In this document: piece after piece, positions 1 through 38,148 of the stretch | Layout: every line of letters begins with the position of its first letter | How positions within the stretch are numbered: position 1 is the first letter of the stretch | Source of the DNA: Gammaproteobacteria bacterium | GTDB taxonomy: Bacteria > Pseudomonadota > Gammaproteobacteria > BMS3Bbin11 | DNA length: 38,148 nt | NCBI GenBank assembly: GCA_013150915.1 | Contig: JAADJE010000074.1 | Location: 1-38,148 of the forward strand | Direction of reading: 5' to 3' | The notes under the pieces: model-generated | Databases searched by the model: none | Told to the model about the DNA's origin: nothing | The model's input: only the letters and a program-made list of their open reading frames with translations | Program-made: the position numbers and the translations under genes

Positions 1-161
1 AACCAGTACTGTTCGATAAATGCAATATGCGCAAGATGCCAGCCTAACGGACTGAGATCAGGGTGGTACTGAATACGTGGTTCATCCACAGAACAGGAGA
101 AAAACTGTTTTATCAGCCGACCATGCAAAGACGATAGTCGATCTGAAAGCACTTTATTCAC
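1..161 (-). CDS. egtB: EgtB, ergothioneine sulfoxide synthase (N-terminal 53 codons, runs off left edge)
   Basis: EgtB is the iron-dependent enzyme that joins trimethylhistidine (hercynine) to a cysteine thiol as a sulfoxide. The frame read leftward from a GTG at 161 stays open to the window edge. It encodes a DinB-type N-terminal segment with YHPDLSPLGWHLAHIAF at about residues 32-48, typical of EgtB; the second His of HLAH is the expected first iron ligand. The catalytic HxHxE and the formylglycine-generating-enzyme-like domain lie outside the window. GTG 161 is chosen because an in-frame TGA lies two codons upstream; a second GTG three codons downstream is possible. The start codon lies inside the 9-bp duplication that flanks a MITE, which now separates this gene from egtC. 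The family assignment rests on a short segment plus the egtC/egtD neighbours. Confidence 0.8.
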   Translation of the reverse strand, partial: MNKVLSDRLSSLHGRLIKQFFSCSVDEPRIQYHPDLSPLGWHLAHIAFIEQYW

Positions 162-165
162 AAAT
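157..165. repeat. MITE copy 1 target-site duplication, left
   Basis: TTCACAAAT, identical to 340-348. On the minus strand it reads ATTTGTGAA and carries the GTG start of egtB. Confidence 0.85.
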
Positions 166-339
166 CACCGCTGTCCCGTTAACCTGATCTTATTTTGCTG
201 TCGTTGTCGTCGTGCTTGGGATGCAGGGAACCCAATGGGGTTGTCATTCCGGCGCAGGCCGGAATCCAGCAGTTTCAAGGACTTACTGGATACCGGGTCA
301 AGCCCGGCATGACGATGTGGCGTTAACGGGACAGCCGTG
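166..339. mobile_element. 174-bp MITE, copy 1 (egtC/egtB junction)
   Basis: The ends are near-perfect inverted repeats of 18 bp: CACCGCTGTCCCGTTAAC on the left and the matching GTTAACGGGACAGCCGTG on the right. A 9-bp direct repeat TTCACAAAT flanks it (157-165 and 340-348), read as a target-site duplication. It has no coding capacity. Inside are two palindromes, TTCCGGC/GCCGGAA (247-264) and CCGGG/CCCGG (293-307). A second copy in opposite orientation lies at 27553-27726 and has the same length. Movement in trans by an IS with similar ends is inferred; an IS4-like 9-bp duplicating element would fit but none is in the window. Confidence 0.9.
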
Positions 340-348
340 TTCACAAAT
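340..348. repeat. MITE copy 1 target-site duplication, right
   Basis: TTCACAAAT, identical to 157-165. On the minus strand it carries the TGA stop codon of egtC. Confidence 0.85.
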
Positions 349-1120
349 GTATTTTTTCCGGCTCATTACAGACATCAAAAATCATTAATGACTGAGCTGC
401 TACTTCTGTCCAGTCATCATCATCTGTCAACGGCTCAGAAGCGACAAGGCTTCCGCCAGGGAAAAGCGGTGGATTTACCGAATAATATAATGAAGGACAG
501 TTACCATTGATTGCACATCGCAAGGCCCAGACTTTTCCGGGTATAGCGATGATAATATTCAATAGACCCCGTTCATCCTTTAACCATCTTTTTAGGCGGG
601 CAACCAGTTCAATCAAAACAGAAGCCGGATCATTACTACCCGTTTCCCACATGATCTGCTTGAATAGGATAAACAGGTGCTCTGAATCGGTATTGCCTTC
701 AATCAAATCTTCAAACTCAGGCTTAAATTCACGCCGCAGACATGACCTTAACGTCCGGGAAAATTGATTTATGTAACCATTGTGCATGAAATGAAACTTT
801 TCATCCGCATAGGGCATAGTATTAGCAAGGTTAATCGGGATATTTGTGGTCGCGCTACGCACTACCGCTACCCACGTTTCAGATTCAAGCCCACGACCTA
901 GCTCTGGAAGGTTCGGGTCCGTCCAGATAGGCATGGTCTGGCGATACCGTAACGGCTTACCAAGCTGATCGAACCAGCCAAAACCGTAACCGTCTGCATT
1001 AAGCCTGGCTTCCATCATTTCTCTTGGTGCCCAGGATTGTTTCACCAAACTATGCTCCGGCTTGAGTAGCAATTCTTCAAGTCGCAGGGCCGGACCGATA
1101 TAAGCTGCAAGTCTGCACAT
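341..1120 (-). CDS. egtC: EgtC-like class II glutamine amidotransferase
   Basis: EgtC removes the gamma-glutamyl group from the sulfoxide made by EgtB when gamma-glutamylcysteine is the sulfur donor. The 259-residue protein begins MCRLAAYIG, placing the Ntn nucleophile Cys at position 2 after Met removal. It also shows the family motifs NADGYGFGWF (about 41-50), a R-S-x-T segment near residue 89, HNGYI (about 113-117) and GNTDSEHLF (about 141-149). Length is normal. It ends in TTG TGA immediately beside the MITE, so its C-terminus is intact. It shares a 75-bp divergent promoter region with egtD. YafJ-type amidotransferases look similar; the egtB and egtD neighbours favour EgtC. Keeping EgtC implies that EgtB here uses gamma-Glu-Cys rather than free cysteine, an inference from the family. 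Confidence 0.88.
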   Translation of the reverse strand: MCRLAAYIGPALRLEELLLKPEHSLVKQSWAPREMMEARLNADGYGFGWFDQLGKPLRYRQTMPIWTDPNLPELGRGLESETWVAVVRSATTNIPINLANTMPYADEKFHFMHNGYINQFSRTLRSCLRREFKPEFEDLIEGNTDSEHLFILFKQIMWETGSNDPASVLIELVARLKRWLKDERGLLNIIIAIPGKVWALRCAINGNCPSLYYSVNPPLFPGGSLVASEPLTDDDDWTEVAAQSLMIFDVCNEPEKIHL

Positions 1121-1195
1121 AATATTTTTAGGAACTTAGTTATTTATGTCTGGTCATTCAGTATAGTGAAAAAAAATTAAAAACAAAGGAAAGCC

Positions 1196-2206
1196 ATGCA
1201 GGAAGCAGTAGAATTAGATACAGGACGATTCCAGTTAAATCGATTATCATCAGCCCAGCACCGGGATTCCCTTGCTGAGGATGTTCGTCATGGGCTAATG
1301 TCAGAGCCTCGGGTACTGCTACCAAAATACTTCTATGACGAGCGTGGTTCAAAGCTATTTGATCAGATATGCCAGACTGAGGAGTATTATCTGACGCGCA
1401 CAGAATCAATCCTTCTGAAAAAGCATGCCGATGAAATCATTGCAATAACACGTCCCACTGCCATTGTTGAATATGGCAGTGGGACATCAGAAAAAACGGA
1501 ACTCCTCATCCAGGCGGCTCACCAACAATATGCCGGGTTGCACTACCTGCCACTGGATGTCTGCGAAGAAATTCTTGTTGAAGCCGGCGATCGCCTGATT
1601 GAAAGATATCCCGAGTTATCTATTGATGCCTGGCATGGCGACTTTCTGGATGGGATGGATCATTTCAAGAATGGCCATAAACGTAGCCTCTATGTATTTC
1701 TTGGCAGCTCATTGGGTAATTTTTCTGAGAATGAAGCAATTGGATTTCTCAGGGGTGTAAGGAATACCATTAAAGACAGCGACTGGTTTCTTCTAGGTGT
1801 TGACATGGTCAAGGATCATGCTATTTTAAATGCCGCCTATAATGATAACAGGGGCCACACAGCGGCCTTCAACCTGAACGTACTCAATGTTCTTAACCAG
1901 GCGCTTGATGGCAACTTTAACAAGGGAAAGTTTAAACACCAGGCCTTTTTTGATACTGAACATTCCCGTATCGAAATGCGATTGCTGTCCTGTTGTCAGC
2001 AAACCGTGACGCTTCATGACATAGATCTAAAAATTGAATTTGAAGAAGGGGAACACATCGTAACGGAGTACAGTCGTAAATATACAGCAGATTCCATACG
2101 GCAATTATTGAGCAAAGCAGGATTTAAACCACAAAACATCTATACAGGCAATAATAATGAATTTATGTTAATTCTTTCCAGTTGTTCAGAGGCCGATGAG
2201 AGATGA
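1196..2206 (+). CDS. egtD: EgtD, L-histidine N-alpha-methyltransferase
   Basis: EgtD trimethylates the alpha-amino group of histidine with three SAM molecules to make hercynine, the first committed step of ergothioneine synthesis. The 336-residue protein has the family signature PKYFYDERGSKLFDQI (about 43-58) followed by TEEYYLTRTE, the SAM site VEYGSGTSEKT (91-101), LGSSLGNF with the conserved Asn, and EYS at 291-293, matching the Glu and Ser that in the mycobacterial enzyme tune histidine binding. An AAAGGAAAG ribosome site lies just upstream of ATG 1196. It is divergent from egtC. The UMF1 transporter gene starts 18 nt after its stop, so the two are probably one transcript. Confidence 0.95.
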   Translation: MQEAVELDTGRFQLNRLSSAQHRDSLAEDVRHGLMSEPRVLLPKYFYDERGSKLFDQICQTEEYYLTRTESILLKKHADEIIAITRPTAIVEYGSGTSEKTELLIQAAHQQYAGLHYLPLDVCEEILVEAGDRLIERYPELSIDAWHGDFLDGMDHFKNGHKRSLYVFLGSSLGNFSENEAIGFLRGVRNTIKDSDWFLLGVDMVKDHAILNAAYNDNRGHTAAFNLNVLNVLNQALDGNFNKGKFKHQAFFDTEHSRIEMRLLSCCQQTVTLHDIDLKIEFEEGEHIVTEYSRKYTADSIRQLLSKAGFKPQNIYTGNNNEFMLILSSCSEADER

Positions 2207-2224
2207 AAACATAGATAATAGCGC

Positions 2225-3535
2225 ATGACTCTCACCATCAGGGAATTAGCTCCACGCAGAGAACTCATCTCATGGGCGATGTATGACTTTGCCAATTCCG
2301 GCTATACAACAGTAGTCTTAACGGCAATTTTCAGTGCCTATTTCGTTGGGGTTATCGCCGCCACGGCAGATGGCACTATCGATGGCACAGGAACCCTGTT
2401 GTGGAGTATGACCATAGGTGTTGCCAATCTATTGATACTTATTACGGCTCCTGTCCTTGGTGCAATTGCAGACTACTCCGCATCGAAAAAGAAAATGCTT
2501 GCCTATGCCACCGTAGGTTGCATAGCGATGACGATTCTGCTGGGATTTACCGGGCCGGACCAGCTTTTACTCAGTATGATTTTTCTGGCCGGCTCAGCCT
2601 TTTTGTTTGGTACGGGTGAGAATCTTATTGCTGCTTTTCTGCCTGAAATTGCCCCGCCGGATAAAGTTGGTAAGGTATCGGGCCTGTCCTGGGCACTGGG
2701 ATATATCGGTGGATTACTGGTACTCGCCGTGAGCCTGGCCTATATCGAGGCAGTCAAGTCACTGGGGCAAACAGCGGAACAATATGTCCCGGTCACTTTA
2801 TGGATTACTGCCCTGGTCTTTGCCATGGCCTCCGCACCCACCTTTCTCTTCTTGAAAGAAAGACAACAGGCTAGCCAGGATTTACCTGCTTCCATTTCCA
2901 GTTATACTCGAATCGGTTTTTTGAGACTGCGACAAACTCTGCAGCACAGACACCAGTTTCGTGACCTGTTTCGTTTCCTTCTGGCATTGTGTATTTTCAG
3001 CAGCGGCGTCTACACCGTTATCGTCATTGCAGCCATTTATGCCCAGGAAGTCATGTACTTCTCCACCACAGAAAACATCATCATGATCATGGTGGTTAAC
3101 ATCACCGCTGCGATAGGCGCATTTTTCTTTGGCCTGTTTCAGGATCAACTGGGGGCTAAACGCACCCTGGAACTGACATTATTAATATGGATACTCGCCA
3201 TTACCATCGCATGGCAAGGTGAGACAAAGACTCAATTCTGGATTGCCGCAAATTTAATTGGTCTGGCCATGGGATCTAGCCAGTCTGCCGGACGCGCCCT
3301 GGTGGCCCTGTTTGCCCCGGTTGGCCGCTCGGCTGAGTTTTTTGGCCTGTGGGGCCTGTCAATCAAACTGGCCGCCATCATCGGCCCCATAAGCTATGGA
3401 CTCATCGCCTGGTACAGTGGGGGCAACCACCGCCAGGCCATATTCTCTACGTTGATGTTTTTTGTTATTGGCTTAATCGTCCTGTTTACTGTTAATGAAA
3501 AACGTGGGCGAGAAGCGGCTATGGTTGGGGAATAA
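2225..3535 (+). CDS. MFS transporter, UMF1/Atg22-like family
   Basis: This is a 436-residue inner-membrane protein with about twelve hydrophobic segments. The N-terminal SWAMYDFANSGYTTVV (about 16-31) is the hallmark of the UMF1 (Atg22-like) branch of the major facilitator superfamily. GAIADYSASKKK (about 79-90) is the loop after TM2, and a cytoplasmic central loop around residues 210-245 precedes the second half. Substrates of bacterial UMF1 proteins are largely unknown; yeast Atg22 exports amino acids from the vacuole. The gene follows egtD by 18 nt with no terminator between them, so transport of ergothioneine, hercynine or histidine is a fair guess but unproven. Confidence 0.85.
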   Translation: MTLTIRELAPRRELISWAMYDFANSGYTTVVLTAIFSAYFVGVIAATADGTIDGTGTLLWSMTIGVANLLILITAPVLGAIADYSASKKKMLAYATVGCIAMTILLGFTGPDQLLLSMIFLAGSAFLFGTGENLIAAFLPEIAPPDKVGKVSGLSWALGYIGGLLVLAVSLAYIEAVKSLGQTAEQYVPVTLWITALVFAMASAPTFLFLKERQQASQDLPASISSYTRIGFLRLRQTLQHRHQFRDLFRFLLALCIFSSGVYTVIVIAAIYAQEVMYFSTTENIIMIMVVNITAAIGAFFFGLFQDQLGAKRTLELTLLIWILAITIAWQGETKTQFWIAANLIGLAMGSSQSAGRALVALFAPVGRSAEFFGLWGLSIKLAAIIGPISYGLIAWYSGGNHRQAIFSTLMFFVIGLIVLFTVNEKRGREAAMVGE

Positions 3536-3611
3536 ATAGAGACAGTTTCCAGAAATTTTGATTTTTTTACTGAACGTTGAACTCTGAAAAATGAGCACTT
3601 TCATTTCCAAT

Positions 3612-3640
3612 CTTGGAACTCATTCTATCTACCCCCATAT
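3612..3640 (+). promoter_or_regulatory. Sigma32 (RpoH) heat-shock promoter for clpB
   Basis: The -35 element CTTGGAA (3612-3618) and -10 element CCCCATAT (3633-3640) are separated by 14 nt. They match the RpoH consensus (CTTGAAA, CCCCATNT) with one mismatch, 36 nt upstream of the clpB ATG. The position and known heat-shock control of clpB support the call. Confidence 0.85.
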
Positions 3641-3676
3641 AATGTGCAGAAAATATATATTTGAGGATTTAAAACC

Positions 3677-6268
3677 ATGCGAATGGATAAACTAACCAGT
3701 AAATTTCAGATGGCGATTGCGGATGCGCAGAGCCTGGCGGTTGGGCGTGATAATCAATACATAGAACCGGTTCATCTGATGGCTGCCCTGATGGATCAGG
3801 AAGGGGGTAGCATACGCCCTATTCTGGCGCAGTCTGGCGTCAATATAGCCGCTTTACGTTCCAATCTGGATGCTGCACTGGATCGTCTCGCTACGGTAGA
3901 AGGAACAGCGGGTGAAGTCCATCTTTCTAGTGACCTCGGCCGACTGCTTAATGTTACCGATAAGCTGGCACAAAAGCGAAATGACCAGTATATCTCCAGT
4001 GAACTTTTTGTCCTCGCAGCGGTAGATGATAAAAACATGCTTGGTGACCTTTTGCGCAAAGCAGGTGCCATTCGTGGTGCGATAGAAAAAACGATTGATG
4101 ATGTGCGTGGGGGTGAAAATATCGACGACCCTAACGCGGAAGAACAGCGCCAGGCACTGCAGAAATACACCATTGATATGACCGAACGTGCTGAGCAGAA
4201 TAAACTTGACCCGGTGATTGGGCGCGATGATGAAATTCGCCGTACTATTCAAGTATTACAACGCCGTACAAAGAACAACCCGGTACTGATTGGTGAACCC
4301 GGAGTCGGTAAAACAGCTATTCTTGAAGGCCTGGCTCAACGCATCGTCAACAATGAGGTCCCCGAAGGTATGCGTGGCAAACGTTTGCTCTCACTTGACC
4401 TCGGGGCTCTGATAGCCGGTGCAAAATTCCGTGGTGAATTTGAGGAACGACTGAAGGCTGTACTGAATGACCTGGCCAAGCAAGAAGGCAATGTCATTTT
4501 GTTCATTGATGAATTACATACCATGGTGGGTGCTGGCAAGGCAGAAGGTTCTATGGACGCCGGCAATATGTTGAAACCGGCGCTGGCTCGTGGTGAGTTG
4601 CATTGTGTTGGCGCGACCACGTTGAACGAATACCGTGAATATGTCGAAAAGGATGCCGCACTTGAACGTCGTTTTCAGAAAGTACTGGTCAATGAACCCA
4701 GTGTTGAAGACACGATTGCCATCCTTCGTGGACTGCAGGAACGCTATGAGGTTCATCACGGTGTCGATATTTCCGATCCGGCTTTGGTTGCCGCCGCCAC
4801 GCTGTCCCATCGCTATATCGCAGATCGCAACCTCCCAGATAAAGCGATTGATCTGATTGACGAAGCCGGTGCCATGATTCGTATGGAGATCGATTCCAAG
4901 CCGGAAGAAATGGACAAGCTTGATCGTCGCCTGATTCAGCTCAAGATCGAGCGTGAGGCAGTAAAGAAAGATACCGATGATGCATCAAAAAAACGCCTGG
5001 TCGATCTGGAGGCAGAAATCTCTGAGCTGGAGAGAAGATACTCCGATCTGGATGAAATCTGGAAAGCGGAGAAATCCTCTGTACAAGGTGCAACCCATAT
5101 CAAGGAAGAACTGGAAAACGCTCGCAATGAACTTGAAAATGCCCGCCGTGCTGGTGATCTGGGTCGCATGTCAGAGATTCAATACGGACGTATTCCTGAA
5201 TTAGAAAACCAGCTGGAAAGAGCCGAGGCAGCTGCTGAAAACACAGAAATGACCCTGCTGCGAAACAAGGTCACCGAAGAGGAAATAGCCGAAATTGTCT
5301 CGAAATGGACAGGCATTCCTGTTTCGAAGATGCTGGAAGGCGAGCGTGACAAACTACTTCGAATGGAGGATGCCCTCGGTAAACGTGTCATCGGTCAGTC
5401 AGAAGCTATCATCGCCGTTTCAAATGCCATCCGGCGCTCACGTGCTGGTCTGTCTGACCCCAATCGACCAACAGGCTCTTTCCTGTTTCTCGGGCCAACA
5501 GGTGTCGGTAAAACCGAACTGACCAAGGCACTGGCTAATTTCATGTTTGATACAGAGGAAGCCATGATTCGAATTGACATGTCCGAATTTATGGAGAAAC
5601 ACTCTGTTGCACGTCTGATTGGCGCCCCGCCCGGCTATGTCGGCTACGAAGAAGGGGGGTACCTGACTGAGACTGTGCGTAGGAAGCCTTATGCCGTTAT
5701 TCTTCTTGATGAGATAGAAAAAGCGCATCCAGACGTCTTCAACATCCTTCTGCAAGTCATGGATGAAGGCCGCCTGACAGATGGTCATGGCAGGACAGTC
5801 GATTTCCGCAATACCGTCATTATTATGACCTCCAATATGGGCTCTGATATCATTCAGGAAATGTCCGGTGAGGATAACTACGCACAAATGAAGGAATCCG
5901 TACTCAATATCGTTGGGACACACTTCCGCCCTGAATTCATCAACCGAATTGATGAAATCGTCGTTTTCCATCCGCTGAATCGTGAGCAGTTGCGAGGCAT
6001 CGCCGTAATCCAGACGCAATATCTTGGCAATCGGCTGACAGACAGGGATATTGAATTGAAATTCACAGAGGCTGCACTCGACCTTATCGCTGCAGAAGGC
6101 TATGACCCGGTTTACGGTGCCAGGCCACTGAAACGCGCGATACAAAATGAGGTAGAGAACCCTCTCGCTCAGGAGATCCTGGCCGGGAAATTCCTGCCGG
6201 GTGACCGGATTGAAGTCGATGCGGCAGATGGCGTGTTCATCTTCAACAAAAATCAGGAAGAAACCTAA
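3677..6268 (+). CDS. clpB: ClpB disaggregase
   Basis: ClpB is the hexameric Hsp100 ATPase that pulls apart aggregated proteins together with DnaK. The 863 residues match the usual length. Order of domains: N-domain (1-about 145), first AAA+ module with Walker A GEPGVGKT (206-213) and Walker B FIDELH, the coiled-coil M-domain (about 410-525) that contacts DnaK, and the second AAA+ module with GPTGVGKTE and LLDEIEKAH, followed by the sensor region [15 protein letters not shown]. The aromatic pore loop motif [12 protein letters not shown] in module 1 and GYVGYEEGG in module 2 are intact. GAGGATT precedes ATG 3677. Transcription probably starts from the sigma32 promoter just upstream. In Escherichia coli clpB follows bamD-rluD-pgeF; here it lies apart from that cluster, with intervening genes. 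Confidence 0.98.
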
Positions 6269-6272
6269 AATC

Positions 6273-6406
6273 TTTCACCACTGAAGACACAGAGAGCACA
6301 GAGGTAACCCTGCAAGAACTGTATACGTTAGGGTGAAGGTTTCTACACTAATCACAAAACAACAAGCCTTTTTCTTTCTCTGTGTCCTCCCTGTCCTGTG
6401 CTGAAG
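6273..6406. repeat. CACAGAG palindromic repeat, copy 1
   Basis: The left arm (6273-6304; TTTCACCACTGAAGACACAG and on) and the right arm (about 6374-6406), read on the opposite strand, both resemble the consensus CACCACAGAGGACACAGAG. The interior is unrelated. It lies between clpB and the DUF748 gene. A better-preserved relative is at 16442-16566. Such CACAGAG arms are widely dispersed in gammaproteobacterial intergenic DNA; their function is unknown. Confidence 0.55.
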
Positions 6407-6451
6407 ATCTTTTGATGCAATGGCTGTTGGACTTCCTGTAAGATCTTCGCT

Positions 6452-9001
6452 ATGACTAATAATAATAAAAAATCAGCTAAACCAATCTGGGAAAGAAGCT
6501 GGTTTCGTGTAATTTCTGTTTTTGTCATTATTATTGTGCTTATTTTAACGGCACTGCCTTTCATCATTAGCAATACAATGAAGTCCTGGTTGCTGGAAAA
6601 TGTTGCTGACAGTGTTTCCATAGAAAATATCGACTTCAATCCGTTCACCGGTACAGCAACGGTCTATGGACTCGATGTGAGAATTAATGATCACACGGTT
6701 ATTTCAAGTTCCAGGATATACCTGGATGTCAGTCTTGCGGCCTTATTCAAAAAGGGTATTATTATAAAAACCGCGGCGCTGGACAAAGTTGGGGTCACTA
6801 TTGAACAAACTGCTGATGGCAAGCTTCGCATCGGTAACCTCCTGATAAGCTCAAACAAGACACCCGGCGGAGAGACCGGAAAGGAAACAAAGAAAAAGAT
6901 TATCTGGTGGCTGAGCCTGGGGACAATCGCTCTCAATGAGAGCGTGATACAGTATGTAAGTCCTCAGCTAACAACCCGTCTCTTTCTCGACAGTGTTACC
7001 CTGCAGAATCTAACGACGAAACCGGGTAAGCAGTCTGCAAAACTCGACCTGAAAGCCCACTTCAACAAATCAGACATTAATGCCGGAATACGCCTGGATC
7101 AGTTAACGCCTGAACTGAAGGCTGGGGGGAACATCTCGATTCAGGGTATTGACCTCAGTGAATTTGCCGGGCTAACTACCGACTTACTTAACAGGTTTGC
7201 TGGCCTCATTGACCTGTCAGGCAAATTTTCAGTCTCTAGCTCACCGGATAAGGGCCTTGCTGCCAACTACACCGGCAACACCACAATAAATACCCTCAAT
7301 GTGGGCACTAAGAATTTTGCTATAGCGAGTACTAAACTTAAGTGGGACGGGAATCTGTCGTTTAAAAATCAACCAGACAGCCCTCTGAAAATAATCAAAC
7401 TTGACGGCAAGCTGAATGCTAAAGAACTCGCACTCGACCTGGCTAAACAGAATCTCTCTATCCAGCAACAGGAAATAAGCCTGAATCCCCAACTGTCATT
7501 GCAAATAACAAATGAAGTAACCGGCTTAAACGCTACTATGAATATTCAGGCCAGGGGAACACTTATAAGGGACACAGCTAACGAACTGACCCTATTGACT
7601 ATTAACGACCTGGATGTAGAGGGTGTCCAGGCAAAGAGTCTTAAGCGGGTAACAATCAACAGCATTACTGTTAAGGAAACAGGCCTTATACAAAAACAGG
7701 CTAGCAAGTCGCCTGCCATCGCCATAGGTGAGAGCATTATCACTGACCTCAATTATGATGGCAACGGACTGGCAATGCGGAACGTAGTGATGGGTAAACT
7801 GACAGCCAGTTTTGTGCGCGATAAAGAGGGTTCAATCAATGTCATCAGTGACTTACAGGCATCAGATGAGGCCAGCAAAGAGTTTGGCGCAAAGAGAGGG
7901 GCAGAAATAAGGCAAACTCAGGCCAGTCCCGAAAAAGCGCCTTCTAGCCAATCTTTTGGGATCAAAATTTCTGAACTCAGTGTCGAGGACAACAGCAAGA
8001 TTCGATTTACCGATAAAACGGTCTCACCTGCCTTTGAATCTACGCTTGATATCGCTACCCTGAAAATTACGGACATGGACAGCAATAAGCCTGATCAGGC
8101 CGCTACAATCAAGCTGGATGGCAAACTTAACAATTACGCCACATTGGCCGTCGACGGCTCGCTCAACCCTTTTGAGAAGCCACCTGGCATCGACCTCAAG
8201 ATCAATCTTGATAACCTGAATATGGTTACATTGTCACCGTATACCGTCTCATCGACAGGTTATTTAATTCGCGCTGGCCAGCTTGACTTCGATTCAAAAA
8301 TTTTGATTAGTGATGGCAGAATCAATGCAAAAAATTCCTTTTTCATGAAAAAACTCAGGATGGACGAGGCGGATGCAACAATCGTCAGGAAAAATACAGG
8401 CAGCATAGGGATGCCACTGGACAAGGCACTCAGTATGTTGCGTGACAAGAATGATAATATTAAGCTTGAAATACCCATCGACGGTAAGCTAAATGAAATC
8501 GATATTGGAATTGGCCAGGTTCTCAGTACAGTGTTAAAAAAGGCCACAACAGTGGGGATGAAAACCTATCTTCTTTATGCTTTTCAACCCTATGGCGCAT
8601 TAATTATGGTGGGTCAGGCCGTTGGCAAGCAGGCGGGAAAAATAAATCTCGACCCCGTCGTATTTGAAGCAGGCGATAGTGTCCTGAGCAGCAGGCATAA
8701 AGACTATCTGGGGAAATTGGGCAAGGTCATGCTGGACAGGCCTAAAATTGATGTGCAGATCTGTGCATACACAACCGCTACTGACCTGTCTCTTACAACG
8801 GGTTCGTCAAAAGAAAAAAGTCCTGCTGGATTGTCTCAACGACAGATTGATAAATTACGTAAGCTCGGCTCAATGAGACAAAAAGCAATTAAGGATTATC
8901 TGGTTTCAAAATTCAAAATCAATGATGGACGCCTGATTCTATGTGCACCTCAATACGACGACAGCAACAATGCCAAACCCAGAGTAGAATTACTCATTTA
9001 G
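6452..9001 (+). CDS. DUF748/AsmA-like envelope protein with OmpA-like C-terminus
   Basis: An 849-residue protein with one N-terminal membrane anchor (about residues 18-41) and a long periplasmic part. The start SVSIENIDFNPFTGTATVYGLDV (about 55-77) is typical of DUF748 proteins, relatives of the AsmA/YhdP/TamB bridge-like lipid-transport superfamily. Repeated beta-strand-rich segments follow. The last 130 residues (from about VVFEAGDSVLSS) resemble an OmpA-type peptidoglycan-binding fold ending in PRVELLI. By family it may form a periplasmic groove that moves lipid between membranes or supports the envelope, but no function is proven for this subgroup. The ribosome site at ATG 6452 is weak. 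The next gene starts 18 nt after its stop. Confidence 0.8.
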   Translation: MTNNNKKSAKPIWERSWFRVISVFVIIIVLILTALPFIISNTMKSWLLENVADSVSIENIDFNPFTGTATVYGLDVRINDHTVISSSRIYLDVSLAALFKKGIIIKTAALDKVGVTIEQTADGKLRIGNLLISSNKTPGGETGKETKKKIIWWLSLGTIALNESVIQYVSPQLTTRLFLDSVTLQNLTTKPGKQSAKLDLKAHFNKSDINAGIRLDQLTPELKAGGNISIQGIDLSEFAGLTTDLLNRFAGLIDLSGKFSVSSSPDKGLAANYTGNTTINTLNVGTKNFAIASTKLKWDGNLSFKNQPDSPLKIIKLDGKLNAKELALDLAKQNLSIQQQEISLNPQLSLQITNEVTGLNATMNIQARGTLIRDTANELTLLTINDLDVEGVQAKSLKRVTINSITVKETGLIQKQASKSPAIAIGESIITDLNYDGNGLAMRNVVMGKLTASFVRDKEGSINVISDLQASDEASKEFGAKRGAEIRQTQASPEKAPSSQSFGIKISELSVEDNSKIRFTDKTVSPAFESTLDIATLKITDMDSNKPDQAATIKLDGKLNNYATLAVDGSLNPFEKPPGIDLKINLDNLNMVTLSPYTVSSTGYLIRAGQLDFDSKILISDGRINAKNSFFMKKLRMDEADATIVRKNTGSIGMPLDKALSMLRDKNDNIKLEIPIDGKLNEIDIGIGQVLSTVLKKATTVGMKTYLLYAFQPYGALIMVGQAVGKQAGKINLDPVVFEAGDSVLSSRHKDYLGKLGKVMLDRPKIDVQICAYTTATDLSLTTGSSKEKSPAGLSQRQIDKLRKLGSMRQKAIKDYLVSKFKINDGRLILCAPQYDDSNNAKPRVELLI

Positions 9002-9019
9002 GCACAGGCTCGGGCTAAT

Positions 9020-10057
9020 ATGGCTAACCTCATCAATGCGCTGCTAAACCCATCGGTCTACAACCATACTGTAGACAAAATCGAGCTTCTACAGACCCAT
9101 ATCTCATGGATAATACTCACCGGAGACTTTGCCTATAAAATCAAAAAACCGGTGGACTTTGGCTTTCTCGACTTTTCATCGCTAGGGAAACGCAAACATT
9201 ACTGCGAGGAAGAGTTGCGACTCAACAGGCGCTTTGCTCCACAGCTCTACCTGGATGTCGTCACCATCACAGACAGTGAAGAACTGCCCGTCATAAACGG
9301 CACTGGAAAGGTACTGGAATACGCCGTAAAGATGCAACAATTTCCGACAGAAAACCTCCTCAGCAACATGATTAATACGGGTGGTCTTAGAAAAACCCAC
9401 ATGGACTGGCTCGCAAAAAGCATTGCCCGTCTCCATCAGCAAGCAGAAGTGGCAGAAACCAAGTCTGAATTCGGTACACTAGTTGTTATTGAGGAACAGG
9501 TAAAAGAGAACTTCAGGCAAATTCGTCATCATGTTCAGAACACAGAAATCCTGGAACAGCTGGATGCAATAGAGAGATGGAGTACTGAGACTTTCATCAG
9601 TCTGCAAACGGTATTTCAACAACGCAAACAGGATGGCTTTATTCGTGAGTGTCACGGTGATTTACACCTCGGAAACATAATCCTGTTGCACGAAGAAATC
9701 ATTCCTTTTGACTGTATCGAATTCAGCGCGAATCTGCGCTGGATTGATGTCCTCAGTGAAATTGCATTCCTTGTTATGGATCTGGAAGATCATCAGAGAC
9801 CAGATCTTGCCGGTCGTTTCCAAAATAAATACCTTGAACTTACCGGTGACTATAGCCACCTTAATGTATTTCAGTTTTATAAAGCCTATCGCGCTATGGT
9901 ACGTGCAAAAGTTAATGCGCTTAGACTTGGGCAGGAAGGGATGTCTCAATCAGAAATAGATGCCATATACAAGCAATGCAAAAATTATGTCGCGCTGGGT
10001 AACCGCTATATCACTGACCGGAAACATCATTATGCATGGTTTCAGTGGCTCAGGTAA
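9020..10057 (+). CDS. Aminoglycoside-phosphotransferase-fold protein (COG2187-like), N-terminal half of a usually fused protein
   Basis: The 345 residues carry a protein-kinase-like phosphotransferase fold: an N-terminal lobe with GDFAYKIKKPVDFGFLDFS (about 34-52), the catalytic loop HGDLHLGN (about 214-221) with its Asp, and the metal-binding Asp in FDCIEF. The substrate is unknown; resistance to aminoglycosides should not be assumed. In most homologues this domain continues directly into a P-loop kinase domain of about 180 residues. Here the frame stops at 10057, while the P-loop half continues in the next frame from 10032. Either a small indel (real or assembly error) split one gene, or two overlapping, coupled genes are made. 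Confidence 0.75.
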   Translation: MANLINALLNPSVYNHTVDKIELLQTHISWIILTGDFAYKIKKPVDFGFLDFSSLGKRKHYCEEELRLNRRFAPQLYLDVVTITDSEELPVINGTGKVLEYAVKMQQFPTENLLSNMINTGGLRKTHMDWLAKSIARLHQQAEVAETKSEFGTLVVIEEQVKENFRQIRHHVQNTEILEQLDAIERWSTETFISLQTVFQQRKQDGFIRECHGDLHLGNIILLHEEIIPFDCIEFSANLRWIDVLSEIAFLVMDLEDHQRPDLAGRFQNKYLELTGDYSHLNVFQFYKAYRAMVRAKVNALRLGQEGMSQSEIDAIYKQCKNYVALGNRYITDRKHHYAWFQWLR

Positions 10058-10583
10058 AACAACGGTTAGCCAATATATTTTAGAAGCCTTACCGATGATA
10101 CGGATTCGCTCCGATATCGAACGAAGGCGTCTACATAAAATAGAACCCGACGAAAAAAGCCAATCTGAAATCAACAAGGGTATCTATGATGAGCATGCAT
10201 CCCGAAAAACATATGATCATCTACGAAGGCTTGCAGGAGATATACTCCTTGCAGGCAAATCGGTAATCGTTGATGCGGCCTTTTTACAGGCGAAACAACG
10301 TAAGCAATTCGCCCAGCTTGCCTCCACACTGGGTATACCTTACTGTATTATTGACTGCCATGCTGAGTATGCAATACTGGAACAACGCATTACTGAAAGA
10401 CAAATACACGGCAGCGATGCCTCGGAGGCATCACTAAGTGTTCTGCTCCATCAGCAGGAAAATCACGAACCGCTAACAGATGAAGAACACAGAGCAGCTT
10501 TTGTTGTTGGCAGTACTGAGCCCGTGTCCATCAAAACAGTGACTGACCATCTCAGTGCACTGATCCACGGCCTCAAATATTAA
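10032..10583 (+). CDS. P-loop kinase (COG0645-like), C-terminal half of a usually fused protein
   Basis: This half encodes a 183-residue P-loop kinase if translation begins at ATG 10032, which gives MHGFSGSGKTTVSQ with Walker A GFSGSGKT at residues 3-10. The open frame extends upstream to 9960, but those codons do not resemble the family. It overlaps the preceding gene by 26 nt in the +1 frame. Later motifs are IRSDIERRRL, KSVIVDAAFLQ and ERQIHGSDASEAS, as in zeta-toxin/gluconate-kinase-like predicted kinases. The summed length with the preceding gene (528) is close to that of fused homologues. No strong ribosome site precedes 10032, which favours a frameshifted single gene or translational coupling. 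Confidence 0.7.
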   Translation: MHGFSGSGKTTVSQYILEALPMIRIRSDIERRRLHKIEPDEKSQSEINKGIYDEHASRKTYDHLRRLAGDILLAGKSVIVDAAFLQAKQRKQFAQLASTLGIPYCIIDCHAEYAILEQRITERQIHGSDASEASLSVLLHQQENHEPLTDEEHRAAFVVGSTEPVSIKTVTDHLSALIHGLKY

Positions 10584-10626
10584 CAGGGCCTTAGAATTGG
10601 CACCAAAAACAGGATTAAAGGCCAGA

Positions 10627-10647
10627 TTGTAGCTGCGAATTCATTCA
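10627..10647 (+). repeat. 21-nt dispersed repeat around GAATTCATTC
   Basis: The segment TTGTAGCTGCGAATTCATTC plus one base recurs at 37878-37898 with a single mismatch, both times in an intergenic spacer. It may be a remnant of a REP-like family; with only two copies in view this is tentative. Confidence 0.4.
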
Positions 10648-10765
10648 CACAACGGGAAGAAGAAAATCGAAAAAGCCCCCTGCTATGGGTTGTCGTATCT
10701 GATACACTTAGCAGCCCTTTACCCCGTAAGCAGTTTCATTGTACCTATTCCCTGACATACCCTGA

Positions 10766-10939
10766 ATGCATATAATCATCATCGCCTGGTTGTATATTAT
10801 AATGATGGTCTCGATCAGTTACTGGCCCGACCATTTTGGCATACTCTGGCGCTTCGCTCTGTTTGGACTGTTGCCCGCCTGGTTATGGTTCAAAATAGTT
10901 ATGTTTGTTCGACGCCGGCCTGATGAAACACTACGCTAA
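10766..10939 (+). CDS. Small 57-residue membrane protein
   Basis: ATG 10766 opens a 57-codon frame ending in TAA at 10937-10939. It encodes two hydrophobic stretches, about residues 3-17 (IIIIAWLYIIMMVSI) and 26-46 (GILWRFALFGLLPAWLWFKIV), followed by a basic tail VRRRPDETLR. The positive-inside pattern suggests a two-pass inner-membrane protein with its C-terminus in the cytoplasm. It converges on pgeF and overlaps that gene's 3' end by 9 nt. No strong ribosome site is visible. I do not recognise the family. Its hydrophobic, then charged, layout argues that it is a real gene. Confidence 0.5.
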   Translation: MHIIIIAWLYIIMMVSISYWPDHFGILWRFALFGLLPAWLWFKIVMFVRRRPDETLR

Positions 10940-11668
10940 CCAGATCAGCGTCGCCATCCGACCACAGCTTCCCTGTCGACGGTACGAAAAAAAACGCTGC
11001 TCGTCAGTAAACGTGCAATAGTCACCACCACTGATTTCAGTCGCCCCGGAGATCTGCAAACGAAGACTTGCCAGTTTATAGATGTCGACCAGCCATTTGC
11101 CTTTCTTGGCTGATTTTCTGCACCAGCTTGCCTGCGTTACCTCGTTGGTAGAAAGCTTCGAAATGACTTCCTCACTGACCTCAAATTTTTCGGGTCCGAT
11201 AGCAGGGCCCAACCAGGCAACAACATCGTCAGCCGGGGAGAATTGCTGCACACCAGCCTCCAGAATACCAGCTGCCAACCCACGCCAGCCAGCATGAAGG
11301 GCTACGACACGCTGCCCCTTTCGATCCGTCAGGAGTACGGGCAGACAATCAGCGGTCATCACGACGCAGGCTACTTTACCCTTTGTCGCGGTGCTGCCAT
11401 CTGCCCTGTTGTCAGGCCCAATCCGGTCAATGTCTACGATCCGGGTCGAATGATACTGATCAAGCCAGTGCGGCTGATGACGTAAACCCAATAGTTGCTG
11501 AACCAGCAGACGATTCTGCATCACAGCCTCTTCATTATCACGCACATGAGCCGCCGGGTTCATACTGAAATAGTTTCCCAGGCTGACCCCGCCGTGGCGA
11601 GTAGTACTCACAGCATGCACATGTGCCGGTACCGACCAATCCGGGATCAACCACTCATGGGGCAACAT
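10931..11668 (-). CDS. pgeF: PgeF/YfiH, multi-copper-type purine nucleoside phosphorylase
   Basis: The 245-residue protein belongs to the YfiH (DUF152) family, shown in homologues to act as purine nucleoside phosphorylase/adenosine deaminase and, in E. coli, to hydrolyse mis-incorporated L-Ser peptidoglycan precursors. The three metal ligands are visible: His73 in DQYHS, Cys108 in TADCLPV and His125 in ALHAGWRG. Length is normal. It starts 5 nt after the rluD stop, so rluD-pgeF is an operon, as in E. coli. Its 3' end overlaps the small membrane ORF on the opposite strand. Confidence 0.93.
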   Translation of the reverse strand: MLPHEWLIPDWSVPAHVHAVSTTRHGGVSLGNYFSMNPAAHVRDNEEAVMQNRLLVQQLLGLRHQPHWLDQYHSTRIVDIDRIGPDNRADGSTATKGKVACVVMTADCLPVLLTDRKGQRVVALHAGWRGLAAGILEAGVQQFSPADDVVAWLGPAIGPEKFEVSEEVISKLSTNEVTQASWCRKSAKKGKWLVDIYKLASLRLQISGATEISGGDYCTFTDEQRFFSYRRQGSCGRMATLIWLA

Positions 11669-11673
11669 AACGT

Positions 11674-12660
11674 TCAGGCGTGTCCTTTAGTGTCTTCTCT
11701 GAGTGCATCAACCAGCAACTGCATATCTGCTGGCATAGGCACCGTCCACCTAAGAAATTCACCACTGATGGGGTGATTCAGGCCCAGGGTTTCGGCATGC
11801 AGAGCCTGTCGCCGGAAACCACGCAGAGCATTCAACAGCTGCTCAGAAGGTGCCGGCGGCACATACAGGCGATGCTTCCCATAGACTGGATCACCGACGA
11901 TGGGATGGCCCTGCCAGTTCATGTGGACACGGATTTGATGGGTGCGGCCAGTATCAAGTATCACCCTGACCAGGGTATGGGTGCGAAATTTCTCTTCTAC
12001 CCGGTAGTGTGTCACGGCCGGTTTACCTCGACTGCTAACGGCCATTTTTGTACGTTCACGACTATGCCGGCCTATCGGGGCATCAACAATCCCACCGGCC
12101 ACAATCTGAGAAATGATCACCGCCAGATATTCCCGCCTGACCTGCTTTCCCTGAATGGCTTCAACCAGTACCTTTACTGCCTTTTCGTTGCGCGCTATCA
12201 CCAGCAAGCCGGTTGTTTCTTTGTCAATTCGATGTACAATTCCGGCCCGTGGCAGCACAGCCAACGATGAGTCGAAGTGCAACAGGGCATTAAGTAGTGT
12301 GCCATCTGGGTTACCCGTTCCCGGATGCACGACCAGACCCGCTGGCTTGTTGATGACGAGAATATCTTCATCCTGATAGACTATATCCAGGGGGATATCC
12401 TGAGCTTGCAAGTCAGTCACTACCGGTGCAGGGACACGAATCACTACGGCCTGCCCTTCCCTTACCTTCGTTTTTTGCCCTTCAGTTCCCCCATCCAGGG
12501 TAACCCGTCCGTCTTTTATCCAGTGCTGAATTACCGAGCGTGAATATTGATTGAACAAGGTCGCTAATGCTTTGTCGAGACGAAAACCGTTGCATAATTC
12601 GGGGATTGCCCCCTGTAATCGGATTTCTTCAGCTTGTTGCATATCTTTTGGCTTCACCAT
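11674..12660 (-). CDS. rluD: RluD, 23S rRNA pseudouridine synthase
   Basis: RluD makes pseudouridines 1911, 1915 and 1917 in helix 69 of 23S rRNA. The protein has an N-terminal S4 RNA-binding domain (about 25-75) and the RluA-type catalytic domain with HRIDKETTGLLV and catalytic Asp146, then GRTHQIRVH and the GDPVYG motif. Two starts are possible: ATG 12660 (328 residues), only 3 nt from the palindromic element, and ATG 12642 (322 residues), preceded by GGTGAAG. The second fits the family N-terminus and ribosome binding better. The promoter must lie inside or beyond the palindromic element. Confidence 0.95.
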   Translation of the reverse strand: MVKPKDMQQAEEIRLQGAIPELCNGFRLDKALATLFNQYSRSVIQHWIKDGRVTLDGGTEGQKTKVREGQAVVIRVPAPVVTDLQAQDIPLDIVYQDEDILVINKPAGLVVHPGTGNPDGTLLNALLHFDSSLAVLPRAGIVHRIDKETTGLLVIARNEKAVKVLVEAIQGKQVRREYLAVIISQIVAGGIVDAPIGRHSRERTKMAVSSRGKPAVTHYRVEEKFRTHTLVRVILDTGRTHQIRVHMNWQGHPIVGDPVYGKHRLYVPPAPSEQLLNALRGFRRQALHAETLGLNHPISGEFLRWTVPMPADMQLLVDALREDTKGHA

Positions 12661-12663
12661 TGG

Positions 12664-12933
12664 CTAGTGATCCATCAATGTGATAATTACGGATTCAGCG
12701 TCCCTGTGGCGTTCCACAGCAAGGCACAGTGTGAAGCTAATGGCTATTCCCTTGTCGCGCACTGGAACGCGGTTGCGGGACACCACAGGGATACCCTTAG
12801 GGTTAGCTTGTCTACGACCACGGACTGCGTTCCGTCTCTTGGTAAGGGAATGACCCTTACCTGCAAGACGCGCCTTGCCGTGAACGTAGACAAGCTTACT
12901 GAACTCGCAATTATCACATTGATGAAGCACTAG
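12664..12933. repeat. 270-bp palindromic element between rluD and bamD
   Basis: The ends are 35-bp inverted repeats with 30 matches (12664-12698 and 12899-12933), each bounded by CTAG. The symmetry axis, ACCCT-T-AGGGT at 12793-12803, lies within 1 bp of the exact centre. Each half also folds on itself: TCCCTGTGG (12701-12709) with CCACAGGGA (12783-12791) on the left, and a perfect 12-bp AGCTTGTCTACG (12805-12816) with CGTAGACAAGCT (12885-12896) on the right, plus GGTAAGGG/CCCTTACC (12841-12861) inside. The two half-elements are diverged inverted copies of each other. Open frames of about 97 codons on both strands are a by-product of this symmetry. It may be a MITE or a structured RNA; no relative is in the window. 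Confidence 0.8.
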
Positions 12934-12984
12934 ATTCGGGTTATCCTTCGGTTCCATTTCTGAATACTATTGCAGCTATTATCC

Positions 12985-13776
12985 ATGCGCGCCACAAGAC
13001 TTGTTTTAATATTAGCATTGTCACTGATTCTACCAGCTTGTTCCTGGTTTAAGGATAATGAAAAGGTTGATGATACCGTGCCGGCACAAACCCTGTACTC
13101 CCGTGCCAAGAAAGAACTCACATCAAAAAACTGGGAAGCTGCAATCAAGCAGTACGAGGCACTACGCGCCCGATATCCTTTTGGCAAGTATTCGGAACAG
13201 GTCGAGATGGAACTGGCTTACGCCTATTATAAATCCGGCGAACCGGAACTGGCTATCGCCGCTGCAGACCGCTTCATTCACAATTACCCAACCCACCAAA
13301 ATCTGGATTATGCCTACTATCTAAAAGGCCTGGCTGACTTTAAAGACAGTAAATCCATCATGGACAGGATTACCGGGGGCTACGATTTCTCAGATCGCGA
13401 CCCAAAAGCTGCATTGCAGGCTTACAAAGATTTCACTATTTTGCTGGAAAAATTTCCCGAAAGTCGTTATGCCGATGATGCCCGTCAACGGATGAGATTT
13501 ATCCTGGAATCGCAGGCTGTACACGAAATCAAGGTGGCGCGTCACTACCTCAAAATCAAGGCCTATGTTGCGGCCTTGAACCGGACAAAATACGTCATTG
13601 AGCATTACCAGCGCACCCCTTCTGTTGAGGAAGCACTCGGACTGCAAGCGACTATCTATGCCACCATCGGTATGCCGGATCTGGCAAAAGACAGCCTCAG
13701 GGTGCTAAAACTCAATTTCCCAAAAAGTCGTTATATAAAGCGAGTTGAAAAGTTATTACACCTTCGGGTATCTTAG
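12985..13776 (+). CDS. bamD: BamD, outer-membrane assembly lipoprotein
   Basis: BamD is the essential lipoprotein of the BAM complex that inserts beta-barrel proteins into the outer membrane. From ATG 12985 the protein has 263 residues, with a basic start MRATR, a hydrophobic stretch and the lipobox LPAC (Cys19). Five TPR-like helical repeats follow, beginning with AQTLYSRAKKELTSKNWEAA; YPFGKYSEQVEMELAYAYYKSGE and FPESRYADDA are family hallmarks. A longer TTG start at 12970 would add five residues ahead of the basic segment and is less likely. Its stop codon lies in a copy of the second dispersed repeat family, so its last few codons may come from the repeat. Confidence 0.95.
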   Translation: MRATRLVLILALSLILPACSWFKDNEKVDDTVPAQTLYSRAKKELTSKNWEAAIKQYEALRARYPFGKYSEQVEMELAYAYYKSGEPELAIAAADRFIHNYPTHQNLDYAYYLKGLADFKDSKSIMDRITGGYDFSDRDPKAALQAYKDFTILLEKFPESRYADDARQRMRFILESQAVHEIKVARHYLKIKAYVAALNRTKYVIEHYQRTPSVEEALGLQATIYATIGMPDLAKDSLRVLKLNFPKSRYIKRVEKLLHLRVS

Positions 13777-13820
13777 GCATAAGATACGCGGTCATGAATT
13801 GATCGGAGGTTCCTTAGGGA
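13770..13820 (+). repeat. Partial copy of the CTAAGG-family repeat at the bamD 3' end
   Basis: The stretch from ATCTTAGGCATAAGATACGC through GAATTGATCGGAGGTTCC matches the right part of the element at 16668-16833. It contains the bamD stop codon. Confidence 0.7.
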
Positions 13821-13828
13821 TTGCTTCG

Positions 13829-14572
13829 TCACTGCATTCCTCGCCGTGACGAAAAAACCGGTGTTTCTCTGGTATTTGTCAGGGTCTTATTGATAAATTC
13901 GGCTTCTGCGCCCCGTACCATAACAGCCGCTACAAACCTTTCATCAACTAGCCACTGCCTGATTGACCAGTCATTGTCGTCAGCATGCTCAAGTTTATCT
14001 CTGATTGTTAGATCACCATCCTCCGACTGCAGGCATTCGAATCGATCCAGCCCGGCCAGTAGTTTCATACCACGCGCCTTAACGGCGGCCTCCTTCAATA
14101 CCCACATTCTGTAAAACAGACTGTCATTATCACACGAATCAATCAGAAGACTTTCTTCCGCTGTAAAAAAACGACGGGCCAATGCTGCATAATCACGGTT
14201 TGCATGAATTTGTTCAATATCAATACCTATATCATACTCAGCCACCACAGACAGCAAGAAACAATACCCGCTATGGCTGAGGTTAAAACGCAACCTTGGT
14301 GCCCCAGTGGGCAATTCTGGCTTGCCGTTTTCGCCCGGTATGAAGGTGAGTTCACTGGGTGGCCGTCTAACATAACTTGCCAGGATTAAGCGTAGCGCGC
14401 AACGGGTCCGGAAAAAGCGTAACCTGGCTTTAGGGTGACTTATACTGGAAAAACGGGTTATTTCATCGTCCGATAGAAGCCCCGGTAAATCCAGTGCCGG
14501 GTCATCCAGTGAAAGACTCCAGATATGGACGGTGCCGTTGGCCGGTAAAGCCTGTTCACGAATGCGGATCAT
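13829..14572 (-). CDS. 4'-phosphopantetheinyl transferase (Sfp-type)
   Basis: Enzymes of this family attach phosphopantetheine from CoA to carrier proteins of fatty acid, polyketide or nonribosomal peptide synthesis. The 247 residues show all Sfp signatures: GENGKPEL (80-87), FNLSHS (96-101), GIDIE with the magnesium ligands Asp118 and Glu120, and WVLKEAAVKARG with Glu161. Length is that of the Sfp/EntD group, not of AcpS. Its start overlaps the nadE stop by 17 nt, so it is translated with nadE. No synthase gene is in the window to identify its carrier protein. Confidence 0.93.
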   Translation of the reverse strand: MIRIREQALPANGTVHIWSLSLDDPALDLPGLLSDDEITRFSSISHPKARLRFFRTRCALRLILASYVRRPPSELTFIPGENGKPELPTGAPRLRFNLSHSGYCFLLSVVAEYDIGIDIEQIHANRDYAALARRFFTAEESLLIDSCDNDSLFYRMWVLKEAAVKARGMKLLAGLDRFECLQSEDGDLTIRDKLEHADDNDWSIRQWLVDERFVAAVMVRGAEAEFINKTLTNTRETPVFSSRRGMQ

Positions 14573-16247
14573 TTGATAACACGTGCCGCATATATGCTGA
14601 AGTAATGGGGTAACGCCGATCTCTGCCGAAAGCCCTTTTTGTTATTCGCACTCCGGGCGCAGCCTGTTTGCGTTTATATTCATTCAGATCTACCAGGTAA
14701 AGAACCTTTCGCACCGTGTTGCGATCAAAGCCTTTCGCTACGATTTCTTCAAGTCCACAATCATCTTCTATATACATTTCAAGAATAGCATCAAGAATTT
14801 CATATACCGGTAGTGAATCTTCATCCTTCTGATCATCAGCCAGTTCAGCACTCGGCGGCCGGTCTATCACGCGCTGCGGGATTACCTGCGACTGACTATT
14901 GCGCCAGTTTGCCAGCTCATAGACCAACATCTTCGGTACATCCTTGATCACTGCATACCCCCCCGCCATGTCACCATAAAGGGTGGCATAACCAACTGCC
15001 ATTTCACTTTTATTGCCGGTGGTCAACACAATGCGACCCTGTTTGTTGGATATGGCCATCAATATAATTCCTCGACAGCGAGCCTGAATGTTCTCTTCGG
15101 TGGTATCGACTGCTGCGGCGGCAAAAGTCTCCTTAAGACCGTCAAGAAATGCCGTAAACATCGGTTCGATAGTGATGGTCTGGTGATGCACACCGAGTAC
15201 CCCGGCCTGCTCCCTGGCATCCTCAATACTCATGGACTGGGTATAGCGCGAAGGCATAAGCACAGCCTCGACATTCTCTGCCCCCAGTGCATCACTGGCA
15301 ATGGCCAGCGTCAGTGCCGAATCGATACCGCCTGACAGGCCGATTACTGCGCCCTTAAAGCCATTTTTTAATGCGTAGTCACGTACACCGAGCACAAGTG
15401 CCCGGTAAACATTTTCAATTTGGGGTAAATCGGGGGCAAGTACTGACCGCTCAGGCCGTAAACCTTTTTCAGTGCGGGTAATTTCTATCAGCAAAAGATC
15501 TTCTGAAAATGCCGGTGCTTGCAGGACACGTGTGCCGCTATGATCAACAACGAAGGAACCACCATCAAAAACCAGTTCATCCTGACCACCAACCATATTG
15601 ACATAGACTACCGGCACAGAATGTAATCGGGCCTGCTCTGCAACGACGACTAAGCGTTCATCCCGCTTATCCATATGGTATGGAGAGGCATTTAGGTTAA
15701 GAATTAGTTCTGCACCGCCCTGAACCGCCTGCCTAACAGGATCACCCTTCCAGATGTCTTCGCAAATGGTGATACCGATCTTTCCTGCATCTGTCTCCAC
15801 TATGCAGGGGATACGACCTGCGGTGAAATACCGTTTCTCATCGAAAACACTGTAATTAGGCAGGTTCTGTTTGTCATAACGTGCTATTTGCACACGATCG
15901 TTAATTATTATGGCAGAGTTATACAAACAGCCTTTTTCCCGTATCGGGCAACCGATAACAGCCATGATACCGTACACCTGACTACACAGTTCATCCAGCA
16001 CTTTACGGGTATCAGCGATAAAACCGTGACGCAATAACAGATCTTCAGGTGGATAACCGGTCAAATTAAGCTCAGGGAAAAGGACAATATCTGCCCCCAG
16101 TTCATCCCTGGCCCTCGCCACCCACTGCAGTATCTTGTCAGCGTTACCCTTCAGGTCTCCAACCAGACAGTCATGCTGCGCAAGGGCAATTTTCAAGGAC
16201 GCCCCGGTTGATACTGGATGATCAGATTGTGATTCAAAATCTGTCAT
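14556..16247 (-). CDS. nadE: NadE, glutamine-dependent NAD+ synthetase
   Basis: NadE amidates nicotinate adenine dinucleotide to NAD+, taking ammonia from glutamine. The N-terminal nitrilase-type amidase domain has the triad Glu59 (PELNLTGYPPEDLL), Lys125 (DKQNLPNY) and Cys161 (ICEDIW). The C-terminal synthetase domain has the PP-loop GLSGGIDSAL and, later, TGNKSEMAVGYATLYGDMAGGYA. At 563 residues it is slightly longer than common because of an N-terminal extension of about 17 residues; a start nearer SLKIALAQHD would give the usual length, though no alternative Met is present there. The phosphopantetheinyl transferase gene overlaps its end. Confidence 0.96.
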   Translation of the reverse strand: MTDFESQSDHPVSTGASLKIALAQHDCLVGDLKGNADKILQWVARARDELGADIVLFPELNLTGYPPEDLLLRHGFIADTRKVLDELCSQVYGIMAVIGCPIREKGCLYNSAIIINDRVQIARYDKQNLPNYSVFDEKRYFTAGRIPCIVETDAGKIGITICEDIWKGDPVRQAVQGGAELILNLNASPYHMDKRDERLVVVAEQARLHSVPVVYVNMVGGQDELVFDGGSFVVDHSGTRVLQAPAFSEDLLLIEITRTEKGLRPERSVLAPDLPQIENVYRALVLGVRDYALKNGFKGAVIGLSGGIDSALTLAIASDALGAENVEAVLMPSRYTQSMSIEDAREQAGVLGVHHQTITIEPMFTAFLDGLKETFAAAAVDTTEENIQARCRGIILMAISNKQGRIVLTTGNKSEMAVGYATLYGDMAGGYAVIKDVPKMLVYELANWRNSQSQVIPQRVIDRPPSAELADDQKDEDSLPVYEILDAILEMYIEDDCGLEEIVAKGFDRNTVRKVLYLVDLNEYKRKQAAPGVRITKRAFGRDRRYPITSAYMRHVLSNDPHS

Positions 16248-16257
16248 ATCAAGGCAA

Positions 16258-16354
16258 GGATTGCACGTAATGGCTGGCTATTGCGAAGATTCTTAACGCA
16301 GAGATGGCTGGTTTTGGATTCAAGATGATCATTCATGTATTAATCGGGACGCCC
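16258..16354 (+). repeat. Diverged copy of the CTAAGG-family repeat
   Basis: From GTAATGGCTGGCTATTGCGA to ATTAATCGGGACGCCCT this aligns, with many changes, to the right two-thirds of the element at 16668-16833, in the same orientation. It lies upstream of nadE, where its promoter should be. Confidence 0.6.
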
Positions 16355-16441
16355 TTCAACCTTGTTTCATCATTCATCAGTGATTTAAAATAACAGGCAG
16401 ATGATACACTGCTGCTCAGCTTTTCTCAGCAGATAAGATAG

Positions 16442-16566
16442 ACCACAGAGGAAAGAAAAATATTTGGCTGCAAACTATGCGCAACAACCTTAATCCTCTT
16501 TCTGCTTCATACTGGAAGTGATTCATGCATTACAATTTTACCCTCTGTGTCCTCTGTGGTGAAAAA
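16442..16566. repeat. CACAGAG palindromic repeat, copy 2
   Basis: The left arm is ACCACAGAGGAAAGAAAAA (16442-16460). The right arm, CCCTCTGTGTCCTCTGTGGT (16541-16560), read on the other strand gives ACCACAGAGGACACAGAGGG. The roughly 80-bp interior does not pair. Same family as 6273-6406; a single arm resembling it lies near 21411-21434. Confidence 0.65.
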
Positions 16567-16667
16567 ATGATAACAACCCTTTCACCGGTTATGCCTTTCT
16601 CAGCACCCTCGAGGAATCAGCGAGTACAGGGGGGAGAAAAGCACGTGTTGCTCATTACCAACCAATA

Positions 16668-16833
16668 CTAAGGAACCCCTGATGTGTCTGGACGAAGTAG
16701 ATTACGATCTAAAATATTCAGGTTTGAGGCGTAAATCGCAGGTAATAGCTAGCTATTGTGAAGGTTTGCAACGAAAAAACTGGATATTTTAGGCATGAGA
16801 TACGCGTTCACGAATTGATCAGGGACTCCCTAA
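16668..16833 (+). repeat. 166-bp MITE-like element with CTAAGGAACCCCTGAT ends
   Basis: Its terminal inverted repeats are CTAAGGAACCCCTGAT (16668-16683) and ATCAGGGACTCCCTAA (16818-16833), 12 of 16 matching. It has no coding capacity. Parts recur at 16258-16354 and 13770-13820, showing a dispersed family. The internal text GCAGGTAATAGCTAGCTATT and TTTAGGCATGAGATACGCG is what the copies share. Target duplication is not clear. Confidence 0.65.
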
Positions 16834-16897
16834 ATAAGTACAGCCTTACAACGTCGATTCGGAAAACAGCCGATGAGCTGGTGTATACTGAGGAATC

Positions 16898-17590
16898 ATG
16901 CAATTAATTACCGCCGACACACCTGAAACACAGTTTCCATCACCCAATTCCGCATCAGAGGAAGGCCTGGTCGCTGTGGGTGGAGAAATCACCACTAAAC
17001 GGGTACTGAGTGCCTATCGACAGGGAATATTCCCCTGGTACAGTGAGGATCAGCCGGTATTATGGTGGTCACCCGAGCCGCGTGCCATTCTCTATCCTGA
17101 TGAGATAAAAATTTCTCGTAGTCTTAAAAAAACGCTGCGTCACAGTGATCTCAGCATTACGGCTGACACGGTATTTAGTGAAGTGGTCAAAGCCTGTGCC
17201 GGCCCGCGCACACAATCTCCAACAGGCGGCACATGGATTACCGATAAGATGATACAGACGTATAACCGCCTTCACCAACTGGGCTACGGACACTCTATCG
17301 AGGTCTGGAACGAAGAAAGGCTTGTTGGTGGTTTATATGGTCTGTCACTGGGTGCTGCCTTTTTTGGTGAATCCATGTTCAGCCACCAGACGGACGCCTC
17401 CAAGCTTGCACTGGTTTATCTGGCAAGATTCTCCGAATCCAGTGGTATAGATTTCATCGACTGCCAACTGCCTACCGACCACCTGGCGAGCATGGGAGCC
17501 ATCAATATTAGCCGTAAGGAATACCTGAGGATGCTCGAAACTGCGTTGAAACACCAGGATCACACAAAATACTGGCAGCTTGATGGCTAA
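16898..17590 (+). CDS. aat: Aat, leucyl/phenylalanyl-tRNA-protein transferase
   Basis: Aat adds Leu or Phe from tRNA to proteins with N-terminal Lys or Arg, marking them for ClpS/ClpAP. The 230 residues match the usual length, with FPSPNSASEEGLVAVGG (about 13-29), YRQGIFPWYSEDQPVLWWSPEPRAIL, the GNAT-fold core GGLYGLSLGAAFFGESMFS and FIDCQLPTDHLASMGA. It begins just after the repeat-filled spacer. bpt follows by 13 nt; together they form a two-gene N-degron unit. Confidence 0.96.
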   Translation: MQLITADTPETQFPSPNSASEEGLVAVGGEITTKRVLSAYRQGIFPWYSEDQPVLWWSPEPRAILYPDEIKISRSLKKTLRHSDLSITADTVFSEVVKACAGPRTQSPTGGTWITDKMIQTYNRLHQLGYGHSIEVWNEERLVGGLYGLSLGAAFFGESMFSHQTDASKLALVYLARFSESSGIDFIDCQLPTDHLASMGAINISRKEYLRMLETALKHQDHTKYWQLDG

Positions 17591-17603
17591 TTGCCATTAA
17601 AAC

Positions 17604-18311
17604 ATGTCCGTCTCTGACCTCAGTTTCTTCCTTTCGACCACACATGAATGCAGTTATCTGCCGGATCGCGAGGCTGCATCACTGGTTGCAGACCCTACGG
17701 CTAAGCTGGATACTGCAAACTATTCAGAGTTAGTTCAGCTCGGCTTCCGGCGCAGCGGTGGAATGGCCTATAGACCTCACTGCGGGGCATGCCAATCCTG
17801 CATAGCAATCCGGATCCCTGTTAATCAATTTCATCCTTCTCGCGGACAAAAGCGTATCTGGAAAAAGAACAGTGACCTGAAATTTACCAGCCTGCCGTTA
17901 GCCTTTCACGAGGAGCATTATCAGCTGTATCAGCGATATCAGTCTGCCAGACATTGTGGCGGCAGCATGGATATCAACGATCGTGAAAAATACACGGACT
18001 TCTTTACCGCTGGCGGACTGGAAACCCGCCTGGTTGAATTTCGCAATGCCGGAGAACTGCTTTGTGTTGCGGCAATCGACTGGTTACCGGCCGGCCTGTC
18101 CTCCATGTACACTTTTTTTGATCCTGAACAGAGCAAGCGGGGATTAGGGGTCTACGCTATCCTCTGGCAAATCATGAAGGCACAGGAGATTGGCCTGCCA
18201 CACGTCTATCTGGGTTACTGGATAAAAGAATGTGACAAAATGTCCTACAAAACCCGTTACCGTCCGTATGAACTGTTTCAGCAACAGCAGTGGTCTTCAA
18301 ATAATAAATAA
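17604..18311 (+). CDS. bpt: Bpt, aspartate/glutamate leucyltransferase
   Basis: Bpt (annotated in many genomes as arginyl-tRNA-protein transferase 2) transfers Leu from tRNA to proteins with N-terminal Asp or Glu. The 235-residue protein has the family cysteine-rich start ECSYLPDREAASLVADP (about 13-29), then GFRRSGGMAYRPHCGACQSC (about 48-67) and the ATE C-terminal domain with SSMYTFFDPEQSKRGLGVYAILWQI and YLGYWIKECDKMSYK. It is 13 nt from aat and probably co-transcribed. Confidence 0.95.
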   Translation: MSVSDLSFFLSTTHECSYLPDREAASLVADPTAKLDTANYSELVQLGFRRSGGMAYRPHCGACQSCIAIRIPVNQFHPSRGQKRIWKKNSDLKFTSLPLAFHEEHYQLYQRYQSARHCGGSMDINDREKYTDFFTAGGLETRLVEFRNAGELLCVAAIDWLPAGLSSMYTFFDPEQSKRGLGVYAILWQIMKAQEIGLPHVYLGYWIKECDKMSYKTRYRPYELFQQQQWSSNNK

Positions 18312-18545
18312 AGTTTTCAGTAAAATACTTATATCACCCCTCATCGTATTCGCTTAAAACTGAAAACCGAAAACTTCTAAATCTACAGATTCGTGGTATG
18401 AAAATGACGACCAATATCCCCGATTTCCCTATTAAACAGCCATTTTTCGTCTAAAATTGGATATGAGTGTATTCTGACCTTTACCCCTGACCTATGTTGG
18501 TGCATCATACGCGCCCATAATTTCATTTAAAGAGACCTGCTTGCT

Positions 18546-18764
18546 TTGGCAAAAGAAGAATCCATTGAAATGGAAGGCACTATCATTGATACCCTTCCCA
18601 ATACCACTTTCAAGGTAGAGCTTGAAAACGGTCACGTTGTGACAGCACACATATCAGGAAAGATGCGTAAACATTATATTCGTATCCTGACCGGGGATAA
18701 GGTTACCGTACAATTGACCCCTTACGACCTTAGCAAGGGACGTATTACTTACCGCGCTCGATAG
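18546..18764 (+). CDS. infA: Translation initiation factor IF-1
   Basis: IF-1 occupies the ribosomal A site during initiation. The 72 residues give a single S1/OB domain, nearly identical to the E. coli protein ([20 protein letters not shown]; ending [12 protein letters not shown]). The start is TTG 18546; no ATG or GTG precedes the conserved [10 protein letters not shown]. An AAAGAGA ribosome site lies about 10 nt upstream. infA lies close to aat in many proteobacteria, as here. A 234-bp spacer separates it from bpt and probably contains its own promoter. Confidence 0.98.
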
Positions 18765-18949
18765 TTTTATTTCTTTTATTCGCTCTCTCTAGTACCCTGA
18801 GCATTTCATCCCAACTCTGGAAAAAAATCGCATATTGGGATAGAGTGACGCGCTCTGCTAGCTGTCTTAATCTCGGGCTGTCCCTAAAGTAAACGGGTTA
18901 CAGCTTACTGCTAGCCAGATTCTCAACAACATCAGTAACAGGAACTACT

Positions 18950-19843
18950 ATGTCAAAAAAACATCCAGTCGTTGCCATTACCGGCTCTTCAGGTGCCGGC
19001 ACCACAACCGTCAAAGATGCCTGCGAACATATTTTTTTCCGCCAGAAAATCATGCCCCTCGTTATCGAAGGTGACAGCTTTCACAGCCTGGATCGTGGCG
19101 CATTCAAGGTTGCCGTGGCCAAACATGATGCTGAAGGGAATAACTCATTCAGCCATTTCGGGCCTGAAGCCAATCATTTCGACAAAATCGCTGAAACCTT
19201 TCGGACTTATGGTGAAGCAGGTGCCTGTAAACGTCGCTATTACATCCACAGTGACGAAGAAGCGCTCTTCCACAATGAAAGACTGGGCGGAACGACTTTT
19301 TCCGCTGGAGAATTCACCCCCTGGGAGGATATAACGGAAACCACAGATCTGTTGTTTTATGAAGGCCTACACGGTGGCGTAAAAGATGGCGATACAGATG
19401 TCTCAAAGTTTGTGGATCTGCTTATTGGTGTGGTTCCCATTGTGAACCTGGAATGGATCCAGAAAATTTTCCGCGATAATTCCCAGCGCGGTTATCCGGC
19501 GGATGTCATTGTCGACACCATCCTGCGCCGTATGCCTGATTATGTGAATTACATCACACCACAGTTTTCTCGTACTGACATTAATCTTCAACGTGTTCCA
19601 ACGGTGGATACATCTAATCCTTTCATTGCCAGAGACATTCCCACACCAGATGAAAGCTTTGTCATTATCCGCTTCAGGAATCCATTAAGATTCAATATCG
19701 ATTTCCCTTATCTGCTTAACATGGTTCCTGACTCCTTCATGTCACGGCGAAATACCCTGGTCGTACCCGGTGGGAAAATGGGCTATGCCATGGAATTGAT
19801 ACTGGCACCAATTATCCAGGATATGATTACGGATAAGGCCTAA
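18950..19843 (+). CDS. prk: Phosphoribulokinase, class I
   Basis: Phosphoribulokinase phosphorylates ribulose 5-phosphate to ribulose 1,5-bisphosphate, the substrate of RuBisCO. The 297-residue protein is of the proteobacterial class I type, with Walker A GSSGAGTTT (12-20), the catalytic Asp42 in IEGDSFHSLDR, and HFGPEANHFDKI. The region RIMPDYVNYITPQFSRTDIN is typical of the allosteric octameric enzyme (first residue written here as R for RR). AGGAACT precedes ATG 18950. It is alone, not in a cbb operon; its neighbours are infA and the rpmB-rpmG pair. Class I proteins also exist as PrkB in non-autotrophs such as E. coli, so a Calvin-cycle role is likely but not proven. Confidence 0.92.
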   Translation: MSKKHPVVAITGSSGAGTTTVKDACEHIFFRQKIMPLVIEGDSFHSLDRGAFKVAVAKHDAEGNNSFSHFGPEANHFDKIAETFRTYGEAGACKRRYYIHSDEEALFHNERLGGTTFSAGEFTPWEDITETTDLLFYEGLHGGVKDGDTDVSKFVDLLIGVVPIVNLEWIQKIFRDNSQRGYPADVIVDTILRRMPDYVNYITPQFSRTDINLQRVPTVDTSNPFIARDIPTPDESFVIIRFRNPLRFNIDFPYLLNMVPDSFMSRRNTLVVPGGKMGYAMELILAPIIQDMITDKA

Positions 19844-20091
19844 GGGTCTGTCAGACTCGGGTCTCTGGAATAAACAGGGGCAATGACGATAGTTTTTTTA
19901 TGCAGGTCTGGTTGATATTAACGTAACCAGGCATTCTTCCACCCTTTATCGGCTTACACTTCGCCAAATCGACCTGCTTCTCTTTGCTTTCGGCCTTAAT
20001 GATGCCGATAAACCCGGCTAGAATTTGCCAGGACGTGCAGGATGAGACAGGAATTTCGGGGGTTATGTTGTTAGCGTACTGTCTCCGCGCC

Positions 20092-20247
20092 TTACTTAAT
20101 TTTTGCTTCCTTGTAGTCCACATGTTTGCGCACTACCGGGTCAAACTTCTTCATTAAGAGCTTTTCAGTCATGGTGCGCTTGTTCTTGGTAGTGGTATAA
20201 AAATGACCGGTACCGGCACTGGATACAAGTTTAATTTTTTCACGCAT
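20092..20247 (-). CDS. rpmG: Ribosomal protein L33
   Basis: A 51-residue small basic protein read from ATG 20247: [20 protein letters not shown], then [21 protein letters not shown] with the end DYKEAKIK. This matches the L33 family in length and sequence. It lacks the zinc-binding cysteines of the C+ form, so it is the zinc-independent type common in Gammaproteobacteria. It follows rpmB by 11 nt on the same strand. Confidence 0.97.
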
Positions 20248-20258
20248 GAATCATCCCC

Positions 20259-20495
20259 TTATACCTTTTCGCCACGTGCACGCATTTCTGTCAGTACAGT
20301 ATCGATTCCTTTCTTATCGAGGGTGCGCAGGCCTTTACTGGAAACGCGGAGTTTTATCCAACGACGCTCACTCTCTACCCAGAAACGGCGATAATGCAGA
20401 TTAGGCAGAAAACTGCGGCGTGTTTTGTTGTGGGCATGGGAAACATTATTCCCACGTACCGTGTGTTTACCTGTGATTTGGCATACTCTGGCCAT
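20259..20495 (-). CDS. rpmB: Ribosomal protein L28
   Basis: From ATG 20495 the protein has 78 residues starting [20 protein letters not shown], the standard L28 start and length. The frame is open 19 codons further upstream, but that part is not conserved. GGAAGGAC provides a strong ribosome site. The pattern is the C- type without a zinc ribbon. It is the first gene of rpmB-rpmG. Confidence 0.97.
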
Positions 20496-20570
20496 CGCTA
20501 AAGTCCTTCCGAGCTTCGTATTTAGACAGATCGTCTGGTAATTAACCGGCAACTGCCGGAAAGGCGCGAA

Positions 20571-20597
20571 TTTATACCAGATTCTTGCCCATTTGAA
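20571..20597 (-). promoter_or_regulatory. Putative promoter of rpmB-rpmG
   Basis: On the minus strand TTCAAA (20592-20597) and TATAAA (20571-20576) are 15 nt apart and followed by a GC-rich discriminator (TTCGCGCC), as is usual for ribosomal protein and rRNA promoters under stringent control. It lies about 75 nt upstream of the rpmB start. Confidence 0.45.
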
Positions 20598-20691
20598 CAG
20601 CCTGAATAAGTAATATGACAGAAAAAGCGAATAAATTACCCTGCAAATCGAAAACCCCCAAATTACAAACCTGTTTAGTTTTTTTTGATAC

Positions 20692-21366
20692 TCACATCAA
20701 TCCCCGTTCCGAAAATGAGATGGGCAGGCCATCACCGACAATAAAATGATCCAGGATGCGAACATCTACCAACCCCAGAGCGTCCTTAAGACGGCCGGTC
20801 AGGGCAATATCGGCCTGACTGGGTTCGGCTATGCCTGACGGGTGATTGTGGGCCAGAATAACTGCGGCGGCATTGTGGTGTATGGCTTTTCGCACGATCT
20901 CGCGTGGATGTACCGAGGCACCGTCTATGGTGCCGTTAAAACATTCTTCGAAACAGATCAGGCGGTGGCGGTTATCGAGAAACAAGACGCAAAACACCTC
21001 AGCCTGTCGGTCGCGTAAACTTGCCTGAAGATAATCCCGCACATGCTCCGGGCTGGTAAAGCTGTCTCGCTCACCCAGATGCTCTGCATAGTGTCTACGA
21101 GCTATCTCAAGCACCGTCTGACACTGGACATACGTCACCATACCCAGCCCCTTTCCCTGACAGAAGCTTTTCCGGTCTGCCGCCAGCAGTGCCCTCAGAC
21201 CACCAAATTCATTTAATAAATACCGTGCCAAATCGACCGCACTCATCCCGGCCGTGCCTGTTCGCAGCAAAATCGCCAGCAATTCAGAATCACTCAGCGA
21301 CTGGGGGCCTTTGTGAAGTAGCTTTTCACGTGGTCGTTCATTTTTGGGCCAGTTCTTAATCGACAT
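20692..21366 (-). CDS. radC: RadC family JAB-domain protein
   Basis: The 224 residues consist of a helix-hairpin-helix-like N-terminal part ([26 protein letters not shown]) and a C-terminal JAB/MPN metalloprotease-like domain with the zinc motif His173, His175 and Asp186 in [16 protein letters not shown]. Despite its name a DNA-repair role is doubtful; the family's activity is unknown. Its place upstream of rpmB-rpmG and divergent from coaBC is the standard gammaproteobacterial arrangement. Confidence 0.95.
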
Positions 21367-21538
21367 CCTTGTCTCCTTTCGTTTTGGTTTTGAAATTTAA
21401 AAACATTTAACCGCAATGGCACAGAAGACGCAAAGAAAGATTTTTAGATCGTCCTGGGCCATAAGTCCAGGACTGAACTGACCTACAACTTACGACATTA
21501 TATCGCTGTGAACGCCCTTTCTGCGCTAAAATGGCGTC

Positions 21539-22756
21539 ATGAAAGAGCTTGCAGGCAAAAACATACTCCTCGGTATCACCGGCGGTGTTGCGGCCTATAA
21601 AAGTGCCGTACTATGCCGTGATCTGATGCGGCGGGGGGCCGAGGTTCGGGTCGTCATGACTGAAGCGGCGACGCATTTTATCACACCGCTTACGCTGCAG
21701 GCATTAAGTGGTCATCCTGTCCACAGTGAGCTGTTTGCCGCTGAGGCGGGGCATGGCATGGATCATATCGAGCTGGCTCGTTGGGCTGACAGGCTTCTTA
21801 TCGCACCGGCCAGTGCGCAAACCATCGCCAAGCTTGCACATGGCGAGGCTGATAACCTGTTGACTACAATCGTGTTGGCCAGTGATGCGCCACTGCTGAT
21901 TGCGCCGGCGATGAATAATGTCATGTGGGAGGATGCAGCCATGCAGGGAAATGTAGACCTACTACTTGCTCGTGGTGTAACAATGCTCGGCCCGGCCAGC
22001 GGAGACCAGGCCTGTGGTGAAGATGGCCTCGGCCGCATGTTGGAACCACTAGAAATCATTGAACATCTTCAGCTGCAACTGCAGCCAGGATTGCTTGCCG
22101 GGAAGAACATCCTCATTACCGCAGGGCCCACATGGGAAGCCATAGACCCGGTCAGAGGATTAAGCAATCGCAGCTCCGGGAAAATGGGATACGCGCTTGC
22201 GGGCGCGATCTATGACGCCGGTGCTAGCGTCAGACTGATTTCAGGGCCTGTCCACTTACGGTCTCCACATGGTGTGGACTGCATCAATATTACCAGCGCA
22301 CAGGAAATGGCTGACACCGTGATGGCTAACGTATCCATCTGTGATATTTTTGTCGCTGTTGCCGCTGTTGCGGATTACCGGCCAGCAAATTGCGTAAAAC
22401 AGAAAATAAAGAAGAATGCAGAAACGCTCAGCCTGGAACTGGTACGAAACCCCGATATTCTTGCCATGGTCGCCGCGCTGGAGAATGCACCGTTTACCGT
22501 TGGCTTCGCTGTCGAAACTGAAAATATTATCGAGTACGCCACCCAAAAATTAACCACAAAAAGAATAGATTTGATTGCAGCAAACCCTGTCAGCGGCGAC
22601 AATAGCGCGTTTGATTCAGAGTCGAATGAACTGACCCTGATTGATCGCAATGGCATCAGCCATCTCAGCCGCTGCAGCAAAACCCTGCTGGCCCAAAAAC
22701 TGACTAAGGAAATTGCACACCGCTACCATGAAACACATCCAGCTAAAGATTCTTGA
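21539..22756 (+). CDS. coaBC: CoaBC, bifunctional phosphopantothenoylcysteine synthetase/decarboxylase
   Basis: CoaBC makes 4'-phosphopantetheine for coenzyme A in two steps. The N-terminal flavoprotein CoaC domain has [10 protein letters not shown] (13-22), catalytic His76 in [18 protein letters not shown] and the Cys in [12 protein letters not shown]. The C-terminal CoaB domain has [29 protein letters not shown] and the KIKKNAE segment with the CTP-site Lys. The 405 residues are the usual length. It heads coaBC-dut, overlapping dut by 29 nt, the standard order in E. coli. Confidence 0.97.
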
Positions 22757-23183
22757 CTCAAAAATTGGCAATGAAATTCCTCTGCCGGAACATGCTACAG
22801 GGGGGTCTGCTGCTGTCGACCTGCGTGCCTGCCTGGATCAGCCGTTGACGGTAAAACCCGGCGAGACCCACCTTATCGGGACGGGGATTGCTATCCATAT
22901 TGCAGAACCCGGCTTTGCCGCCATACTGTTGCCACGCTCAGGCCTCGGCCACAAGCACGGTATTGTCCTCGGTAATCTTGTTGGCCTGATCGACTCCGAC
23001 TATCAGGGTGAGCTGAAAGTCTCCTGCTGGAACCGTGGCGATACTGAATTTACAGTAACCCCTGGCGAACGTATATGCCAGATGCTTATCGTTCCCATTG
23101 TTCAAGCAACCTATGAAATCGTAGAAGAATTTAACGAATCTACTCGCGGGACTGGTGGCTTCGGCCACACCGGCACACACTAG
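22728..23183 (+). CDS. dut: Deoxyuridine triphosphatase
   Basis: dUTPase converts dUTP to dUMP, keeping uracil out of DNA and feeding thymidylate synthesis. From ATG 22728 ([10 protein letters not shown]) it is a 151-residue trimer-forming protein, as usual; an in-frame ATG at 22713 adds five residues that are not conserved. The five motifs are visible: [39 protein letters not shown], and the C-terminal arm [10 protein letters not shown]. It overlaps the coaBC end. Confidence 0.97.
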
Positions 23184-23254
23184 AGAAAAACTCAGTCACC
23201 TGCCCAGCCCCAAACGTCCGAAAACAGAATATTGAAAACTGAACACTGAAAACC

Positions 23255-24652
23255 ATGACCCAAACGAATACTCCGAACGATAAGTTCTCGCATGAAATCT
23301 TCAAAGCCTACGATATCCGCGGCATAGTTGACAAAACACTGACCACCGACATCACCCGAAGGATCGGTCAGGCATTTGGCTCCGAAGCACTGTCCAGGAA
23401 CGTAGACACAGTCGTTATTGCCCGCGACGGCAGGCTATCCGGGCCTATGCTCAAGGCTGCGCTTTCTGAAGGCCTGCTGGCAAGTGGCTGTAACGTTATC
23501 GATATCGGCATGGTACCGACCCCTCTGCTGTATTTTGCCACCTATCATCTCAATACCGGTACCGGCATCATGATCACCGGCAGCCACAATCCCCCCGAGT
23601 ATAATGGCCTGAAAATGGTCATGGCCGGTGAGACCCTGGCCAGTGATCGTATCCAGGAATTAAAGCAACACATACTCGACGGCAATTTTTCTAACGGCCG
23701 TGGCCAGTATAGTGAAGAAGATATCAAATCAGCCTACAGCCAGCGTATCCTGTCAGAGGGCCACCTGTCGCGTAAATTACATGCAGTGGTGGATTGTGGC
23801 AATGGTGTTGCCAGTGAAATCGCCCCTGAATTACTCACTGAATTGGGGTGTAAAATTACACCACTGTTCTGCGAAACAGATGGAAACTTTCCCAACCACC
23901 ATCCTGACCCCAGCCTGCCTGACACACTTACCGACTTAATCAGAACCATGGATGAGACGGGTGCAGATATCGGCCTCGCCTTCGATGGTGACGGGGACCG
24001 CCTGGGCGTCGTAACGCCGGATGGGAAAATCATCTGGCCGGATCGCCAGTTGATCCTGTTTGCCAAAGACATTTTAAAGAAAAACCCTGGCGCCCACATC
24101 ATCTACGATGTCAAGTGCTCACAAACCGTTGAAACCGAGATCAAAAAAGCCGGTGGTAAAGCTGAAATGTGGAAAACCGGTCACTCTTTCATCAAGGCAC
24201 GCTTGCGCGAAACCGGCGCAGAGCTGGCAGGGGAAATGAGTGGTCATATGTTTTTCAATGACCACTGGTACGGCTTCGACGATGGGCTCTATGCCGCAGT
24301 GCGTCTGTTACACATACTGGCAAACGATACGCGCTGTGCGTCAGAAGTCTTTGCAGATCTTCCCGATACGGTAAATACACCTGAACTTGGTCTGGCCATG
24401 GTAGAAGGCGAGCATCACAAGCTGATGGACGAACTGATTGCCAACGCTGAGTTTCCTGATGCAAAAGTCAGTAAAATTGACGGCCTGAGAGTCGATTTTG
24501 ATAATGGTTTCGGACTGGTAAGAGCCTCCAATACTACACCAAAACTGGTATTCCGCTTCGAAGCCAGTAATGAAACACAGCTTGAAGCCATCATGCTGCG
24601 ATTCAGAAATTTGATCAATGACACACGGCCCGGCCTTGATCTTCCCTTCTGA
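23255..24652 (+). CDS. algC: Phosphomannomutase/phosphoglucomutase
   Basis: The enzyme interconverts hexose 6- and 1-phosphates, supplying precursors of lipopolysaccharide, alginate-like polymers and sugar nucleotides. The 465 residues have the four alpha-D-phosphohexomutase signatures: phosphoserine loop TGSHNPPEYNG with Ser110, metal loop DGDGDRLGV, sugar loop GEMSGHMFF and phosphate loop RASNTTPKLVFRFEA. The overall sequence is of the Pseudomonas AlgC type. It follows dut by 71 nt, an arrangement found in many gammaproteobacteria. Confidence 0.95.
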   Translation: MTQTNTPNDKFSHEIFKAYDIRGIVDKTLTTDITRRIGQAFGSEALSRNVDTVVIARDGRLSGPMLKAALSEGLLASGCNVIDIGMVPTPLLYFATYHLNTGTGIMITGSHNPPEYNGLKMVMAGETLASDRIQELKQHILDGNFSNGRGQYSEEDIKSAYSQRILSEGHLSRKLHAVVDCGNGVASEIAPELLTELGCKITPLFCETDGNFPNHHPDPSLPDTLTDLIRTMDETGADIGLAFDGDGDRLGVVTPDGKIIWPDRQLILFAKDILKKNPGAHIIYDVKCSQTVETEIKKAGGKAEMWKTGHSFIKARLRETGAELAGEMSGHMFFNDHWYGFDDGLYAAVRLLHILANDTRCASEVFADLPDTVNTPELGLAMVEGEHHKLMDELIANAEFPDAKVSKIDGLRVDFDNGFGLVRASNTTPKLVFRFEASNETQLEAIMLRFRNLINDTRPGLDLPF

Positions 24653-24679
24653 AGACGCGACTAAATCCCAGTAGTTGAT

Positions 24680-25987
24680 ATGCCAAAAGCCCATTTTCGT
24701 AAAACACGGCGTCAGCTAACTTCTCGCCGGGTGTGGAGGACACGCCTGGTTTTCTGGTCGGGAGCTGTACTGGTAGGCGTGGCTGCAACGGCACTTGCCG
24801 TCAGCAGCGATTATACCGGACGGGTCTTCACTCGTATTCTTGAAATTAGCCCCTACATCCCATTCGTCCTGACCCCCTTAGGGCTGGTGCTAATCACATG
24901 GTTAACCCGCAGCTTTGTCCCATCTGCCAAGGGCAGCGGCATTCCACAGGTGATTGCCGCCCTGCAGATGAAACACAACTCAGATAGAAGAAAAATCTTG
25001 TCACTGCGCATGGCATTGAGCAAAGGCTTACTCGTCATACTCGGAATTTTTTCCGGTGCATCCATCGGCCGTGAGGGGCCAACGGTTCATATCGCTGCCG
25101 CTATTACCTATGCCATGTCACGCATTGCACGTTTTCCACTGCATGATATCGGTAGAGGTCTTATTATAGCCGGTGCTGCCGCCGGTCTGGCAGCCGCTTT
25201 CAATACCCCTCTGGCCGGTATTGTTTTCGTTATCGAAGAAATTCGCCGTAGCTATGAAAAAAATACCAGCGGCACCATACTTACCGCCGTCATCATTGCG
25301 GGGATGACGGCATTGACTATACAGGGAAACTATCAGTATTTTGGTACAGTGACCGCCAAACTTGAACTCTCACAGGCCGTTGCTGTAGTCATTACCACCG
25401 GCATTATCGGTGGCCTGGCAGGCGGTCTTTTCGGTGCCCTGTTATTATCGGGCACACGCAAACTGACAAACTTCCGCAATACCCGCCCTTATGTTCTGGC
25501 CCTGATATGTGGCCTATCATTAGCCGGACTTGGCCTGGCATCCGGCGGCCTGACCTATGGCACGGGTTATGAAGAAGCCCAGCACCTGATAAGCGGAGGA
25601 GAAACTAACGGCTTCTCTTATGCCCTGATGAAACTCTTGGCTACCATCATATCCTACTGGAGCGGTATCCCCGGCGGCATATTTGCTCCCTCCCTGTCTG
25701 TTGGTGCCGGACTGGGAGCAGGCATCGCAGACTGGTTCCCTGGTGTGCCCTCAGCCGCGATTATTCTTCTTGGTATGGTGGCCTACTTCACGGCTGTCGT
25801 GCAGACACCTATCACCGCTGTCATCATCATCATGGAAATGACAGCAGATCAAAGCCTGTTGCTGCCCCTGATGGCCACCGCATTGATTGCCGAAGGCGTC
25901 TCAAAGCTCATCAATCCAAAACCCATCTACCGCCAGTTGGCAATGGATTTCATGAAAGATGTGCACAAGAAGAAACGTGAGGAATGA
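24680..25987 (+). CDS. ClC family chloride channel/H+ antiporter
   Basis: A 435-residue inner-membrane protein with the ClC anion-path motifs GSGIP (85-89), GREGP (130-134) with the gating Glu132, and GGIFAP. The internal proton glutamate of exchangers appears conserved (IVFVIEEIRR, about 181-190), and the pore tyrosine is present in KPIYRQ near residue 413, so a 2Cl-/H+ antiporter is more likely than a channel. There is no CBS domain. Possible roles are acid resistance or volume control. It lies 27 nt after algC and may share its transcript; the unknown 121-residue gene converges on it. Confidence 0.93.
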   Translation: MPKAHFRKTRRQLTSRRVWRTRLVFWSGAVLVGVAATALAVSSDYTGRVFTRILEISPYIPFVLTPLGLVLITWLTRSFVPSAKGSGIPQVIAALQMKHNSDRRKILSLRMALSKGLLVILGIFSGASIGREGPTVHIAAAITYAMSRIARFPLHDIGRGLIIAGAAAGLAAAFNTPLAGIVFVIEEIRRSYEKNTSGTILTAVIIAGMTALTIQGNYQYFGTVTAKLELSQAVAVVITTGIIGGLAGGLFGALLLSGTRKLTNFRNTRPYVLALICGLSLAGLGLASGGLTYGTGYEEAQHLISGGETNGFSYALMKLLATIISYWSGIPGGIFAPSLSVGAGLGAGIADWFPGVPSAAIILLGMVAYFTAVVQTPITAVIIIMEMTADQSLLLPLMATALIAEGVSKLINPKPIYRQLAMDFMKDVHKKKREE

Positions 25988-26034
25988 CGGTTTATCGTTT
26001 ACGGTTTAGGTTTTACGTAATCCGAAAAATATCA

Positions 26035-26400
26035 TCATTTCACCATCGTCTCCGGCGGCACCCCGATCAATTTGGCCTCTGGAATTCTCGACTTAACATA
26101 AGTACTTAATTCCAGCACCAGTCCTGGTTTGTGTTTGACAGATACCCATAGAAGATTTAGTGGGATATTCAGGTCAATAAAAATGACCTCCTTGTATTGA
26201 CCGAGTATCTCAGCGAGGATGTCGACTTTTCTGCACAGAATTGATTCGGCCTGATCACGCAGCCCGGGAAACAACATTATAAAATCTCCCAGTGCGTTGC
26301 CCTCTTCATCATGTGTCGGTGCACGTTTATGCAACGGCTCGTTCCGTAACAGTTCAAGCGAGTATTTCAGATTTGTTCCATCTCTTTTCTCGAGCAGCAT
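26035..26400 (-). CDS. Unknown 121-residue protein downstream of cyclase-like B
   Basis: I do not recognise this protein. It is soluble, without a signal peptide or membrane segment. The middle (FIMLFPGLRDQAESILCRKVDILAEIL) looks helical, then alternating hydrophobic stretches (EVIFIDLNIPLNLLWVSVK; GLVLELSTYV) suggest beta strands, and it ends IPEAKLIGVPPETMVK. Its start lies 3 nt after the stop of cyclase-like B, with GGTGA four nt before the ATG, so it is translated from the same message. It could be a partner of the cyclase-like pair. Confidence 0.7.
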   Translation of the reverse strand: MLLEKRDGTNLKYSLELLRNEPLHKRAPTHDEEGNALGDFIMLFPGLRDQAESILCRKVDILAEILGQYKEVIFIDLNIPLNLLWVSVKHKPGLVLELSTYVKSRIPEAKLIGVPPETMVK

Positions 26401-26403
26401 GAT

Positions 26404-27465
26404 TCACCGATCAAGTAATATTTCACCAGGTGGGGTCCTTGTAGTCTCTGATGTAAGTGAAGAATTTATCAATTGTAGTTTATCCAAATCCTGCAAAATA
26501 TGATCAGACAGCCTGTCCTGTAGACGAAAAATGCTGGAACCATCCTGTTCGACCCTGCCGGATGCCAGGATGAGCCCGACGGGTAAACTGCTGAGGATAT
26601 ATTCCGTATTTACATTTCCTGATACCTGACGCAGTTTTACCCGTAGTTCAACTGTGGCAGAGGAACGATCACTCATCAAAACAAGATCAAATACATCATG
26701 GGAGCCAGAGAGTCGAGATCTGACTGCCATTTCTATGTCCTCAAGATGAATAACACTTTCATTGTCCTGGGCCTGGTCTGCAAACGCGGGAACATATAGA
26801 TTGATAACATCCCGAGTCGGTGTAGAAGAAATCATGTTTTGCGCCCAGAAAAAAGCAGCGATCAACCCCGTCAAGCCCAACAGGAAAACGTACCTCGTAC
26901 TTCTTTTCTGCCAGTATTTATTCAATCTGGCAAAGAACTGGCACCTTGTTTCCCGCCCCCTGCTACGACCGACCTGGCCATCTGGTAAGTAGGCATACAA
27001 AGGCATTCGAATATCGAAATTCTTTAGATCATGAGAGCCCAAAGGGATCAAGCTCTGCCTTTCACGGCCCTTGAGATACTGATAGACCGTTTGAGACAGG
27101 CATATTCCTCCTGCCCGTGCGCGATATGGCAGGCGTGAGGCAAGGTTCACATCAGCGCCCTGTAACCTGCCCTGTCGAAATAGCACTTCCCCGACATGCA
27201 AACCGATTCTTAGATCAAACTGAGACATCATTTTCTGCAAAGAAGTCGCCGCATTGAACGCCAGCGTGGCACCGGGAAAATAGGCATATAATTCACCTGT
27301 CCTGATCTCCAGCAACTCACCATGAAAACGCTTCAAATGATTACGCAGAAACTTCTGGCGCGCTTCTAATCGACAGGAGACTACGGGTATCTCTCTTTCA
27401 TTCTCAGCCGTCTCGGTAAGCTGGACAAACATAATGGTTACCAGACGGCAATGTGTTTCGTGCAT
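26404..27465 (-). CDS. Class III cyclase-like protein B (lacks metal Asp, keeps Asn/Arg)
   Basis: The 353 residues comprise an N-terminal cytoplasmic class III nucleotide cyclase homology domain (about 6-160), a basic linker, one membrane helix (about 191-208) and an extracytoplasmic C-terminal domain of about 145 residues. The fold is seen in LVTIMFVQLTET, LRIGLHVGEVL and DVNLASRL. Of the catalytic residues, the first metal Asp is Gln15 and the second is Glu58, but the transition-state pair Asn107 and Arg111 is intact. The base-recognition Lys and Asp of adenylyl cyclases also seem replaced. It is therefore unlikely to be active alone. Its C-terminal part resembles that of cyclase-like A, suggesting duplication. 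It lies downstream of A beyond a MITE, with the 121-residue gene following at once. Confidence 0.8.
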   Translation of the reverse strand: MHETHCRLVTIMFVQLTETAENEREIPVVSCRLEARQKFLRNHLKRFHGELLEIRTGELYAYFPGATLAFNAATSLQKMMSQFDLRIGLHVGEVLFRQGRLQGADVNLASRLPYRARAGGICLSQTVYQYLKGRERQSLIPLGSHDLKNFDIRMPLYAYLPDGQVGRSRGRETRCQFFARLNKYWQKRSTRYVFLLGLTGLIAAFFWAQNMISSTPTRDVINLYVPAFADQAQDNESVIHLEDIEMAVRSRLSGSHDVFDLVLMSDRSSATVELRVKLRQVSGNVNTEYILSSLPVGLILASGRVEQDGSSIFRLQDRLSDHILQDLDKLQLINSSLTSETTRTPPGEILLDR

Positions 27466-27857
27466 GGGATTTCCTTATCCTCTGTAAGACAGTTAACCGG
27501 CCGCTAACACCGACAAACTACATCAGAATCACAAATTACCCAAATAGATTATCACTGCTGTCCCGTTAACTCCACATCGTCATGCCGGGCTTGACCCGGT
27601 ATCCAGTAAGTCGTTGAAACCGCTGGATACCGGCCTGCGCCGAAATGACGGAGAGATGTTATCGATGGTCATGTCTCCAACACCATTACGACAGCAAAAT
27701 AAGATCAGGTTAACGGGACAGCAGTGATAGATTATAAAGAATAATCAAATACAATACGTCCGAATGAACCCTTAATTACAACCGGGTAATTACTGAATCA
27801 AGACGCGCATGGCACGGCTAATGAATGCTTTGAGATAACAGGTTTATAGAGACGTAC
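27466..27857. other. 392-bp intergenic region between cyclase-like A and B
   Basis: No ORF is supported here. MITE copy 2 takes up 27553-27726; the flanks (27466-27543 and 27736-27857) show no clear terminator or promoter that I can name. Gene B may need its own promoter in this space, or one supplied by the MITE. Confidence 0.6.
27553..27726. mobile_element. 174-bp MITE, copy 2 (between the cyclase-like genes)
   Basis: It is the inverted relative of copy 1, with ends CACTGCTGTCCCGTTAAC and its exact reverse complement. A 9-bp target duplication ATAGATTAT flanks it (27544-27552 and 27727-27735). The outer parts are nearly identical between copies, while about 50 bp in the middle differ. It separates cyclase-like genes A and B. 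Confidence 0.92.
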
Positions 27858-28892
27858 TCAGGAATCCAGTACCGCAAGAATATTTTCAATAATCTGTCCT
27901 TCTAACTCTGCAAGGCTAATTATACTGCCTGTAACCACGCCACCGGAGGCCTGCACTTCCCCGTTTTGCCGAAAAACACCCCATGTTAGCCTTACACGGT
28001 CTGCATTTTTCTGGAAACTGAAAACAAGCCTGAAGACGGAACTACTGTCATACTTTTTGTCTGCATTCAGGTCCGGATTTGATACGCCCCTGGCGTGAAG
28101 AGGATGCACACCAGCCATCGAATTGATGCTCGTTTGTATTCGTCTGGTCATGTCTCTGAGTTCTTTGTCAAATCCACCATTGGAAAAATCTCTGATCTCA
28201 GTCACTTCAATATACCGAGTCTCAATTTCAGGCTTAGTACTTGCGAACATTAAAAACAGTATTGTACCCATCACCAACAATGGGATTTCAACAACGGGAG
28301 AAACGATAACGGCCTTTATACTGTCCAGATATTCGGCCTTCAGATGCTCGAGAAAAAATCCCTGGCGCCTGAGGAAAGGCTGTTTTTCTTCATAGAGATA
28401 AAATACCGGCACCGTATCGGGTAAAAAACCCAGATCACGCCTTCCCAGTGAATAGGCATATACTGGAAAGTCCGGGGGAACTTCATCAATGATGTTTCTG
28501 CTGACACATAAGGCATCTGCACGGCCTAAAGATTGAAGACAGGTAGCTGCTGCCAACGAAAGCTGTTGCTGGGATTTTTCTTCTCCCTGTTTACAGGCGT
28601 GAATACCAATTCGGACAGTTATCCCTGGCCCTTTAGATGAAAGATTCCATGCCTCCAGAGCTTCCTGTATCGCAAACCCTGTCTTTACTGCAGCGTTGCA
28701 GGTTCTGAAGCTTGCCGAGATCGCATCACCGGTAAATTCAATCCCAAAACCAGGCGCCTTCTCGATGATAGGAACCAGTATGGACTGGAAGGCTTCGTAA
28801 AGCTCAATCCCTTTACGCTGATCTTCCTGCATGATCAACGAAGAGCCCACAATATCGGCCACCATGTAGATTAGGCTCGGGGCCGCTGTCAT
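27858..28892 (-). CDS. Class III cyclase-like protein A (keeps metal Asp, lacks Asn/Arg), coupled to parC
   Basis: The 344-residue protein has an N-terminal cyclase homology domain (about 7-170), a membrane helix (about 199-217) and a C-terminal extracytoplasmic domain of about 125 residues. Both metal-binding aspartates are in place: Asp13 in VADIVGSS and Asp56 in [11 protein letters not shown]. The segment that should carry the transition-state Asn and Arg reads [12 protein letters not shown], so both appear lost. The C-terminal half resembles that of B (both contain an ASGxV stretch before a terminal helix ending in a leucine-aspartate segment). Its ATG overlaps the parC stop by 4 nt (ATGA), so its translation is coupled to topoisomerase IV. 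Confidence 0.82.
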
Positions 28893-31192
28893 TTCTTTTC
28901 AATAATAATTTTATTTACCAGACGGTATCCTTTTGGCAGCAATCGCCCACGCTGTGCACGAGCGCCCCAATAGTCATCCATTTCAGCAGATTTCAGGCGG
29001 CGGTATCGCTTGCCGGCATAGACCAGCAATTTCTGGCCGTCCTTGAATACCATCGTGGCCACCAATTTTTCTTCGCCTGCTACAAATTTCTTTGTCGGGA
29101 TATTAATCAGCTTAACCCCTTTTCCGCGCGCCATAACCGGTAAGTCTTCGATGCTGTATACCAGAAAATGCCCCTTTGAACCCGCCAGAGCTAGCCAGTC
29201 GTTCACGATATCGCCAACTGCCACCGGCTGCAATATATCGGCATTCCTGGTCAGTTTAAGCACCGCCTTACCCTTACGGTTTTTACTCTTCAGATCACCG
29301 AGACGAGTGACGAAACCATAACCTGCACTCGTTGAAAGCAGGAAATAATCATCAGGCTTGCCGAACATCATCCCGCAAAAATGCGAACCATCCGCTGGAC
29401 TGAGCTGGGAACTTAAAGGCTCCCCATGTCCTCTTGCAGAAGGCAGTTTATGGGCCATAACAGTATAGGCACGACCAGTCGAATCAAGAAATATAAGCAG
29501 TTCGTTACTCCGCCCACTGGATACCTGTAACAATTCGTCGCCTGGCTTATAACCGAGGTTTTCAGCGTCCACCTCCAGGCCCTTGGCCGCACGTACCCAG
29601 CCACGTTGAGAAAGGATCACAGTAATACTTTCAGACGGTACCATGGAGGCCGGGTCTATGGCCTGGGCGGCATCTCTTTCTACCAGAGGCGAACGGCGCG
29701 GGTCACCGAACTCTTCTGCATCACGCAATATCTCCTTGCGTACCAGTGTTTTCATCCTGGTTTTTGAACCAATAATTTTAACCAGCTCAACCCCTTCCTT
29801 CGCTAATTCATCATGTTCAGCGCGCAGTCTGAATTCTTCCAGCCTGGCCAGGTGTCGCAGTTTTAGATCGAGTATAGACTCTGCCTGCTTATCCGTCAGG
29901 CTGAATCTCTCAATCAATACAGGTTTGGGCTTATCCTCATTGCGAATAATGGCAATGACTTCATCTAAATTGAGAAATGCAATCAGCAGGCCTTCAAGAA
30001 CATGCAACCGTGTTTCAATTTTTTCGAGCCGATATTGTAGACGACGGGTAACCGTCTGAGTGCGGAACTGCAACCATTCCACCAGCAGTTCGCGCAAGTT
30101 ATACAGCTTTGGCCGGCCGGACGTACTGATGGCATTCATGTTGACACGGTAAGATCGCTCAAGGTCCGTGGTGGCACACAAATGAGCCATTAGCTGATCG
30201 ACATCAATCCGATTGGAACGCGGCACGATGACGAGTCTAACGGGATTTTCATGGTCTGATTCATCGCGTAGGTCATCTACCATGGGTAATTTTTTAGTGA
30301 TCATCTGCTGCGCAATTTGCTCCAGCAGACGGGAGCCGGAAACCTGGTGTGGCAGATTGTTGATAACAATATTACCGTCTTCTCTGTCCCAGGTAGCACG
30401 CATGCGCAAACTGCCCGTCCCCTTTTCATAGATACTATGGATATCTGCTACAGGTGTGATGATCTCTGCAGCCGTTGGATAATCAGGCCCCTGGATATGT
30501 TCGCAGAGTTCAGCGATGCTTGCCTTTGGTTGTTCCAGCAGGCGTATGCAGGCGGCGGCAACTTCGGACAGGTTGTGTGGAGGAATATCTGTTGCCAGAC
30601 CTACCGCAATACCCGAAGTACCATTTAACAGCAACGAAGGCAAACGTGCAGGCATCAATAATGGCTCTTCAAGTGTGCCGTCGAAGTTCGGCCCCCAATC
30701 GACCGTGCCTTGTCCCAGCTCACTCAATAACAGTTCAGTGTAGCGCGTCAAACGTGCTTCCGTGTAGCGCATGGCGGCAAATGATTTCGGGTCGTCGATC
30801 GCCCCCCAGTTCCCCTGACCATCAATCAGTGGATAGCGGTAACTGAATGGCTGCGCCATCAGTACCATTGCCTCATAACAGGCGCTGTCACCGTGTGGGT
30901 GGTATTTACCCAGTACGTCGCCCACCGTACGTGCCGACTTCTTGAATTTTGCTGCGGCATTCAAACCAAGTTCCGACATCGCGTACACGATACGGCGTTG
31001 TACAGGCTTCAAACCATCGGCTACAGATGGCAGAGCCCTGTCCAGAATGACATACATAGAATAGTCAAGGTAGGCCTTCTCGGCAAAACTCGCCATCGGC
31101 ATGTTCTCGATATTTTCATTCTCCAACGCAAGCTGCGCCTGTACATACTGCTTAGGGGACGAACTGGATTTTGATGATTTTCTTTTGCTCAT
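28889..31192 (-). CDS. parC: ParC, topoisomerase IV subunit A
   Basis: ParC cuts and rejoins DNA in topoisomerase IV, which unlinks replicated chromosomes. The 767 residues start with a lysine/serine-rich N-terminal extension of about 25 residues, then the winged-helix breakage domain with [11 protein letters not shown], the quinolone-region GDSACYEAM, and the catalytic Tyr143 in [10 protein letters not shown]. The residues equivalent to E. coli Ser80 and Glu84 are Ser103 and Glu107, the susceptible-type residues. The C-terminal beta-pinwheel lacks a GyrA box, as in ParC. It lies downstream of parE (21 nt), and cyclase-like A starts inside its stop codon. Confidence 0.95.
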
Positions 31193-31213
31193 AAGTCTAT
31201 CTGCTTTGATTCG

Positions 31214-33103
31214 CTATGTGACTGCCTCGTCACCCTTCTTACTTAACCAGACCTTGCGATCAGCTGCACGGCGCTTGGCGAGTAGCCTGTCCATGACATT
31301 AAATGTCATGTCACCGGGAGTAAACTCGAGACGTACCAGACGACGTGTATCCGGATCCATCGTCGTTTCACGTAGCTGTGGTGGGTTCATTTCACCCAGC
31401 CCTTTGAAACGCTGCACATTGACCTTGCCACGCAGACCATCATCCTTTATCTGCTGCAGTACAAATTCCTTTTCCTCATCATCCAGGGCATAGCGTACCG
31501 TTTTTCCCACATCTATACGATATAAGGGCGGCATGGCGACATAGATCCTGCCAGCTTCCACCAGTGCCTGAAAATGTCGTAGAAACAGGGCGCACAGGAG
31601 CGTCGCGATATGCGCACCATCCGAATCCGCATCTGCCAGGATACATACCTTGCCATAGCGCAGGTTATCCAACTTATCGGACCCTGGATCCAGTCCCAGG
31701 GCAACAGCAATATCATGCACTTCCTGTGAACCCAGTACCACGGTAGAATCCACTTCCCAGGTATTCAGTATTTTCCCACGCAGAGGCAATATGGCCTGAG
31801 TGTTACGGTTACGGGCCTGTTTGGCCGACCCCCCGGCTGAATCACCCTCGACCAGAAACAGCTCGGTGATTTCCAGATCCTGTGCGACACAATCAGCCAG
31901 TTTGCCTGGCAAAGCTGGCCCGGAGGTGAGTTTTTTTCGCTGTACCTTTTTCCCTGCACGCTGCCTGACAATGGCATTACTGATAGCCAGCTGGACAATA
32001 ACTTCAGCTTCAGCAGTATTGTGGTTCAACCAGAGGCTGAAAGCATCCTTGATAGCCTGGGAAACAAAACCTGAGGCCGCCCGTGAAGACAAACGCTCCT
32101 TGGTCTGGCCGGAAAATTGCGGCTCTGTCATGTGCAGAGACAGGACATAAGAACAGCGCATCCATACATCATCGGGAGACAGTTTTATCCCGCGCGGCAA
32201 CAAATTACGAAATTCGCAGAACTCACGTACAGCATCTACCAGACCACTACGCAGACCATTACTATGAGTCCCTCCCAGCGTGGTAGGAATGAGATTCACA
32301 TAACTTTCGGTAATAAGTTCGCCTGCTTCTGGCTGCCAGACAACGGCCCACTCAAGCTCCCTGTCATCGTCGGTAAATTTACCGGAGAAAAGTTCAGCCG
32401 GAACCAGGGGTATTTCACCCAGCTCATCCCGTAGATAATCACACAGCCCATCTTCATACAACCAACTTTCATTTTGCTCTGGGTTCGTTTCCAGCATCAG
32501 ACTGATTTTCAGTCCCGGGCAAAGCACGGCTTTTGCCCGCAGCACATGCTTTAGCTGGCGCAGACTGAATTTTATCGAGTCGAAAAACTGGGCGTCCGGC
32601 CAGAAATGAATCAGGGTGCCGGAATTTTTCTTACCCACCTTGCCTATCTGTTTTAGTTCTGATTGTTTATGACCATCAGCAAAGAACTGCTGGTATTCAA
32701 TACCGTTGCGTCGAATACGTACTTCCAGCTTGCTGGACAGGGCATTAACTACAGAGACACCGACACCATGCAGGCCACCGGAAAAGCGATAATTTTTATT
32801 GGAAAACTTACCGCCTGCATGCAGGCGGGTAAGTATCACTTCTACCCCGGACACGCCCTCACGTTTGTGGGTATCAACCGGTATGCCGCGACCATTATCA
32901 GCTACCGAGACAGATCCATCACGCAACAGAACGATACGAATCTCGCTGCAATATCCCGAAATGGCTTCATCGACACTGTTATCAACCACCTCCTGTATCA
33001 GGTGATTGGGACGTTCAGTCTGGGTATACATGCCCGGTCGCCTGCGTACCGGCTCAAGCCCTGTGAGCACCTCAATACTGGAGGCATCGTAGGTACTACT
33101 CAT
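31214..33103 (-). CDS. parE: ParE, topoisomerase IV subunit B
   Basis: ParE supplies the ATPase of topoisomerase IV. The 629 residues show the GHKL fold with EVVDNSVDEAISG (38-50), DNGRGIPVD (69-77) and GGLHGVGVSVVNALS (109-123), then the TOPRIM domain with EGDSAGGSAKQARNRN, PLRGKILN and DADSDGAH. The length and spacing suit ParE rather than GyrB, which is longer in this group. It precedes parC in one operon. The CNP1-like gene ends 44 nt upstream on the same strand. Confidence 0.95.
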   Translation of the reverse strand: MSSTYDASSIEVLTGLEPVRRRPGMYTQTERPNHLIQEVVDNSVDEAISGYCSEIRIVLLRDGSVSVADNGRGIPVDTHKREGVSGVEVILTRLHAGGKFSNKNYRFSGGLHGVGVSVVNALSSKLEVRIRRNGIEYQQFFADGHKQSELKQIGKVGKKNSGTLIHFWPDAQFFDSIKFSLRQLKHVLRAKAVLCPGLKISLMLETNPEQNESWLYEDGLCDYLRDELGEIPLVPAELFSGKFTDDDRELEWAVVWQPEAGELITESYVNLIPTTLGGTHSNGLRSGLVDAVREFCEFRNLLPRGIKLSPDDVWMRCSYVLSLHMTEPQFSGQTKERLSSRAASGFVSQAIKDAFSLWLNHNTAEAEVIVQLAISNAIVRQRAGKKVQRKKLTSGPALPGKLADCVAQDLEITELFLVEGDSAGGSAKQARNRNTQAILPLRGKILNTWEVDSTVVLGSQEVHDIAVALGLDPGSDKLDNLRYGKVCILADADSDGAHIATLLCALFLRHFQALVEAGRIYVAMPPLYRIDVGKTVRYALDDEEKEFVLQQIKDDGLRGKVNVQRFKGLGEMNPPQLRETTMDPDTRRLVRLEFTPGDMTFNVMDRLLAKRRAADRKVWLSKKGDEAVT

Positions 33104-33147
33104 TTGTCGTTACGTTTTCTATGTTCGTGCTGCTATTTCTAATTGTC

Positions 33148-33696
33148 TCAATCCTGTTTTTTATACGCTTTCAAACCGTTCATTCTGATCAGAATTTTGT
33201 CCCTGCTCGCTGCATAGGAAAAATTATCACAGAGATAATTATCGATCAGAGTTGCCCGGTATCGGCCATTGCCCTGATCGGGCACAGGCTTCCATGCCTG
33301 CTCGTCAAACGGTCGTATAGGGCCGTCCGAACCGGCATAACCATACGCCTTATAACGCCTGTAACCACAATCAAGGCCTTCATAAGTAACCGTACGAGCA
33401 CCGTAAGGGGAAATCGCTACGGTGACCAAACGGGCAATATTATCTTTTTTACTGGATGTGATTGATGAGATATCCACGTAGAATGTTGATTCCGAATTAC
33501 GTATCTCAAGTTTCCTGAGGTTACTGTCACGAGGATACCCAGGCATACTCTCAATCGCCAGCTTTTGTGGCGGCTTGTTTTCACCTTTACGTGGAACATG
33601 CTGATCCTTTTCAATATCATCAAAAATAGGATCGGCCTGGTCAGCCTGTAACGTCGTTGGGAGAAAGCTGATCAGCACAAGGATAAGCGTTTTCAA
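33148..33696 (-). CDS. CNP1-like secreted protein
   Basis: The protein belongs to the CNP1-like family of small envelope proteins of unknown function. The frame is open to 33735, but the start is best placed at TTG 33696: it gives MKTLILVLISFLPTTLQA, a textbook signal peptide cleaved before DQADP, and GAGAGA lies 5 nt upstream. The ATG at 33735 has no ribosome site and would add 13 residues before the signal. The mature part (about 165 residues) holds two cysteines (CGYRRY and LCDNF), perhaps a disulfide. It heads the operon with parE. Confidence 0.75.
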   Translation of the reverse strand: MKTLILVLISFLPTTLQADQADPIFDDIEKDQHVPRKGENKPPQKLAIESMPGYPRDSNLRKLEIRNSESTFYVDISSITSSKKDNIARLVTVAISPYGARTVTYEGLDCGYRRYKAYGYAGSDGPIRPFDEQAWKPVPDQGNGRYRATLIDNYLCDNFSYAASRDKILIRMNGLKAYKKQD

Positions 33697-33764
33697 AATT
33701 ATTCTCTCGGCTTCTGTAAGTCGTTTATTATACATGTGAAAGCAGAAATTATTATCGGATATCC

Positions 33765-33805
33765 AGGCCGGTAGAAAAAATACACATTGGCCTGAATACC
33801 GGCCT
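33765..33805. repeat. 9-bp inverted repeat between divergent genes
   Basis: AGGCCGGTA (33765-33773) and TACCGGCCT (33797-33805) form a perfect hairpin arm pair in the spacer between the CNP1-like gene and xseB. It could be an operator or an attenuating hairpin; the role is not known. Confidence 0.4.
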
Positions 33806-33883
33806 CTAATAGGTTGCCACGCCGGTCTCTATATTAGACACTTATGGGCACCTCTATTTCCAACCCCTTACGGAAGACCTATT

Positions 33884-34132
33884 ATGCCTGTAAAAAAATC
33901 CAGCACACTCGATTTCGAGACAGCAATGAAGGAACTCGAACAGATTGTAGAGAGCATGGAAAATGACCAGCTGACGCTGGACGAATCACTGCAAAAGTTT
34001 GAGCGTGGTGTAGAACTCAGCCGCACTTGCCAGGAAAACCTGAAAAAAGCAGAACAGAAGGTCGAACAGCTGGTAAAAAAACACGGCAAGCTGATCATTG
34101 AGCCATTCAATGACGACCAGGGGAACGCCTGA
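33884..34132 (+). CDS. xseB: Exonuclease VII small subunit
   Basis: XseB is the small subunit of exonuclease VII, which degrades single-stranded DNA to oligonucleotides. The 82 residues are of the usual length, with the helical hairpin FETAMKELEQIVESMENDQL and LDESLQKFERGVELSRTCQENL, a coiled-coil family signature. GGAAG lies upstream. xseA is not in the window, the normal situation, and xseB heads xseB-ispA-dxs as in E. coli. Confidence 0.97.
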   Translation: MPVKKSSTLDFETAMKELEQIVESMENDQLTLDESLQKFERGVELSRTCQENLKKAEQKVEQLVKKHGKLIIEPFNDDQGNA

Positions 34133-34133
34133 C

Positions 34134-35027
34134 GTGCCGGAACATGCCATCGAACAACAGCTAATTCCCTACCGAAACCGTCTCGAAGCCTATCTTGATA
34201 AAGTGCTTCCGGCTGCTGACACCGTGCCAGTCGTATTACACGAAGCCCTGCGATATTCGACACTGAATGCCGGCAAACGCCTGCGGGCCTGCCTGGTATA
34301 CCTGACCGGTGAAATGTTCAGTGCCCTGCCTGTTGCACTCGATGCACCCGCTGCGGCGGTTGAATTAATTCATGCCTATTCCCTGGTGCACGATGATTTA
34401 CCCTGCATGGATGATGATGACCTTCGACGTGGCAAACCAAGCTGTCACAAAGCCTACGATGAAGGCACCGCCATGCTGGTGGGTGATGCCCTGCAGTCAC
34501 TGGCCTTTGAGCTGTTAGGATCTATTGAGTCAGCAGATAATGCGCTGTGCCCGCGCCTAATTCACACACTGGCAAGAGCGGCGGGTTCTCAGGGCATGGC
34601 CGGCGGTCAGGCGCTGGATCTCGCAGCACAAGGCAAAGACCCTGGGCTTTCATCCCTGCAACAGATTCATGCAATGAAAACAGCTGCACTAATAGAGGCC
34701 GCAGTCCTTATGGGGGCACAGACGGCAGGTGTTACGGACAACACCCAGTTACAGCTGCTTTCAGACTATGCCAATGCACTCGGACTGGGATTTCAGATCC
34801 GTGATGATATCCTTGACGTCGTCAGTGACACGGAAACACTGGGCAAACAGGTGGGTACGGATGAGATCAGCGGCAAGGCCACCTACCCCGGTCTGATGGG
34901 CCTGGCGGCGGCCAAACAGTCTGCGAAAAATGCCCATCAGCAGGCAAACAAAGCCCTCAACCAGCTTCCCTATGACACGCAAAATCTCCAGATGTTGGCT
35001 GATTACGCCATAAATCGAATATACTAG
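34134..35027 (+). CDS. ispA: Farnesyl diphosphate synthase
   Basis: IspA condenses dimethylallyl and isopentenyl diphosphate to geranyl and farnesyl diphosphate, the precursors of quinone tails and undecaprenyl carrier. Both aspartate-rich motifs are present: [10 protein letters not shown] and [11 protein letters not shown] place the start at GTG 34134 (297 residues), one nt after the xseB stop, with AGGGG at a good distance; this matches the E. coli length. The open frame reaches TTG 34098 and ATG 34110, but these lie inside xseB and add unconserved residues. Confidence 0.92.
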
Positions 35028-35031
35028 GGGG

Positions 35032-36966
35032 ATGACTACCGATATTCCAATGGATCATGACGATCACATCGAGCAATCTCAGACTGAGTCTGAAGCAGCC
35101 TTGCTGCCACAGATTGAATCACCAGAAGATCTTCGGCACCTTGATGCCAAAGATTTGCCGCGTTTAGCGGCTGAACTACGGCAATTTCTTATAGAATCCG
35201 TCTCAAGAACAGGCGGCCACCTGTCCGCTGGACTGGGTACCGTTGAACTCACTATCGCCCTGCATTATGTATTCAATACGCCGGTTGATCGTTTGGTATG
35301 GGACGTTGGCCATCAAACCTACCCACACAAGATTCTTACAGGCCGACGTAAAGATATGGCAACACTACGCCAAAAAGGCGGTATGTGCGGCTTCACGCGC
35401 AGAGAAGAAAGCGAATATGATACCTTTGGTGTGGGCCATTCCAGCACATCGATCAGTGCCGCACTGGGCATGGCTGTGGCTGCAGCGATAAAGAAAGAAG
35501 ACCATGATGTCGTCGCCATCATTGGAGACGGCGCCATGGGTGCTGGCATGGCATTTGAGGCACTGAATTGTGGGGGGGAGATAGACGCCAATCTACTGGT
35601 TGTCCTGAATGACAATGAAATGTCAATTTCACCCAATGTCGGCGGCCTGTCCAATCACCTGGCCCGTATGATGTCAGGGCGTGTCTACAGTTCTGCGCGT
35701 GAAGGAAGTAAAAGTGTCCTCAGTCGTATGGGGCCTTTGTGGAACTTCGCAAAACGCAGTGAGGAACACATGAAAGGCATGATTATGCCGGGAACCCTCT
35801 TTGAGGAACTGGGATTCAATTACATCGGTCCGATAGACGGGCACGATATGAATACCCTGGTCAAAACCCTTCATAATATGAAGTATCTGAAAGGCCCACG
35901 CTTCCTTCATGTCATCACCAGGAAAGGTAAAGGCTATGAACCTGCCGAGCGTGACCCCTGCACCTATCACGGTGTGCCACCCTTTACTATCGAGACGGGT
36001 GAAGCAACCAAAAAACCGGGCACGAAACCCGATTATTCAAGTATTTTTGGCCAGTGGTTATGCGATATGGCCGAAAATGATGCCCGATTAATTGCTATAA
36101 CACCGGCCATGGGTGAGGGATCCGGCATGGTTAAATTTTCGGAACAGTATCCTGAGCGCTATTTTGACGTGGGTATCGCTGAACAACATGCGGTTACATT
36201 TGCTGCAGGCCTCGCTGCAGATGGCTTAAAACCTGTGGTCGCAATCTATTCAACCTTTCTGCAGCGTGCTTACGACCAGCTGATTCATGATGTCGCTATC
36301 CAGAACCTGCCGGTCGTATTTGCGATAGACCGGGCCGGCCTGGTGGGGGCCGATGGCCCGACGCATGCCGGTACACTTGACCTCAGCTTTCTACGGTGTG
36401 TGCCAAACCTCACGATCATGGCACCTTCAGATGAGAACGAGTGTCGGAAAATGCTGACCACTGCTTTCCAGCTCAATTCACCCTCTGCGGTAAGATACCC
36501 GAAAGGAGTCGGGCCGGGTGCTCAAATTGACAGGAGCCTGACACCGATAGAAATCGGTAAAGCCAGAACTCTGCTTGAGGGAAATAAAATTGCCATACTT
36601 GCCTTCGGTAGCATGTTGGCACCTGCCCTGGAAGTAGGAAAAAATATTACGGCTACCGTTGTCGATATGCGCTTCATTAAACCACTGGATGAAGAAATTA
36701 TCGAGCAATTGTCTGAAAGCCATCAGTTGATCGTCACGGTCGAAGAAAATGTCATCAAGGGTGGTGCCGGTAGTGCTGTCAATGAGTATCTGGCACGCAT
36801 TAACAGCAACTGCCTAAGGCTTAACCTGGGCTTACCTGACCAATTTGTTGAGCATGGGGATACCCGCATACTGTTGGCTGATTGCGGTCTTGATCCGACA
36901 GGAATACAAAAAGCCATATTGACTGTATTGGCTGTACCACTTGCCCACAGTGCCGAATCCGCCTAA
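35032..36966 (+). CDS. dxs: 1-deoxy-D-xylulose-5-phosphate synthase
   Basis: Dxs uses thiamine diphosphate to join pyruvate and glyceraldehyde 3-phosphate, the first step of the MEP pathway. The 644 residues show the cofactor site [15 protein letters not shown] with [13 protein letters not shown], the His motif in [30 protein letters not shown], and the later [16 protein letters not shown] roughly 25-residue N-terminal extension (aspartate- and glutamate-rich) precedes the usual start region [19 protein letters not shown] touches ATG 35032, so a start some codons later is possible. It follows ispA by 4 nt. Confidence 0.96.
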
Positions 36967-37006
36967 AATTCGTACCCTTTTCTAGCCAATCCTCCGGATA
37001 CCTAAC

Positions 37007-37837
37007 GTGATCGAAGATTCCAATACGTGTGACAGTGATAACTACGGTGAGATCGCTGATGTCCAAAGCAGCCATGATAGCCGGAAAATTACCATCGACA
37101 AGGTAGGTATCAAGGATATTCGTCACCCGATCAGGGTAAAAGACAGAAGTGAGGGTGAACAGCATACGGTTGCTACATTCAATATGTATGTTGAATTACC
37201 GCATGACTTCAAAGGCACCCACATGTCCCGTTTTGTTGAAATACTGAATCAACATGAACGAGAGATATCGATAAAATCATTCCACGACATGCTGGAGGAA
37301 ATGGGGGAACGCCTGGAAGCAGGAACAGGCCGTATCGAAATGAGCTTCCCTTATTTCATTAACAAAAAAGCCCCCATTACCGGTGTGGAGAGCCTGATGG
37401 ACTATCAGGTTTCTTTTAATGGCGAAATTGAAAAAGGTGAGACGTCAATTGAATTAAAAGTCATTGTACCCGTCACATCGCTATGTCCCTGTTCTAAAAA
37501 AATCTCCGACTACGGCGCCCACAATCAGCGTTCGCACGTCACGGTAACGATCCGTGCCAATAGATTTATCTGGATTGAGGAGCTGATTGAAATGGTGGAA
37601 AAACAGGCAAGCTCAGAACTCTACGGTCTGCTTAAACGCCCGGATGAAAAACACGTTACCGAATACGCCTACAACCATCCAAAATTTGTAGAAGATATGG
37701 TGAGAGATGTCGCCGCAACGTTGAATACAGATGCCAGAGTCGATACCTACATTGTGGAATCTGAAAACTTTGAATCTATCCACAACCATTCAGCCTACGC
37801 TTTGATTGAACGCGACAAAGTATCTGAGACAAATTAA
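37007..37837 (+). CDS. folE2: GTP cyclohydrolase FolE2
   Basis: FolE2 (type IB) converts GTP to dihydroneopterin triphosphate, the first step of folate synthesis, and can also serve queuosine precursors. The 276-residue protein has the family's [11 protein letters not shown] (70-80) and [19 protein letters not shown] (158-176), where Cys160 is the expected metal/catalytic Cys. Start is GTG 37007, chosen because nothing nearer to the conserved [11 protein letters not shown] offers a better one. The family is often used where zinc is limiting, or as the sole GTP cyclohydrolase. It lies 40 nt after dxs. Confidence 0.92.
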
Positions 37838-37877
37838 AAAAGTCTCGGCATTATCGACAATGATCGATCTACTACTT

Positions 37878-37898
37878 TTGTAGCTGTGAATTCATTCA
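37878..37898 (+). repeat. 21-nt dispersed repeat, second copy
   Basis: Matches 10627-10647 with one mismatch and the same orientation. It is in the spacer between folE2 and the lysine-rich gene. Confidence 0.4.
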
Positions 37899-37954
37899 TC
37901 GAATCCTGATCACAAGATTCCACTCATCTGCAAAAATTTGTGCCTAAATGGCCC

Positions 37955-38148
37955 TTATTTTTTTACTTTCTTTGTCGCCCGTTTCTTCGTTGCCTTCTTT
38001 TTCACTGCCTTTCTCGTCACGACCTTCTTTTTTGTAGACGGTCGAACCGCTTTCTTTTTAGTGGCCCTTTTCTTTATTGCTTTTTTCTTTGTTGCCTTCT
38101 TCTTTTGTGTTTTCTTCTTTACCGTCTTTTTAACAGATTTCTTTTTTG
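37955..38148 (-). CDS. Lysine-rich histone-H1-like protein (C-terminal 63 codons, runs off right edge)
   Basis: The stop TAA (complement of 37955-37957) ends a frame open to the window edge. The visible 63 residues are about half lysine, with the repeats KKATKKRATKK and KKKATKKKAIKKRATKKKAV and no acidic residue. Such KKATKK tails occur in bacterial histone-H1-like proteins (Hc1/Hc2-like, AlgP-like), which bind DNA non-specifically. The N-terminal part, which would tell whether there is a globular domain or a second function, lies outside the window. Confidence 0.7.
   Translation of the reverse strand, partial: KKKSVKKTVKKKTQKKKATKKKAIKKRATKKKAVRPSTKKKVVTRKAVKKKATKKRATKKVKK

Follow-up and report, generated by a model that had tools for sequence, protein, structure and literature searches.

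A MITE inserted into the four-base overlap of egtC and egtB, with a predicted relay frame between the two genes

A 174 bp MITE has, with near certainty, been inserted into the overlap between the stop codon of egtC and the start codon of egtB in the window, the 38,148 nt stretch of DNA analysed here. The insertion, combined with a relay of translation across the element that would keep egtB coupled to egtC, is the best explanation of the junction, although its chances are evenly balanced, the relay being the uncertain step. The more extended proposition, that a spare start codon made the element a predicted relay coupling two enzymes of one pathway while, in parallel, the egtB of a sister species takes its start from the repeat of another MITE, is tentative and falls somewhat short of that. 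A real empty site shows the entry of a transposon into a four-base gene overlap with both codons left intact, and the junction offers a concrete case in which to ask whether a small inserted frame can pass ribosomes between the genes of an operon.

The element and the empty site

The features at this end of the window are as follows.

3 to 161, minus strand: egtB-like sulfoxide synthase, first 53 codons, cut by the contig end and continued on contig C1
157 to 165, no strand: target duplication copy 1, TTCACAAAT, carrying the GTG start that egtB now uses
164 to 170, minus strand: approximately GGTGATT ahead of GTG 161, complementary to the 16S 3' tail, part element and part target duplication
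165 to 344, minus strand: relay frame of 59 codons, from the duplicated GTG (344) across the MITE as far as TGA 167-165
166 to 339, no strand: IS4-type MITE without transposase, 174 bp, with 18-bp inverted ends differing by one mismatch
340 to 348, no strand: target duplication copy 2, TTCACAAAT, carrying the egtC TGA (343-341) and the duplicated GTG (344-342)
341 to 1120, minus strand: egtC, class II glutamine amidotransferase-like hydrolase (TIGR03442, above cut-off)
1196 to 2206, plus strand: egtD, histidine N-alpha-methyltransferase, divergent (TIGR03438, above cut-off)

The window starts at the first base of contig C32, in a source genome of 2.65 Mb and 122 contigs. EgtC scored 235 bits against TIGR03442 (cut-off 218.65), and its named relatives are MAGs of Arenicellales and Gammaproteobacteria. 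The egtB fragment gave weak matches to the EgtB and SenA models because the contig stops at window base 1. The gene resumes on contig C1 at residue 106 (G002 numbering) with 273 further open codons, leaving approximately 58 codons unseen between the contigs. The EgtB-like protein of the sister species G002 (L010) reached 283 bits against the SenA model and 273 against that of EgtB, nearly equal scores that fall short of the respective cut-offs; the adjoining EgtC and EgtD suggest a role in ergothioneine biosynthesis.

The element ends read CACCGCTGTCCCGTTAAC and, as the reverse complement, CACGGCTGTCCCGTTAAC. It is short, has terminal inverted repeats and no transposase, occurs in dispersed copies and lies within a target duplication, in keeping with a MITE. 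A profile search gave no family match for its 59-aa frame, and no known RNA family was found for the element. On the minus strand egtC ends in TTG TGA and egtB begins with the GTG at 161-159; deletion of the element together with one copy of the 9-mer leaves the egtC TGA and the egtB GTG sharing four bases (GTGA). Since the 9-bp target held the whole of this overlap, the egtC stop survives in the upstream copy, which retains the GTG as well, and the egtB start in the downstream copy.

The state before insertion is fixed by G002, whose EgtC is 99% identical and whose egtC DNA is 95% identical. Its junction reads CCGGAAAAAATCCATTTATGAATAAAGTACTTA (also given as CCATTTATGAATAAAGTACTTA), with a single 9-mer and without the 174-bp element; the 9-mer, TTCATAAAT, differs from TTCACAAAT by one base and the two genes overlap by 4 nt (ATGA). 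An earlier note, made from the window alone, had described a MITE with a 9-bp target duplication, the preservation of both codons, an egtB start at 161 and an ancestral 4-nt overlap, all of which agree with the exact TTCACAAAT on both flanks, the inverted ends and many genomic copies, the positions of the two codons and the empty site in G002. Comparison of the junctions in relatives upheld the overlap for G002 only: in the other five congeners (G001, G003-G006) egtB starts 0-11 nt past the egtC stop. As it is absent from these five, the 4-nt overlap is, among the sequences compared, a feature peculiar to the source species and G002. A non-autonomous element with ends of the IS4-type (DUF4372 group) and a 9-bp duplication almost certainly transposed into the stop/start overlap after the lineage had split from the sister species.

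Relatives of the element are dispersed across the source genome (48 matches, about 40 copies), 23 of the copies being two-ended. Among the 22 two-ended copies with both flanks, the window copy included, the flanking 9-mers agreed at 8 or 9 of 9 positions in 16, nine of these exactly, against one of 462 mismatched pairings used as a control. The element is therefore more than a chance arrangement. A second 174-bp copy lies at window 27553-27726 with an exact target duplication, ATAGATTAT, and a 30-bp perfect palindrome at G000:C35:43681-43710 (L128) consists of two MITE ends joined without interior or target duplication. The other 21 two-ended copies mostly occupy ordinary spacers; the nearest parallel to the egtC-egtB insertion is a copy on contig C85 at 15 and 32 bp from two frames of the same strand.

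The family is nearly private to the source genome. Congeners yielded short or partial matches only, and a search of the G002 genome found no full-length copy. Among the 398 genomes searched, the exact end CACTGCTGTCCCGTTAA was present in just one besides the source genome, that of the proteobacterium G155, which carries a 1281-bp element (L147) with matching ends, a target duplication agreeing at 8 of 9 positions and an internal DDE_Tnp_1/DUF4372 transposase frame, together with a 143-bp miniature copy between repeated 9-mers, ATTTCAACC. The transposase frame of 337 aa scored 92 bits for DDE_Tnp_1 and 22.9 bits for DUF4372 (cut-off 25); most of the N-terminal DUF4372 domain is missing, so the 1281-bp copy may itself be broken. 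Insertion sequences of the DUF4372 group are assigned to IS4. With relatives in G155 that share its ends, include a transposase frame and extend to a miniature copy, the window element is by sequence a MITE of this IS4-type group. The only trace of a transposase in the source genome, an assembly fragmented at repeats, was a broken remnant on contig C23, in which 69 residues aligned at 57% identity and which has a single degenerate element end close by.

Translation across the element and initiation of egtB

The added length (174 + 9 = 183 nt) equals 61 codons and is in frame. From GTG 344 the relay frame reads in the frame of egtB and ends in TGA-TTT-GTG, 3 nt before that gene, its TGA combining the last two element bases with the first one of the target copy. 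The spacing and the predicted structure are compatible with translational coupling of egtC and egtB. The statement in the earlier note that the insertion removed translational coupling does not hold as written, and loss of coupling as a necessary result was rejected, given this in-frame relay. The relay frame is the only fully open one of the six frames of the window copy. Of 126 readings of the other copies, 19 run across the element, and the relay frame was open in 17% of dinucleotide shuffles of the window copy. As approximately one reading in six would cross, the frame may be luck, and it was rejected as proof of selection.

Re-initiation requires overlaps or very short distances and is nearly abolished by about 20 nt (PMC10666635), and upstream translation is able to unfold structures that cover a downstream ribosome site (PMC6728339, PMC12548453). 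By the first of these, a gap of 183 bases left untranslated would break the coupling; one of 3 nt past the relay stop would not. Ribosomes finishing egtC would re-initiate at the relay GTG, as formerly for egtB, translate the frame and unfold the element hairpin, stop at TGA 167-165 and re-initiate at the egtB GTG, aided by GGTGAT. EgtB would then still be coupled to EgtC, probably with reduced efficiency because two re-initiations are needed. Against the relay, re-initiation at its GTG depends on the original weak ribosome site (-3.5 kcal/mol), which now stands ahead of the relay frame, and a hairpin of this strength may stall ribosomes or meet cleavage by RNase III.

The principal alternative is that the genes are now uncoupled and that egtB is freshly initiated at GTG 161 via GGTGAT, half of which derives from the element end. 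GGTGATT forms a 7-base complement of the 16S tail (one G-U pair) at the spacing of GGAGG + 6 nt; assuming the standard 16S tail, its pairing energy is -9.0 to -9.3 kcal/mol, against -3.5 kcal/mol for the ancestral site and about -5.6 kcal/mol for the sites that the usual element ends would yield. The base that creates GGTG, C169, is rare in the family, occurring in one of 55 other element ends, a further point for fresh initiation. However, the element RNA has a predicted fold of approximately -75 kcal/mol in which GGTGATT is paired within the terminal stem, and the relay frame runs across it. The site was largely freed once the 5' arm was omitted from the fold, as it would be under a translating ribosome, so the predicted fold favours coupled over free initiation. 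Fresh initiation is judged unlikely, though it is the strongest of the competing accounts. The replacement of the original ribosome site by a GGTGA at the MITE end, as proposed in the earlier note, is plausible in that its 16S pairing is the better of the two, but in the predicted fold the stem of the terminal repeats holds the sequence paired until a ribosome opens that stem. A promoter within the element serving egtB was considered and discarded, no sigma-70-like site being found in 100-1250.

The state of egtB and a second MITE in the sister species

Against G002, dN/dS was 0.25 for the 273-codon part of egtB, 0.02 for egtC and 0.14 for egtD. The sequence is that of a constrained gene, perhaps mildly relaxed. 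The idea of egtB as a pseudogene finds no support in the 273 further codons, which are open and have a dN/dS of 0.25.

The egtB of G002 has itself been entered by a different MITE (G002:C7:51327-51589, L010). This element of 263 bp lies 15 nt inside the gene; its inverted repeats are perfect over 31 bp and the duplicated target is TA. G002 has several copies of it and G006 a single close one. The old egtB start of G002 now encodes MNKVLTKPNHD followed by a stop, and no canonical start other than the ATG in the right repeat (MVRLSIDRLSSLH) stands in frame ahead of the conserved egtB region; a 64-codon frame within the MITE closes 13 nt before this ATG. A common origin of the 174-bp and 263-bp insertions was rejected, as their sequences, ends, duplication lengths and positions differ. 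On a rough estimate, with copy numbers set at 40 and 9 and the tolerant sequence at 300-600 kb, 0.03-0.06 such coincidences within 25 bp would be expected between two genomes; the double insertion is unusual but not beyond chance. The entry of two unrelated elements within a shared stretch of 20-25 bases in sister species suggests that overlaps of this kind may be sites where landing is tolerated and not ones that are protected.

A less probable alternative again, and a doubtful one, is that the insertion cuts or abolishes expression of egtB through the hairpin, RNase III cleavage or polarity, and that the gene is drifting. The strong predicted hairpin, the second MITE at the sister egtB start and a dN/dS exceeding those of egtC and egtD would fit such a loss. 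Nevertheless, the sequenced parts of egtB are free of stops in both genomes, dN/dS lies well under 1, egtB outpaces egtC in insertion-free congeners too and G002 has regained an in-frame start codon. An assembly chimera joining unrelated flanks via a repeat copy is extremely improbable, even though the assembly is fragmented and some ten of its contigs terminate within copies of the element, because identical 9-mers flank the element and egtC and egtB are adjacent in the congeners G001-G006 too.

Comparison with known systems

The Chunjie MITE of Geobacter uraniireducens (Chen et al. 2008), as described in the review PMC10969869, is similar in size and copy number but belongs to a different element family; according to the same review, its insertion disrupts one copy of two phosphate uptake operons. 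The window element shares with insertion sequences of the IS4-type (DUF4372 group) its ends, CACTGCTGTCCCGTTAA, and 9-bp duplications, and differs from them in lacking a transposase and in having a dispersed palindromic repeat as its interior. Rickettsia palindromic elements and other coding MITEs (PMC2229807, PMC10969869) resemble it in their long open frame and in-frame insertion. However, these are fused to the host protein, whereas the frame of the window MITE stops at TGA 167-165 before egtB; it is a separate small frame and not an in-frame fusion. With termination-reinitiation at 4-nt overlaps (PMC6728339, PMC10666635) the junction has in common the ancestral ATGA or GTGA and a relay stop 3 nt from the egtB start; unlike in the known cases, the link between egtC and egtB would be an inserted frame. 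What appears new is a variant way for a MITE to enter an operon, with a predicted function.
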